From NCBI GenBank assembly GCA_037447655.1, contig JBBHKE010001283.1:195725-259724 (forward strand): DNA of 64,000 nucleotides. Reading direction: 5' to 3'. Shown here piece after piece: positions 1-64,000 of this stretch (position 1 is its first letter; every line of letters starts with the position of its first letter). The translations under genes were made by a program, and so were the position numbers. The notes beneath the pieces are model-generated. The model had not been told where the DNA came from, did no database searches, and saw only the letters and a list, made by a program, of their open reading frames with translations. The stretch is from Zygnema cylindricum (lineage: Eukaryota; Streptophyta; Zygnematophyceae; Zygnematales; Zygnemataceae).

Positions 1-289
1 CGAAGTCAGGTATATTCCTAAAATACTCGGACGTTTGAAACGAGAGAAGAGGAAAAAGGTGCTTAAGGAGCCCAACGGAGTACTTTTAAAGAAGGAGATT
101 GAGTGGTAATACTTTTCGAAAGAATTACAGGTAGACCACCTAAAGGTACAGAAGGCGACGTTGGTCTGACTCCTCTTAGGAATAACTCCCCTTGGCTTGT
201 TGATCTCGTTTCCAGAGTAGTGTTAGTTAGGGAAGGAAAACTCACTTGGAACAACGATGGTTAGCTCGGAATATAGAGAAATACCATAA

Positions 290-1786
290 ATGGAAGCAAA
301 TACTTGGGAATTAGCGGATTGTCCTCCAGACAGAAAATCTATTGGGTGTAAATGGGTATTTAAACTAAAACTGAACCCAAATAATACCATAAAGAGATAT
401 AAGGCTCGATTGGTAGCAACAAGGTTCACTCAAAAGGAAGGGATTGATTGTGATGAGACCTTTGCTCTAGTTGTTCGGTTCCCCTCAATAAGGATTCTCC
501 TCAGTCTGGTTGCAGCGGAAGACATGGAAATCCACCAGATGGACATTAAGAAAGCTTTTCATAATGGTGAGTTAGAGGAAGAAATTTTCATGAGGCAACC
601 CGAGGAATTCGTGGAAAAAGGAGAAGAGAGCAAAGTTTGCAGGCTCATAAAATCCTTATATGGACTGAAGCAGGCTCCCCGACAGTGGAATAAGAAACTA
701 GATGAGTTTCTCACCAATCTAGGATATATCCGTATCAGCTCTGACCATTCTATCTATATGTTTGAAGATGAGAATGGTGTCATTTTTATTGCAATTTATG
801 TGGATGATCTGCTTGTGTTGACTAAATCTTTCGAAAAGATCAATAAGCTAAAGAAAGATCTTAGGGGCAGATTTGATATGAAGGATTTAGGGGAGGCAAA
901 ATATAATTTGGGGATACAAATGGAGAGAGATAGAGGGAAGAACATTATTAGAATTACTTAGAAAGAAGCAATAGGAAATATGCTTGAGAAGTTCCAGATG
1001 GAAAATGCTAACAGTTGTATCACTCCCATGGACTTGAAGAAAATAAGTAATGGGAATGTAGAAAGAGGAGTAATGATCTTAGACGATCAAATGAGTCCAG
1101 AGGAGAGAGAGTTTATGAAGTCTATCCCTTATAGACAGGTTGTAGGAAGTTTGATCTATTTTATGAATTGTACCAGGCCGGACATAGCGGCAGCAGTTGG
1201 AGTCCTCAGTAGGAGTCTTAATGATCCTAGAAAGAGAGAATGGGAGGCAGCCAAGAGAGTCATGAGATATCTGGTTGGAACCAGAGAATTATGGTTACAT
1301 ATAGGAAGGGAGTACAGTGATATCACCACTTGGAGTGATGCCAGTTATGGGGATGCATCTATGAGACAATGCACTTCTTGGTATGTGTTGTATGTTGGGG
1401 AAGGTGCTTGCTGTTGGAGCAGTAAGCAACAAAAGGTGGTTGCTCAGTCCACTATCGAGGCTGAGTACATGGCTTCTTGTTCTGCTGTGAAAGAGTTGAT
1501 GTGGGTCAAGTCGTTGCTGCAAGAACTGGGGTATATGAAGGAGGGAGTGCATGAAGTGTTTTGTGATAATCAAGCGGTCATAGCAACTGCAGCCAATCCA
1601 AAACATCATTTTAAGGCTAAAAATATGGACATAAGATTAAGTTTTGTAAGAGAAAAAGTTGAGAATATAATAGTGAATCTTGTATATAGATCTGATGAGG
1701 AAATGGTGGCTGACATGATGACCAAACCTGTGCCCTCTCCAAAGTTAAAATACTGTAGGGAAAAATGTGGATTAAAAGAAAATTAA
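290..1786 (+). pseudogene. copia pol remnant: reverse transcriptase and RNase H
   Basis: The reading frame opens at MEANTWEL, a conserved block at the start of copia RT, and runs through QMDIKKAF, the YVDDLL catalytic box (about 800) and the RT end at about 958. An in-frame TAG at 959-961 replaces a Gln codon that is CAA in the copy at 12.4 kb. The same frame continues through RNase H, with TWSDASYG, the EAEYMAS box and FCDNQA, to a TAA at 1784-1786. A further stop (TAA) immediately precedes 290. In copia elements this segment copies genomic RNA into cDNA and degrades the RNA strand. Apart from the nonsense codon the domains look complete, so decay is modest. It cannot encode an intact polyprotein as read. 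Confidence 0.9.
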
Positions 1787-1810
1787 AATTCGACTAGAAA
1801 ATAAAGGGAG

Positions 1811-2771
1811 TGTTGAAATAAGTAGTTTTATTTTGTATTTTCTAGGTCTAAAACTAATTAGCGGAAACACATAAAGAAAATGTAGGCAGCCTGCCTTCAT
1901 TTCTTCTCTCTTGCCCCCATACTTGTTGTTGTCACTGAAGGAGAGAGAGAGCGATGGAGCCATGGCTGCCTCAGCTCCATAGGAAGGACTAAAGAGTGAC
2001 TTAAGTCACTCTCAAGGAAAGGTTGAGTTCGGCAAGACTCGAACTCCCGACCAGCAGAGCGCCGCGTAGCCGTTAGCTCTAACCAGTCTGTCGTATAAGT
2101 CCGTTAGGAGATATAGGGTTTTATTAGTATTTAAACTATTGTATAATACATAAATTATTTAGCTGAAATATGGACAAACGGATATAGAACTTGTTAAGGT
2201 TTAGTGCGAACGTCATTTCACACGAAACAAATGAAACGGACAATTGTTTTAAACGGTCGGCATTTAATGTCGGATTTAATCCGACGGTGTACATCATCGA
2301 TGAGATCGCAGAATGGTCTCTTTGGATTTTATGGACGTGGCATGACGTGGCGCCGTGTGGAAGGATGACATTCGGTCACGAGAATTCCGTAGAATATTCG
2401 AACAAGTGGAAAAGTGACACGCGTCCACTTGTTAGCCTTGTCGTACACCGGCCGTACAGAAAGGACATCGGCCGTAGTACCTTTATGTACTTTACAGTAA
2501 TATGATTGGTTCGTACTTCAATAGATAAGGGTTGTGAGAGAGATTTAGGACTTAGGAAATTTTGGTAGATAGTCACCTCTCTCTCTAAAAGAGCTTTGTA
2601 TAAATTGGCATTTTTGCCGGCTCATAACTTATCGGCTGGTTGGCCGTTTCCAGTGATTCTTTTTGCAACGGACTTATGGGAGTGTAGACTGCATAGCAGA
2701 GGAGTCAAACTATCATTTTACCATCCTGGACAGTAGTGGCTGTGGCTGATGGAGTACTCTTCTTCCTTCCA
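1811..2771 (+). repeat. 3' LTR of copia element 1 (961 bp)
   Basis: It starts with TGTTGAAATA immediately after the purine tract and ends in CA at 2771. The end is set by analogy with the other families: the last bases encode M-E-Y-S-S-S-F-Q, the counterpart of M-E-T-T-E-F-Q across the LTR end at 8855. It contains the shared palindrome GCCATGGCTGCC (1959-1970), an antisense tRNA-like segment (2024-2100) and TATAAA (2599-2604). The leader hairpins seen in the other LTRs are decayed here. The 5' LTR is not in the window, so the age and target duplication cannot be read. Confidence 0.8.
2024..2100 (-). other. antisense tRNA-like segment inside the LTR
   Basis: On the minus strand this reads like the body of a tRNA. 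It has an A-box-like ACTGGTTAGAGC, then GGCTACGCG where an anticodon loop would lie, then GGGAGTTCGAGTC, an excellent B-box. It occupies the same relative place, downstream of GCCATGGCTGCC, as in the other LTRs of the window. I do not call it a working tRNA gene, because I see no good acceptor stem here. Confidence 0.5.
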
Positions 2772-3584
2772 AGAGAATAATCTCTCACTACCTCCACTTC
2801 GTCTCTACTATTTTCTTCATTCAAACCCGAAACAAGAATCTGATTTCTCCTCTTTTTCTTTTTTCTTCATCTTCGTCACTTTTTTCAATCCTCCTCGTTG
2901 TCAATATATGACCAAAACAGCTGGTAAAGCTGCCGGTCTTTCGCTAACACGAAACTCCTCCTCTTCTCCCTACTAATCATGGACACATTAAAACTTCAAT
3001 TCAACAAAATACACAAAAAAATGTGCTGTCATTGACGACAAAAATCAAATAAATTTGTACACACTCAAACTGCGGACAGAAATTGAGAATGCCAAACTTG
3101 AATGACGCTTCTTCCAAACTGATTGGCGATTTAGGTAATTGCCACACCATTCACCTTGATTCACTTTGATTCACGTCTTCAATAAAATAAACGTACAAAA
3201 GTACGAAATAAAACTCCCTCCAAAAATAGATCTTCAAAATGTCGAGATTCATTTTCAACTCACGAGAACACACTTACTTTCTTCTTCATAAACCACTCCT
3301 TTAGACCTCAATCAATATACCACATGGGCAACTTTATTTCTCCTCCCAAAGAAAATTTATCTTCTTCTCTTCACTCTTCTTTTTACTCTTCTTCTCTCTC
3401 ATCAAATCACTCTTTTTAATGCACTTCTCATCACACTATTCTTCACTTAATTCACTCTTCTCTTCTTCACTTTCTTCGACTTCTTCGACAACTTCTTCGG
3501 ATTCTTCATCTACTTCTTCTTCATCATCTTCTTCTACTTAAATATAAGAATCACCTGCATCCGGATCAAGATCCGGTTCACTCT
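2772..3584. other. no gene recognised; pyrimidine-rich, element F interior
   Basis: It contains CTT/TTC-rich stretches (about 2800-2900 and 3350-3540). Read on the minus strand, the latter give a Glu/Asp-rich tract of the kind seen near the N-terminus of the gag at 30183. It is therefore probably decayed gag of the minus-strand element whose primer site is at 3834-3845. No LTR or other domain is recognised in 2772-3340. Confidence 0.4.
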
Positions 3585-3833
3585 TCAAAGGACAAAAGCC
3601 TTTTCTTCCTCCCATCTCAATCTGAATTTTAACATCAACATAAAGGGTAAACTTGTAGAACAAGCCACACAACACAACCTCCGAACTTCTTTCACCTCCG
3701 AATCTATCTCGGCCAAAAGGACGAGAAGGAAGGGCCTCCTCCTATTGAGCCCCTCTAAGCTTGAATGACGACAAATCCTCCTTCTTTCCTTCCGTCTCTC
3801 CATTATCCTAACACTCATGGAGTACTACATCCT
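3585..3833 (-). pseudogene. decayed gag leader of minus-strand copia element F
   Basis: It lies directly inside the primer-binding site of a minus-strand LTR element, so by position it is the start of gag. An open frame of 77 codons (MSVRIMERRK...) is present, followed leftward, in other frames, by an acidic low-complexity tract. The gag at 30183 has a comparable long N-terminal extension with Ser/Glu/Lys-rich tracts, which is why I assign this as gag. No CCHC knuckle or capsid motif can be seen, and the element appears truncated on its left by unrelated sequence. The function assignment is by position only. Confidence 0.35.
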
Positions 3834-3845
3834 GCTCCGATACCA
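3834..3845 (-). promoter_or_regulatory. primer-binding site, initiator tRNA-Met 3' end (element F)
   Basis: The minus strand reads TGGTATCGGAGC, one mismatch from TGGTATCAGAGC, the usual plant copia site complementary to the 3' end of initiator tRNA-Met. It sits six bases inside the LTR end at 3852. It marks the element as minus-strand and as a different priming type from the GGTTATGGGCCCA elements. Confidence 0.75.
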
Positions 3846-3851
3846 ATTAAT

Positions 3852-4699
3852 TGGATCGAATAATAAAACACCGAGTGCAAATGCCAGCGGAATCATAAAT
3901 GACAAAGCACACACAAGAGAAATATAACCCCAAGGAAGTCAATATATTCCAAAGGGAAACCTTTCTTACATAATTTCCTCACAACCTCTAAACACTCTCA
4001 CTTCTAACTCCTCTTAATCATATAAAAGATAATCTTCACAAACCTCCTCTAGCTCCTCAAGAAACACCACAAAGCTATCAAACTCCCTTAACTCCTTGAA
4101 CTCTTTCATAATCTACAAGGAGGATCAACTCTCGCCCAATTGATAAAAACTTCTCTCTCGCTACGCCTCAATATACTCTTTCAAACGTCACGTTACAATA
4201 CCAACCAAACCGTACATGTAAATCGCACTAACCGCTAACCAATCAAACTACACCAATACGTTACACAACACGGTACACTAGTAGAAACGCGTAAGAGTCA
4301 ACGTGGTGAAACAAACGACCGACAAGTGTGAACCGACTTGAACTACACGGTACGACTAGAACTTACGTGAACCAAAACGACCAAACAATTTCCACGTCAC
4401 TTCTATAATACGACTCAAACTTACGTGAAACAAAACGAAACGAACAATCAATTTCCACGTCACTTCTATAGTACTATTCAAACTTACGTGAAACGAAACG
4501 AACATTCAATTTCTACGTCACATCAAATACCCAACGACAAAACTACTTCGTCGCTGGCACTTGAAAATCCAGCGACGAAACTACTTCGTCGCTGGCACTT
4601 CAAATATCCAGCGACGAAACTACTTCGTTGCTGGTCGTTGCTGCTTTAGCTACGAGAATGACTCGTCGCTAAAAGAGTTCTCAGTACTAAATCCTAACA
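3852..4699 (-). repeat. 5' LTR of minus-strand copia element F (848 bp)
   Basis: On the minus strand it begins TGTTAGGATTT (4699) and ends CGATCCA (3852), next to the primer site. The start resembles that of the LTR at 35006 (CGTTAGGATT) and the end resembles its TTTTCGATCC. This places it in the same lineage as element E. It contains three near-palindromic hairpin units (4531-4634). It abuts a copia RT relic at 4700, so F inserted into or recombined with that relic. The 3' LTR of F is not found. Confidence 0.75.
4531..4634. repeat. three tandem hairpin units in LTR F
   Basis: There are three 27-bp units at 4531-4557, 4569-4595 and 4608-4634, separated by 11-12 bp. Each is an inverted repeat of CCAGCGACGAA around the loop ACTAC. 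The middle unit is a perfect 11-bp stem; the outer two carry a few substitutions. A related half-unit follows to about 4672. Confidence 0.85.
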
Positions 4700-7225
4700 G
4701 AAAATCACACATATCTCATCTTCAAACATATAGATAGAATGGTCAGAGCTAATCTGGATATATCTTAGACTGGTGAGAAACTCATCTAGTTTGTTATTCC
4801 ACTGTCGAGGAGCCTGCTTAAATCCATATAAGGACTTTATGAGCTTGCAGACTTTGCTCTCTTCCCCTTTCTCCACGAATCCCTCTGGTTGCCGCATGAA
4901 GATATTTTCCTTTAACTCACCATTGAAAAATGCATTCTTAATGTCCATCTGATGATTTTCCATGTCTTCTGCTGCTGCTAGACTGAGGAGAATCTTTACT
5001 GATGGGAACCGAACAACTAGAGCAAACGTCTCCTCATAGTCAATCACCTCTTTTTGGGTGAACCCCTTTGCTACCAAACGAGCAGTATATCTTTCAATGG
5101 TATTATCTGGGTTCAGTTTTAGTTTAAATGCCCATTTACAGCCAATACGTTTTTTGTCTGGGGGACAATCCGCTAGTTTCTAAGTATTTGCTTCCTTGAT
5201 GGAAGCCATCTCATCATTTATGGCTCTAATCCATCAGTCTTTTTTTGGGCTGTTCACTGCCTCCTAGTGTAACAAGGTTACAGAGTTGGGTACTTAATTG
5301 CTAGCAAATAGGCAACTATAGTTGCGTTGTCAAAGCACCGCAGCTGCGATTCCAAACCAGCGCAATATAGCAGCGTAGCAACTTAGCGGCGTAGCTACTT
5401 AGTAGCGTAGCAGCATAGCAGCGCAGCAGAGCAACGCAGCTTAGCAGTATAGCAACGCCGTGGAATGTAGATAGAACGATATTGTTCTAGAAGGATATTT
5501 CAAGATTTTTCTCGGTACACGTGAAGGTCCACGTGTACAGTTGTACAGTACTGGGTTGATTACCAGCTAGTTAGTTTAAGTAGTGAAGTAGACCTAGTTA
5601 GCAGGTTACCCTTGTAATAGACTTTCGTAGCGAGCGCTGAATCTTGTAATCTGCTCTTGGGTAATAAAGTGCAACCTTGTCTGTCCTGTCTCTGTACTCC
5701 TGTTGTTGCTACGGGAAGATCCTTTGAGCTTTCTGCTGTGCATTGTGGTGTATTGTGGTGCTTATTGTTGTTCATTTTACACCAAGTATGATTGCCTCCA
5801 AGTATGACTGAGGCTCATCAAGATGAGATAGCTTTCTTACCTTATGAGCAACTTGTTTCTCTTATATCTTTTTGTTGCTCCTTCTCCTTCCCTCAAACTT
5901 TGAAGCTTGAATGGAAGGAAGTCTCGGGTTTCTCCTTACTGTCTCAACGGCTAGCCTATTCATGGAAGCCGGTTCCACTTCCTTCCCTTCTGTCTCCTCG
6001 AAGTCCACAGGAATATGTGAGTTGTCTGGTAGATCTCTTTTATCTTGGATCTCCCCTGAATCTGCAATCATTGTTTCACTCATGTCCTTTCTAAGAAAGA
6101 CATGACTCTCCTCGCTTTAAGACACAAAACGGATTTTTATCTTCTTGGTATATTTGAAGGGGTCAATTGACTTCCCTTCATCCTTGACAACTACGTGTTT
6201 GACCAGAATTATATCTTGCTTTGCTCAGTCATAGACTCTATATCCCTTGACATCCTCATCACATCCTACAAAGGATATACGTTTGCCCTTAGCATCTAGT
6301 TTCCAGTTTTTCTTATCCGTATCAAGACTGTAAACTTGGCTACCGAATACTTTAAGGTGTGAGATATGTGGTTGCCTTCCAACCCATCTCTCATAAGGTG
6401 TCATTCCCTTTACGGGTGAGGTAAGGACTCTATTCTTAATGTAGTTGGCACAGTTCATGGCTTCTGCCCAAAATCTCTTTCCTATTTTCTTGTTAGCCAA
6501 CATACTACATACACTATCTCCTAGTGTTCGGTTCAATCTTTCAGCTACCCCATTTTGTTCCACGTTATATGGTATAGTTTTTTGGTGCTAAACTCCCTCA
6601 TCTCTCAGGTATTCCTCAAACTGGTTAGAGGTATATTCTCCCCCATTATCACTCCTTATTCTCTTAATGGGGGTTCCATGCAACTTCTCACTCTAGGCTT
6701 TATATTCTTTGAAGTAAGTTGGTGTTTCAGACTTTGTTTTTAGGAAGTAGACTCTAGAGTACCTAGACCACTCATCAGTTATTGTTTACATAAACCTCTT
6801 CCCTCCAACCGAAGGTACTCTTGCAGGTCCCCAGATATCTGTGTGGACTAGATCTAGTACATTTTCCCCCCTATATGTGGCGGCTTTGGGGAAAGGAAGT
6901 ATGTGAGCTTTTCCTTGAGCACATCCACTACACTCATCCAACATTTCATTATCACCAAACTAAATGCCTTCTACTACACAAAGCTTCTTCATTTCCCTCA
7001 ACCTATCAAAATGCATATGCCCCAACCGCTTATGCCAAATCATCAATTTTGGAAAACCAACATAATAAGCATTGTTCTTTTCATTACTTAGGTTAAGCCT
7101 AAACATGCCTTGGCTACCTTTATCTGCCGTGAAGTAGACTTCATCCCCATACTTAGCTGTGAAGACTCCCTTTCTAGTGAAGGTATGAAACTCTTTGTCA
7201 TCTAACACAGATGTATCCTTAGTTG
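4700..7225 (-). pseudogene. copia pol relic (GAG-pre-integrase, integrase, RT), split by a solo LTR
   Basis: Reading right to left on the minus strand, the GAG-pre-integrase region contains IWHKRLGHMH (6960-7208). The integrase core contains EQNGVAERLNRTLG (around 6225-6563) and decayed parts up to about 6900. A connecting region follows (5790-6120), then RT with ENHQMDIKNAF and LYGFKQAPRQW (4694-5077, decayed to about 5262). Several frameshifts and stops separate the pieces. The RT palm YVDD box, RNase H, gag and both LTRs are missing, and the left end is cut by LTR F at 4699. A 514-bp solo LTR interrupts the RT-proximal part at 5268-5781. The protein type is the same as in the elements at 7965 and 18388. 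Confidence 0.85.
5268..5781 (+). repeat. solo LTR (514 bp) inserted in the copia relic
   Basis: It begins TGTAAC and ends TTTTACA, giving the short inverted ends TGTAA/TTACA expected of an LTR. It is flanked by CCTAG (5263-5267) and CCAAG (5782-5786), a 5-bp target duplication with one change. It contains AATAAA at 5663-5668 and an AGCAGCGTAGC-like simple repeat (about 5341-5460). The surrounding copia reading frame continues on both sides. Just right of it a 17-bp segment (CCAAGTATGA...) of the host relic is repeated. The family is unrelated to the other LTRs in the window. Confidence 0.75.
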
Positions 7226-7964
7226 AGTGAACCAGATCCAGAAATTAATGAGTTAACCGTGGAGGGCAAATTAATGAATGGAAAGTTTAGGATAGCTGAA
7301 TTTATTATGATTCTCACTACACTGCATAGTTTGAAAAATCCTTATGATGAAATTCTCAATAGCAAACCTATGTTATGACAGTTAAGTAAAGAAAACACCA
7401 GACACAATTTGATCAGATTTGAGTCATTAGTAGAAGGAAAACCGTTAACAATAATGGTCGACTCAGGTGCTACAGATAATTTTATCTCACATAAATTTGT
7501 AGCGGAAAATAAAATTCCTACTGTTATAAGGGAAAACCCTTTACATGTTCAAGTGGCAAATGGTACTAAGTCCACATTAGACTTACAAACTAACACAACA
7601 GAAGTTGATATCCAGGGTCATAAAATAAAAGTTGTGTGTGAAATAATGAATTTGGGAAGTGAGGAACAAATTTTGGGAAAGCCTTGGTTAATTGAACATA
7701 ATCATCAAATTAATTGGGAAATTAACAGCTTGAAGGTGAAGTCTAAAAATGGTTGGAAGGTTTTGCAAGCATTATCATCTAAGAAATTGCATAGAAATAA
7801 TATAAACAACATAAACAGATTGGGAGTGAAAGGTTTGATTTTTACTAAACAGTTTAAAAGGCACTTAAAAGATAAAACAAATCATGTTTTCTTATTATTA
7901 GTAACTAAGGTAGTTACTAATGAAAGGGGGGGGGGGAGAAAACACTAACATTGATGTTATTCCT
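7226..7964 (+). pseudogene. Ty3/gypsy protease-region relic, left half
   Basis: An open frame from 7409 to 7948 (179 codons) contains VDSGATDNFIS, the D-S-G-A active-site box of a retropepsin. Downstream come VQVANG and ILGKPWL, a pattern typical of Ty3/gypsy proteases. In-frame sequence upstream to about 7230 is interrupted by a TGA at about 7376. The frame ends after a G-run at about 7926, and the copia element at 7965 interrupts the gene. The continuation lies at 14175-14332. In gypsy elements this aspartic protease processes Gag-Pol. The RT, RNase H and integrase parts of this copy are not present next to it. Confidence 0.75.
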
Positions 7965-8107
7965 TGTTGAAAAGAGGTAATTAATAGTTCACTTCCCTAT
8001 TTTAGTTTCGCTTTAAAGAAAGAGAGTGAGGATCAAAGTCGCGCCATGGCTGCCGCCATATTTAGAAAGTGGCAGTTTTTGCAGTTTAGGGTATTTTGGC
8101 TAAAATG

Positions 8108-8178
8108 ATGCCTAGGTCTAGATTTGAACCTATGACCTCTAGATTATTTATAGCCTTACGCCTTAACCATTAAGGCGT
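8108..8178 (-). other. antisense tRNA-like segment in the 5' LTR of element 2
   Basis: The minus strand reads AATGGTTAAGGCG (A-box-like, as in Leu/Ser-type tRNA D-arms), a CTATAAA loop-like stretch, then AGGTTCAAATCTAG, a near-perfect B-box. The spacing between the boxes is about 40 nt, within the Pol III range. The identical segment recurs in the 3' LTR at 13427-13497. Confidence 0.5.
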
Positions 8179-8625
8179 TACGAAACGATACACGTGACGG
8201 GTTTCATAAATATATAAACATTAACGAAACAACTAATTAACAGCAGACTAACCAAAAGGAGCAATTTCTGCATGTACGCGAATCTGAACCGTGTAAAATA
8301 TGTTTTGATCGGACGGTCGGCATTATAGCCGCCACGCGAAGTGAGCTTTTTGGCGGCATACGGATATAGCGTCACGGGGTGCCACGTGGCGCCACATTAT
8401 TTGATACCGGAGAAGATGGGAGGAGGAACCATGGCTTCCGATATGACAGGTGTCACCTTGTAGACCTTGTCGTACAATGGTTGTACAATAAGTACATCGC
8501 CCATTGTACTTTCTTGTACTTTATAGTGTTTCTATTGGACTAGGGTTTAATAGTAGGTAGTCGTGAGTAGGCAGACCGAGACTTAGTAATATTTAGGTAC
8601 CTCTCTCTCTAAGAGAGCTTGTAAC

Positions 8626-8631
8626 TATAAA
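8626..8631 (+). promoter_or_regulatory. TATA box of the element 2 LTR
   Basis: CTATAAAGG lies about 230 bp before the LTR end. An equivalent TATA-like motif follows a CTCTC-rich stretch in the other LTRs, at 2599, about 23685, 48654 and about 51855, and on the minus strand at about 46050 and 53922. The recurring position supports a promoter. Confidence 0.65.
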
Positions 8632-8696
8632 GGTCATCTTTGACCAGCCATAACTTACTGCTCGGGTGAGCAAATTCAGTGATTCTTTTTGCGTTT

Positions 8697-8729
8697 GACT
8701 CAGGGGAGTCTTGTCCTCACAAGGGTGAG
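8697..8729 (+). other. tandem leader RNA hairpins (H1, H2)
   Basis: H1 is GACTC-AGGG-GAGTC (8697-8710) and H2 is CTCAC-AAGG-GTGAG (8716-8729). Both lie between the predicted transcription start and the primer site. The same pair is present in the LTRs of elements C, B and A with different but compensating stem bases. This argues for a conserved RNA structure rather than chance. Confidence 0.65.
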
Positions 8730-8835
8730 AGTGGTCAGAATATTTGTGTGCCTGGGCGGCGCTTATTCAGCGGGAAAGTAGAAGGGGCAAATATTATCCT
8801 AGAGGCTTTACATACGCTGCTCATTCTGTGGGTCA

Positions 8836-11800
8836 ATGGAGACCACAGAATTTCAGGTTATGGGCCCACCCTCTAGGGTGCCAATATTTGATGGATCAGA
8901 CTTTCTTTATTGGGAAATGATGATGGAGGGAGAACTATTTGAGAAGCATCTATGGGGCATAGTGTCTGGACAAATTCGATGCCCACCTCCACCTGGGTTT
9001 GGAGGGACACGTTTTTCTGGCACCTCCGCCTCTACAGTTGGTAGAACAGCTGCCACCATCACCGAGGATGAAGATGAGGACGGAGAAGAGATTGTCATGG
9101 AAGGAGAAAAGGAAGGAGTTGCAACTCAAGTAACACCATTGCCGAAGGCGATACCGGCAGCAGCACCACCAACAGCAACGACAAGGGTTCAGACCGAAAG
9201 ATTAGAGTATGAAAATTGGAACAACAAAGACAAGGTTGCTAAGCTCTTAATTCTTAAAAGTGTAGCTAAGGGCATTGCCATTCCCCTTATGCATGTCAAA
9301 TCGTCATCTCAGATTTGGATATCACTAGTTAACAAATATAAGAGTGGATCATTGCAGCAGCAACAGTTGGTAGAAAATAAGATTGCAGCTTATACTTATA
9401 AGGGAGGAAGTATGGATAATTATTGCAATGATTTAGGAGCATTGTTTGGAGAGTTAGAGAGTGCAGGTAACTCATGGTCTGAGAGACAAAGAGTGAACAC
9501 ATTAATGATGACACTACCTGAAGAGTATGAGAATATCATTAACCGATTGCAGGACATAGGAGATAGCAATTGGAATTGGGATGACACTGTGGGAATGATT
9601 TTAGTGAAAGAAAGCACCATAGAGCTTAGGAGAGGGAGTCCAAGTGTTCAAGCATTGTCTGCAGGAGCTGATTGGCGGAAGCGTGATGAGGGGAGAGGGA
9701 AAGATCCCTATCGAAACTTTGGTGGAAGAGGACAAGGAGGTGGCAGATTTGATAGACAAGGGAGAGGAACTTCTCGAGGAGGATTATGTCACTTCTGCAA
9801 GAAACCGGGACACTATATGGCAGATTGTGTCAGACTTGCAGATCTTCGACTGAAAGATGGTCAAGGAACCTCAAAGGACGGAGGAAAGAAAAAGGCTTTC
9901 CTGACTCAAGTTCTTGATGAGGAAGTGGAAGAAAAGCCTGAACCTGAAGAGGAGCTTGAAGAGCTTCTCCTTAATCCGAAAAACACTGAAAAGCATGTCG
10001 ACATTCCACGGAGACAAAAGTGTGCTTTCGGAGGTAAGAGGGATCCACCCGAGGATGGGTGGATCATAGACTCAGGGGCTTCAATGCATATGTGCAAAGA
10101 TAAGCTGTGGTTCACTAAACTGAGAAAGATCCCAACAGTTGAGATAGAGTACGGAGATGGTAGAGTAGAAACCACAAGTCTTGTTGGAACTGTTGACTTG
10201 AAGGTTCTAGTTGATGGAAAGGCCTCAATTGTAACACTCTCAGACGTTCTTTACATTCCACAACTTAGCAAGAACCTAGTCTCAACAGCTGTCCTAGATG
10301 AAAAGGAGTTTGAAACAGGAACTAGGAAAGGAATCTTCACAACAAGCTTTGATAATGAGGTTTATTTCATAGCTGAGAAGGGCAGACAAGGAATGTTCAG
10401 AATTGTACTTTGCAATGAAAAGAGTGTTCTCTACTTGTGTGCAAGTGAGATGATGCTTTGGCATAAAAGGTTGGGGCATGTGCATCTAGATAGATTAAAG
10501 AAAATGAAGAAAAGGGGAATAGTGGAGGGTATTACTTTTGAAGATGATGAGACCTTTGATGATTGTAGTGGATGTGCCCAAGGGAAGATTCATAGACTTC
10601 CATTTCCAAAGGCAACCACATTTAGGAGAGAGAAAGTATTAGATCTAGTTCACACTGATGTTTGGGGACCTGCTAGGTATGCTTCACATGGGGGGAAGAG
10701 ATGGATGTTAACTATCACAGATGATTGGTCTAGATACACGAAGGTATACTTTCTCAGACATAAGTCAGAGGTATTAAGATGTTTCAAAGAGTATAAAGTA
10801 TGGAGTGAAAAGCTACATGAAACCTCAATAAAAGAGATAAGAAGTGATAATGGGAAAGAATATACCTCAAGGGATTTTGAAGAATATCTTAAAGAAGAAG
10901 GAATTCATCATGAGAAAACTGTTCCCTATAATCCGGAACAAAATGGAGTAGCAGAAAGAGTGAATAGAACTTTAGGAGATATGTCCAAAAGTATGTTAAG
11001 TGATAAGAGGATAGGGCTGCAGTTTTGGGCTGAGTCTATGAACTATGCTAATTTCATCAAAAATAGAGTCTTAACTTCAGCAAATAAGGAGGAAACTCCG
11101 TATGAGAGGTGGACAGGAAGAAAGCCTGATTTGTCTAGTTTGAGAGTGTTCGGAAGTCAAGTCTACAGTTTGGATTCCGATAAGACTAAATGGAAGTTAG
11201 GGGGAAGAGGGAAACCGGGATATCTTGTAGGATATGATGAGAGCACAAAAGGATACCGAGTGTATGACTTGAAAAAGAGAGATATAATTTTGGTAAAACA
11301 CATAGTGGTGATGAATGAAGAGAAGTCTATTGATCCATTCAAATATAATAAGGAAGTCAAAATCAGATTTGAAACGGATCAATTTTCTGACTTTGACTTT
11401 GAAAATGAAGAGAAGGAAGAGGGAGAAAAAGAAAAATCTGCAGATCTACCAAAGGAGAAGGAGGAAAGGACAACATCCGAGGCAACGCCACAATACGAAG
11501 TGGAAACCGATGAGGAACTTGATGAGACACCGGAATTGGAAGATATGGAAGCTGAAAATCTCCCAAAACGAAACCCAAGGATGCCTTCCATACCGGCGTC
11601 CGATTTTGAAGGGGGAAGAAGTAGTAAACGACTTCAAGAAAGACAAGTAAATAACCAACTCACAAAGATGTCTCACCCAGATGAACCTCAAACATACTTA
11701 GAGGCCATAAACACTCCAGAAAGTAGCCGGTGGATCACAGCTATAAATGAAGAAATGGCCTCTATCATGGAAGCCAATACATGGGAGTTGGTAGATTGTC

Positions 11801-13270
11801 CACCGGACCGAAAACCGATCGGATGTAAGTGGGTGTTTAAACTTATATTAAACCCGGATAATACCATTGAGAGGTACAAAGCTAGGTTAGTTGCAAAAGG
11901 TTATACACAAAAAGAGGGGATAGACTACGAAGAAACCTTTGCACCTGTAGTCAGATTTCCTTCTGTTAAAATCCTTTTAAGTATAGCCGCAGCGGAGGAT
12001 ATGGAAATCCACCAGATGGATATTAAAACTGCCTTTTTGCACGGAGAGTTGGAAGAAGAAATTTACATGAGGCAACCAGAAGGATTCGTGGAAAGTGGGG
12101 AAGAAAACAAAGTTTGCAAACTGATAAAATAACTCTATGGACTTAAGCAAGCCCCGCGACAGTGGAATATAAAGCTCGACGAATTTCTGACCGGTTTGGG
12201 GTATATCAGAATTAGTTCAGATCACTCTATATATTTATTTGAGGATGAGAATGGAGTGATATTTATTGCTATTTATGTGGATGATTTGTTAGTCTTAAGC
12301 AAGTCCTTAGATTAAAATTAACAAACTAAAACGGGATCTTAGAAGCAGTTTTGATATGAAAGATCTTGGCGAAGCAAAGTACATTTTGGGAATTCAAATG
12401 GAGAGAGATAGAGGGAATAGAATTATAAGACTCACTCAAAAAGAAGCAATCGGTAATATGCTAGAAAAATTTCAAATGGAGAAAGCAAACGGATGTACTA
12501 CTCCCATGGATTTGAAAAAAGTGAGTGAGGGGAGTGAAGAGGGAGGAATATTCATCATTAATGATGAGATGGACGAGATAGAAAGAAAATTTATGGAAAA
12601 TATCCCTTATCGGCAGATTGTAGGCAGTTTAATTTATTTTATGAACTGTACCCGTCCGGATATAGCTGCAGCTGTAGGTGTCCTTAGTAGAAATCTAAAT
12701 GAACCAAGAAAGAGAGACTGGGAGGCTGCCAAAAGGGTGATGAGGTATCTGGTGGGGACAAGGGAATTATGGTTGCATTTGGGAGGGGAGCACACTGACA
12801 TCACCACTTGGAGTGATGCCAGTTATGGAGATGTGCCTTTAAGGAGGTGTACGACTGGATATGTGTTGCAAATTGGATCCGGTGCATGTTGTTGGAGTAG
12901 CAAGCAACAAAAAGTAGTTGCTCAGTCCACTATGGAGGCTGAATACATGGCTTCCTGTGCTGCCACCAAAGAATTAATGTGGGTTAAATCTCTTCTTGAA
13001 GAACTTGGGTTCATGAAGTCTGGAACTCAACATGTTTTTTGTGATAATCAAGCTGCTATCTCGATTGCAGCTAAACCGAAACATCACTTCAAAGCTAAGC
13101 ATATGGATATTAGACTAAGCTTTGTCAGAGAGAAGGTAGAAAATAAAATTATTAAACTGGTTCATAAAACTGATAGAGAAATGATTGCAGACATGATGAC
13201 AAAAGCAGTGCCTTCCCATAAGTTGATTTATTGCAGAGAAAACTGTGGATTAAAATTGAAAAGTGACTAG
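8836..13270 (+). pseudogene. copia gag-pol polyprotein with one nonsense codon and one frameshift
   Basis: One frame runs from ATG 8836, inside the 5' LTR, to a TAA at 12130-12132 (1098 codons). Domains in order are a Gag/capsid-like region; a CCHC knuckle CHFCKKPGHYMADC (residues about 318-331); protease WIIDSGASMHMC (about 409); GAG-pre-integrase LWHKRLGHVH (about 541); integrase CSGC, VHTD, RSDNG and GVAER, giving an HHCC zinc site and DDE triad (about 577-710); and RT from about 972. The stop falls in the IKSLYGLKQ block, where relatives have Ser. The frame resumes through YVDDLL, then an extra T at about 12313 shifts it. RT end and RNase H (TWSDASYG, MEAEYMAS) occupy 12356-13270. These are the only two lesions I find. 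Confidence 0.95.
8856..8870 (+). promoter_or_regulatory. primer-binding site for half-tRNA priming (initiator tRNA-Met anticodon arm)
   Basis: GGTTATGGGCCCACC starts directly after the LTR. It is complementary to GGTGGGCCCATAACC, which is the anticodon arm (anticodon CAT) of plant initiator tRNA-Met as I recall that sequence. Drosophila copia uses the same kind of internal site. The same motif follows the LTRs at 18575 and 49030, and at 53530 on the minus strand. It is also read as Gag codons V-M-G-P. Confidence 0.85.
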
Positions 13271-13283
13271 GAATTAAGGGGAG

Positions 13284-14174
13284 TGTTGAAAAGAGGTAAT
13301 TAATAGTTCACTTCCCTATTTTAGTTTCGCTTTAAAGAAAGAGAGTGAGGATCAAAGTCGCGCCATGGCTGCCGCCATATTTAGAAAGTGGCAGTTTTTG
13401 CAGTTTAGGGTATTTTGGCTAAAATGATGCCTAGGTCTAGATTTGAACCTATGACCTCTAGATTATTTATAGCCTTACGCCTTAACCATTAAGGCGTTCC
13501 GAAACGATACACGTGACGGGTTTCATAAATATATAAACATTAACGAAACAACTAATTAACAGCAGATTTACCAAAAGGAGCAATTTCTGCATGTACGCGA
13601 ATCTGAACCGTGTAAAATATGTTTTGATCGGACGGTCGGCATTATAGCCGCCACGCGAAGTGAGATTTTTGGCGGCATACGGATATAGCGTCACGGGTTG
13701 CCACGTGGCGCCACATTATTTGATACCGGAGAAGATGGGAGGAGGAACCATGGCTTCCGATATGACAGGTGTCACCTTGTAGACCTTGTCGTACAATGGT
13801 TGTACAATAAGTACATCGCCCATTGTACTTTCTTGTACTTTATAGTGTTTCTATTGGACTAGGGTTTAATAGTAGGTAGTCGTGAGTAGGCAGACCGAGA
13901 CTTAGTAATATTTAGGTACCTCTCTCTCTAAGAGAGCTTGTAACTATAAAGGTCATCTTTGACCAGCCATAACTTACTGCTCGGGTGAGCAAATTCAGTG
14001 ATTCTTTTTGCGTTTGACTCAGGGGAGTCTTGTCCTCACAAGGGTGAGAGTGGTCAGAATATTTGTGTGCCTGGGCGGCGCTTATTCAGCGGGAAAGTAG
14101 AAGGGGCAAATATTATCCTAGAGGCTTTACATACGCTGCTCATTCTGTGGGTCAATGGAGACCACAGAATTTCA
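13284..14174 (+). repeat. 3' LTR of element 2 (891 bp)
   Basis: It is preceded by the purine tract AATTAAGGGGAG (13272-13283). It is the same length as the 5' LTR, with about five substitutions seen by eye (for example at the positions matching 8178, about 8249, about 8345 and about 8377). It carries the palindrome (13362-13373) and the antisense tRNA-like segment (13427-13497). It ends GAATTTCA at 14174, followed by gypsy sequence. Confidence 0.95.
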
Positions 14175-14332
14175 TTCATAAATCAGACACAAACACGACT
14201 AAAAATCTTGAAACACAACAATCTGAATTTGTAATTGACATAAATACTTCTGATTCTGTTGTTAAAGATTTGATTTTTGAATTTCAAGATCTTTACCTCT
14301 ACATCTTTTCTAAATATTATCTTTTACAATGA
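14175..14332 (+). pseudogene. Ty3/gypsy relic, right half
   Basis: This is the continuation of the gypsy gene interrupted at 7964. An open frame includes VVKDLIFEFQDLYLYIF, which resembles the protease-to-RT linker of gypsy polyproteins, where a hydrophobic 'LL-EY-D-F' pattern precedes RT. It stops at 14330-14332, and RT does not follow. The assignment rests on the target duplication around element 2 and on this weak motif. Confidence 0.55.
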
Positions 14333-17300
14333 GTAGAAAATACTAAAATAACCTTTGATTTCTACACTCCCCTTATTTTCTAGTCACTCTTTAATTTAAG
14401 ACCACACTTCTCCTTACAGAAAATTAGTTTAGGAGAAGGCACAGGTTTGGTCATCGTATCTGCTACCATTTCACTATCTGGTTTATACTCTAAACTGATT
14501 ATCTTCTTTTCTACTTTCTCCCTAACGAAGTTAAGTTTAATGTCCATGTGTTTCGCTTGAAAATGATGATTTGGATTGGCAAATATGGCAATGACTGCCT
14601 GATATCACAAAACACCTTTTGGACACCACTCTTAAGATGACCAAGCTCACGAAGCAAAGACTTGACCCACATTAATTCTTTTACAGCGGAACAAGAAGCC
14701 ATGTACTCAACCTCCATGGTGGACTGAGCAATGACCTTTTGTTGTTTGCTACTCTAACAGCAAGCCCCATCACCCACATATAATACATATCCAAACGTGA
14801 ATCTCCTCATAGGAGCATCCCCATAGCTGGCATCACTCCAAGTGGTGATGTCAGAGTTGTTCCCACACAAATGCAACCATAGATCTCTAGTCCCTATAAG
14901 ATATCTAAGGACTCTCTTAGCTGCCTCCCAATCCTTCTTGGTTGGAGCATTCACACTCCTAGTTAGTACTTCTACAGCTGTTGCTATGTCCGGCCGGGTA
15001 TAATTCATGAATTATATTAGGCTGCCCACTACTTACCTATACGGAATTGTCTGTATAAATCTTTTCTCTTCAGAGCCTAACTCATCATCCAAGATTATAA
15101 CTCCCTCTTCCACACTCCCCTCACTTCCCTTCTTTAGTTCCATTGGAGTGGTACAACTATTAGCTTTGTCCATTTGGAATCTCTCTAATATGTTTCCAAT
15201 GGCTTCCATCTGAGTTAATCTTATTATTTTCCTATCTTTGTCTCTCTCTACCTGAATTCCAAAAATATACCATGCTTCTCCCATATCGTTTATCTCAAAT
15301 CTTCCTTTTAGATCATTTTTTAACTTGTTAATGTTATCCATAGATTGGCTTAAAATAAGCAAATCATCAACATAAATTGCAAAAAAAAAAATTCCTTCCT
15401 CATCATCAAACAAATAAATCGAGTGATCTGAGCTGATCGGAAAATACCCCAAACTTGTAAGAAACTCATCGAGCTTCTTATTCAATTGCCGGGGCGACTA
15501 TTTTAGCCCATACAAAGATTTGATCAATCCGCATACTTGCTCTCCTCCCCCTTGCTCCACAAATCCTTCGAGCTGTCGCATAAAAATCTCCACTTCCAAC
15601 TCTCCACGTAGGAAGGCCGTCTTAATGTCCATCTGATGTACTTCCATGTCTTCTGTTGCCACCAGACTAAGAAGTATCCAGGCGGAGGGAAACCTCACGA
15701 CCGGGGCAAATGTCTCCACATAGTAAATTCCCTCTTTCTGGGTAAATCCTTTCGCCACTAACCGAGCATTATAGCGCTCAATGGTGTTATACGGGGTTAG
15801 TTTCAGCTTAAACACCCACTAACACCTAATTGGCTTCCTGTCAAGAGGACAATCCACCAATTCCCATTTATCGGCCACGATAATTGAGGCCATCTCCTGA
15901 TTAATGGTTGTCTTTTACCGGTTTCTCTCAGGACAAGTCATTGCCTCATTATAAGTTTGAGGCTCATCGAGGTGAGAGAGCTTGGTTACCTTATTGTTAA
16001 CTTGTTTCTCTTGTAGTCTTTTGCTGCTTCATCTTCCTCCCTCAAACTTAGTTGGCGGTATAGATTGCTCTCTTGGATTCTTCGGAACAGTTTCTACTTC
16101 TCCCCTATCCGTTGCTTCCGAGTCGGTTTCCACCACGTCTTCCGTTTCGGTTGGAGTTTATAGTATGGTTTCCACATTTGGGTCCTTCTCGATCTGATCT
16201 GTACCTGCAAGATCATCATCTTCTTGCAATCCTGGATAGTTAAAAAGCTCAAAGTCATAAGAATTTTTCAGACTCAAATATGATTTCGACTGTCTTTGTA
16301 TGCTTAAATTGATCTATGATTTTCCCTCCATCCATAACCACTAGATGCTTCACGAGGATTATAGCTTCTCTCTTGAGATCATAGACTCTATATCTTTTAA
16401 CATCTTCATCATATCCTAGTAAACATCGTGGTTTTTCTTTAGGATCTAACTTCCAGTTTGACCGATCGGTGTCTAAACTAAAAACTTGACTACTGGAAAC
16501 CTTTATGTGTGAAACATCTGGTTTTTCGGCTTGTCCATCTCTCATAGGGTGTTTGGCCTTTTACTCCCAAAGTAAGAACTATATTCTTGAGATAATTTCA
16601 CAGTTCATTGCTTCGACCCAAAACTTCTTTCCTATCTTTTTATTTGACAGCAAACTCCTAGCACTATCACTCAGTGATTTATTTAATCTTTCAGCTACAC
16701 CATTATGCTCATGATTTTCAGGACCTGTATTTTGGTGTTGCACTCCATCTTCTCTCAAAAAATCCTCAAACCGGTTAGAGGTATCCTCTCCATCATTATC
16801 ACTCCTTACTCTCTTGATTGGGTTTTCATGGAGTTTTTCACTCCATGCTTTATATTGTCTAAAATAATCCTGAGCCTCTCTCTTATTTTTCAAAAAATAC
16901 ACCCTAGAATACCGTGACCAATTGTTGGTGATAGTCATCATAAATCTCTTCCCCCCGGGTGAAGGCACTCTTGTCGGCCCTCAAATATCTGTGTGTACTA
17001 AATCTATAATCTTTTCTCTTTTATAGGAGGCAGTTTTTGGGAAGGGTTACTTGTGCGCTTTACCTTGAGCACATCCACTATAATCACTTAGATTCTCACT
17101 CTCACCGAACTAAATCCCTTCCACTACCCCCATTTTTTTCATCTCTCTTAACTTATCTAGATTCACATGCCCAAGCCTCTTATGTCACAATATTAAGATT
17201 ATTCTTTTCATTGCTTAAAATCAGCCTAAACATCCCTTGGCTACCTTTTTCAGTAGTAAAATAAACTTCCTCCTCAAAACTTGTAGTAAAGACTCCTTTC

Positions 17301-17439
17301 CTAATTCTAGTATCAAAACCCTTATCATCTAATACAGATGTAGAGATGAGGTTTTTGTTCAGATTCGGAAATTAATAATACATCAGAGAATGTGACTATG
17401 GATGTCTTTCCTTCTACTAACACTTTCAAATCTACCAAG
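14333..17439 (-). pseudogene. copia relic D1: LTR stub, RNase H, RT, integrase, GAG-pre-integrase
   Basis: On the minus strand, 14333-14366 is only the first 34 bp of an LTR (TGTAGAAATC...), next to a purine tract. Then come RNase H (14511-15008, TWSDASYG), RT (15033-15815, with YVDDLL, QMDIKTAFLRG and SLYGLK), connecting region, integrase (16255-16968; GVAERLNKSLSD, VRSDND), GAG-pre-integrase (about 17050-17340) and a start of protease. Many stops and frameshifts are present, for example the D-N-D change in the second Asp box. At 17440 the sequence jumps back to an integrase end, so D1 and D2 are joined head to tail. It is closest to element C. Confidence 0.85.
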
Positions 17440-18387
17440 AAGCTGAAAGTCATCATAATTTTCTGACTCAATTCTGATTCTCACTGTCTTTGCATGCTTA
17501 AATGGATCGATAGATTTCCCTTCATCCATAACCACTAGATGCTTCACTAGGATTAAATCTTCTCTCTAGAGATCATAGACTCTTTATCCTTTTACATCTT
17601 ATCATATCCTAGGAGATATATTGGTTCTCCTTTTGGATCTAACTGCCAGTTTGCCATATCTATGTCTAAACTGAATACTTGACTACCGAAAACCTTTAAG
17701 TGTGAAACATCTAGTTTCCGGCCTGTCCATCTCTCATAAGGTATTTGGCCTTTTACTTCCGAAGTAAGAACTCTATTCTACAGATAATTTGCACATTTCA
17801 TTGTTTTGGCCCAAAACTTCTTTCCTATCTTCTTATCTGACAGCATACTCCTACAATATCACTAAGTGTTCTATTTAATCTTTCAGCTACATCATTCTGT
17901 TCAAGATTTTTAGGAACAGTCTTTTGGTGTTGCACTCTATCTTCTCTCAAAAAATACTCAAACTTGTTAGAGGTATGTATATTCTCTCCCATTAAATCTC
18001 CTCAAAATTAAAAAGAGGTTTCATAGAGTTTCTCACTCCATGCTTTATATTCCTTAAAAATTTGTGGGGCCTCTGACTTAATTTTCAATAAATACACTTT
18101 ACAATACCAAGACCAATCGTCAGTGATTGACATCATAAACCTCTTACCCCCGGCTGAAGGCACTTTGGCCGGTCCCCAAATATCACTGTGTACTAAGTCT
18201 AAAGTCTTTTCTCCTTTATAAGTGGCTTTTTTTGGAAAGGGTAACTTGTATGCCTTACCTTCAACACAACCACTACAGTCACTCAAGTTTTCACTTTCCC
18301 CAAAATAAATTCCTTCCACTATTCCCATCTTTTTATTTCTTTCAACTTCTCTAAATGCACATGTCCAAGCCTCTTATGCCACAATAT
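17440..18387 (-). pseudogene. copia relic D2, integrase part
   Basis: This is a second copy of the integrase region on the minus strand. It holds the connecting region (about 17450-17600), the decayed core, then GKRFMMSITDDWS, VHSDIWGP and CSGCVEGK (18008-18328) and the start of GAG-pre-integrase up to 18387, where element C is inserted. The gene continues at 23910. RT and RNase H of this copy are missing. Confidence 0.8.
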
Positions 18388-18574
18388 TGTAGAAATCATA
18401 GATTTTTTTTGCTATTGACTCAAGGGAGTCTTGCCTTAAGAGGGGCGAAGGTGGTCAGAGTTTTTGTCTACCAGGGTGGCAACTATTCTTACTGAAACAC
18501 AAAGGGGTCAGGGTTATCCTAGAGACTTCGTGTGAGCTGCCTACTATGAGGACCTATGGAGGTCTCAACTTGCA
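18388..18574 (+). repeat. 5' LTR of element C with a large internal deletion
   Basis: It begins TGTAGAAATCA and then jumps directly to the leader part (TTTTTTGCTATTGACTCAAGGG...), keeping hairpin H1 (GACTC-AAGG-GAGTC, about 18417-18430). It ends TTGCA before the primer site. Compared with the 1045-bp 3' LTR about 860 bp are missing, including the palindrome, tRNA-like segment and TATA region. Confidence 0.8.
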
Positions 18575-18587
18575 CGTTATGGGCCCA
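18575..18587 (+). promoter_or_regulatory. primer-binding site, half-tRNA type (element C)
   Basis: CGTTATGGGCCCA differs at its first base from GGTTATGGGCCCA. It directly follows the LTR end and is complementary to the anticodon arm of initiator tRNA-Met. An ATG at 18556 (M-E-V-S) lies in the LTR end, as in the other elements, but a small indel breaks the frame into gag. Confidence 0.75.
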
Positions 18588-21500
18588 CACTCTAGGGTGC
18601 CCATGTTTAATGGAACTAGCTTCATATACTAAAGAAGTATGATGACATGAGCTCTATGTGAAAAAAGGTTTTGGGGAATAGTGAGTGGATGGGTGAGGCG
18701 TCCATCTAGTCCTTGCATCCCTCCAGGGTTTGGAGGATGCAGATTCACCAGAGATGCAAATCCATCTCCAACGAAGGAGAGAAAGGAAAGGGAGGTGGTA
18801 GACAAAGGAAAAGAGAAGGAGAAGATCACACCGATAGCAACCAGTTCTGCATTCATGTCACCTATTCCGAGGAACGAAGAGAATGATATTCATACCTAGG
18901 ACTACAACAATACGGCGGCAAAGCACTTCATCCTCCTCTATCTTACTCAAGGGCTTACAACTCCTCATTTGCAGGTAGAGAGGGCATCTGATCTTTAGGT
19001 GGCTCTTATAGAGATGTACCGAAGTGGTATGATTCAGCAACAGTAGTTGCCTGATCAGAAAATTAACGCATATGTATACAAAGGGGGGATGATGCTGGAT
19101 TTTTGTAATGAGCTAACAATAATTTTTATCGAGAGAGAGTGATGGACAAGTTGAAATTGAAAAGATGAAGATTAACAGCTTGCTCATGAAGTTACCAGAT
19201 AAGTTCAAGAACATAGTCAACCGTGTGCAGGACTTGCCGGACTCAAGGTGGACATGGAATTCAGTGGTAGGGATGATTTTCGTTCGGGATAACACGATTG
19301 AGATCCGAAGGGGAGGAAAGAGTGGGCAAGCCTTGGCAGCTGGGAGCGATTGGAGGAACACAGATTCTAGGAAACCGGTCAAAAATTATGGAAAGGGGGG
19401 AGAAAAATCAGACCAATGAGTTCGGCCAGAGGGCTCTCAAGGGTTCGTTTTATTTTTGTAAGAAACCAGGGCACTATATGGCGGAGTGCAATAAACTAAC
19501 CGAACTTCGATTGAAGGAGGGGTAGATCATTGGACCCCCGAGAGGAAAGAAATAGGCCTTTGTGACACAAGTACATGAGGTAGAATCCGAGGACGAAGAC
19601 GATGAACTCCTATTGAAAGAGGAGTTGGGAGCAAAAAACAAGGTCGAAATTCCACAGAGCAAATATGTGCTTTCGGTGGATTGAAAGGTGAAGCAGGCAA
19701 GATTGTAAATTGAGGTACCTCCATGCACATGTGTAAGGATAAGCACATGTTCACTAAGATAAGAAAGATTTCCACCGTAGAGATAGAGTATGAGGATGGG
19801 AGGATAGTCACTACTACTCTTGTAGGATCGGTAGATTTGAAAGTGTTGCTAGAAGGAAAGACATTCATAGTTACATTCTCCGATGTATTGTTTATTCCGG
19901 AGCTGGACAAAAACCTCATCTCTACGTTTGTATTAGATGATAAGGGTTTTGATACTAGCACTAGGAAAGGAGTCTTTACTGCTAGTTTTGAGGAAAAAAA
20001 TTATTTCACTGCTGAAAAAGGTAGCCAAGGGATGTTAAGGCTGATTTTAAAGCAAAGAAAAGAATAAACTTTATTATGTTGTTGTTCATGATATAATGTT
20101 GTGGCATAAGAGGCTTGGGCATGTGAATCTAGATAAGTTAAGAGAGAAGAAAAAGATGAGGGTAGTGGAAGGGATTGAGTTTGGTGAGATTGAGAATCTA
20201 AGTGATTGTAGTGGATGTGCTCAAGGTAAAGCGCACAAGTTACCCTTCCCAAAAACTGCCACATATAAGGGAGAAAAGATTCTAGATGTAGTACACACAG
20301 ATATTTGGGGGCCGGCGAGAGTGCCCTCACCCATGGGGAGGAGATTTATGATGAGAATCATCGATGATTGGTCTCGGTATTCCAAGGTGTATTTTTTGAA
20401 AATAAGTCAGAGGCTGAAGAATGTTTTAGACAATATTAAGCATGGAGTGAAAAACTCAATGAAACCCCAATCAATGGAGTAACGAGTGACGATAGTGGAG
20501 AGTACACCTCTACTAGTTTGTGGATTTTTTGAGAAAAGATGGATTGTAACACCAAAAGACAGTTTCTAAAAACCTTTAACTGAATGGTGCAGCTGAAAGA
20601 TTAAACAGAACACTTAGTGATACTGCTAGGAGTATGTTGTCAGATAAGAAGATAGGAAAGAAGCAATGAACTTTGCAAATTATATCAAGAATAGAGTTCT
20701 TACTTCGATAGTAAGAGGCCAAACAACCTATGAGAGATGGATAGGCCAAAAACCAGATGTTTCACACATAAAGGTTTTCTCTAGTCAAGTGTTCAGTTTA
20801 GACACAAATCGGTCAAATTAGAAGTTATATCCAAAAAGAAAAACCAATATATTCACTAGGATATGATGAAGATGTAAAAGGATATAGAGTGTATGATCTC
20901 AAGAGAGCAGATATAATCCTAATGAAGCATCTAGTGGTTATGGATGAAGGGAAATCCATAGATCCTTTTAAGCATACAAAGACAGTTAGAATCAAATTTG
21001 AGTCAGAAAATTCTTATGACTTTGAGCTTCTTAACTATCCAAGATTTCAAGAAAATGATGATCTTACAAGTAAAGATCAGATCGATAAGGACCAAAATGT
21101 GGAACCCATAGTATCTACTCAAACCGAAGCGGAAGAGGTGAAGGAAATCGACTCGAAAGCAAAGGATAGGGGAGAAGTAGAAAATGTTCCGAAGAATCCA
21201 AGAGAGCCATCTATTCCGCCAACAGAGTTTGAGGGAGGAAGATGAAGCAACAAAAGACTGCAAGAGAGATAAATTAACAATAAGGTAACCAAACTGTCTC
21301 ACCTCGATGAACCTCAAACTTATAATGAGGCAATGACTTGTCCTGAGAGAAACCGGTAAAAGACAACCATTAATCAGGAGATGGCCTCAATTATCGTGGC
21401 CGATAAATGGGAATTGGTGGATTGTCCCCTTGACAGGAAGCCAATTAGGTGTTAGTGGTGTTTAAGCTGAAACTAACCTTATAACACCATTGGCGCTATA

Positions 21501-22852
21501 ATCTCGGTTAGTGGCAAAAGGATTTACAGAAAGGGAATTTACTATGTGGAGACATTTGCCCGGTCGTGAGGTTTCCCTCCGCCGGATACTCTTAGTCTGG
21601 TGGCAGAGACATGGAAATTCGGATGGACAGTAAGGCAGCCTTCCCATTGGAGAGTTGGAAGTGGAGATTTTTATCACGACAGCTCGAAGGTTTGGAGCAA
21701 GGGGAGGAGACAAGTATCGGATTGATCAAAATCTTGTATGGGCTAAAATAGTCCTTAGTAATTGAATAAAAGCTCGATGAGTTTCTTACAAGTTTTGGGG
21801 TATTTTCCGATCGCTCAGATCACTCGATTTATTTGTTTGATGATGAGGAAGAATTTTTTGCAATTTATGTTGATGATTTGCTTATTTTAGCCAATCTATG
21901 GATAACATTAACAATTAAAAAAATGATCTAAAGGAAGATTTGAGATAAACGATATGGGAGAAACATGGTATATTTTTGGAATTCCGGTAGAGAGGAAAAG
22001 ATAGGAAAATAATAAGATTAACTCAGATGGAAGCCATTGAGCATATTAGAGATTCAAATGGACAAAGCTAATAGTTGTACCACTCCAATGGACCTAAAGA
22101 AGGGAAGTGAGGGGAGTGTGGAAGAGGGAGTTAAAATCTTGGATGATGAGTTAGGCCCTGAAGAGAAAAGATTTATGCAAACAATTCCTTATAGGTAAGT
22201 AGTGGGCAGCCTAATATATTTCATAAATTATACCCGGCATGACACAGCAACAGCTGTAGAAGTACTAACTAGGAGTGTGAATGCTCCAACCAAGAAGGAT
22301 TGGGAGGCAGCTAAGAGAGTCCTTAGATATCTTATAGGAACTAGAGATCTATCGTTTCATTTGGGTGGGAACAACTCTAACATCACCACTTGGAGTGATG
22401 CCAGCTATAGGGATGCTCCTATGAGGAGATTCACGTCTGGATATGTATTACATGTGGGTGATGGGGCTTGCTGCTGGAGTAGCAAACAACAAAAGGTCAT
22501 TGCTCAGTCCACCATGGAGGTTGAGAACATGGCTTCTTGCTCATTGTAAAAGAATTAATGTGGGTCAAGTCTTTGCTTCGTGAGCTTGGTCATCTTAAAA
22601 GTGGTGTCCAAAAGGTGTTTTGTTATAATCAGGCAGTCATTGCCATTTTTGCCAATCCTAATCATTATTTTCTAGCCAAACACATGGACATTAAACTTAG
22701 CTTCGTTAGGGAGAAAGTAGAAAAGAAGATAATCAGTTTAGAGTATAAACCTGATAGTGAAATGGTAGCAGATAGGATGACCAAACCTGTGCCTTCCCCT
22801 AAACTAATTTTCTGTAGGGAGAAGTGTGGTCTTAAATTAAAGAGTGACTAGA
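18585..22852 (+). pseudogene. decayed copia gag-pol of element C
   Basis: The order is gag (18585-19550) with a knuckle FCKKPGHYMAEC (about 19450) whose first Cys is lost; protease region (19690-20067), where the DSGAS box is mutated and contains a stop; GAG-pre-integrase and integrase (20096-20482: LWHKRLGHVN, CSGCAQGK, VVHTDIWGP) decaying after 20483; connecting region (20889-21245); RT (21350-22200) heavily frameshifted but with YVDDLL visible near 21860; and RNase H (22202-22851: TWSDASYR, the box EAEYM changed to EVENM). It is much older in appearance than element 2, with many indels and stops. No working product is expected. Confidence 0.85.
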
Positions 22853-22864
22853 AAATAAAGGGAA

Positions 22865-23909
22865 TGTAGATATTAAAGTTCTTTTAGTATTTTCTAGGTT
22901 TTCTAGGTTTTGTAAAAGATAAAATGCAGAAAAAGAAGTAGAGGCAATTTGCCTCTAACTCCTCTCTTTTGCTCTCACACTTGTCGCAGTCACTGAAAGT
23001 TGGAGAGGGAGCTAGAGCCATGGCTGCCTATGCTATCCAGAGGGAGACAGACAGTAGATTGGTAGATTTACGAAAATAGTAGTTGACAAACCTAAGATTT
23101 GAACCTAGAACCTACTGTCTGTCAAAGCCGCCGGTAACCGATAATTCTATCCAATTAGTCTAAGACCAAAATTACGTGATATACGGTTTGATACGTATAT
23201 AAATGTTTACACGTGGACTATTTCATTTAACGACAAATTAGGACATAGATACAGTTTGTATTGTACGGGATACAGAACATCACCAAACGGATATCCCGCA
23301 TTTTGTTTCGACAGTGTTACAAATATCGCGCAAGTATTTATGACTGCTACAATTGAAACCCGGATTTGATCGGACGGTCGCGAAGAATGTCGAGATCGCG
23401 GAATAGGAATTTCGGCGGTTTGCGTTCAACACCACAATTATTGACACGAGGCACAACCACATTGGCATCTCCGGGGATTACAGGAACGAATCCAAATATG
23501 ACATGTGTCGACTTGTTGGCCATGTCGTACAATGGTCGTACATAAAGTACATCGGCACCTCTACCTTTTTGGACGACAGAGTATTCTGATTGGTGCCGTA
23601 CTTTATTAGATAGAGTTTTAGAGAGAGATAGGACTTAGAAAATTTGGTAGATAGGACCCTCTTTTCCAGAGAGCTTCTATACAAAAGGTCAAATTTGACC
23701 CTCTATAACTTACTGCTCAAGGGAGCAAATTCAGAGATTCTTTTTGCTATTGACTCAGGGGAGTCTTTCCTTCACAGGAGTGAAGGTGGTCAGAGTTTTT
23801 GTCTTTCAGGGTGGGAGTTATTCTTGCAAAACACAAAAAGGTCAGGGTTATCCTAGAGGCTTCGTGAGAGTTGTCTACTCTGAGGACCTATCGAGGTCTA
23901 AAAGTTGCA
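22865..23909 (+). repeat. 3' LTR of element C (1045 bp)
   Basis: It begins TGTAGATATT and ends AGTTGCA. It carries the palindrome (23017-23028), an antisense tRNA-like segment (23088-23168), a TATA-like CTATACAAAA (about 23685), H1 (GACTC-AGGG-GAGTC, 23752-23765) and H2 (CCTTCAC-AGGA-GTGAAGG, 23769-23786). The former Gag start at its end is ATC instead of ATG (about 23890). Confidence 0.9.
23088..23168 (-). other. antisense tRNA-like segment in LTR C
   Basis: The minus strand reads TAGACTAATTGGATAGAAT (A-box and D-arm-like), then ATCGGTTACCGG, then AGGTTCAAATC (B-box). The order and spacing are as in a tRNA or tRNA-derived SINE head. It is the clearest A-box example among the LTRs. Confidence 0.5.
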
Positions 23910-25185
23910 AATATAATATCATGTACACCAATATAGTAAAGTTTCTTCTTTTTATTGCTTAAAATCAGCCTTAACATCCCTTGGCTACCTTTTTCAGCAG
24001 TGAAATAAACTTCCTCCTCAAAGCTAGCAGTAAAGGTTCCCTTGCTAGTGCTAGTCTCAAAACCCTTATCATCCAACACAAAAGTTGAGATGAGGTTTTT
24101 GTTCAACTTTGGAATAAAAAACAAATTAGAGAATGTCACTATGGATGTCTTCCCATCCACTAAGACTTTCAGATCTACCGATCCTACCATAGTAGTACTG
24201 ACTACCCTCCCATCACCATGCTCTATCTTTACAATAGGAATCTTTCTCATCTTAGTGAATAAGTGTTTGTCCTTACACATGTGCATAGAGGCACCCGAAT
24301 CCACAATCCATCCTTTTTCACCTTTTAATCCTTTGAAAGCACAATTTTGCTTTCGAGGAATTTTGACCTCGTTTTTCGCCTCCAACTCCTCATCCAGCAA
24401 GAGATCATCTTCTTCGTCCTCGGAATCCACCTTGTGTACCTGAGTCACAAGAGCCTTCTTCTTTCCTCTTGCAGGTCCACCGATCTGCCCCTCTTTCAAC
24501 CGAAGTTTGGTTAGCTTAGTGCACTCCGCCATATAGTGCCCTGGTTTTTACAAAAATGACACAAACCCTTGGGAGCCCTCGGGTCGAACTCATCGGTCTG
24601 ATTTTTCTCCCCCCCCTTCCATAATTTTGCACAAGTTTCCTAGAATCTGTGTTCCTCTAATCGGTCGTAGCTTCGAAGGCTTGCCTACTCTTTCACTCCC
24701 TTCGGATCTCAATCGTGTTCTCCCGAATGAAAATCATCCCTACCACTGAATTCCATATCCACCTTGAGTCCGGCAAGTCCTGCACACGGTTGACTATGTT
24801 CTCGAACTCATCTGGTAACTTCATGGGCAAGCAGTTAACCTTCATCTTTTCAATTTCAACGTGTCAAACACTCTCTAGCTATTAAAAGTGTTGCTAGCTC
24901 GTTACAAAAATCCAACATCTTCCCCCCTTTGTATACATATGCGTCATTTTTCTGATCAGGCAACTGCTGTTGCTGAATCGTACCGCTTCCGTACATCTTT
25001 ATGAGAGCCACCTAAAGATCAGATGCCCTCTCTACGTGCAAATGAGGAGATGTAAGCCCTGGAGTAAGATGCTGGAGGATGAAGTTCTTTGCCGGGGTAT
25101 TTTTGTAGTCATAGGTATCAATATCATTCTCCTCATTCCTTGGAATAGGTGACATGAATGTCGAACCGGTTGCTATCGCTGCTCG
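23910..25185 (-). pseudogene. copia relic D2, gag and protease part
   Basis: This is the continuation of D2 across element C. The open stretch 23888-24532 encodes the gag tail, GWIVDSGASMHMCKDK (intact protease active site, about 24290) and the following protease and pre-integrase region. To the right lie a CCHC knuckle broken by a 1-nt change (about 24540) and decayed gag to about 25185. The similarity to element C gag ends there, so its 5' LTR and primer site are lost. Confidence 0.8.
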
Positions 25186-25310
25186 TTTCATGCGGTGCGA
25201 TAAAAGTTATTTTAATTGGGGTTTTGAATGTTTTAGGCTCTTATATGAATATGCTTGTCTTTGGCAATTTCTTTCCTTTTATGCATTTTGTATTCAATTC
25301 CATTAAAAGT

Positions 25311-26279
25311 GTTGAAAAAATGAAAAAATTGCTCATATCCTACCTGTAGTTCTTAAGGGCTTATGAATATAAGCAGAGAAGGGTAGCCATCACGTCCATG
25401 ACATCATAGCTAAGGGAGACAGAGATAGAATAGACCATACCAGAAACGATGACCTAACCTAGATTTTATCTTAGGTCTAACAAAGTCCACAATAGTTGTA
25501 TGCCTTATCCAGTCAGTCGTAGAACAACCTCTACGAATATAGGGTTTGATGCGGTAATAAACATTTTTTATAAAATCTAATTCAACTAAAGCAACTAAGA
25601 GAACAAGTACATATAGATCAGATGGACAAATAAAGTACAACAGCCACAAAGATCTTTCGGCGCGTTGTTTAACATGAACGAATGATATTTGTTCAAAGGT
25701 AAGAGATCAGACAGCCCGCGTGAGCGCCGACGAACCGGAACAGTTTTTTTGGCGGCTTGTACCAAAATAGCCATTAAATGACACATGGCAGCATGACATT
25801 GGATGATGAAAAAAGAGGGGAAAAAACTATGGCGTCGGACTTCGTTGACACCTCCTCTTTAGTGGTGTTGTACTGATGCAGTACACATTTAGCGGCGGCA
25901 AGTACATATTGTACATTACGTAGGTGTACAACACAATCCTCCCATTGGCGGAGGGTCTGATTTATAGACGTTGTAAGAAGGTAATCTGACACTTAGGTTT
26001 TTTGAGTACTTTTTTGAAGTCATCTCTCCCAAAGGCCATCTGTATATAATTCTTATCTTTGAACAACCATAACTTACTACTCAAGGGCGCAAAGTTGGAA
26101 ATCTCTTTTGCGATCAACTTAAGGCAATCTTGTCCTCACAAGGGTGAGGCTGGTTAAAGTTTTTGCCTACCTAGTTGGCACATATATCTTGATGAACCGT
26201 AGTGGGTCAGGGTTATCATAGAGGCCTTGTTTAAGATGTCTATTGTATGGGATTATAGAGTGGGATTATGGAGTCCACA
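25311..26279 (+). repeat. decayed solo LTR of the same superfamily
   Basis: A TGTTGAAAAA start and an ATGGAGTCCACA end resemble the other LTRs, with the terminal ATGGAG in the Gag-start position. Hairpin H2 (CTCAC-AAGG-GTGAG, about 26133-26146) and the CCATAACTTACTACTC leader block (about 26068) are recognisable. The palindrome is degraded to GCCATCACGTCC. No target duplication is visible. Bases 25186-25310 to its left show nothing recognisable. Confidence 0.6.
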
Positions 26280-26849
26280 TTATTTTAAAGGGATCAAAAG
26301 AATAAAGACCACCACATTGTGAGAAGATCTGGCAATTTGCACTGTTTAAGCGGGAGAACGAGCCTAGTAGTGAAAGAGTCCTTAAAGGGAATTGTATGTG
26401 AACAATGGGTGCTCTTTAAAGCATCAAGTTCCATTTTTCTTTTTGGAAGAGATGATCTAGGCTCGTTTCCATTGCCGAAAATACAATTTGAATTTGGAAA
26501 GAGCAATGGTCATTTGTGAACCAAAGAATAATTTGTGTTAAAGTGGCTCGAAAGACAAGAGCCATCCCAAAAATTTATTTTAAACAAGAGGTAAAGTTTG
26601 GACCCGAATCACGGTCATATGGTTGTGGGGGTATAGGGCTTTAATATTCCCACAAGTATCGTAATCGGAGGATTTCCCTATGTGGAGAAGAGTGGTTGCC
26701 TTGGCCACGTAACGAGGAGATGGCCAACAGGATTGCCACCCTCCGCAAGATCTTTAAGTTAAATGATTTACCTCTCATGAATGATAGTCCAAAATCATAC
26801 AGCATCATACGAAATATTATGACACTTTATAAGTGGGGGGTTCAAAATG
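26280..26849. other. no gene recognised
   Basis: It lies between the LTR and the gypsy RT relic. By position it could be decayed gypsy sequence, but I see no motif in any frame. Short open frames here have no recognisable content. Confidence 0.4.
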
Positions 26850-28287
26850 CCACCTAGAGAAATATTTATTTGTGGTGGACAAGGTTTTTTGTCTCGGACA
26901 TGACGTAGCACTTGGAAATTTGGGGCCCAAATGGTTAAGGTCGGCACGTTGAAAAAACTCTTAATACTAGGGGATGCTTAACCATTAATTTTTGAGATTG
27001 GTCAATTGTTACAAGAGGTTTATGTACGATTTAGTAGTACAACTCAACCTTTAAACCAACTTTTGAAAGAACCATGATTGCATTTGAAGGAAAGCCTATC
27101 AATAATACTTCTTTGACTTTAATGAGATCCATGAAATTTAACGCAATCCAACGATTGTGAAATTACCACCGCATTGATACTTCTTTAAGTATCCAATGAG
27201 ATCCATGAAATTTAACCTAATCCAATGATTGTTAAATCACCAATGAACATATTTGCAATATACAGATTGGAAGATACACATGATTGAAGAGTTTTTAACG
27301 TAGTACAATGCTACAAGAGAAAAGTATCTAGTGGCGTATGCCAAGGGAAGCAATAACGTGGCCACATATTTATATAACGGTTATCATATGAGCTTTCATA
27401 GTCTAGGAATTACTACATTTCTAAGCCTCTTTGTTTATATTTTTGTTCACGCTAATTACGGATAACCAACCATTTAAATGGATCGTAAACAACAATAGAC
27501 TAATGAGGATGTTTGCCCGATGGGAGCTAATCCTACAAGAATACAACATTGACAATGTTCATAGGGTAGAGAAAATAGTTGGGAACATTGATGTCCATAT
27601 CGAGAATCCGGATCCCTCCACGGTGGACGTCACGGAAGCTCGGTGTGATAAAGACCTGGATACAATGATGATTCGCTATTCTTGCCACAAGGTTTTCAAA
27701 AATCCAAAATCCTTCTTTCGAATATTTGATATTTACTTTTAGCGGTCAACGTTAGCGATTTGATCGGATTAGAGGAAGAGAGATCTTTAAATATTTTGAG
27801 GTAGTGAAATCTTTGAGATCCATAAAACTTTGGAAGTCTTGATTGGAAACGCTAGAGTCATATTGCAAAAACAAATGATCGTCTACACATAGAAAAGAGT
27901 TATGTTGCTAAGAATCTTTACCATTGAGGAATGGCAACTAGCTCCCATGCCATCACGGTGTCATACTTTGGTGAGAAATCTTCATGAACAATGTGGTCAC
28001 TTCAAACCAAAGTGAACGACTTTTCTAATGACCGCTACTTATTGCTAGTATGGTTTGAGGACACATGTGGACCTTGAAAATTGAGACCTATTCGAGTTGT
28101 GAGAGGGTGAAGGCTTCTTTTGACAAAATGGGCAAGGGCGAGCTTCATTCACTTGCTATCTAGAGATGTTTTACAGGTGGTCACTAAACCTACTAGAACC
28201 TTTCCCTACGAGCACAAAAGGCAACAAATATGTGATTCTCTTGATCTTGAATTTCTCAAAGTGGATCAAACTGGTCGTGACTGGAAA
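26850..28287 (+). pseudogene. Ty3/gypsy pol relic: RT end, RNase H, integrase zinc domain
   Basis: Frames around 26860-27060 read KCHLEKYLF and GHDVAL, then LVNCYKRFM, the conserved end of gypsy RT. The open stretch 27431-27742 contains FTLITDNQPFKWI and ARWELILQEYNI, the RNase H core. After a stop, a different frame (about 27930-28010) reads LHEQCGHF, the His part of the integrase HHCC zinc finger. Many stops and frameshifts separate the parts. The final 553 bp (27735-28287) are duplicated at 29558-30110. This copy is unrelated to the protease relic at 7226 as far as I can tell. Confidence 0.75.
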
Positions 28288-28345
28288 AGCGTGGCTTACC
28301 GGATTCAAAACCTCGTTTTAGTACGCCCATGTGGAAGGCTACGGT

Positions 28346-28779
28346 TCACTCGATATAGTCCTCTTTCTCAGGACTACATTGTAGTTTCCCTTTTTGTGCA
28401 CGCACAACAATGTTGTGCTTTTCTTGACACCTTTGCACCCACCTTTTATTGATTATTGGGTGTATTTCGGACCCATCCTTATTGAACCATTCTGTGCCAT
28501 ACTCTTCTCTCCTTTGTTTTATTATGTCCCGTGCCATGTCCCCAAGAATTGTGGTGGACATCTTCATACCCGTTTTCTTAAACCGTTCAAAATCCTCAAG
28601 TAACTCCTTGTGTATAACCGTCACCCAAGCGGCTTCCTTTCGTCCTCGTCCCGGCAATGCCTTGGTAACCGCCATCGATCTCGTCCCAAAACTTGAAGTC
28701 AAAAATGTACGCGTTGTCTCTCTTATCCCATCTAGCATGGACCTCGTTTCTACCCACCATCGCTTGGCTTTTTGATACC
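28346..28779 (-). pseudogene. DNA-binding region of a CENP-B/pogo-like transposase (fragment)
   Basis: On the minus strand an open frame of about 145 codons begins after a splice-acceptor-like TGTACAG at 28780-28786. It contains LPGRGRKEAAWVTVI, then a helical stretch, and near the end NKRWVQRCQEKHNIVVRAQ. This order (a G-R-G-R-K linker, a helical region, then a W--R---KH recognition segment) resembles the tandem HTH region of Tc5/pogo/Tigger-type transposases, so I assign it there by motif only. The DDE catalytic domain that should follow is absent, because the gypsy duplication starts beyond it. It could instead be a host CENP-B-like gene exon. Moderate to low certainty. Confidence 0.45.
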
Positions 28780-28804
28780 CTGTACACAATAAAGAATGAA
28801 ACAA

Positions 28805-29557
28805 ACAAAATATAAACTATAAGTTACAATTTGCATGTAGCTTATTACCCAAAATGTTATGATGAACGACAATAATAAGCGCAAAAAGCACAGCGCAGAG
28901 AGCAAAACGCACAAAGCACAGCGCACAAAGCACAACGTTATATTCTCACGATTTGTGTCAATATAACTAGTGATGCCTATGGAACGTATAGCCTGACACA
29001 ATATTTATATTAACATATATAATGAGAACGTAATCACATCCGAATTATATTCGATTGAAAACATAATATAAAGCAAAATAATAAAGTCTCAGAATTGTAT
29101 TCGTTTGATCATTCACAAGTATCAATATTTTTTGGTTCTATTTTTTCATTGAGTGAGTAATAAAAATACATAAACTACTATAGATATATTTGTCAATATT
29201 AATAAAGATTATGATTTTAATTGACAATATCCTTTCAATTTATATATTGGCAATTCAACATCATTAATCTCTAATTTATTCGTGATCTCCAGTTTGGCTT
29301 GGCAGAAATCAATAAAAAAACAACATAATGGAAGGAGATTTTAAATAGATATAGTGAGCATTGGTAGGGCTCCTTTCATGGTAGTATTATTGTTTTCACT
29401 GTCTTTAGTAGTTTGGGGAAGAAACAGACTGTAATACTTTGCACAAAGGCGTATCAAGTAATAATTGATTACGTCCTGTTTCATTTCCAGTTAATGTGAT
29501 TTATGAATATCAAACCAATGAAATATTTCTTAATAAGAACCTAAATAATCACTAATA
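28805..29557. other. AT-rich stretch, no gene recognised
   Basis: It contains a short run of GCACAAAGCACAGC-like repeats (28879-28945) and AT-rich sequence. It might be intron or upstream sequence of the minus-strand transposase fragment, but nothing proves this. Confidence 0.4.
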
Positions 29558-30110
29558 ACTTTTAGCGGTCAACGTTAGCGATTTGATCGGATTAGAGGAA
29601 GAGAGATCTTTAAATATTTTGAGGTAGTGAAATCTTTGAGATCCATAAAACTTTGGAAGTCTTGATTGGAAACGCTAGAGTCATATTGCAAAAACAAATG
29701 ATCGTCTACACATAGAAAAGAGTTATGTTGCTAAGAATCTTTACCATTGAGGAATGGCAACTAGCTCCCATGCCATCACGGTGTCATACTTTGGTGAGAA
29801 ATCTTCATGAACAATGTGGTCACTTCAAACCAAAGTGAACGACTTTTCTAATGACCGCTACTTATTGCTAGTATGGTTTGAGGACACATGTGCACCTTGG
29901 AAATTGAGACTTATTCGTGTTCTGAAAGGGTGAATGCTTCTTTTGACAAAATGGGCAAGGGCGAGCTTCACTCACTTGCTATCTGGAGATGTTTTACAAG
30001 TGGCCACTAAACCTACTAGAACCCTTCCCTACGAGCACAAAAGGCAACCAATATATGATTATCTTGATCTTAAATTTTTCAAAGTGGATCAAACTGGTCG
30101 TGACTGGAAA
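29558..30110 (+). repeat. 553-bp direct duplicate of the gypsy integrase segment at 27735-28287
   Basis: The two copies have the same length and differ at a small number of bases by eye. They share the start ACTTTTAGCGGTCAACG and the end GACTGGAAA. The ends are not TG/CA, and the left copy is continuous with gypsy RNase H. I therefore read this as a segmental duplication and not an LTR pair. The 1270 bp between the copies hold the transposase fragment. Confidence 0.85.
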
Positions 30111-30182
30111 GATGTCTCAAATTGTATAGATGCCTTCTTCTAAAAGGTATTAGCTCGGTTCCGGGCCCCTGTATAGGTCCTC

Positions 30183-31586
30183 ATGGATCGCGGTTTAGGG
30201 ACCTCGGAAGATCCGCCGACTCCCGAAGCATTTTCTCGGGAACCGAGTGAACGTGACTTCAGTTTCGGTGAAGGAATTGCGCCAAAGTCCGAGGAGTCAT
30301 TGCCAGCTACACCCTTCGGATTGGATCAACCTAAAGAGAAGGAAAGTTATGAGATTCGGTTAGATAGAGACACTTATAAGGAGTGGGAGAAATTTATGAA
30401 AGAGAAGGATAAAATGGTGGAAAAGGAAAATGTTTCGGTGAAAGAGGAATCTGAGGGCAGCTCTAGCTCTAGTTCTAGTAGCAGCTCAGATAATTCGGAT
30501 GATGATGAAAAATGTAACAAAAAGGAAAAGAAGAAGAAAAAGATAGAAGAGGATTTTGATTTTGATAGTGAGTTGGAAGGAGAAGAAGATTTTCGAATGG
30601 GAGGCAAGCCGGTTATCTTCGACGGATCTAACTACACTATTTGGAAGAAAAACATGAGAGCGAGTCTCATTTTGATAAAGTTGTGGAAGATCGTCAACGG
30701 CAAGGAGAAAATGCCAAAAGATCCCAAGGCACAAAATTTGTGGAGATTGAAAGATATGGCGGCCATGAATGGATCGATTCAAAGTTGTACCAGATCGGTC
30801 CATGATTATTTTCTTATTCATGATACCGCACATAAATGTTGGCAAGCGTTAGAAAATCATTTTGAGAAAGGAGTCAAAGATAAGGCAAATTATGTGTTCA
30901 AGGATTTCATTAAGTTTAAGTTTAAGCATAATGAGTCAATAGATGATGGAGTCAAAAGATTTTATATTTTGTTGGAGCAATTGACTAGTCTTGGTAAAGT
31001 TGTACCCGAAAATGAAAAATTACAAGTATTTTTAGAGGGATTACCCGAAAGATATTCCATGTCTAGTGAAATAATTCAATCTAAAAGGAAGGCTACACTT
31101 GAGTATGCGGTGAATTATTTGAAGTCCATTGAGAAGTTTAGAGAGAGTGTAGGTAGAGGTTTTGAAAGTAGTGGAATCCATAATGTAAATACTTTGGATT
31201 CCCCGGATCTAAATTTGTTCCGAGGAAGAGGGGGTATTAGAGGAAATTTTAGAGGAAGAGGTAGAGGAAGAAGTCAAAATGTTGGAATTAGTAGAAGTCA
31301 ATTTGATAGAACTAACACCTCTAATGTGACTTGTTTCAAATGTGATAAGATTGGGCATTTTGCAGCCGAGTGCCCGGATAAGGAGAAGAGGTGCAATATT
31401 TGTCATAAGTGGGGACATGTGAGTTCTCATTGTTTCCAACGAGAAGGCGAAAATTCTTCCTTTTATGGCGATCGAAGAAATGGACGAGGTGGCCGAGGAC
31501 ACGGACGCGGTCGTGGCCAATTAAGAGGATCCGGTTATCAAAGAAATTATACGGAGTTTGAAAAAGATATTGAGGAGCGATACTAA
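30183..31586 (+). CDS. Gag of copia element E (467 codons)
   Basis: This is an open frame from ATG 30183 to TAA 31584-31586. Residues 1-140 form an unusual N-terminal extension: acidic, then a poly-Ser run near residue 90, then Lys/Glu-rich. The typical copia Gag follows from about residue 140 (GKPVIFDGSNYTIWKKNM, then a capsid-like helical region to about 330). The C-terminal region has Arg/Gly-rich segments around two zinc knuckles, CFKCDKIGHFAAEC and CNICHKWGHVSSHC. Gag packages element RNA and forms virus-like particles. Pol continues in the same frame two codons after the stop. The stop could be a fossil mutation or a translational control point; it is uncertain whether a product is made. 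Confidence 0.85.
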   Translation: MDRGLGTSEDPPTPEAFSREPSERDFSFGEGIAPKSEESLPATPFGLDQPKEKESYEIRLDRDTYKEWEKFMKEKDKMVEKENVSVKEESEGSSSSSSSSSSDNSDDDEKCNKKEKKKKKIEEDFDFDSELEGEEDFRMGGKPVIFDGSNYTIWKKNMRASLILIKLWKIVNGKEKMPKDPKAQNLWRLKDMAAMNGSIQSCTRSVHDYFLIHDTAHKCWQALENHFEKGVKDKANYVFKDFIKFKFKHNESIDDGVKRFYILLEQLTSLGKVVPENEKLQVFLEGLPERYSMSSEIIQSKRKATLEYAVNYLKSIEKFRESVGRGFESSGIHNVNTLDSPDLNLFRGRGGIRGNFRGRGRGRSQNVGISRSQFDRTNTSNVTCFKCDKIGHFAAECPDKEKRCNICHKWGHVSSHCFQREGENSSFYGDRRNGRGGRGHGRGRGQLRGSGYQRNYTEFEKDIEERY

Positions 31587-34500
31587 AATTTGACTATTTT
31601 ATTGGACGAGAAAACCGGAGCAATTTTGAATTCGGCTTCTAGTAATCATTGTGTAAAAGATTGGATTATTGATACCGGCGCAACTCATCACGTGTGTACG
31701 GATTTAAGTTTATTTTCGGATACAAGGAAGCTTACGGTTCCAAAGAATGTCACTGTTGCGAGTGGACATGTGATTCCGGTGGACACGGTTGGAACGGTCC
31801 AAATTGATTTACCGGTGAGAGATAAATTTGGAAATGTTAGAGTGCATAAAGCTAAGTTGAATGATGCTTTGTTTATTCCTAATGGAGTGGTGAATTTGGT
31901 TTGTGTTCCTCAAATTCAAAAGGCCAGAGGTAGAGTTATTTCTTTAGAGGATTTTAGAATTATGATTAAAAGTAAGGAAGGAATTCAAATTGGGGAAGGA
32001 TTTGTGTCGGATAATTTGGTTAGTAAGTTAATTTGGAAACGGCCGGCTAAAGAGGAACCTTCTATGCTTTCCGTGGAGATGGAGAAAGGCGACCTTAGCC
32101 TTTGGCATCATCGGTTATGCCACACTTCGGAGGAAAACATTAAAAGGATGATTAAGAATTCTTCGCTGAGAGGTTTGGAATTGGCGACCGGAGAAAAGGT
32201 GAATGGATGTAATGGTTGTAGCAAGGGGAAGCAAAAGAGGAAACCTCATCCTGTAAAAAATGTAAAATTTTGAGCGAGTCAACCTTTGGAACTTATTCAT
32301 GTGGATCTATGTGGACCTATTAAGCCGAGGAGTCTTGGGGGAAATAAATATATTTTTGTGATTGTTGATGATTTTTCTCGTAAGAGTTGGGTGTATCTTT
32401 TGAAAAGGAAGTTGGAGGCTTTGGATTATTTTAAGAAGTTTGTTGTGATGGCTGAAAGGGAAACGGACAGGAAATTGAAAGCCGTGAGGTCAGATAATGG
32501 TGGAGAATTTATTGCATTTAAGGAGTTTTGTGAAGAGCGGGGAATCAAGCAACAATTTACCGCCGCTTATTCACCCGAATCTAATGGAGTGGCCGAAAGG
32601 AAAAACACGACGTTGCAAGAAATGGTGCGTGCGATGGTTGACAGCACGAATCACAATGCTTCGCTTTGGGGAGAAGCCATAGTCACGGCAAACTATGTGT
32701 GTAATCGAAGATTGACTTCGATTTCTAGTGAGAAGACGCCTCAAGAACTTTGGAGTGGACGGGTTCCGTCCGTACGGCATTTAAGAATTTGGGGTTGCCG
32801 GGCGACCGTATATATTGACCGAAACAAACGGACCGGCAAGTTTAGTCCACGAAGTTGGAGTGGAATTTTTTTTGGATATAGTGCGAATTCGAATCAATAC
32901 CGAATCTTCAATCCTGTGACGCGGAACGTAGTGGAGTCACGGAATGTTGACTTCCACGAGAATTTAAAGGCGGCCATGGAATATTCGAACGGCAAGGAGC
33001 AAAGCTTAGATTTTGAAGAAGAAAATAGTTTGGAGGAGTTCGAAGTGGCGGATTCGTCGGATGAGGAAAACGATTATTATGAGACTCCAAAGCGGAAACC
33101 GAAATTTGGTAAAGTTTCAAATACTGACAATTTTGATTTGGAATCCACTTTGAGTGATGATAAGTGTGAGAGTTCAAAATTATCTTTGAAAAGTCAAAAT
33201 AGTGATAAGAGTTTGCCATAAATTTCTGAAAAGAGTGAAAAGAATGTAATGGAAGAAGTGATTGTTAGGAGAAGTAATCGAGAGAATAAGGGAAAAGCAC
33301 CTGAGAGACTAAGTCTTCAAATAAAAGCCAGTGATAAATCTCATAATTTTATTTCAGAGGCTAAGTTAAATGAATTCCTTTTATAGCAATTACTGCAAGA
33401 GAGTGTAAGTGGTGACCCGAAATCTTATACGGAAGCTAGAAATTCGGGTGATTGGGAGTCTAAGTGGAAATATGCTTTTGAAAAAGAATATAAATCTCTT
33501 GTTGAGAATGAGACTTTTGAGGAAGTAGAACTACCTGAGGGAAAGAAGGCTCTAGATTCTAAGTGGGTATTTAAAACAAAAACTGGTGCTTCTGGTGAAT
33601 TAATTAAGTATAAAGTAAGATTAGTATGTAAGGGATTTCAACAGAAAGAGGGAGTGGATTATACAGAGACCTATGCTCCCGTGGTCAAGTTTGATTCTCT
33701 GAGGATGATCATCGCATTGGCGGCAGCCGAGAAGAAGCATATCTATCAGATGGACGTGGAGACCGCCTTTCTTAATGGAGACCTCGAGGAGGAGGTGTAT
33801 ATGAAGATTCCGGAAGGAGTACCATCTAAACCTGGTTTAGTGTGGAGACTCAAGAAATCGTTGTATGGGTTGAAGCAAGCACCAAGAACATGGTATTTAC
33901 GCCTACATAAGGTTTTGATTCACTTTGGATTTGTGAGAACAATTTCAAATTCTGTTGTGTATGTGAAAGGAAATGGAGTGGATCAAATCATTTTTAGTGT
34001 CTATGTGGATGATTTTATAATGGTGTCAGATAGCTTAGAGAAAATTAAGGAATTGAAGTCATATTTGAAGAAGCATTTTAAGGTGACAGATTTAGGTGAA
34101 GCAAAATATATATTGGGCATTGAGGCGATTAGGAGTAATTCCGGATGTATTAAATTGAGTCTAGAACAATATTGTAAAAAAGTTTTTACTCGGTTTTCTA
34201 TGTTAGGTTCTAAGCCCCTTAGCACACCTCTAGACCCAAAATTACAGCTTAGCAAATTTGATGATGAGGAAATTGTTAGCTTAGCAAATTTGATGATGAG
34301 GAAATTGTTAACGTCCCTTATAGAGAGGCAATTGGATGCCTAATGTATTTGAGTGTAGGGACGAGACCGGATACTTCTGCAGCTGTTTCAACTGTTAGCA
34401 GGTATAGTCAAGCTCCAAAGAAGCAACATTGGGAATCGAACAAGCGAATTTTCAGGTATTTGGCCGGAACATTAGACATTGGATTGGTTTACCTTAGTGG

Positions 34501-34972
34501 AGACAATTTGGATTGCTTCGGATATTGCGATGCTGATTGGGGAGGTGACTTCGACACGGGAAAGTCCACCTCTGGTTATGCTTTTGTATTAAGTGGAGCG
34601 GTAATCTCACGGAGCTCCAGATTACAGCCTACGGTGGCTTTAAGTTCAACTGAAGCGGAGTACATGGCGGCTTGTCATGCAGCAAAAGCTTCAATTTGGA
34701 TTAAGGACATGTTGAGTGAGTTGGGAATTTTTGTGAAGTGTATGAATATTTATTCAGACAGTATGAGTAGCATTGCTTTAGTGAAGAATCCGGTGTTTCA
34801 TAAAAGGATAAAACATATTAGAATTCAGTGGCATTTTGTGAGAGATTTAGTGAAGGATAAAGAGTTAGAATTTGTATTTGTTCCTACTTTGGAGGAGGCA
34901 ACAGATATGTTAACTAAAGTTGCAATGCATGATGTCTTTGTTAGAGGAAGACCTAAGTTAGGATTGTTTTGA
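31587..34972 (+). pseudogene. Pol of copia element E: protease, integrase, RT, RNase H
   Basis: Protease starts at 31660 (WIIDTGATHHVC). GAG-pre-integrase follows (LWHHRLCHTS, about 32100), then integrase (CNGCSKGK, then after an in-frame TGA at 32271-32273 HVDLCGP, RSDNGGEF and GVAERKNTT). The connecting region is interrupted by TAA at 33219-33221 and TAG at about 33384. RT follows (33654-34343: QMDVETAFLNG, SLYGLKQAPRTW, YVDDFIM). A 32-bp tandem duplication (34246-34309) breaks the frame between RT and RNase H. RNase H (34343-34972) has ALSSTEAEYMAACHA and YSDSMSSIA. All domains are recognisable, but there are at least three nonsense codons and one frameshift, so it is inactive. Confidence 0.9.
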
Positions 34973-35005
34973 GTGTGGTATAAATCCTCACATTGAGAGG
35001 GGGAA

Positions 35006-35568
35006 CGTTAGGATTACAATGTGGGATTTTGGTTCAGTTTTAGTGTGGGTCAGTTTTTGTCGCGCGTCACGTCGCGCATTAAGTTTCGTTTCATTAGTAC
35101 TTCTGGTTTCGTTTGATTAAGTGTGAACGGGCTGGTCTATTTCGTTTGTATGGGACTTCTAGTACTTTCGGTTCGTGCGTACTTCTAGCAGTTTAGTTTC
35201 ACGTAGGTTAAGTTGTACTTTAGGTATTGTACTTCTAGACTTTTCGTTTCGCGAATTTTCAGTTTGCGTCGTACTCTATTTTGCGTCTAAAAACATGTGA
35301 CGCTTCTAGAATTCGATTTCTAGATGTAATCTGGCGACTAAGTTAAAATGTCAGCCAGTGAGGGAATTTGTAACAACTAAGAAATTATTGTAGAATTAAT
35401 GTGTGAGAATTAATGTGAATTTCCTCTTCTGAATGTCTCTATCTATGTTCATGAGGATTTAATGTTTGTAATGTGAGCTGGTTGATATTTGATGTGAGAT
35501 AAATTCGCTTCCGCATTGTAATTTGTCAATTTCTGCGCATTCCGATTGTGTTTTCGATCCTTTTCAGT
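35006..35568 (+). repeat. 3' LTR of element E
   Basis: It starts CGTTAGGATT after the purine tract (a TG start changed to CG). It ends near TTTTCGATCC, by analogy with the LTR at 3852-4699. The right boundary is uncertain by some tens of bases; AATAAA lies just beyond it at about 35574. Confidence 0.6.
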
Positions 35569-36636
35569 AAATAGAATAAAGTACTGTAGTTTTACTGTCA
35601 CAATAATTTAGGTACATATGGAATTGATTCTTTTGGAAAATATTCTAAGTCTTAAGAGTCGTCTCTCATAGCCTACTACTATACTTTGTTGGAGCCAAAT
35701 TTTAGAAACTTATAGGTCAGCATTGTTTTGCTTTCTATTATTTCTTAGTTGGGTTTAGTAGGATATATCGAGTGAGCCGGCGAAGGGCGATTAACATTTA
35801 ATTTCTTTCATATGATGCGATAAATGGATAATGCTTAAGCGCTCTTTTGAGTTGTTTATGTTTTGCATTTGTAGAGATCCTACCATTTTTTGTTAAAGGG
35901 AACTTGCGCATTTTCATAGAGCTACCAAACGTACGGATTTTGACTTTTTCTACGAAAATGTGTCAATCAATTTTTTTAAAACGTTTAGTACCTCTATGCA
36001 AATTTTGAATGGACAGATTCCGCGCAAGTTGTGCAACTGAAGCGGTTCTAAATTCAAAACTTCCGAAGTTCCACTGAACAGTTTCGCGGAAATTGTACGG
36101 TCAAATGGGTTCCGACTTCCGAGCTTCTACTGGTTGACAGCGAAGGTCGCTCCGTTTTGGCGGCGCCCCGGCGAAACACGTCTGCACGTGTCGTTTCCGT
36201 GATTCTTGGAAGTCCTGGCGAGGTCTATTTGTTTTCCTTTCTTGAAATTCCCACCGTTTTGGAAATTTGTCATTACTATGTAATTTGTCATTACTATGTA
36301 GTTTGTCATTTCAATATGGTGGGGTACAAGCCAGGTCTGGGGATTTGGAAATTTCTAAAACGTCCAAAAAATGTATGTTTCTCAAGGCTGTCGCACTTGT
36401 GGAAGTCTCATTAATTTTGCACGTGTGAATAACCGCACATTGTACGTTTCTGGTTGAAAGCCGTTCCGTTAACATTTCCATTCCTGTACTTCTCTTTCCG
36501 CTGATCTCGCCATTTTTTATCGAAAACAGGCCACTAGGAATTCAAATAAGTTGCCATGAAAACGAATCTTCAAAGAAGCCGTCATTACAGACACCACGGA
36601 AGTAGACAGTGAAACTGCCGTTCAAGCCATTGTTCC
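35569..36636. other. no gene recognised
   Basis: The only structure I see is a short tandem repeat of about 18 bp, TTTGTCATTACTATGTA-like, three copies at about 36267-36318. Open frames here are short and without recognisable content. Confidence 0.4.
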
Positions 36637-36956
36637 ATTGTTGAAGCAGTTACAGACCTCTACAGAAGCAACCATGCCTAGAAACCGAGGAGAGTAGTGG
36701 GAGCACGTGAAGGCTCCAGACGGTCTATACTTTGTTTTTTTGCAGTTGTATGCACCCTGAGAGAGAGAGAGAGAAGGCCATGGCTGCCTGTCACATAGTC
36801 TCAGACAAACAAACTCTGAAAAAAAATTTGCTTTAGTCATGATTTGAATCATGCCTTGCACATAACTTTACCAGCACATCTAACAATTTTTTGTAACAAG
36901 TTGATGTAGAATTTCTGATACATGCACGAAGTGTGATAATTATTTAAATATAAACA
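36637..36956 (+). repeat. truncated LTR of the GCCATGGCTGCC superfamily
   Basis: A TGTTGAAGCAG start, a GA-rich stretch, GGCCATGGCTGCC (36777-36788) and an antisense B-box-like segment (minus strand TGATTCAAATCATG, about 36838-36851) follow the common LTR plan. The later TATA and leader parts are absent. A different repeat begins at about 36957. Confidence 0.5.
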
Positions 36957-37295
36957 AGGGAATTGATCATGACAGTGACTGTTTTGGTTGTACACAGCCA
37001 CTTACGTCATTTTGTCAAAAATTGTACGTTTGAAGTACACATTGGTACAAATAAAGCACCGTTGAGTACAAATTTGACGGTCAATCAGTTGGACAACTTT
37101 GACTTTCAGAATATTGTGTCAACTGCTTAAAATTTTGCTGCGCTTGCGAACGTCGACCGTCATAATAAAATTAGCAATTCACACGGCCGGCGAACGTTTA
37201 CAGTAACAAAACTGCGGCATCCACATGTAAATAAAGTGTTGCAGACAGTCACTTTTGTCGTTACGTGAGCCCCACGGTGAGAGCACTTTTAGCCG
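36957..37295 (+). repeat. dispersed repeat, inverted copy at 59733-60072
   Basis: About 340 bp are recognisably the reverse complement of 59733-60072, for example AATTGATCATGACAGTGACTG against CAGTCACTGTCATGATCAATT and GGTGAGAGCACTT against AAGTGCTCTCACC. No terminal repeats or coding capacity are seen, so the class is unknown. Confidence 0.7.
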
Positions 37296-37375
37296 CAACA
37301 TTTCCTCGAAATCAACCAACCTGTGATTCGTACAAATGAATACCGCTCGCACCAAACCGAACTGACACAAAAGTA

Positions 37376-37583
37376 CAGTACACCGCCAATCGCTATTAGA
37401 GTCAAGGATTAAATGGCGTCAAAAAATAATTAGCGTTATTGATTCTTATTTAGTGCTTGAGACGTGGCAGATTATGGTCCACGTCCTTAAATAGCGTTAT
37501 TAATTATATTTCAGGTTTTGGGGTCAAAATTTAGGGCCACCGTATTAGCGTTATATACTCAAATTGCGATTGGCGTTGTACTG
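37376..37583. mobile_element. MITE with 18-bp terminal inverted repeats
   Basis: The ends are CAGTACACCGCCAATCGC (37376-37393) and, as reverse complement, CAGTACAACGCCAATCGC (37566-37583), 17 of 18 matching. The interior shares TTAGCGTTAT and CAAAATTTAGGG with the MITE at 58109, so they form one family. I cannot see a target duplication here. A lone right end of the same family (CGATACACGGTGTAG) lies at about 38070-38084. Confidence 0.7.
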
Positions 37584-37744
37584 AATCTTGCGTTTTTCGG
37601 GCCCTGTGAATCATAAATGTCCAATTCGTACGGATTTGGACTTTTTTCCGAAAACTACGTAGTATTCGCTTGTTTCGTAAATTTCGTAAATTTTGTATAT
37701 TTCGTACGTCACACTGCACGGATAGTTGTATGGACATTAAAAAT

Positions 37745-38345
37745 AAAATACGTTGCTTCATTTGCGCGCTCGTATTTTTTATCTGTCCTCCACTCCGTCA
37801 TCAGAAGGAAGCGGTCGTTGGAGACGCCATAAATTCCGCCGCTCGCCGCTCGCCGCTCGCCGCAACACCGTGCATCGCTATTTGGGTTAATAATATTTTC
37901 ATCACTTAAAAATTTGTTTCTACGTGCACGTTTGTCCGAAAGCTGACCGGACGGTCGCTATTGAAATATATGTTGCTCACCTCTAAACTGGCGGTCTCTA
38001 ATAAAAAATTGGACAAGTGTGTACGGAAAAAAGCTGTTTTAAATAAAGAAAAAACATTAACGCTAATAGCGATACACGGTGTAGTTCGTTTAACTTTTCA
38101 AAAAATTTGCTTCATATGCGGGAGCTTATTTTTATCTGAGCGGCGAGCGGCGGAATTTATGGCGTCTCGCGCGCCTGTTTTTACCTGAACGGCCAGCGGC
38201 AGAATTTATGGCGTCTCCAACGGTGGCTTCCTTGCGCCGTTTTGCTTCATTTGCGCGCGCGTATTTTAATGTCCTCCACTCTGTCATCAGAAGGAAGCCG
38301 CCGTTGGATACGCCGTAAATTCCGCCGCTCGCCGCTACTTGGTTG
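37745..38345. repeat. locally duplicated and inverted GC-rich block
   Basis: A segment with CTCCACTC-GTCATCAGAAGGAAG and AATTCCGCCGCTCGCC occurs at 37745-37865 and again at 38240-38340. Between them (38135-38215) its inverse (GGCGAGCGGCGGAATTTATGGCG) appears twice. No reading frame crosses it sensibly. Confidence 0.7.
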
Positions 38346-39328
38346 CACGTTTCTATTTTTAGGGTATTGAATATTTAAATATTTACATTTAAAAAGTAAA
38401 ACAAAAGTACGATTTTTACCTACGAATTTTAAAATTTTGAAATTGTTTTATGCGCACTGTAAGTAGTAATCGTTAGTTTACTCCTTGCGTTTTATGCGCA
38501 AAGGACATCTATGCTGTGAATCTGCGAAGTTGGTTTCGCGCATTGTGAGAGATCCACGTCGCCCACCCTTCGCTTTTGTAGTAACGACGCCTCGCACCGC
38601 GAGGCGCATCGCCAACTGCGAACGCAACGCTACACTGCTACACTGTGAAAATCGAAGCCGTTTACGGAAGGAAACGCGGCACGAAACATTCTTCTGCCCG
38701 TTTATTTTTTCGCCCGTTTTTTTTTTCGAAATTTAAATTTTAAATTATTAAACAGGAGTTCGTTTCAAAAACGAAAACATTGTTTCAACATTTGAAAAAA
38801 CGTTTTTTGGTCTAACGTTTTTTTATCCATGTCTTCCCGTTTGCTTCTTTTTCTCACCTGCCCAATTTTTTTCCTCTTCCTTTGCTTTCCCCGCTTTAGT
38901 TCCGTATCCCGGTCCCTTCTTACCCTTCGTGTCTCCCCTCCTCGTGGTGGCGACGCCCCTTTATAGATTGTAAGTAATTTTTTAACTCGTTTTCTTTCTC
39001 TTTTTTTCACTTACCTTACCCTCCTCTCTCTATTAGTATTTTTTATCCAACGACAAAAAATTGTATTGAAACGTGAAGAAGCATTATATTGAATGATTCC
39101 GTTTTAAAATTTTACATTTGATCTAAACATAATGTCTTTTCTTTTAACCCTAAAAATCACTTTCTTTATCCATGTCTCCCATTTGTTGTAGTTTCCCCAG
39201 ACGCCCTTTCTTTCTCGCCTTCTTCCTATCTGTGGCTGCTCGAAGTATTCCCTCTCGGTGGGTGTTTCTATCCTCCCCACATTGTGTCTCCCCTCTTTTG
39301 TGTGGTTGTGCCCTTCTTACACTGCAAG

Positions 39329-39329
<1 letters not shown>
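38346..39329. other. no gene recognised
   Basis: This is mixed sequence with a GC-rich patch at 38560-38700. The longest open frames are compositionally biased (Lys/Arg-rich on the minus strand at 38765-39010) and match no motif I know. Confidence 0.4.
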
Positions 39330-39360
<31 letters not shown>

Positions 39361-39386
39361 CCTCTCTCTCTCCCTCTCCCTCTCCC

Positions 39387-39417
<31 letters not shown>

Positions 39418-39480
39418 CCCTCTCTCTCTCCCTCTCCCTCTCCCTCTTCCCTCTCCCTCTCCCTCTCTCCCCTCTTCTCC
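39330..39480 (+). repeat. CT microsatellite
   Basis: It is nearly pure TCTC/CCCTCT repeats. The long Ser/Leu/Pro frames that cross it in three phases are artefacts of the repeat. Confidence 0.95.
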
Positions 39481-39599
39481 TGTTTTTTGTTACTTGTTTT
39501 GTTTTTGTTTCAATTTTTGATTTTGTATTTCTTCCTATTTTTGTATAAACTTTTTTTGTAGATTCTTATTAGAGTTTTATGGTTTAGACTAAGGTGGTT

Positions 39600-40162
39600 T
39601 GGGAAGTTTTTTGACTTGAATAATAATAATACTACAAACATATATTATAATAAGAATAACAATAACAATGACAGAATAAAAATTGTTATAATGTATATAA
39701 TATTTGCTCAAGATATATCAAAGACCTGATAAAAGGATTTATCACATGTTATAATATGTGTAATACCTATAATAACATTTAGAATATGTATTATATAGGA
39801 TAAAAGTGTCAATTTATATAATATATATAACACTAATGGCTTTAACATGTGCATAATATATGTAGTAAAAACAACAATATATGTAATATATGTAACAACA
39901 GTTCAGTAGTAAAATATATTAAATATATGTAAAATACTTTAGTTATAATATTTGTAATATATATCATAATAAAAGTTATATATACATAAAATTTACATAG
40001 CAATAGATGTAATAAAATTATTATTTATAAGATATATAATTTATGTATTAATGATAGTCATCGTATATATAATGTATATAACGACAATTACAATATGTAT
40101 AACATATCGAATAATATTTCTAACACATGTAACTGATATAGTATAAAACGTTATAATATAAA

Positions 40163-40204
<42 letters not shown>

Positions 40205-41600
40205 CATATTTAACATAAGTAGTGTTTGTAATATATACAATAATGCATGTCATTATATGGGTAATAATTATTGTAAGTAGTACTTATATTATAAATAGTG
40301 TATATAATAATTGTTCAAGTCTAATATATGAAACCACTGTTACTACTGCTGTTATAGTTGTAATGGATACTAATAATAATTATAGTACACATAATGTAAC
40401 GGTTAGTTATAACTGTAATAATATATATAATATGACAATTAGTTTCAACTGTCATAATTACTATAATGTAAAATTTTATTATACCTGTAACAATTAACAT
40501 AATATAACAGTTAGATACAATTGTTATAATATGTATAATATAACAGTTAGTTTTAACTGTTAAAATAAAGATAATGTAAACTGTTATAAAAAAATATAAT
40601 GTAAAAGTTAGTTAACACTAATAATTAACACATTATAACAGTTAAATATAAATGTTAAAATTTATATTATGTAAAAGTTAGTTCACAGTATAAAAATCAA
40701 CACATAATAATAGGAAGACTATATATAATATATAACTAGTTATAACCCTAATAGTATAACAGTTATATTAAACCTGCTCTAATTTGTATAGTATAGCAGT
40801 TAGATGTAACTGTTTAGATATAAATGTTATGATATATATATAATATCACAGTTATTTAATATTGTAATCATTAACACATTATCACAGTAGATGTTAAAGC
40901 TGCATAATATACAAAATAACAATTAGATATAAGTGCTAATTATGTAATAGTTCATTGTAGTTGTAATAATTAGCATAGTATAACAATTAGATATAACTGT
41001 AATAACTAATAAAATATAGCAGCTGGATACAGTTGTTATGCTTAGTATAATGTAGCAGTTAGGTGTAACAACTGTTATAATAAATGAAATATAACAGTTA
41101 TAAGTAGCTGTCATATTTAGTATAGTATAACACTTAGATATAGCTGTTATAATTAATAAAATATACCGTCTACATATAGTTGTTATAATTCGCATAATCT
41201 AACACATAAATTTAACTGTTTAGTTCATAAAATATAACAGGTAAAACTAGCTGTTACAATTACTAGAATTTAACAGCTAGATATAACTATTATAATTAAC
41301 TAATATGACAGTTAGATATTATTGTTATAATACATGTAATCTCACAGCTATAACTAACTGTCATATTATGCTAATTACAACAGATACAACTGTTACAATT
41401 AGACGTAACGTAAAAGTTCGATATAACGGTTATAGTAAATACAATACAACAGCTATAACGAACTGCTGCATTTTTTAGTATAATATAACAGCTGGATATA
41501 GTTGTTACAATTAATAACATATAACAGCTAGACGTATTAAATAAAATAATTACATGTGTAATATGTATAATAATAATAATAATAATAATGAAAAAAATAC
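39600..41600. repeat. 2-kb AT-rich field of degenerate palindromic repeats
   Basis: It contains (TA)n at 40166-40202 and (AAT)n at 41565-41590. From about 40330 to 41540 the sequence is built from diverged units with the theme TATAACAGTTAGATATAACT and its inverse GTTATAATTA, each short unit nearly self-complementary. Bases 39600-40160 are similar but less regular. Frames here are artefacts. Confidence 0.85.
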
Positions 41601-41729
41601 GAATTAAAAAAAAAAATGAATAATAATTTCCATCATTATTATCTCCGCCTTTTCTTTATAATAACTTTAGTTTTGTGTTTTTTTGTGACAGTTGTCACCC
41701 CTTTCGGCTACTCCATTAATTTTTGTGAC

Positions 41730-44700
41730 ATGGAGAACACTTTTGTTGCTCCCTCGAGTAGTACCATTCCTACTAGACCTCCTCCCAAGCAAGTCAACAG
41801 GGTTGGTGCAGCACGCGTTGAGCATCTACGAACCCAAAGAACCAATGAAGCTAACGGGGAAAATTCTAGGGCTGGCACTGTACCATCAAAAAGAAAGATA
41901 CGCAAAAAAGCAGAAGCAAGACCTATAAACCAGGCTAGTGAAGGAGTTGAGGACAGGGATGAATTAAGAGAACAAAATGATGGCGATGAAATATTACGCA
42001 CGAATACTGTGGGTGGATCTAGACCCGAGCCAACCCCTTTTTGTGAAAACACAGAGGAAGTTAGGAGAGAAGGCATATGTACTCGGAAAAAGACAATAGT
42101 TGATAATACCTTCAGACAGTACAAGCAACGTATGAAAATTTGGAAGGTATGATGCATAGATGTACTTTGAGTATCAAATGTATTACTAAATATTGGAATT
42201 TATTTTGCATTTTCAGTTTTTCTATTAATAATAATATCATTTAATTTAATTGCTTTGTAATTTAACATAACACAAACTATGTGCAGAAGTGGTGGGCGGA
42301 TGAAGAAAAGAAAAGGAGCCCGACACCGTTTCCTGAATACGTTAAAAAGATGGGTGGAAGGACTTTGGGTGATCACGGCCCGAATATAGATGAACCGTGG
42401 TTAGATACCGTACTTATTCAACAAGCATCAGTGAACGATTTTTTCCGGTCACATGAAAATCAGGTGATTAAGTCATTGGATTATCAACACAAAACGATAA
42501 ATTGTCGAGGGAAATGATAATTAAAACAAAAGTGTGAGAGTAAGGTGTATTCATACATTGAGAGAAAAAGGTTTAAAGACACATGGAAAGAAAAAAAACG
42601 TTTACAAGAGGTGTGTGATGATGGTTTCTTTCCATATTTTTTTTTTTCTGAGAGTGTTTTTTCGGATTAATTATGTTTATCTTGTTTAGAGTTTTATTTA
42701 ATTGAATGAGTTCCTTATACTGCAACTAATAATCAATATTTGTTGTTTCTCCTTTTTTGTTTCAGTCCCAAGGTTTTTTAAGTTCAATGTTGAAAGCCCT
42801 TGTGTATTTTCATACGATTTTAGGGATTCCAGTTGAAGATATAAGAAAAGGTCATGAAACCGAGGCAATAATGAAAGGAATTATTAGACAAACAGGAATG
42901 AGTTGCAAGCTACAATACTTAGATCGACAATCTGGAGCAGTAAACGACGGGTATAACGGTACACAATTGAAGGATATGAGTCGAACGTGGTTGGGAGCAT
43001 GCACTACGTTAGAAAAGGCCCATGAAAACATGCTTGCTCGATCGATAACACTTCTTACCCATTATGCAGCCGGTAGAGGCAATAGCGCTAGAGCCGTTAA
43101 CTTGTGTGATCTATTTTCGATGGAGGTGGAGAGTGTGGGGCCGTCCCCTAGTCGTATGTTACGCTTCCTCGACATGAACGGCAAGACGAATAAGGTAGAA
43201 AAATAAGCTATAACAATGAACATGTATTTTGCTTCATCACATTTTAATAAGTTTTTGGATTGGTGTGTATCGTTTGCTTAGTTGCTAATACAACTTTGGG
43301 AAAAACTAATTATTTTTGTAAACAATTGATAGTGTTAAATGTGTTGAACATCTAACAAAGTTTTTCTCTCATTTTGTTTTTATTCAGAACGGTCGTAAGG
43401 AGCATTTTGGGGTGATTAGAAATAGAGAATGGGATCTTTGTCCGCTGGGAGGTATAGCTCTATGGCTTTTATATTTGTTCCACATAAAAGAAGGAACTGG
43501 CTGGGGTTGCCCTGATTTCTCATCAAGAAATTCATGGTTAGTGTGAAAACCACTTTTCATGTCAAATGTGTTTTGTTTTTTTTCGATAACTTCCTCAAAA
43601 ATTTCACATTTTTTCTGCCAATTTGTTCATTTTTATTAATACATGTTTTATTCATTTTTATTAATACATGTTTTAAAGATTCTTTTACAGGTACGATTTA
43701 TCATTATTTCCTAAGGCTTGCAACAATGATAACACGTTGGACTACCATACCCATCTTAAGTTAATACAAGCAATATTTTTATCCCTAGACATCGTATCGA
43801 ACTCAAAAACCCATGCGATGAGGGGTTCAGGTGCGAGGGCGGCTGAAAGTAAAGGGTAAGAAACACAACATCTTTTATTTGTAACAAATAATTTTATTTT
43901 TCATACATTTTTAGATCTTGGAGGAAAAAAAAATTGAAGTGTTAAAGTTTTTATACTTATATGAAAAGATTTCGGTGTCAACAGGGCTTTTAGAGGCACA
44001 TATAGCCAGATTGGGGAGATGGATGAGTACACACATGTACTTATCCTACTTGACTTCTATCCCCTTAGAGGTTCTACTAGTTCAAGCGGGCTTTACAGAC
44101 AAAAAAATATGCATACTTATTGCATCGAGATCAAATCCATGTTCCTCAATGCCTTCTCGGGCAAACATTTCTGTGGGCCGACAATGCTTTAAACGAAATA
44201 AAAAACGTAAGTGTTAATTTAATCCAAGAAATGACAAGAGAGTGAAATAATGAAAAGCACTATGGTCTAAGAGGTAAAGAGATAACAGTAAGATTGCAAA
44301 TTGACTAAAAAAAACGAAAAGGTGAGGAAACAGATAGGTGGTGAGACATGTAAAAAGACACTAGTTTAAACATTATATTTGGTATCTTCTCATTTGTTAA
44401 GTTTGAAAATTGAGATGAAATTAAAAAATTGAGCCAAAATCTTATAATTTGTTTCTTTTTTTTTCTTTTTGTTAATTTTTTTTTATATACAGAGAAATTT
44501 GCATACAAATGATGCAAAACGCGACATCTCGGCTCAAAAGTTTTTAGAGTTACTAATTGGATCAATACGAAGTTGTGTTTGGCAAGACCTTGCACTTTTG
44601 CATACAGACTTTCCTACGCATGCTTTTTTCACAACAACATTTTTTCAGTCAATAATCCGAGAATGTAATACAGAATGGAGAAATTTTGCTAATGCAGTAC

Positions 44701-45677
44701 AACTAATGGACAGGGAAAAAGACGAGAAGACAAATTTGGACGATATTCCTATCCCGGGCGAAGTGAAAGCCGAAGTGAAAGTCGAACTGCAAGCCTTACG
44801 AATTGCAGTCGATGGGATTCCACCCCTTTTGGGAAAGGTAAATACCCTTGAAAATACTGTGGCAACTTTAACTAAGACAATAGAGTGTTGCATGGCCATG
44901 TTTGATACAAGGCTAACTGCTATGCAACGTCAACTACACGGAGGGTTTTCTTACATGGAATCTAATTTTGGACAATTAGATTCCAAAGTATCAGAGTTGT
45001 CACAAGACTTAAAGCGGGCAATTTCTTTAATTGCACAACCTTCTTTTGCCCCTCCCTCCCACTCTAATCCTTCCCCAACCACTGATTTGCCTGCAAGGCC
45101 TCCTTCTCCTCCATCCGATCCTTCTCCCCCACCCCGTTTTCTCCTCCTCCACCTCCTCCTCCTCCACCTCCTCCTCCTCCAACTCCTCCACCGACGCTTT
45201 TTACACCAATATTTCTCGCACCTGCCCTTTCCTCTTTACAAAATACACCTAACATTTTACCACCATTTGTAAACCCTCCCGTCCCTTTAACCTCTTCAGC
45301 CGACATCCATCCTTTCAATTTATCAGAAATAAATGAGTCTGATCGTTTTGTTTTCGGAAACCATTCAACTTGTTCGATGAAATTTTTTCAAAACGATAAA
45401 TTTTCAGTTCTTGTTGACCTTGATGCGTTTCAAATTGACAGGGACAATTGGAAAGGATATATCGTGCAAAGTGCCAATAGTGATGCGAATGTTGAATTAA
45501 TTTTCAATGAGTATCATTACGGATTGAACGGTCGACCGCCGATCAAGACGTTGGTAGATAGAGATCAAACCAACAAATACAAAAAATCGGAATGTCAATT
45601 TTTAGTGTGGTCACCTCTTGAGAAAACAAAATGGGTTCGGTGTTTTAGAATTATGGTTTGTATACAAAAGTTAATGG
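41730..45677 (+). pseudogene. Crypton-like tyrosine recombinase gene with GCR1_C-like domain (multi-exon, disabled)
   Basis: I join exons by GT-AG sites and phase: 41730-42146, 42287-42610, 42766-43194, 43388-43536, 43691-43848 (or 43855), 43985-44206 and 44493 to about 45677. The second exon contains adjacent TGA TAA at 42515-42520. The recombinase boxes are RGNSAR (43075-43092), GKTNK at the exon 3 end, PDFSSR, TH-AM-R (H 43812, R 43821) and GRW followed by YLSYLT (candidate Tyr 44038 or 44047), then QAGF. A run of seven A at 44101-44107 breaks the frame by one; beyond it the +1 frame reads YAYLLHRDQ and LWAD to a GTAAGT donor. The last exon has a helical region, a poly-Pro tract with another frameshift (about 45130) and EYHYGLNGRPPIKTL, typical of GCR1_C. 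Cryptons insert as circular DNA by tyrosine recombination. The copy is dead. Confidence 0.75.
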
Positions 45678-46580
45678 TGAAACTCAGAGACCTCCATTGG
45701 CCCTCAGAGTATGCAGACCCAAAAGAAGCTAATCTGATAGTGCCGACTCCAAGTTAATATAAACCCAAGTGACTGACCCCTTGACAGTCAGAACCCCAAT
45801 ATAGATTCACCCCTGTGAAATAACACTTTCTATGTGCTCAGTTCCACCACAGAATGCAAAGTTAGAATATGAGATTTGGACACATTCACCCACTTTGACC
45901 TTCCCTTAGAAATTCAGCCACCCTGGCAGACAAAAACTCTGACCGACTACACCCCTATGTAGTGTGGACTCCTTTGAGTCCGCAGCAAAAAGAATCACTG
46001 AAAATGGTCAAGTAAATTGATAGTTATGGCTTCCCAAAGTTAGCCATTTATACAAGGTGCTCTCTTAGAGAGAGGGTCCTATCTGCCAAATTTTTCTAAG
46101 TCCTATCTCCCTCTAAAACTCTATCTACTGAAGTACGGCACCAATTAAAACACTGTGTCGTACAGAAAAGTACAGGTGCCGGTGTCTTTATGTACGGCCA
46201 TTGTACGAAATGGCCAAAATGTCGACACGTGTCATATCCGGATTTGTTCCCGTAATCTCCGGAGTTGCCGCAATCCAATGTAGTGTTACCACGTGTCACT
46301 CAATGTGGCGGTGATCGTAAACGGCCAAAATCGTACGCCGCGATCCCGGCATCCTTCGCGGCCGTCCGATCAATTTTGGATTTCAATCGTGGCCGTCATA
46401 AATACCTGCGCGGTATTCGTTCCGGCGTCAAACAAACTGCGCGGTATTTATTTCGTATCCGTACCGTACGTCGTACTTTACACAACTGTTTCTATGCAGT
46501 ATGCATATAGTTCTAGTTAAATGATTTAGTCTTATTGTAACTATTTAAATGAATAGCATACCCCTAATCTTCAAATAGAA

Positions 46581-46657
46581 TTTAGACAATCTGGAAAAGA
46601 CTACCGGCTGTTGTGACTAATGTCAGGTACCAGGATTAAATCCTGGCTCTGTCTAAA
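46581..46657 (+). other. 77-nt tRNA-like segment, antisense to LTR A
   Basis: It begins TTTAGAC and ends GTCTAAA, a perfect 7-bp terminal pairing. In between lie a CTGGAAAAGAC D-arm-like part, CTACCGGCTG, and CCAGGATTAAATCCTGG, a T-arm-like hairpin with a 5-bp stem and a 7-nt loop. Compared with a canonical tRNA there are four extra bases between T-stem and acceptor stem. The block CAGGT-CCAGGAT-AAA-CCTGGCTCTG also resembles the 3' half of plant initiator tRNA-Met as I remember it. Confidence 0.5.
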
Positions 46658-46847
46658 CTACCTTTTAGAGAAAAACCCCCCATAAAACAACTGTCGGTCT
46701 CCCTCTAGACAGCACAGGCAGCCATGGCTAACTCCTCCTCCAGTCTTCAGTGACTACAAAAAGTGTGGGGACTTGAGGAGGAGTTAGAGGCAGGCTGTCA
46801 ATATCTACTATTTTGCTTTTTATTTTGCAATCTCTAGACCTAGATAA

Positions 46848-46849
46848 AG

Positions 46850-46925
<76 letters not shown>

Positions 46926-46937
46926 AAAAAAAAAAAT
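46848..46937 (+). repeat. poly(A) tract inserted in LTR A
   Basis: About 85 nearly pure A residues lie between TCTAGACCTAGATAAAG and AAAATACTTGAATTCC. The partner LTR at 54715-54735 has no such insert. A (TA)n/T-run follows at 46980-47018. Poly-Phe and poly-Lys frames over these tracts are artefacts. Confidence 0.9.
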
Positions 46938-46973
46938 AAGAAAATACTTGAATTCCAACACTCCCCTTATTTT

Positions 46974-46983
46974 CTAGTCTATA

Positions 46984-47014
<31 letters not shown>

Positions 47015-47720
47015 TTTTCAACTTCCACAAACAAGTAAACAAACATCCCCTCCCCTTTTTCCTTTTCTTTTTCCTTTTTCCTTTTCCTTTCATAAAACTG
47101 AAGTATTTAACACAGTGCATTAAATGAACTGAAATAATAGTTGCATCACACATTTTATTTAACATCACATTTTTCATAAATTCGAGCAAAGATTTTATCC
47201 ACTTCATCACTCTTTTATCCACACACCAACAGATTTCCCTCTTGAGATCCAAACAGCCAGCCCCATCTCCAATCTGCAACATACACCCAGATGCTAACCC
47301 TTTTACAAGCACATCTTCACAAGTGACATCACACCAAGTAGTGATGTCAAATCCATCCACCCCCAAATATTCCCAAAAAATACTAGTCCCCACTAAGTTC
47401 CATATAAGATCTACATCTTTCGTACTAATATTTTTATCCATGATAGTTACCCTATTTTCTGAACTTCCCTCACTTTCTCCCATGGAATTCTTTCCACTAT
47501 TACTTTCTAATATAATTCCCAATAAATTTTTCTTCTCCCCTAAACCTTTAATCAAATATTTCTCTTCTCCCCTATCCTTTGAAACCTCTTCGAGTTTCAC
47601 TTCTCCCCTTTCCTCGGAATCCGTTGAAGTCTCCCTTTCCGACCAGTTTTCTGGTTCCCTATTATCTATAAAGTTATCCTGATTAATTTTATCTTTCCCG
47701 TTTTCACTTATGGATCCTAG
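46974..47720 (-). pseudogene. RT/RNase H remnant frame of element A (C-terminal part)
   Basis: On the minus strand an open frame of about 208 codons (47600 to 46974) aligns by eye with the end of copia RT and RNase H, but with large in-frame losses. KGLGEKKNLLGIILE matches KDLGEAKYILGIQME, FDITTWCDVTCEDV matches DITTWSDASYGDV, and GCMLQIGDGAGC matches GYVLQIGSGACC. The EAEYMAS and DNQA boxes are gone, so no RNase H activity is possible. It ends in a Lys/Arg-rich tail and then runs into the (TA)n tract. The upstream part of the frame is cut off by element B at 47720. Confidence 0.7.
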
Positions 47721-49029
47721 TGTTGATATTTGGGTATTTCTAGGTCTTTATTAGATAGAAAAGAGTAGAGGCAGTCTGCCCCTGACTCCCTTCTCCAAGC
47801 CCCCACACTTGTCGTAGTCACTGAAGGCTGGAGAGGGAGCTAGAGCCATGGCTGCCTAAGCTCTCCAAAGAGACAGGAATAGATAATATAGGTATGTTTA
47901 CCAAAAAGGTATTTCACGGACCCAGGAATTGATCCTGGTACCTACCGTCCGTCAACCGTCCCGTAGCCGTTAGCTTTGTCCATTTAGTCTAGGACTAGTG
48001 CTAGGACGTATTGGGTTTGATAAATATTTAAATAGTTATCGGTAGGCTTTTCCATTTAACTGGGTTACGGTCTATAGAACATAGAAACAGTTGTACTATT
48101 AGTACCGGACGAAACAAATAGTACGGACATTTGTTTCGACGGTTCGTATTTAATACCTATATCAATCGGACGGGCGTGGTTAGCGCCGGTCTCGAGGAAA
48201 GGACAATTTGGCGGTTTGCGGACTCCGCCACACCGGATGACACGTGGCAACAACGTATTCGATTAAAGAATTTCCGGAACGGCAGAAAACAAATCCGGAA
48301 GTGACAAATGTCGCACTATGGCGACATCGTACAATGTACGTACAAAAAGTACTCCGGCACTAGTACTTTCTTGTACGGTACCGTTTTCTGACGCGGCATG
48401 ACCTAGCGCCACGTGGAGAGATAAGATTTGGAGGCAGGAATTTCGGAGAATATAAGAGCGAATGCGGATAGGACATTTGTTGACTTTTTAGCAATGTCGT
48501 ACGATTACCATACAAAAGGTACACCGGCATCTGTACCTTTATGTACTGTACAATAATGTGATTGGCCCGTACTTCAGTACTAGAGGGTTTAGAGAGGAGT
48601 TTAGGACTTAGAATATTTTTGGTAGGTAGCTGCCTCTCCCAGAAAGCACCTTGTATAAATGGCAAACTTTGGCCAGCCATAACTATCAATTCAGTTGACC
48701 AAATTCAGTGATTCTTGTTGCTGCGGACTCAAGGGAGTCCAGGCTACACAGAGGTGTAGTCGGTCAGAGTGTTTGCCTGCCTAGGTGGCTGCACTTATAA
48801 GGGAAAGTCAAAGTGGGGAATGTTATCCTAACCTCATATTCTAACTTTGCATTCTGTGGTGGAACTGAGCACACAGAAAGTCTTACTTCACAGAGGTGAA
48901 GCTGTAATGGGGTTCTGATTGTCAAGGGGTCAATCATTTGGGTTTATATTAACTTGGAGTCGGCATTATCTAGATTAGCTTCCTTTGGACCTGCGAATTC
49001 TGTGTGGCAAAGGAGCCCATAGAATTTCA
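47721..49029 (+). repeat. 5' LTR of element B (1309 bp)
   Basis: It starts TGTTGATATT and ends TAGAATTTCA. It contains the palindrome (47845-47856), an antisense tRNA-like segment (47917-47998; minus-strand CCAGGATCAATTCCTGG as T-arm, TAGACTAAATGG as A-box and an anticodon-loop-like CTACGGG), TATAAAT (48654-48660), H1 GGACTC-AAGG-GAGTCC (48725-48740), H2 CTACAC-AGAG-GTGTAG (48744-48759) and H3 CTTCAC-AGAG-GTGAAG (48886-48901). Confidence 0.93.
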
Positions 49030-49804
49030 GGTTATGGGCCCACCATCTAGGGTGCCTATGTTTGATGGAACAGACTTCACTTATTGGGAGTTTACAATGG
49101 AGGGATTGCTTTTCGAGAAGCACTTATGGGGAATTGTTTTGGGACAAGTAAGGTGTCCGCCACCGGGCTCTGGAGGAGATCACTATGGAGAATCATCTGG
49201 GGCTGCCCAGAAAACCAACCAGAGTTCAGGTGCAACAGAAGGTGAAGGGAAGATCATTACCGTGGAAGGGGAAATAGGGGAGAAGGATAAAGGGACACCT
49301 ATGGTGAGGGGAGCTAGGCTCTCGCCTACGGTTCCACTTGTGGGGGTTATAAGTGAAACAAAAACTGATGAAAATGATAGAAAAATTTGGGAATATAAAA
49401 ACACTATAGCAAAACATCTCATACTTAGATATGTATCTAAGTCTATAGCTATCACTCTTTTAAATCTAACCAAGTCTTCGGAAATTTGGGAAACACTAAT
49501 TCAGATTTATAAGAGTGAGACTATACAGAGGCAGCAGTTAGTAAAACAGGAAATAGAGGCCTATGTTTATAAAGGCGGTAGCATGATAGAGTTTTGCAAT
49601 GATATTGCTGGGTTATATGTTGAGCTTGCTAGTACGGGATATGTAGAATCTGAGGAGAGAAAGATTAATACACTAATCATAAAGCTTCCATATGAGTACG
49701 AAGACATCATTTACCGTATGCAGGGGAATGGATGTCTCCTCGTGGACTTGGAGCATTACCATGGGAATAATTCTTGTGAGAGAAAGCACTTTGGAGCTTC
49801 GTAG
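49004..49804 (+). pseudogene. gag of element B, first part (start codon lost)
   Basis: The frame reads across the LTR end and primer site (E-P-I-E-F-Q-V-M-G-P-P-S-R) into a Gag with TYWEFTMEGLLFEKHLWG, as in element 2. The expected ATG at 49009 is AAG; the homologous 3' LTR still has ATG GAG CCC at 52213. The nearest in-frame ATG is codon V-M of the primer site itself (49034). A frameshift near 49720 ends the frame at 49804, and the correct frame continues weakly to 49970. Confidence 0.75.
49030..49045 (+). promoter_or_regulatory. primer-binding site, half-tRNA type (element B)
   Basis: GGTTATGGGCCCACCA is 16 bases complementary to the anticodon arm of plant-type initiator tRNA-Met as recalled, directly after the LTR. 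The minus-strand counterpart in element A is at 53515-53530. Confidence 0.85.
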
Positions 49805-49970
49805 GGGAAGTGAAAGGGGTGACTGCATTTACAGCTGGGTAGTGACTGGCGGAAGCGTGATGTGAGGGAATGGCGGTGACGAGCGGAAGCGTGATGAAAG
49901 GAAGAAGGACAAAGGTAAACCTTATCGGAACTTCGGTGGAAAGAGAGGGAGAGGAAAAGAAAGGGGAGCT

Positions 49971-50885
49971 TTGAAACAAAGGGTTTGCTTCGCTTGTAGG
50001 AAACCGGGTCACTATATGGAGGAGTGTCCTCGTTTGGAAGAACTTAGAAGTTGGAGTGTGAATGAGGAGGAAGAAGGGGAAGAGGAGAAAGAGGATGAAA
50101 AAATCTTGGAGCTTCTTCACATCGGTAGAATGGAGAAGAGAGAAAAGTACACAGAAATTCCACGAAGGCAACAGTGTGCTTTTGGAGGTATAAGGGAAGT
50201 AAAGAGAGAGGAGGTACTTGAGGATGTGGAGGAGTGTAAAGTGTATGACTTAGAAATGAGAAAGTCAGAACTAGGATCAATAAGTGAAAACGGGAAAAAT
50301 AAAATTAAAGAGGATAATTTTATAGGTAGTTTGGAATTAGAAAACTGGTCGGAAAAGGAGACTTCAACGGATTACGAGGAAAGGGGAGAAGTGAAACTAG
50401 AAGGGGTTTTAAAGGATAAGGGAGAAGAGGAATATTTAATGAAAGGTTTAGGGGAGGATAAATATTTATTGGGAATAAATTTAGAAAGTGAGAGTGGAAA
50501 GAAATCCATGGGAGAGAGTGAGGAAAGTTCATGTTTTGGGGGTAATGGGTTTGACATCACTAAAGGGAGTGATGACATTTATGAAGGTGTGCCTGTAAAA
50601 GGGTTAGCCTCAGGATGTGTGTTGCAGATTGGAGATGGGGCTGGCTGTTTGAATTGCAAGAGGGAAATCGGATTTAGTGTGGATGGAAAAGAGGTGAGGT
50701 GGATAAAAACTTTGCTCGGATTTATAATAAGTGGGATGCTAAATGAAATGTGTGATGCAATTATTATTTCATTTCATCTAATGCATTGTTTTAAATACGA
50801 GAGTATATTTCTTAAGTTATATAAAAGGAAAAAGAAAAGAAAAAGGATAAAGGGGAGGGGAGTGTTTTGTTTATTTTGTTTGTAA
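49971..50885 (+). CDS. Gag tail fused to a reduced RT/RNase H remnant (element B)
   Basis: This is an open frame of 304 codons without an obvious ATG-proximal start. It carries a zinc knuckle CFACRKPGHYMEEC (residues about 5-18), an acidic linker, IPRRQQCAFGG (the gag-protease junction of relatives), then directly YLMKGLGEDKYLLGINLE (RT end) and GCVLQIGDGAGC (RNase H). The protease, integrase and nearly all of RT are missing. In RNase H the EAEYMAS and DNQA boxes are lost. It ends with a Lys/Arg-rich stretch (KRKKKRKR). The equivalent frame in element A shows the same architecture, so the reduction predates both copies. If translated it would be joined to gag, but a frameshift separates it here. 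It could be fossil or a maintained Gag-only product. Confidence 0.6.
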   Translation: MKQRVCFACRKPGHYMEECPRLEELRSWSVNEEEEGEEEKEDEKILELLHIGRMEKREKYTEIPRRQQCAFGGIREVKREEVLEDVEECKVYDLEMRKSELGSISENGKNKIKEDNFIGSLELENWSEKETSTDYEERGEVKLEGVLKDKGEEEYLMKGLGEDKYLLGINLESESGKKSMGESEESSCFGGNGFDITKGSDDIYEGVPVKGLASGCVLQIGDGAGCLNCKREIGFSVDGKEVRWIKTLLGFIISGMLNEMCDAIIISFHLMHCFKYESIFLKLYKRKKKRKRIKGRGVFCLFCL

Positions 50886-50921
50886 TAGTTGAAAGGAAGT
50901 AGACTAGAAAATAAGGGGGAG

Positions 50922-52231
50922 TGTTGATATTTGGGTATTTTCTAGGTCTTTATTAGATAGAAAAGAGTAGAGGCAGTCTGCCCCTGACTCCCTTCTCCAA
51001 GCCCCCACACTTGTCGTAGTCACTGAAGGCTGGAAAGGGAGCTAGAGCCATGGCTGCCTAGGCTCTCCAGAGAGACAGGAATAGATAATAAAGGTATGTT
51101 TACCAAAAAGGCAGTTGACGGACCCAGGAATTGATCCTGGTACCTACCGTCGGTGAATCGTCCCATAGGAGTTAGCTTTGTCCATTTAGTCTAGGACCAG
51201 TGCTAGAACATATAGGGTTTGATAGATATTTATGTAGTTACAGGTAGGGAATTCCATTTAACTGGGTTACGGTCTATAGAACATAGAATCACTTGTACTA
51301 TTAGTACCGGACGAAACAAATAGTACGGACATTTGTTTCGACGGTTCGTATTTAATCTCTATATGAATCGGACGGCCGTGGTTAGCGCCGGTCTCGAGGA
51401 AAGGACAATTTGGCGGTTTGCGGACTCCGCCACTCCGGATGACACGTGGCAACAACGTACTGGATTACGGAATTTACGGAACGGCAGAAAACAAATCCGG
51501 AAGTGACAAATGTCGCACTATGGCGACATCGTACAATGTACGTACAAAAAGTACTCCGGCACTAGTACTTTCTTGTACGGTACCGTTTTCTGACGCGGCA
51601 TGACCTGGCGCCACGTGGAGAGATAAGATTTGGAGGCAGGAATTCCGGAGAATACAAGAGCGAATCCAGATAGGACAATTGTTGACTTTTGAGCCATGTC
51701 GTACGATGTCCGTACAAAAGGTACACCGGCATCTGTACCTTTATGTACTATACAGTAATGTGATTGGTCCGTACCTCAGTACTAGAGGGTTTAGAGAGGG
51801 GTTTAGAACTTAGAATATTTTTGGTAGGTAGCTGCCTCTCCCAGAGAGCACCTTGTATAAATGTCAAACTTTGGCCAGCCATAACTATCAATTCAGTTGA
51901 CCAAATTCAGTGATTCTTGTTGCTGCGGACTCAGGGGAGTCCACGCTACACAGGGGTGTAGTCGGTCAGAGTTTTTGCCTGCCTGGGTGGCTGCATTTCT
52001 AAGGGAAAGTCAAAGTGGGGAATGTTATCCTATACTCATATTCTAACTTTGCATTCTGTAGTGAAACTGAGCACACAGAGAGTCTTACTTCACAGGGGTG
52101 AAGCTGTAATGGGGTTCTGATTGTCAAGGGGTCAATCATTTGGGTTTATATTAACTTGGAGTCGGCACTATCTAGATTAGCTTCCTTTGGACCTACGAAT
52201 TCTGTGTGGCAATGGAGCCCATAGAATTTCA
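50922..52231 (+). repeat. 3' LTR of element B (1310 bp)
   Basis: It is preceded by the purine tract AAAATAAGGGGGA. It has the same plan as the 5' LTR: palindrome 51047-51058, antisense tRNA-like 51118-51200, TATA about 51855, and H1, H2 and H3 with loops AGGG instead of AAGG/AGAG. The Gag start ATG is intact at 52213. Confidence 0.93.
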
Positions 52232-53550
52232 TCTAGAACTGACTTTCTCATTTCTAAGTCATACACTCTACACTCCTCGACATCCTCAAGTACCTCTTCT
52301 CTCTTTACTTCCCTTATACCTCCAAAAGCACACTGTTGCCTTCGTGCAATTACTGTGTGCTTCTCTTTCTTCCCCATACTACTAATCTGGAGAAGCTCTA
52401 AAATATCTTCATCCTATTTCTCCTCTTCCCCTTCTTCCTCCTCATCCACATTCCAACTTCTAAGTTTTTCCAAACATGGGCATTCCTCCATATAATGACC
52501 CCGGTTCCCTACAAAAGAAGCAAACCTACTTTTTCAAAGCTCCCCTTTCTTTTCCTCTCCCTCTTTTTCCACCAAAGTTCCGATAAGGTTTACCTTTGTC
52601 TTTCTTTCTCTCATCACGCTTCCGCTCGTCACCACCGTTCCTCTCATCACACTTCCGCTCATCACCACCGTTCCTCTCATCACGCTTCCGCTCGTCACCC
52701 GCCGTTCCTCTCATCACGCTTCCGCCAATCACCACCAGCTGAAAATGCATTGACCCTGTCCCCTTCCCCTACGAATCTCCAATGTGCTTTCCCTCACAAG
52801 AATTATCCCCATGGTAAAGCTCTAAGTCTATGAGGAGCCATCCATTGCCTGCATACGACAAATTATGTTTTCGTACTCATCTGGGAGTTTCATAATTAGT
52901 GTATTAATCTTACTCTCCTCAGATTCTACATATCCCGCACTAGTAAGCTCAACATATAACGCAACAATATCATTGCAAAACTCTATCATGCTACCGCCTT
53001 TATAAACGTAGGCATCTATTTCCTGTTTTACTAATTGCTGCCTCTGAATAGTCTCACTCTTATAAATCTGAGTTAGTGCTTCCCATATCTCTGAAGACTT
53101 GGTTAGACTTAAAAGAGTGATAGCTATCGACTTAGACACATATCTAAGTATGAGATGTTTTGCTATAGTGTTTTTGTATTCCCATATTTTCCTGTCATTT
53201 TCTTCAGTTTTAATCCCTACATGTAGTACCATAGCTGAGAGCCTAGCTCCCCTCTCTATAGGTGTCCCTTTTTCCTTCTCCCCTATTTCCCCATCCACGG
53301 AAAGGTTTTTCCCTTCACCTTCCGTTGCATCTCAACTCCGGATGATATTCTGGACAGTCTCAGATGATTCTCCGTAGTAAGCTCCTCCAAAGCTAGGTGG
53401 CGGGCATCTCACTTGTCCCGCAACAATTCCCCATAAGTGCTTCTCGAAAAGCAATCCCTCTATTGTAAACGCCCAATACGTCAAGCCTGTTCCATCAAAC
53501 ATAGGCACCCTAGATGGTGGGCCCATAACCTGAAACTCTGAGACCTCCAT
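52232..53550 (-). pseudogene. gag of element A
   Basis: On the minus strand the start ATG is at 53550 inside the LTR (M-E-V-S-E-F-Q-V-M-G), reading through the primer site. Capsid-like Gag follows to 53332, continues in another frame at 53298-52828 (KIWEYKNTIAKHLILRYVSKSIAI, then a spacer), then a repeated basic segment (52526-52750), a decayed zinc knuckle (about 52490) and the gag tail (52377 to about 52232), where element B is inserted. At least two frameshifts are present. Confidence 0.8.
52605..52735 (-). repeat. 30-bp minisatellite coding G-D-E-R-K-R-D-E-R-N in gag A
   Basis: There are about four units of 30 bp on the minus strand (GGTGATGAGCGGAAGCGTGA and variants). They give an in-frame 10-residue charged repeat just before the zinc knuckle. 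Element B has one to two degenerate units at about 49850-49905, and element 2 a single unit, so copy number varies. Confidence 0.8.
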
Positions 53551-54741
53551 TGGCCCTCAGAGTATGCAGATCCAAAAGAAACTAATCTAGATAGTGCCGA
53601 CTCCAATTTGATATAAACCCAAATGACTGACCCCTTGACACTCAAAACCCCAATATAGATTCACCCCTGTGAAATAACACTTCTTGTGTGCTAAGTTCCA
53701 CCACAGAATGCAAAGTTAGAATATGAGATTTGGACACATTCACCCACTTTGACTTTCCCTTAGAAATACAGCCACCCTGGCAGACAAAAACTCTGACCGA
53801 CTACACCCCTGGGTAGCCTGGACTCCCTTGAGTCCGCATGGACTCCCTTGAGTCCGCAGCAAAAAGAATCACTGTAAATGGTGAAGTAAATTGATAGTTA
53901 TGGCTGCCTAAAGTTTGCCATTTATACAGAGTGCTCTCTGGGAGAGGCAGCTGCATACCCAAAATTTATCTAAGTCCTATTCCCTCTCTAAAACTCTATC
54001 TACTGAAGTACGGCACCAATCAAATTACTGTGTCGTACAGAAAAGTACAGGTGCCGGTGTACTTTATGTACGGCCATTGTACGACATGGCCAAAATGTCG
54101 ACACGTGTCATATCCGGATTTGTTCCCGTAATCTCCGGAGTTGCCGCAATCCAATGTAGTGTTACCACGTGTCACTCAATGTGGAGGTGATCGCAAACCG
54201 CCAAAATCGAACGCCGCGATCTCAGCATCCTTCGCGGCCGTCCGATCAATTTTGGATTTCAATCGTGGCCGTCATAAATACCTGCGCGGTATTCTTTCCG
54301 GCGTCAAACAAACTGCGCGGTATTTATTTCGTATACGTACCATACGTCGTACTTTACACAAGTTTCTATACAATATGCATATAGTTCTAGTTTAATGAAT
54401 TAGTGTAATTGTAACAGTTTAAATAAATATCATACCCGTCAATATGTAATACAATTTAGACTATCTGGATAAGACAACCGGCTACTGCGGTTGTGACACA
54501 TGGCAGGTACGAAGATCAAATCCTGGCTCTGTCAAAACTACTTTTAGAGAAAACCCCCTATAAAACAACTGTCTGTCTCCCTCTAGAAAGCACAGGCAGC
54601 CATGGCTAACTCCTCCTCCAGTCTTCAGTGACTGCGACAAGTGTGGGGACTTGAGGAGGAGTTAGAGGCAGGCTGTCAATATCTACTATTTTGCTTTTTA
54701 TTTTGCAATCTCTAGACCTAGAAAATACTTGAATTCCAACG
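53531..54741 (-). repeat. 5' LTR of element A
   Basis: On the minus strand it starts at 54741 (CGTTGGAATTC, first base changed or lost) and ends GAGTTTCA (53531) before the primer site (53518-53530). It carries the palindrome (54595-54606), a tRNA-like segment (54455-54537), a TATA box (about 53922) and the leader hairpins, with H1 tandemly duplicated (about 53812-53860). Confidence 0.9.
54455..54537 (+). other. tRNA-like segment, antisense to LTR A (5' LTR copy)
   Basis: It reads TTTAGACTATCTGGATAAGAC (acceptor/D-arm-like), then ACAACCG-GCTACTG-CGGTTGT, a perfect 7-bp stem with a 7-nt loop in the anticodon-arm position, then AGATCAAATCC in the B-box position and CTGGCTCTGTC. The better paired anticodon arm here and the better terminal stem in the other LTR suggest an ancestral segment that had both. 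Confidence 0.5.
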
Positions 54742-54946
54742 CAGCTCCAAGGTGGAATTTAACTAAAGCTATAGATTTATTAGAAAAGATTAGAGTAGAA
54801 AAATTTGGTGGAAGCACAACATAACTTAAAGAGGCTTTGGCCAATACTACCTAACCGATCTTGAAGGAGGGATCTTCTGAGAGGGAGTTTGAACGAAAAT
54901 TATTACGTTTTCAAAAATTAGAGGAGCTTTTGTCTATCACGGGTTA
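54742..54946 (+). pseudogene. probable C-terminal exon part of the Crypton gene
   Basis: Directly right of LTR A a frame reads RWNLTKAIDLLEKIRVEKFGG, then LKEALANT and LLRFQKLEELLSITG to a TAA at about 54946, with two internal stops. A helical, Leu-rich tail of this kind would suit the region after the GCR1_C-like domain, which is cut off at 45677. The link is an inference: no target duplication joins the two sides. Confidence 0.4.
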
Positions 54947-55263
54947 AAATATACATTATAGTTTTTTTAGGTAAAGACAAACAATTTGTTTTTAAATAAT
55001 CCATTCTGATTTTTATATTACTTTGGTGGTTTGTTTTATTTTTTGTTTTTAGTGGATAACCCTTGTGCAAATCCATTGCTTTTGATTGTTTCACATGATG
55101 CTTTGTTTTGTCTTCAAAAAAGCCCACTAAAAGCTATATAACTCCAACAGTCAACACTATTATTACTTTGTTTTGCCGTTGCATCGAGTAGTAGAAACCC
55201 ATTAGTAATAATAAATAACATTTCTTTTCAATATCTTAAACGTTAAAATTACGTTATGGTAAT
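54947..55263. other. no gene recognised
   Basis: AT-rich sequence between the Crypton tail and the next LTR. It may include the Crypton 3' end, but Cryptons lack terminal repeats, so the end cannot be placed. Confidence 0.4.
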
Positions 55264-56335
55264 TGTTGAAATGGATAATTTATATTTTTTCTCTCTCTCT
55301 ACTTTGTAAGTAGTCGCAGACTTTAGAAGTGCAAAAGATAGCAGGGGGGAGCCATGGCTGCCTCTCGGAGGACAGGCTAAGACGGAAAGAGAGAATAGGA
55401 AGAAAGACTCAGACATAGAGAGACAACAGAGAGAGAGAATAGGAAGATAGGCTCAGACATAGAGAGAGGACAAACAGAGAGAATATGAAGATAGGCTTAG
55501 ACATAGAGAGAGGACAAAGAGAGAGAATAGGAAGATAGGCTCAGACATAGAGAGAGGACAAAGAGAGAGAATATGAAAATTGGCTCACACATAGAGAGAA
55601 GACATAGAGAGAGGACATATAGAGATAATAGGAAGATAGGCTCAGACATGGAGAGAGGACAGAGAGAGAGAATAGGAAGATTGGCTCAGACATAGAGAGA
55701 GGACACAGAGAGATAATTGGAAGATAGGCTCAGACATAACGAGAGGACAAAGAGAGAGAATACGAAAATAGGCTCAGACATAGAGAGAGAATAAGGCTGT
55801 GATAAAAATAAGAAGATTTCGCTGGGATTTGATCTTTGGCCTTAGAGATTAATACTTACTTGGTCTAGCATTGGTATGTTACTAGTTAATGTATTGCAGT
55901 GAACAAGAGGTGGAATACTTTGTTCAAATCATATATATTGAAACAGAATTTATTTAGCCAAACTGCGAACATGGAGATGGCGAATTCTATCGTGCGTGGA
56001 ATGTTGGGCGCGCTGCATAAATCAACGGACGCCAATTGAGGAATTTTACGATCGGACGGTTTGCGTGAGCGTCGAGATCCTAGAATGGTTCTTTTGGAGG
56101 CCTTCTCCAAATGATCCACAAAATGAGACGTGGCAGCACCTCGTTAGACACCACAAGGAAACAAATCCATGGCGTCGATTTTATGAGGTACTGGAATTTC
56201 ATTGGCGCCGTACATAAATCGTATATTTTGTACAACGCCTAGTGGAGTTTTAGGCTTTCTACAAATTGTACCTTATAGTCTTTTGATTGGTCATTATCTT
56301 AGTTGATAGGGGTTGTGAGTAGGGCTTTCAGGATG
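55264..56335 (+). repeat. truncated LTR of the GCCATGGCTGCC superfamily
   Basis: It starts TGTTGAAATGG, with the palindrome at 55351-55362, a large GA-rich tandem repeat (55380-55800), an antisense B-box-like AGATCAAATCCCAG (minus strand, about 55822-55836) and a GATTGGTCATTATCTTAG block homologous to about 2505-2530. The TATA and leader end are missing. Confidence 0.65.
55380..55800 (+). repeat. minisatellite, unit about 44 bp, 9-10 copies
   Basis: The core is GGCTCAGACATAGAGAGAGG followed by ACAAAGAGAGAGAATAGGAAG, repeated with small variations. It lies inside the LTR, where other family members have only a short GA-rich stretch, so it is a local expansion. Confidence 0.9.
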
Positions 56336-58105
56336 TATAATTAGCACTACATACGTTGTTATCAGCGTTTTGTGATGACCATTTATTTTCGTCTTGTAGT
56401 TACTTTCAATTCCTTACGTAGTTCCTTAAATTAGACCTATAATATACGTAAATAAAAATAATGGTATGAGCACACATGTATCTCCCAATGGCAACTTTTA
56501 TTTTCTCAAACATCTAGTAAAACTTATGGTTTGTTTGGCTCGTTGATACTTTGTCAAGTTAACGCAACCCAAAAAACATGTCTTGTGCTTCTATTATTTT
56601 TTATAGTATATGTATGTATAAAGCTTTGTAATAACCACCAATATATGCTTTATACATCCATGTTTTACCTACTGGTTGTGAGTTTCAAACCCAAAGACAA
56701 CTTATTCAAATACGCTAACCAATCATTAACCAATCCGAATTTACTATATATAATTATACACAATTCGAATAACAATCAATGCACTTTTCAAATGTTGTTG
56801 ATTTCTCTCGGCAAAATGGATCCAATTTATGGTTATTTACGCTTCAACATGCTTAATTGGGTTACAAAAATTAGCAAATTAGGGACATACACATACGTTA
56901 CTAATTTGTAACATCTTTATTTAAAAACCCTTTAAATAATTAACGATTCACATTACAAACGCCATTGTCGCCTTTCAATATAACGCATACCCGTTATAAT
57001 CATTTATTATGAAAAAAAAATTATAGAGTCGTTGAAACAATAAACTACTAAATCTCCATACACTATTAGATGTCATATAAGCTACTGTGTCTATTGTTGC
57101 ATTAGTGGATGATTATATAATAACTATAACATATTTTATAAATAGCCATTGCATAACCATCCAAATGTGAGCAAAAAAAAGGCAACCGACCTTCAACATT
57201 ACGTATGACTTGCTTTATTACATTACGTATTACATGCTTTATTACTTGTGTATACTGTTGTTTAACCAACCATATGCGACGTGGGTTAAGCACACCATAT
57301 ATTACTACGGCACCTTTTATTGTTATTTCATATGAGTACACAAGCTAGTATAATCATACCCTGAATTACAGAATTATACCCTGAATTGTTGAATTATGAC
57401 GCATCATGTGATGCCGATAACTGTAAACATAAAGCACACACAGTTGAATTTTACGACCGTAAATGTGTCCGTGTGCACTTTTAGATAAACCGAATCTATT
57501 ACATAGTTCCAGTATTGTAACATATTGTTGCACCGATTTGTATGAATATAAATTAATAAATGTTATTTTACAAAAGGTTTTTATGGTAGCATATTGGTGT
57601 GATGTGCAACTCTTAACTTCAAAATGAGTGCACCCTCATATATGTTAAGTACACATTACAACTTCATTTCAAGTTACAATACCTCGTTATTTTTGCACCA
57701 TATTATTGCATTAATTACGAAGTTGTGCAGTATAATAAGCACAAGGGATGTACAATTTGCAACCCAAACTTCACCGCTAACGCTATACAAAACGTACATA
57801 CAAGGTTTTGCATAGAACAACAAAGATATGTGTAACGATTTCCTTGTTTAGCTTACTATAAAACATTGTTAATGCAATAATACAACCAAAACGCACATAA
57901 CCAATTTACTCCAAAGAAAATGACTAAATGAATTACACTGTGTTAATTTTTGTTCTTGTCATAATATAAGACTTGTTGAACAAAGGAAGAATGCCCTTCG
58001 TTAATAGCGTAAATGGTTTATGATAGTAAACGTGAAATACAATACGTAACACCAATTAAGCAAAAGGGACGTGACAGATTATGTCTACTCCTTTGATAGG
58101 GTTGC
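56336..58105. other. no gene recognised
   Basis: This is AT-rich sequence. The longest frame (56531-56911, 126 codons) has no recognisable motif, biased composition and no splice or start context that convinces me. No repeats matching other parts of the window were noticed. Confidence 0.5.
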
Positions 58106-58108
58106 TAA

Positions 58109-58295
58109 CACTACACCGTGAATCACTATTAGCGTTCATAACGCTATTTCAGCGCCCCCAAATTTTGACAAAAAATCTCAAATATAATTAATAATTCTAT
58201 TCTGGATAACCCCAAATCCCAAATTATCGTTAACAACGCTAATTCTTTTTTAACCCTAATTATTTCATAACGCTAATAGCGATACACGGTGTAGT
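58109..58295. mobile_element. Tourist-like MITE (187 bp)
   Basis: The terminal inverted repeats are ACTACACCGTGAATCACTAT (left) and, as reverse complement, ACTACACCGTGTATCGCTAT (right). TAA flanks both ends (58106-58108 and 58296-58298), the 3-bp target type of PIF/Harbinger. It shares interior sequence with the MITE at 37376. Confidence 0.75.
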
Positions 58296-58976
58296 TAAAC
58301 ATTTCGGGCCGAATCGTACCGAAACTAAAAACTACAGTATAGGGCAGAGTGCACGTATAATAATTAAAGTACGATTAAAACGTTTATGTTATATACATCG
58401 ACACTTGTCGATAAACTACAAAAAAAAGTATTCATTCGGGCAGCATCATCATACTTAAGTACAAACCCTTGGTAAAACAAAATCCTTACATCCTATCATA
58501 TTTTAAGTCCGTACAATTTTTTTTTTTACGGAATACAAGATGCCTGTAGGTATCTTGTCACTGGTGAACTTTCGGCGCATTTCGCACAGTGAATAGCCGA
58601 TTCACATGACTCACCACACCGGGGAAACATGTAAGATACCTAGTCTGTACCGAACGAAACAAAACACAACTGACGCGAACCGAACAAAACATTTGACGGC
58701 ACGATTTCGGCTGATGCTGATTCGCCCAACATCCTAACATTTCGTTGTCAATGTAAGAATGTGATTTGTAGATAGTGTGGCCCGATTTCGTCGTGCGTGA
58801 CGACACGCATTTTATTTATTCAATTTCAATTGATATTTTTACGCCGGTTCGTTTTATTATAGTTTACAAAGTTTTCTTTCGTTTCGTGCGTTTTAATATT
58901 TATGTACATGACTTTATAGTACTTCAGTTTAGAGAGGTTTCGTTTCACTTTGCGTCTAAGTTCAATGTAACGCTTA

Positions 58977-59706
58977 GGGTCAAGTTCCATCAATAAAAAA
59001 ATGTGATAGTTTACAAAAATTCGTACCTATCCGTACCAATTCGTACCGCTTATTTTGTTTTTATACGCGAAACAACATTACAGAGAATCTTGCCAATACT
59101 CTCCGAAGGTGTTGGAGGTAACACTAACCATCGGATGTTCATCCGCGTGGCGTTCGCTTCATTTTTCTCTGTAGCTGCCAACGTACTTGTAAGAGGTGGG
59201 TTGGCAGATACAAAAAAAAATTTAATCGTGACACGCTGGACGAATAAGCTACGTGTCACAAAAGAAAACCAACGCAAATAGACGAAATTTGTACATGGTA
59301 TGTACTTTTCAAAATGCAACCGAAAATTAAAAAAGTAATCTCGAAACAGTCCTTCGTCGCGCAATTTCTTTCATCACACTATTTCCAGCAAAGGATTTTC
59401 GTCATGTTCGAAAACAAGATCCCTAAAAAATGAGCTGACGTAAAAGACTGGCGTTTGCAGAAAGTACAAAAGTTTTGTCGTATTATGACTTGGTACGCAG
59501 GTACATGGTGCGCAAGTGAAGATTTGAAGTGAAATTTGTCGGTGTGAAGATTTTTAAAAGATTTAAGATATCCGGTCAAAACCCATGTGGTGCCACTCAA
59601 TGTATAACACGTGGATTACAGACTCTTCGTGATGGAACATCGACTCGATTAACCCGGCCGTAGAGTTTGCCGTACGATTACAGAAACGACTGATGGAACT
59701 TGACCC
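58977..59706. mobile_element. PIF/Harbinger-type MITE (730 bp)
   Basis: The ends are GGGTCAAGTTCCATCA and its exact reverse complement TGATGGAACTTGACCC. The target duplication TTA lies at 58974-58976 and 59707-59709. It has no transposase coding. It is a relative of the element at 60217. Confidence 0.85.
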
Positions 59707-59732
59707 TTAGACGATTAAATTTCAATTTTGCG

Positions 59733-60072
59733 GCTAAGTGCTCTCACCGTGGGGCTCACGTAACGACAAAAAGTGATTGTCTGCAACACTTTTATTTACA
59801 TGTGGCTGCCGCAGTTTTGTTACCGTAAATGTTCGCCGGCCGTGTGAATTGCTAATTTTATCATGACGGTTGACGTTCGCAAGCGCGGCAAAATTTTAAG
59901 TGGTTGACACAATATTTTGAAAGTCAAAGTTTTCCAACCGATTGACCATCAAATTTGTACTCAACGGTGCTTTATTTCTACCAATGTGTACTTCAAACGT
60001 ACATTTTTTGACAAAATGACGTAAGTGACGGTGCGCAAACCAAAACAGTCACTGTCATGATCAATTCCCATA
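59733..60072 (-). repeat. dispersed repeat, inverted copy of 36957-37295
   Basis: It lies between the two 0.73-kb MITEs. It is about 340 bp, similar to the other copy along its full length, in opposite orientation. The class is unknown; no ends are recognised. The remaining spacer to 60213 shows nothing. Confidence 0.7.
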
Positions 60073-60216
60073 AACAATTGGTTAGAGCTCATTTAACGGG
60101 AAACTTACAAACTGCGGTACATGTAAAATTCAATTTTTTTACATTTACGGAATAATACGGATACAAATTCATTAACGATTTTATCTATTTTTTCAAATCG
60201 TTCAATGCGTTACTTA

Positions 60217-60942
60217 GGGTGGCGTTCCATCAGGATTTCCTGTAATTGTACGGCGAACATTACAGGATAATACATTTTGAACGATGTACTTTCGCGTAGA
60301 GTCTGTAATCCACGTGCTCGAGAATGAGTGGTACCACGTAAGATAAGATCGTATTTTGAAAATCGTCAAATATTTTTTACACCACCAACTTCAACTCGAA
60401 ATCATCATTTGCATACCATGTACGTACGGACCAGGGTATCGTACCACACAAATTTTGTACTCTTTGCAAACGCTTGTCAGATGCCAGCTCATTTTTTAGG
60501 GTTTTTGCTTTTTTGCGTGACGAATGAGCGCTTCCACAAATAGTTTGACGAATGGATGGTAACAAAAATAGCGCGACGAAAGTTCGTTACGAAATTACTT
60601 TTGTGATTTCGGTTGGATTTTTGAATGTATATATAATGTGCGAAATTTTTCGATTTCCGTTTGTTGCCTTCTTGACACGTATATTCATTGTCCAACGTGT
60701 CGTTGCTCAAATTTTTCTGCAAATGGTGATGTATTACATCACCATTTACAGAAACTTTGGAAGCGAATGCTTCGCGAAAAAGCATCCAACGGTCATTGTT
60801 ACCTCGTAGACCTTTGGAGAATATTAGCAAGATTCTTTGTAATGTTGTTCGCGTATAAAAACAAAATAAGAGGTACGAGAGAGTACCGAGAGGTCCAGAT
60901 TTCTGTAAACAACCTCACTTTTCGTCTGATGGAACGCCACCC
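60217..60942. mobile_element. PIF/Harbinger-type MITE (726 bp)
   Basis: The ends are GGGTGGCGTTCCATCA and exact reverse complement TGATGGAACGCCACCC. TTA flanks both sides (60214-60216 and 60943-60945). An internal 13-bp perfect inverted repeat, AAATGGTGATGTA, lies at 60721-60747. It is the same size class and shares interior motifs with 58977-59706. Confidence 0.88.
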
Positions 60943-61057
60943 TTATGTATAATTCTCGTGTTTGAATCGTGCTTAAAATGCGGTTAGAACAACTATGGTT
61001 ATCAGCATATGACTACCGATACCCAACACTGAAAATTGTACTTAATGTACCAATTAT

Positions 61058-61953
61058 TAGTGTTGTGTATCGGTAAGGATTTGCCGATAACCGATATGGG
61101 CCTTTTTTCGGGTATCCGATAATCGATATATTGGTACGATATATCGACATCGGTCTTATCGCCGATAAGTAGCCGATAATATCGGGTACTTATCGGCGAT
61201 AATGCCGATAACGATAACTATCGGCGATAACTGTACGGACCGTACATATAAATGTACGGTCTGTACACTCAACTGTACGTCATATTCCCCGGACGTGTAC
61301 AAGCATAGAAAGTAGTGAAGCCGCCATGAAATCTGTACGATTTTGATACGGATCAAGTAAAAACGATGTACCTTTCACATCCGACGCCATGGCTTTGTCC
61401 CTTAATTCCTTGAGATCCACTAGGGACCTGCCACGTGTCAATTTATCGGCTTTTTTGGCAAAATGCTGCCAAAAGAGCCATTCCGGGATGCCGGCGCTCA
61501 CGCTGGCCCGTCCGTTCGTGTTTTCTCATTCCAAGTCGTCCGTTCGATTCCGGCGGCGCGCAGAATGTTATTTTGCGTCCGTTGTACTTTTGTGTCCGCC
61601 GTCCTTTTCCAGTTCCATGTTCACCAGTTTTTTAGTAAATTTACGTACGTCGCCGTAAAATTTTTGTTCAGTTAACCAGCCAACGTTAATGCGCCGCGTT
61701 TACCGTAATAAATTGCAGTTAAACTGTAACGGAACAGATTTCAATACGTGGCATGCCACGCTATATAAAATAAATAAAATAATACAGTATGTTATAAAGT
61801 ACTATTGTACGCATACTATATATTTTTTAAGTTATCGCCGATATGGAATTTGTTGGTCCCAGACCGATATATCGGAATCTCTGACCGTTCGATAACCGAT
61901 AACTATCGGTATCGGTGTTATCGCGATAAGTTTTTTACCGATACACAACACTA
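61058..61953. mobile_element. hAT-like non-autonomous transposon (896 bp)
   Basis: It has perfect 18-bp terminal inverted repeats TAGTGTTGTGTATCGGTA and a perfect 8-bp target duplication CCAATTAT (61050-61057 and 61954-61961), the size typical of hAT elements. Both subterminal zones are packed with CCGATA/TATCGGCGATA motifs in both orientations, probable transposase binding sites. The interior frames are unremarkable; no hAT dimerisation or BED domain is seen. Confidence 0.9.
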
Positions 61954-61961
61954 CCAATTAT

Positions 61962-62505
61962 GCGTAGTATTTCATCGTACCACTGGAGCCCCATTTTCTT
62001 GGCAAACACTCTAGTTTTTAAGGGTTGATTTTTCAACCTTGTCTTTTCAAAACGAACACTTGAAGCGTGGGTCATCACAAAGTTGAACGGAAGACGTCGC
62101 GAACTTGACGGAATATCCTCGGGCAAAGGCTTTTTCTGTTTGGATTTTGGTGTGGAATCGCCGTCCACGTTGTCACATGGATTTTGCAGTTTTGCGACTT
62201 TCGGTTGTAAGTCCACCTTGGCACGAATCAGTATCATCCACGTTTAGCTTTTTTAGACGTTGTGTAAATGACTGCTGTAGTCATGCAAAGGTCAATGATT
62301 TTGCAGAACATTTTTATTTCAAAAAGTGCGATGGAAAAAACCATCAAGGTACAATGATTTTTCCCGGATCCTTGGAGAATCTTGGCCGGATCTTCTGTAA
62401 TGTTGTTTTCAAAAAAAAATAAAAAATACAATACAGCATGGTACAAAAAAGTACGGAAATCGGTGAGCAAACCTCACTTTTCCTTTAATGGAAACTTCTC
62501 TGATG
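61962..62505. repeat. diverged relative of the 0.73-kb MITEs
   Basis: CCTTGGAGAATCTTGGCCGG, TCTTCTGTAATGTTGTTTTC and the right end CTCACTTTTCCTTTAATGGAA match the interior and right end of 60217-60942 with changes. The terminal repeats are no longer recognisable. Confidence 0.55.
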
Positions 62506-63184
62506 CCATTGGGCCTAAACTCGCGGACAGACATTGGAACGCGACAATTTGAGCACAAGTGTCCGTACATTTATTAATTTTCACTAACGAACACCACAAA
62601 AATGTTTGAAACACGACAATTCTGTCGTATCCCCGTCCGGACTGTCGCTACGACGTAATCCCTTCAATTTGCCCCTGCGAAAAAGTCAAGAAATCTTATT
62701 AGTTATTACTTTCCCTGATTTGTTTGATAGCGCCGTCGCAAATAAGTCGAGCGATACTACAGTACTCCATTGCAATCGGGCCGTACGTCTGTCGATACTT
62801 TAAAATTGGATCGTGAACCGATCCTCCAACTTAATTCGTACGATCAATTGGAATCAAAGTCGCACGAAACATTCCGTACACCAGACGCTTTCTCCCCCAA
62901 ACCGCGTATCCATTCGAACCTTAAAGTACGCACGCAAACACGCGCACGCACGTAAATTTAATTTTCAAAAATCAACACCCCTCCGCCGAAGATAGAGTTG
63001 CGTGCACCCATGAATCGATGCTGCCACGTGGCCATTGACTGAATTAACTTTTCAACCGTACAATATAAACGACGCCAATTTCGGCTGTTTACTCCGCACG
63101 TCCAATTTCTTTCCCTTTTTCTTTTCTCCATTTTGCAACTCCCTATACGTTAGTTCAAAAGTAGGCGTTTTTATGGTAGGCCTT
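62506..63184. other. no gene recognised
   Basis: Low-repeat sequence without recognisable frames or motifs. Confidence 0.4.
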
Positions 63185-63840
63185 TGTGTAGGATCTTAAG
63201 CAAAAGACATTCACTCAAAATAATTCACAAAACATAAATCATTTACACAGCGGAAGCTCATAATAGACGAGAGGAATATTCAGCCAAAAAGATTTATAAG
63301 TGTTCTTGGCCGAAGCCTCTTTACATCATCTCTCTTCTCTCTTCTCTCTCTTCTCTCTCCTCTTTAAATAATCTCTTTCTCCAAGATTAATACTCTATGA
63401 TTCAATCATATAAGATTCAATACTCGAATACTCTGCACATGTACACTGCTGCCTATATACTCGCTACTCTACACTAAGAGACAACAAGGTAAGACAAGCA
63501 TGACTTAGCGTAGCGACGAAGTCTGTCCCTAGCTGACTGTGCACTCTTCAATGAAAGTTCCACGAAGGAAGGCGCACAGGCTTTCTTCCTTCGAAACATC
63601 TAACTCCAAACATTGACTTTACACGTGTCACTTCACGAACACACCTGCACGCAAATTGAAACACCTGCGCACGAAACAAACAAGTGACGCGAAACGAAAT
63701 AGTATGTTTCGTTCGCGGACGCTTCAAATATTACCGCGAAACGTCGTAGTACTTTTTGTATGATGACGCGACACTTCGCGTCAAGCAAACAAATGTTGGT
63801 ATGCCGCTTCGCGAAATGTCGCGAAAACGACAATAACCCA
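63185..63840 (-). repeat. 3' LTR of a minus-strand copia element at the window edge
   Basis: On the minus strand it begins TGGGTTATTG (63840) after the purine tract AAGAGGGGGATTAT, and ends near GATCCTACACA (63185). An AGCGGAA block and a TCTC-rich stretch (63325-63375) recall the LTR at 3852-4699. The terminal boundary is uncertain by a few bases. Confidence 0.65.
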
Positions 63841-63877
63841 ATAATCCCCCTCTTATTGTCGGAATGGCCAAAACTCC

Positions 63878-64000
63878 TCAAAATAGTATAAGTTTTGGTG
63901 GTTCCCTCTCAAATACATAATGCGTAGTTGCTTTCGTCAGCAAATCTGCCGCCTCCTCTTTTATCGGAACGTACGAAAATACAATCTCATTCGCCGTAAC
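63878..64000 (-). pseudogene. RNase H C-terminus of the edge copia element (partial)
   Basis: The minus-strand frame reads IVFSYVPIKEEAADLLTKA and ends with a TGA at 63878-63880. It parallels FVFVPTLEEATDMLTKVA at the end of element E RNase H (about 34870-34972). The gene continues beyond the window; whether it is intact is unknown. Typed as pseudogene only because it is cut by the window and not shown to be functional. Confidence 0.8.

Follow-up and report, generated by a model that had tools for sequence, protein, structure and literature searches.

The 64,000-nucleotide stretch of DNA analysed here (the window) very probably harbors an inactivated DNA transposon of the CryptonF kind, resident in a streptophyte and most likely zygnematophycean alga. 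Cryptons, DNA transposons of eukaryotes whose tyrosine recombinase resembles those of phages, are known from fungi, oomycetes, and animals. We observed directly the domains, the catalytic positions, and the gene structure, as well as the copy number, the terminal hexamers, and the uninterrupted target sites on which the following account is built. CryptonF elements combine, according to the section on this group in Kojima and Jurka (2011; PMC3212892), a recombinase with a GCR1_C domain and, mostly, with 6-bp terminal direct repeats. All three traits (tyrosine recombinase, GCR1_C, 6-bp terminal direct repeats) are present in a family of related elements in the same genome (family A), and the window copy possesses the recombinase and a GCR1_C domain that is split by an insertion. 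The assignment to CryptonF is one by domains and termini, and the 12-row tree described below holds no reference Crypton sequences.

Structure and inactivation of the window copy

The gene, its neighboring non-coding regions, and the nested inserts are arranged along the window as follows.

38512-58650 (both ends approximate), + strand: whole dead Crypton of the window-type family with nested inserts, delimited by 5' and 3' terminal homology to the family B copies L031, L032, and L035
38512-38912, + strand: 5' terminal region; 38553-38912 aligns to L031 189-534, with weaker similarity out to about 38512
40389-41532, + strand: AT-rich minisatellite with a 36-bp unit upstream of the gene, present also ahead of the Crypton 3' exon in L036
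41730-42146, + strand: exon 1, N-terminal basic region (MENTFV...KIWK), with 37-40% amino acid identity in L029, L031, L032, and L035
42287-42463, + strand: exon 2; in-frame stops follow downstream, ahead of 42524-42610, whose exon status is uncertain
42766-43194, + strand: exon 3, first catalytic Arg (RGNSAR) and GKTNK
43388-43536, + strand: exon 4 (NGRKEHF...PDFSSRNSW)
43691-43855, + strand: exon 5, H-x-x-R (THAMRGSGAR)
43985-44206, + strand: exon 6, GRW and catalytic Tyr (YLSYLTSIP); frame interrupted internally
44493-45677, + strand: first part of exon 7, with a coiled-coil-like region, a proline-rich stretch (broken frame), and the start of GCR1_C (EYHYGLNGRPPIKTL)
45678-54725, + strand: LTR retroelement in exon 7; direct repeats 45678-46847 and 53531-54725, 90.0% alike
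47719-49029 and 50920-52231, + strand: second repeat pair inside the LTR retroelement, 94.4% alike
54743-55174, + strand: remainder of the C-terminal Crypton code past the insertion; counterparts in L029 (6449-6717), L030 (6457-6653), L035 (6452-6903), and L036 (7127-7425)
56222-56889, + strand: 3' non-coding part of the element, aligned to L036 7334-7999
58435-58596 (exact end approximate), + strand: 3' terminal region, homologous to the 3' end of L035

The seven exons, their GT-AG borders, and the motifs quoted in a preliminary description of this DNA are all present in the sequence at the place given there; the six introns between the exons have GT/AG borders throughout. That description had also read the gene as encoding a tyrosine recombinase of the Crypton type with a GCR1_C domain and had proposed a Pfam profile search of the exon translations as a check, a reading that is borne out. 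Exons 3-7, when joined, match the NDC10_II profile with E = 4.3e-34 (118 bits; cut-off 26), which, as a sequence match, is not due to chance. The GCR1_C match is weak and stays below the cut-off (0.015 for the joined exons, 0.0054 when the last open frame is taken by itself), and the domain is interrupted at 45678 by the retroelement. In the protein alignment, the window copy retains all of R, H-x-x-R, W, and Y. A PDB search with the single sequence yielded no match.

The preliminary description had set the extent of the element at 41730-45677. Since homology to the related copies occurs near 38.5 kb on the 5' side and at 58435-58596 on the 3' side, these coordinates correspond to the coding core only, and the element, judged by these terminal similarities, spans roughly 38.5-58.65 kb; with its nested inserts, it measures about 20 kb instead of 3.9 kb. 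Against the 3' end of L035, the segment 58435-58596 reached a score of 107, while the best of 20 shuffles scored 35 and the other window chunks and strands that were scanned scored 44 or less. The LTR retroelement contains what we take, by eye, to be a Copia-like gag frame. Two other candidates for terminal sequences were rejected: the segment 37373-37580, which matches L031, is a short dispersed repeat found inside a family A copy too, and a 6-mer common to both end regions of the window copy, whose ends are approximate, is about at chance level.

The reading frame of the window copy is interrupted repeatedly: stops follow exon 2, the frame slips where exons 5 and 6 meet, and further breaks occur within exon 6 and within the proline-rich stretch. 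Because of this broken frame and of the retroelements inside exon 7, the window copy is dead and unable to move by itself. A second copy in the assembly, on contig C1881, is 99.6% alike over 41586-45913 (19 differing columns) and has the stops after exon 2 and the breaks within exon 6 and the proline stretch in common with the window copy. Among the differing columns is a gap of one base at 43988; the exon 5/6 slip is therefore unshared and would be either confined to one of the two copies or due to an error of assembly. Column 42591, which also differs, falls within the stretch of uncertain exon status that follows exon 2. C1881 does not carry a simple allele of the window copy, for the identity ends at 45913 within the LTR. 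The inactivation by stops, frameshifts, and retroelement insertion that had been proposed for this gene is borne out, with the slip at exon 5/6 being unshared.

Related families, their ends, and their target sites

The host genome (352.8 Mb, 2689 contigs) contains 50 matches to GCR1_C, all above the curated cut-off; none was found in 14 control genomes of unspecified identity. We took the best 20 of these places (L009-L028) as segments of 10 kb each (one of 8.7 kb), and in all 20 the last exon of family A is present, at least partly. The family A unit is about 6.8 kb long (6.8-6.9 kb), comprises five exons, and shows nucleotide identities of about 75-97% over long alignments. Relatives of the window copy occur at seven further loci (L029-L035), among which L031, L032, and L035 (family B) are mutually mostly 88-98% alike and encode proteins 65-67% identical to that of the window. 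A DNA search with the window gene gave at least 68 matches (40 of 1646 candidates were scored). Among the matches listed, two of the 68 correspond to the window and to the C1881 copy, and the 66 others comprise 59 at 65-75%, four short ones at 76-81%, and three at 93-98% that lie in the LTR part of the query. Three intron places are, by eye, common to family A and the window family: one follows GKTN, and the other two precede the GRW exon and the exon with the S-A-Q motif.

The 5' end of family A consists of a hexamer followed by TAGTGGTATTAGACATTGGGG, and its 3' end of GCAGT followed by a hexamer. Both ends were visible in ten copies, three of which (L019, L020, L021) carry ATACCG at each of them. 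Identical end hexamers are absent in the remaining seven: L015 has GTACCG and ATACCG, L024 has GTACCG and ATATCG, the hexamers of L010 and L027 differ more strongly, L012 is without a recognizable 5' hexamer, and L025 and L028 possess an additional ATACC at the 3' end. Genome-wide, the 5' end together with the hexamer was found at 80 places (37 forward, 43 reverse) with at most three mismatches, a count that is blind to hexamers with more than three mismatches and includes duplicated segments; the reversed pattern, used as a control with the same mismatch limit, was found genome-wide at none. The hexamer reads RTACCG at 45 of the 80 ends, and at 25 of the 44 that have a perfect inner 21-mer. 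L025 and L028 have a common 3' flank; hence, some copies are not independent and the 80 places do not equal 80 insertion events. In family B, one 12-base sequence (CTGTACTGAATC) recurs, by eye, at the two ends of L032.

When the two flanks of L020 were joined around a single hexamer, 40 places were recovered among the matches listed, two of which are the flanks of L020 itself while 38 cross the junction. Four of these 38 uninterrupted sites were inspected and proved to be gapless, with GTACCG, GTACCG, GTACAG, and GTACAT as their hexamers. Since the four sites inspected are gapless and have GTAC-type hexamers, the target of L020 is, as read from these related copies of the repeat and not from the same locus minus the element, a dispersed repeat with a GTAC-type core to which insertion would add one hexamer.

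By analogy with family A, the window element would have moved in the following way. Its protein, a predicted tyrosine recombinase that ends in a GCR1_C DNA-binding domain, would cut the element out as a circle, and this circle would be joined by strand exchange into a short target core (RTACCG in family A). The core would be present once prior to insertion and at each end of the element thereafter, and movement would depend neither on terminal inverted repeats nor on reverse transcription. The circle, the strand exchange, and a present-day activity of such elements are suggested by this analogy. Integration from a circle by a tyrosine recombinase is proposed because of the hexamer and target pattern and because no frame with the length of a reverse transcriptase is present outside the exons of L020 and L021 among the open frames of at least 45 amino acids; the longest such frame comprises 128 amino acids in L021 and 153 in L020, where it extends past the end of the element. 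The lack of a reverse transcriptase in these two copies is a further trait of CryptonF. DIRS or Ngaro retrotransposons likewise use a tyrosine recombinase and occur in green algae (PMC4157794, in its part on these elements), but they would carry a reverse transcriptase beside the recombinase. The frames of L020 and L021 just described and the NDC10_II plus GCR1_C architecture speak against such retrotransposons, and we attach next to no weight to them as an explanation.

Related copies are numerous in this genome, and the coding stretches of two among those examined are unbroken. The preliminary description had proposed a genome search for intact relatives, and in L016 and L021, two of the 20 loci, all five family A exons are stop-free (splice sites were checked in L021), and L013 and L022 retain an unbroken last exon only. 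The spliced L021 protein comprises 758 residues and matches both NDC10_II (1.2e-38) and GCR1_C (2.2e-9). The comparison of L021 with L016 gave, over 752 codons, a dS of 0.345 and a dN/dS of 0.18, and those with L020, L028, L019, and L010 gave dN/dS values of 0.31-0.54. These ratios indicate that selection has acted on the family A transposase in the present genome. The window copy and L031 are saturated at synonymous sites (pS 0.76) at a pN of 0.20, for which reason most of their divergence seems to have arisen while the gene was still functional.

Purifying selection between stop-free copies would also be in keeping with a host gene family that was derived from a Crypton long ago and whose members, DNA-binding regulators comparable to yeast Gcr1, Msn1, Hot1, and Ndc10, had merely been duplicated. 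An open frame at L029 that joins an exon-1-like N-terminus to GCR1_C without the recombinase part fits this explanation, as does the naming of relatives from Klebsormidium nitens as transcription activators. A domesticated regulator would, however, be recognized by a lost catalytic site and a fixed single locus, and we found the catalytic residues retained in the window copy and in family A, and many copies that are scattered over the genome, have defined ends with hexamers, and are matched by uninterrupted target sites. We therefore regard a family of regulators as very unlikely and retain the transposon reading. The preliminary description had spoken of an ancient, inactivated Crypton, which suits the window copy; the lineage is not made up of relics only, since family A has many copies, two of them stop-free, with terminal hexamers and with uninterrupted sites typical of site-specific insertion.

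Host, relatives, and history of the elements

Two places with 18S genes were located with a short universal 18S pattern, and one was inspected. There, a group I intron lies near the 3' end of the gene; the SSU match has an E-value of 1e-49, while that of the group I intron (3.9e-7, 35 bits) is below the Rfam gathering score of 50. The place of the intron is, by eye, consistent with position 1506, and PMC3527229 regards a group I intron at 1506 as a trait of the Zygnematales. The intron thus suggests a zygnematophycean host. A few rRNA bases beyond the intron deviate from the usual sequence, and this 18S copy may therefore be damaged. The genome had been called plant-like at the outset, which is right as far as the green lineage is concerned; its owner is most likely a zygnematophycean alga and not a land plant.

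Contaminating DNA from a fungus or an oomycete might be thought of, since the Crypton family in question was previously known from these organisms, but it is extremely improbable as the source of the window copy. The window contig is at least 378 kb long and rich in Copia elements that look plant-like (by eye); the LTR retroelement splitting the Crypton has relatives elsewhere in the genome; L020 sits within a dispersed repeat of which 38 other, uninterrupted sites were found among the matches listed; and copies are spread over many contigs.

The nearest named proteins are three of K. nitens. Two of these, P0001 and P0002, resemble the window family in combining NDC10_II with GCR1_C (33-34% identity) and group with it, but their linkers are much longer; both are annotated as 'putative Transcription activator'. 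Their N-termini presumably hold a 2A-like motif. R, H-x-x-R, W, and Y are present in the alignment in the window, family A, P0001, P0002, and P0004-P0007, whereas P0003 is without the H-x-x-R segment. We take P0005-P0007 to have a fungal look, as an impression only; a third protein search with an alignment as the query disclosed no relatives beyond these three. When P0006 was modelled with AlphaFold together with six relatives, the result was unusable (mean pLDDT 38.7). A profile built from seven of the aligned proteins is similar over 85 positions to yeast Ndc10, the CBF3 subunit A (E = 5e-4 for 6gsa; 2e-3 for the set with 4aco), which differs in being a protein of the centromere and in not having its catalytic site conserved (PMC3212892).

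In the 12-row tree (unrooted, displayed with a midpoint root, long branches flagged), the window family and the K. nitens proteins form a group with support values of 96/95, which family A joins less surely (85/87), and P0005-P0007 stand separate. This topology suggests that the window family and family A are old in streptophytes. One could alternatively envision that the elements arrived recently from fungi or oomycetes by horizontal transfer instead of having resided in the green lineage for long. The patchy distribution of CryptonF and its transfer from fungi to oomycetes, as reported in the relevant part of PMC3212892, lend themselves to this view, and our comparison is limited to 12 sequences. 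The grouping with K. nitens apart from P0005-P0007, in a tree whose long branches are flagged, would argue against it, and the saturated synonymous sites between the window copy and L031, by which these families would be long diverged, do so too. On balance, we consider a recent arrival unlikely. Long residence in the green lineage can be extended into a tentative scenario, to which we give somewhat less than even chances: CryptonF would have been present since before the split between Klebsormidium and the conjugating algae, would have radiated into several families, would still be mobile at RTACCG sites, and would have shed recombinase-less GCR1_C proteins as possible new regulators.

Set against the CryptonF elements described in the corresponding sections of PMC3212892, those studied here are alike in the order of tyrosine recombinase and GCR1_C, in the preserved catalytic residues, and, as far as family A is concerned, in the 6-bp terminal direct repeats and in the lack of a reverse transcriptase. 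They differ in their host, a streptophyte alga and not a fungus or oomycete, in the 80 places with a family A 5' end as compared to very low copy numbers in most hosts, and in the length (6.8-6.9 kb) and five exons of family A. No description of Cryptons in streptophyte algae was found in the literature searched, whose scope did not extend to subscription papers and Repbase, and the Crypton passages of PMC11630846, PMC3537659, PMC8729191, PMC10722297, and PMC4157794 do not count streptophyte algae among the hosts. 'Crypton' counts for land plants appear in the repeat tables of PMC8729191 and PMC10722297; they speak against the view that plants have no Crypton on record, but we take them for automatic labels. 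CryptonF is a known kind of element; what was not found in the literature searched is a streptophyte alga in which this kind has radiated and has stop-free copies.

The elements described here would extend the range of CryptonF into the Viridiplantae, which bears on the question of whether these transposons are ancient in eukaryotes or have spread by transfer. Because some copies are stop-free, the target core is defined, and insertion sites can be read in number, they would offer a system for studying Crypton movement in a sister group of the land plants. Algal proteins that are annotated as transcription activators may be transposases.

Repeats in and around the Crypton copies

The inserted or repeated sequences recorded are a retroelement in the window copy, a short dispersed repeat, a minisatellite and, at L041, the 18S rRNA locus read for host placement, an intron.

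Window 45678-54725: LTR retroelement (repeats 90.0% alike) that encloses another pair of repeats (94.4% alike)
Window 37373-37580 and 58112-58296, L031 8192-8400, L026o 3034-3241: dispersed MITE-like repeat of about 207 bp
L041 212-585: 18S rRNA gene carrying a group I intron at its 3' end

The dispersed repeat is also present within two Crypton copies. An AT-rich 36-bp minisatellite is common to the window (40389-41532) and to L036 (about 6014-6394), a further locus with a Crypton 3' exon, and lies upstream of the Crypton exons in both. The Crypton copies of the window and L036 differ by four transitions within the 22 bases of window 43512-43533, whereas elsewhere they are 99.6% alike.

Ends and flanks of the famA copies

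In L022, L025 and L028, the 3' end of the famA element is doubled, with ATACC followed immediately by ATACCG; this was seen in none of the other copies read. Directly 5' of the terminal hexamer, L017, L018, L024 and L025 all carry a similar flanking repeat. Either this repeat is a favoured target for insertion or the segments around these loci have been duplicated.

Related coding sequences

The Klebsormidium nitens proteins P0001 and P0002 contain, in their N-terminal part, the motif SGIEKNPGP, which is similar to a 2A ribosome-skipping peptide. One relative of the window copy has a frame without breaks.

L029 (G000:C531:6254-15253) 4782-6653, plus strand: open frame with an exon-1-like N-terminus and GCR1_C

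After the N-terminus come a coiled-coil-like part, a proline stretch and GCR1_C; the recombinase exons are missing. This frame could be an internal-deletion copy, or it could be a nascent regulator resembling yeast Gcr1/Msn1.
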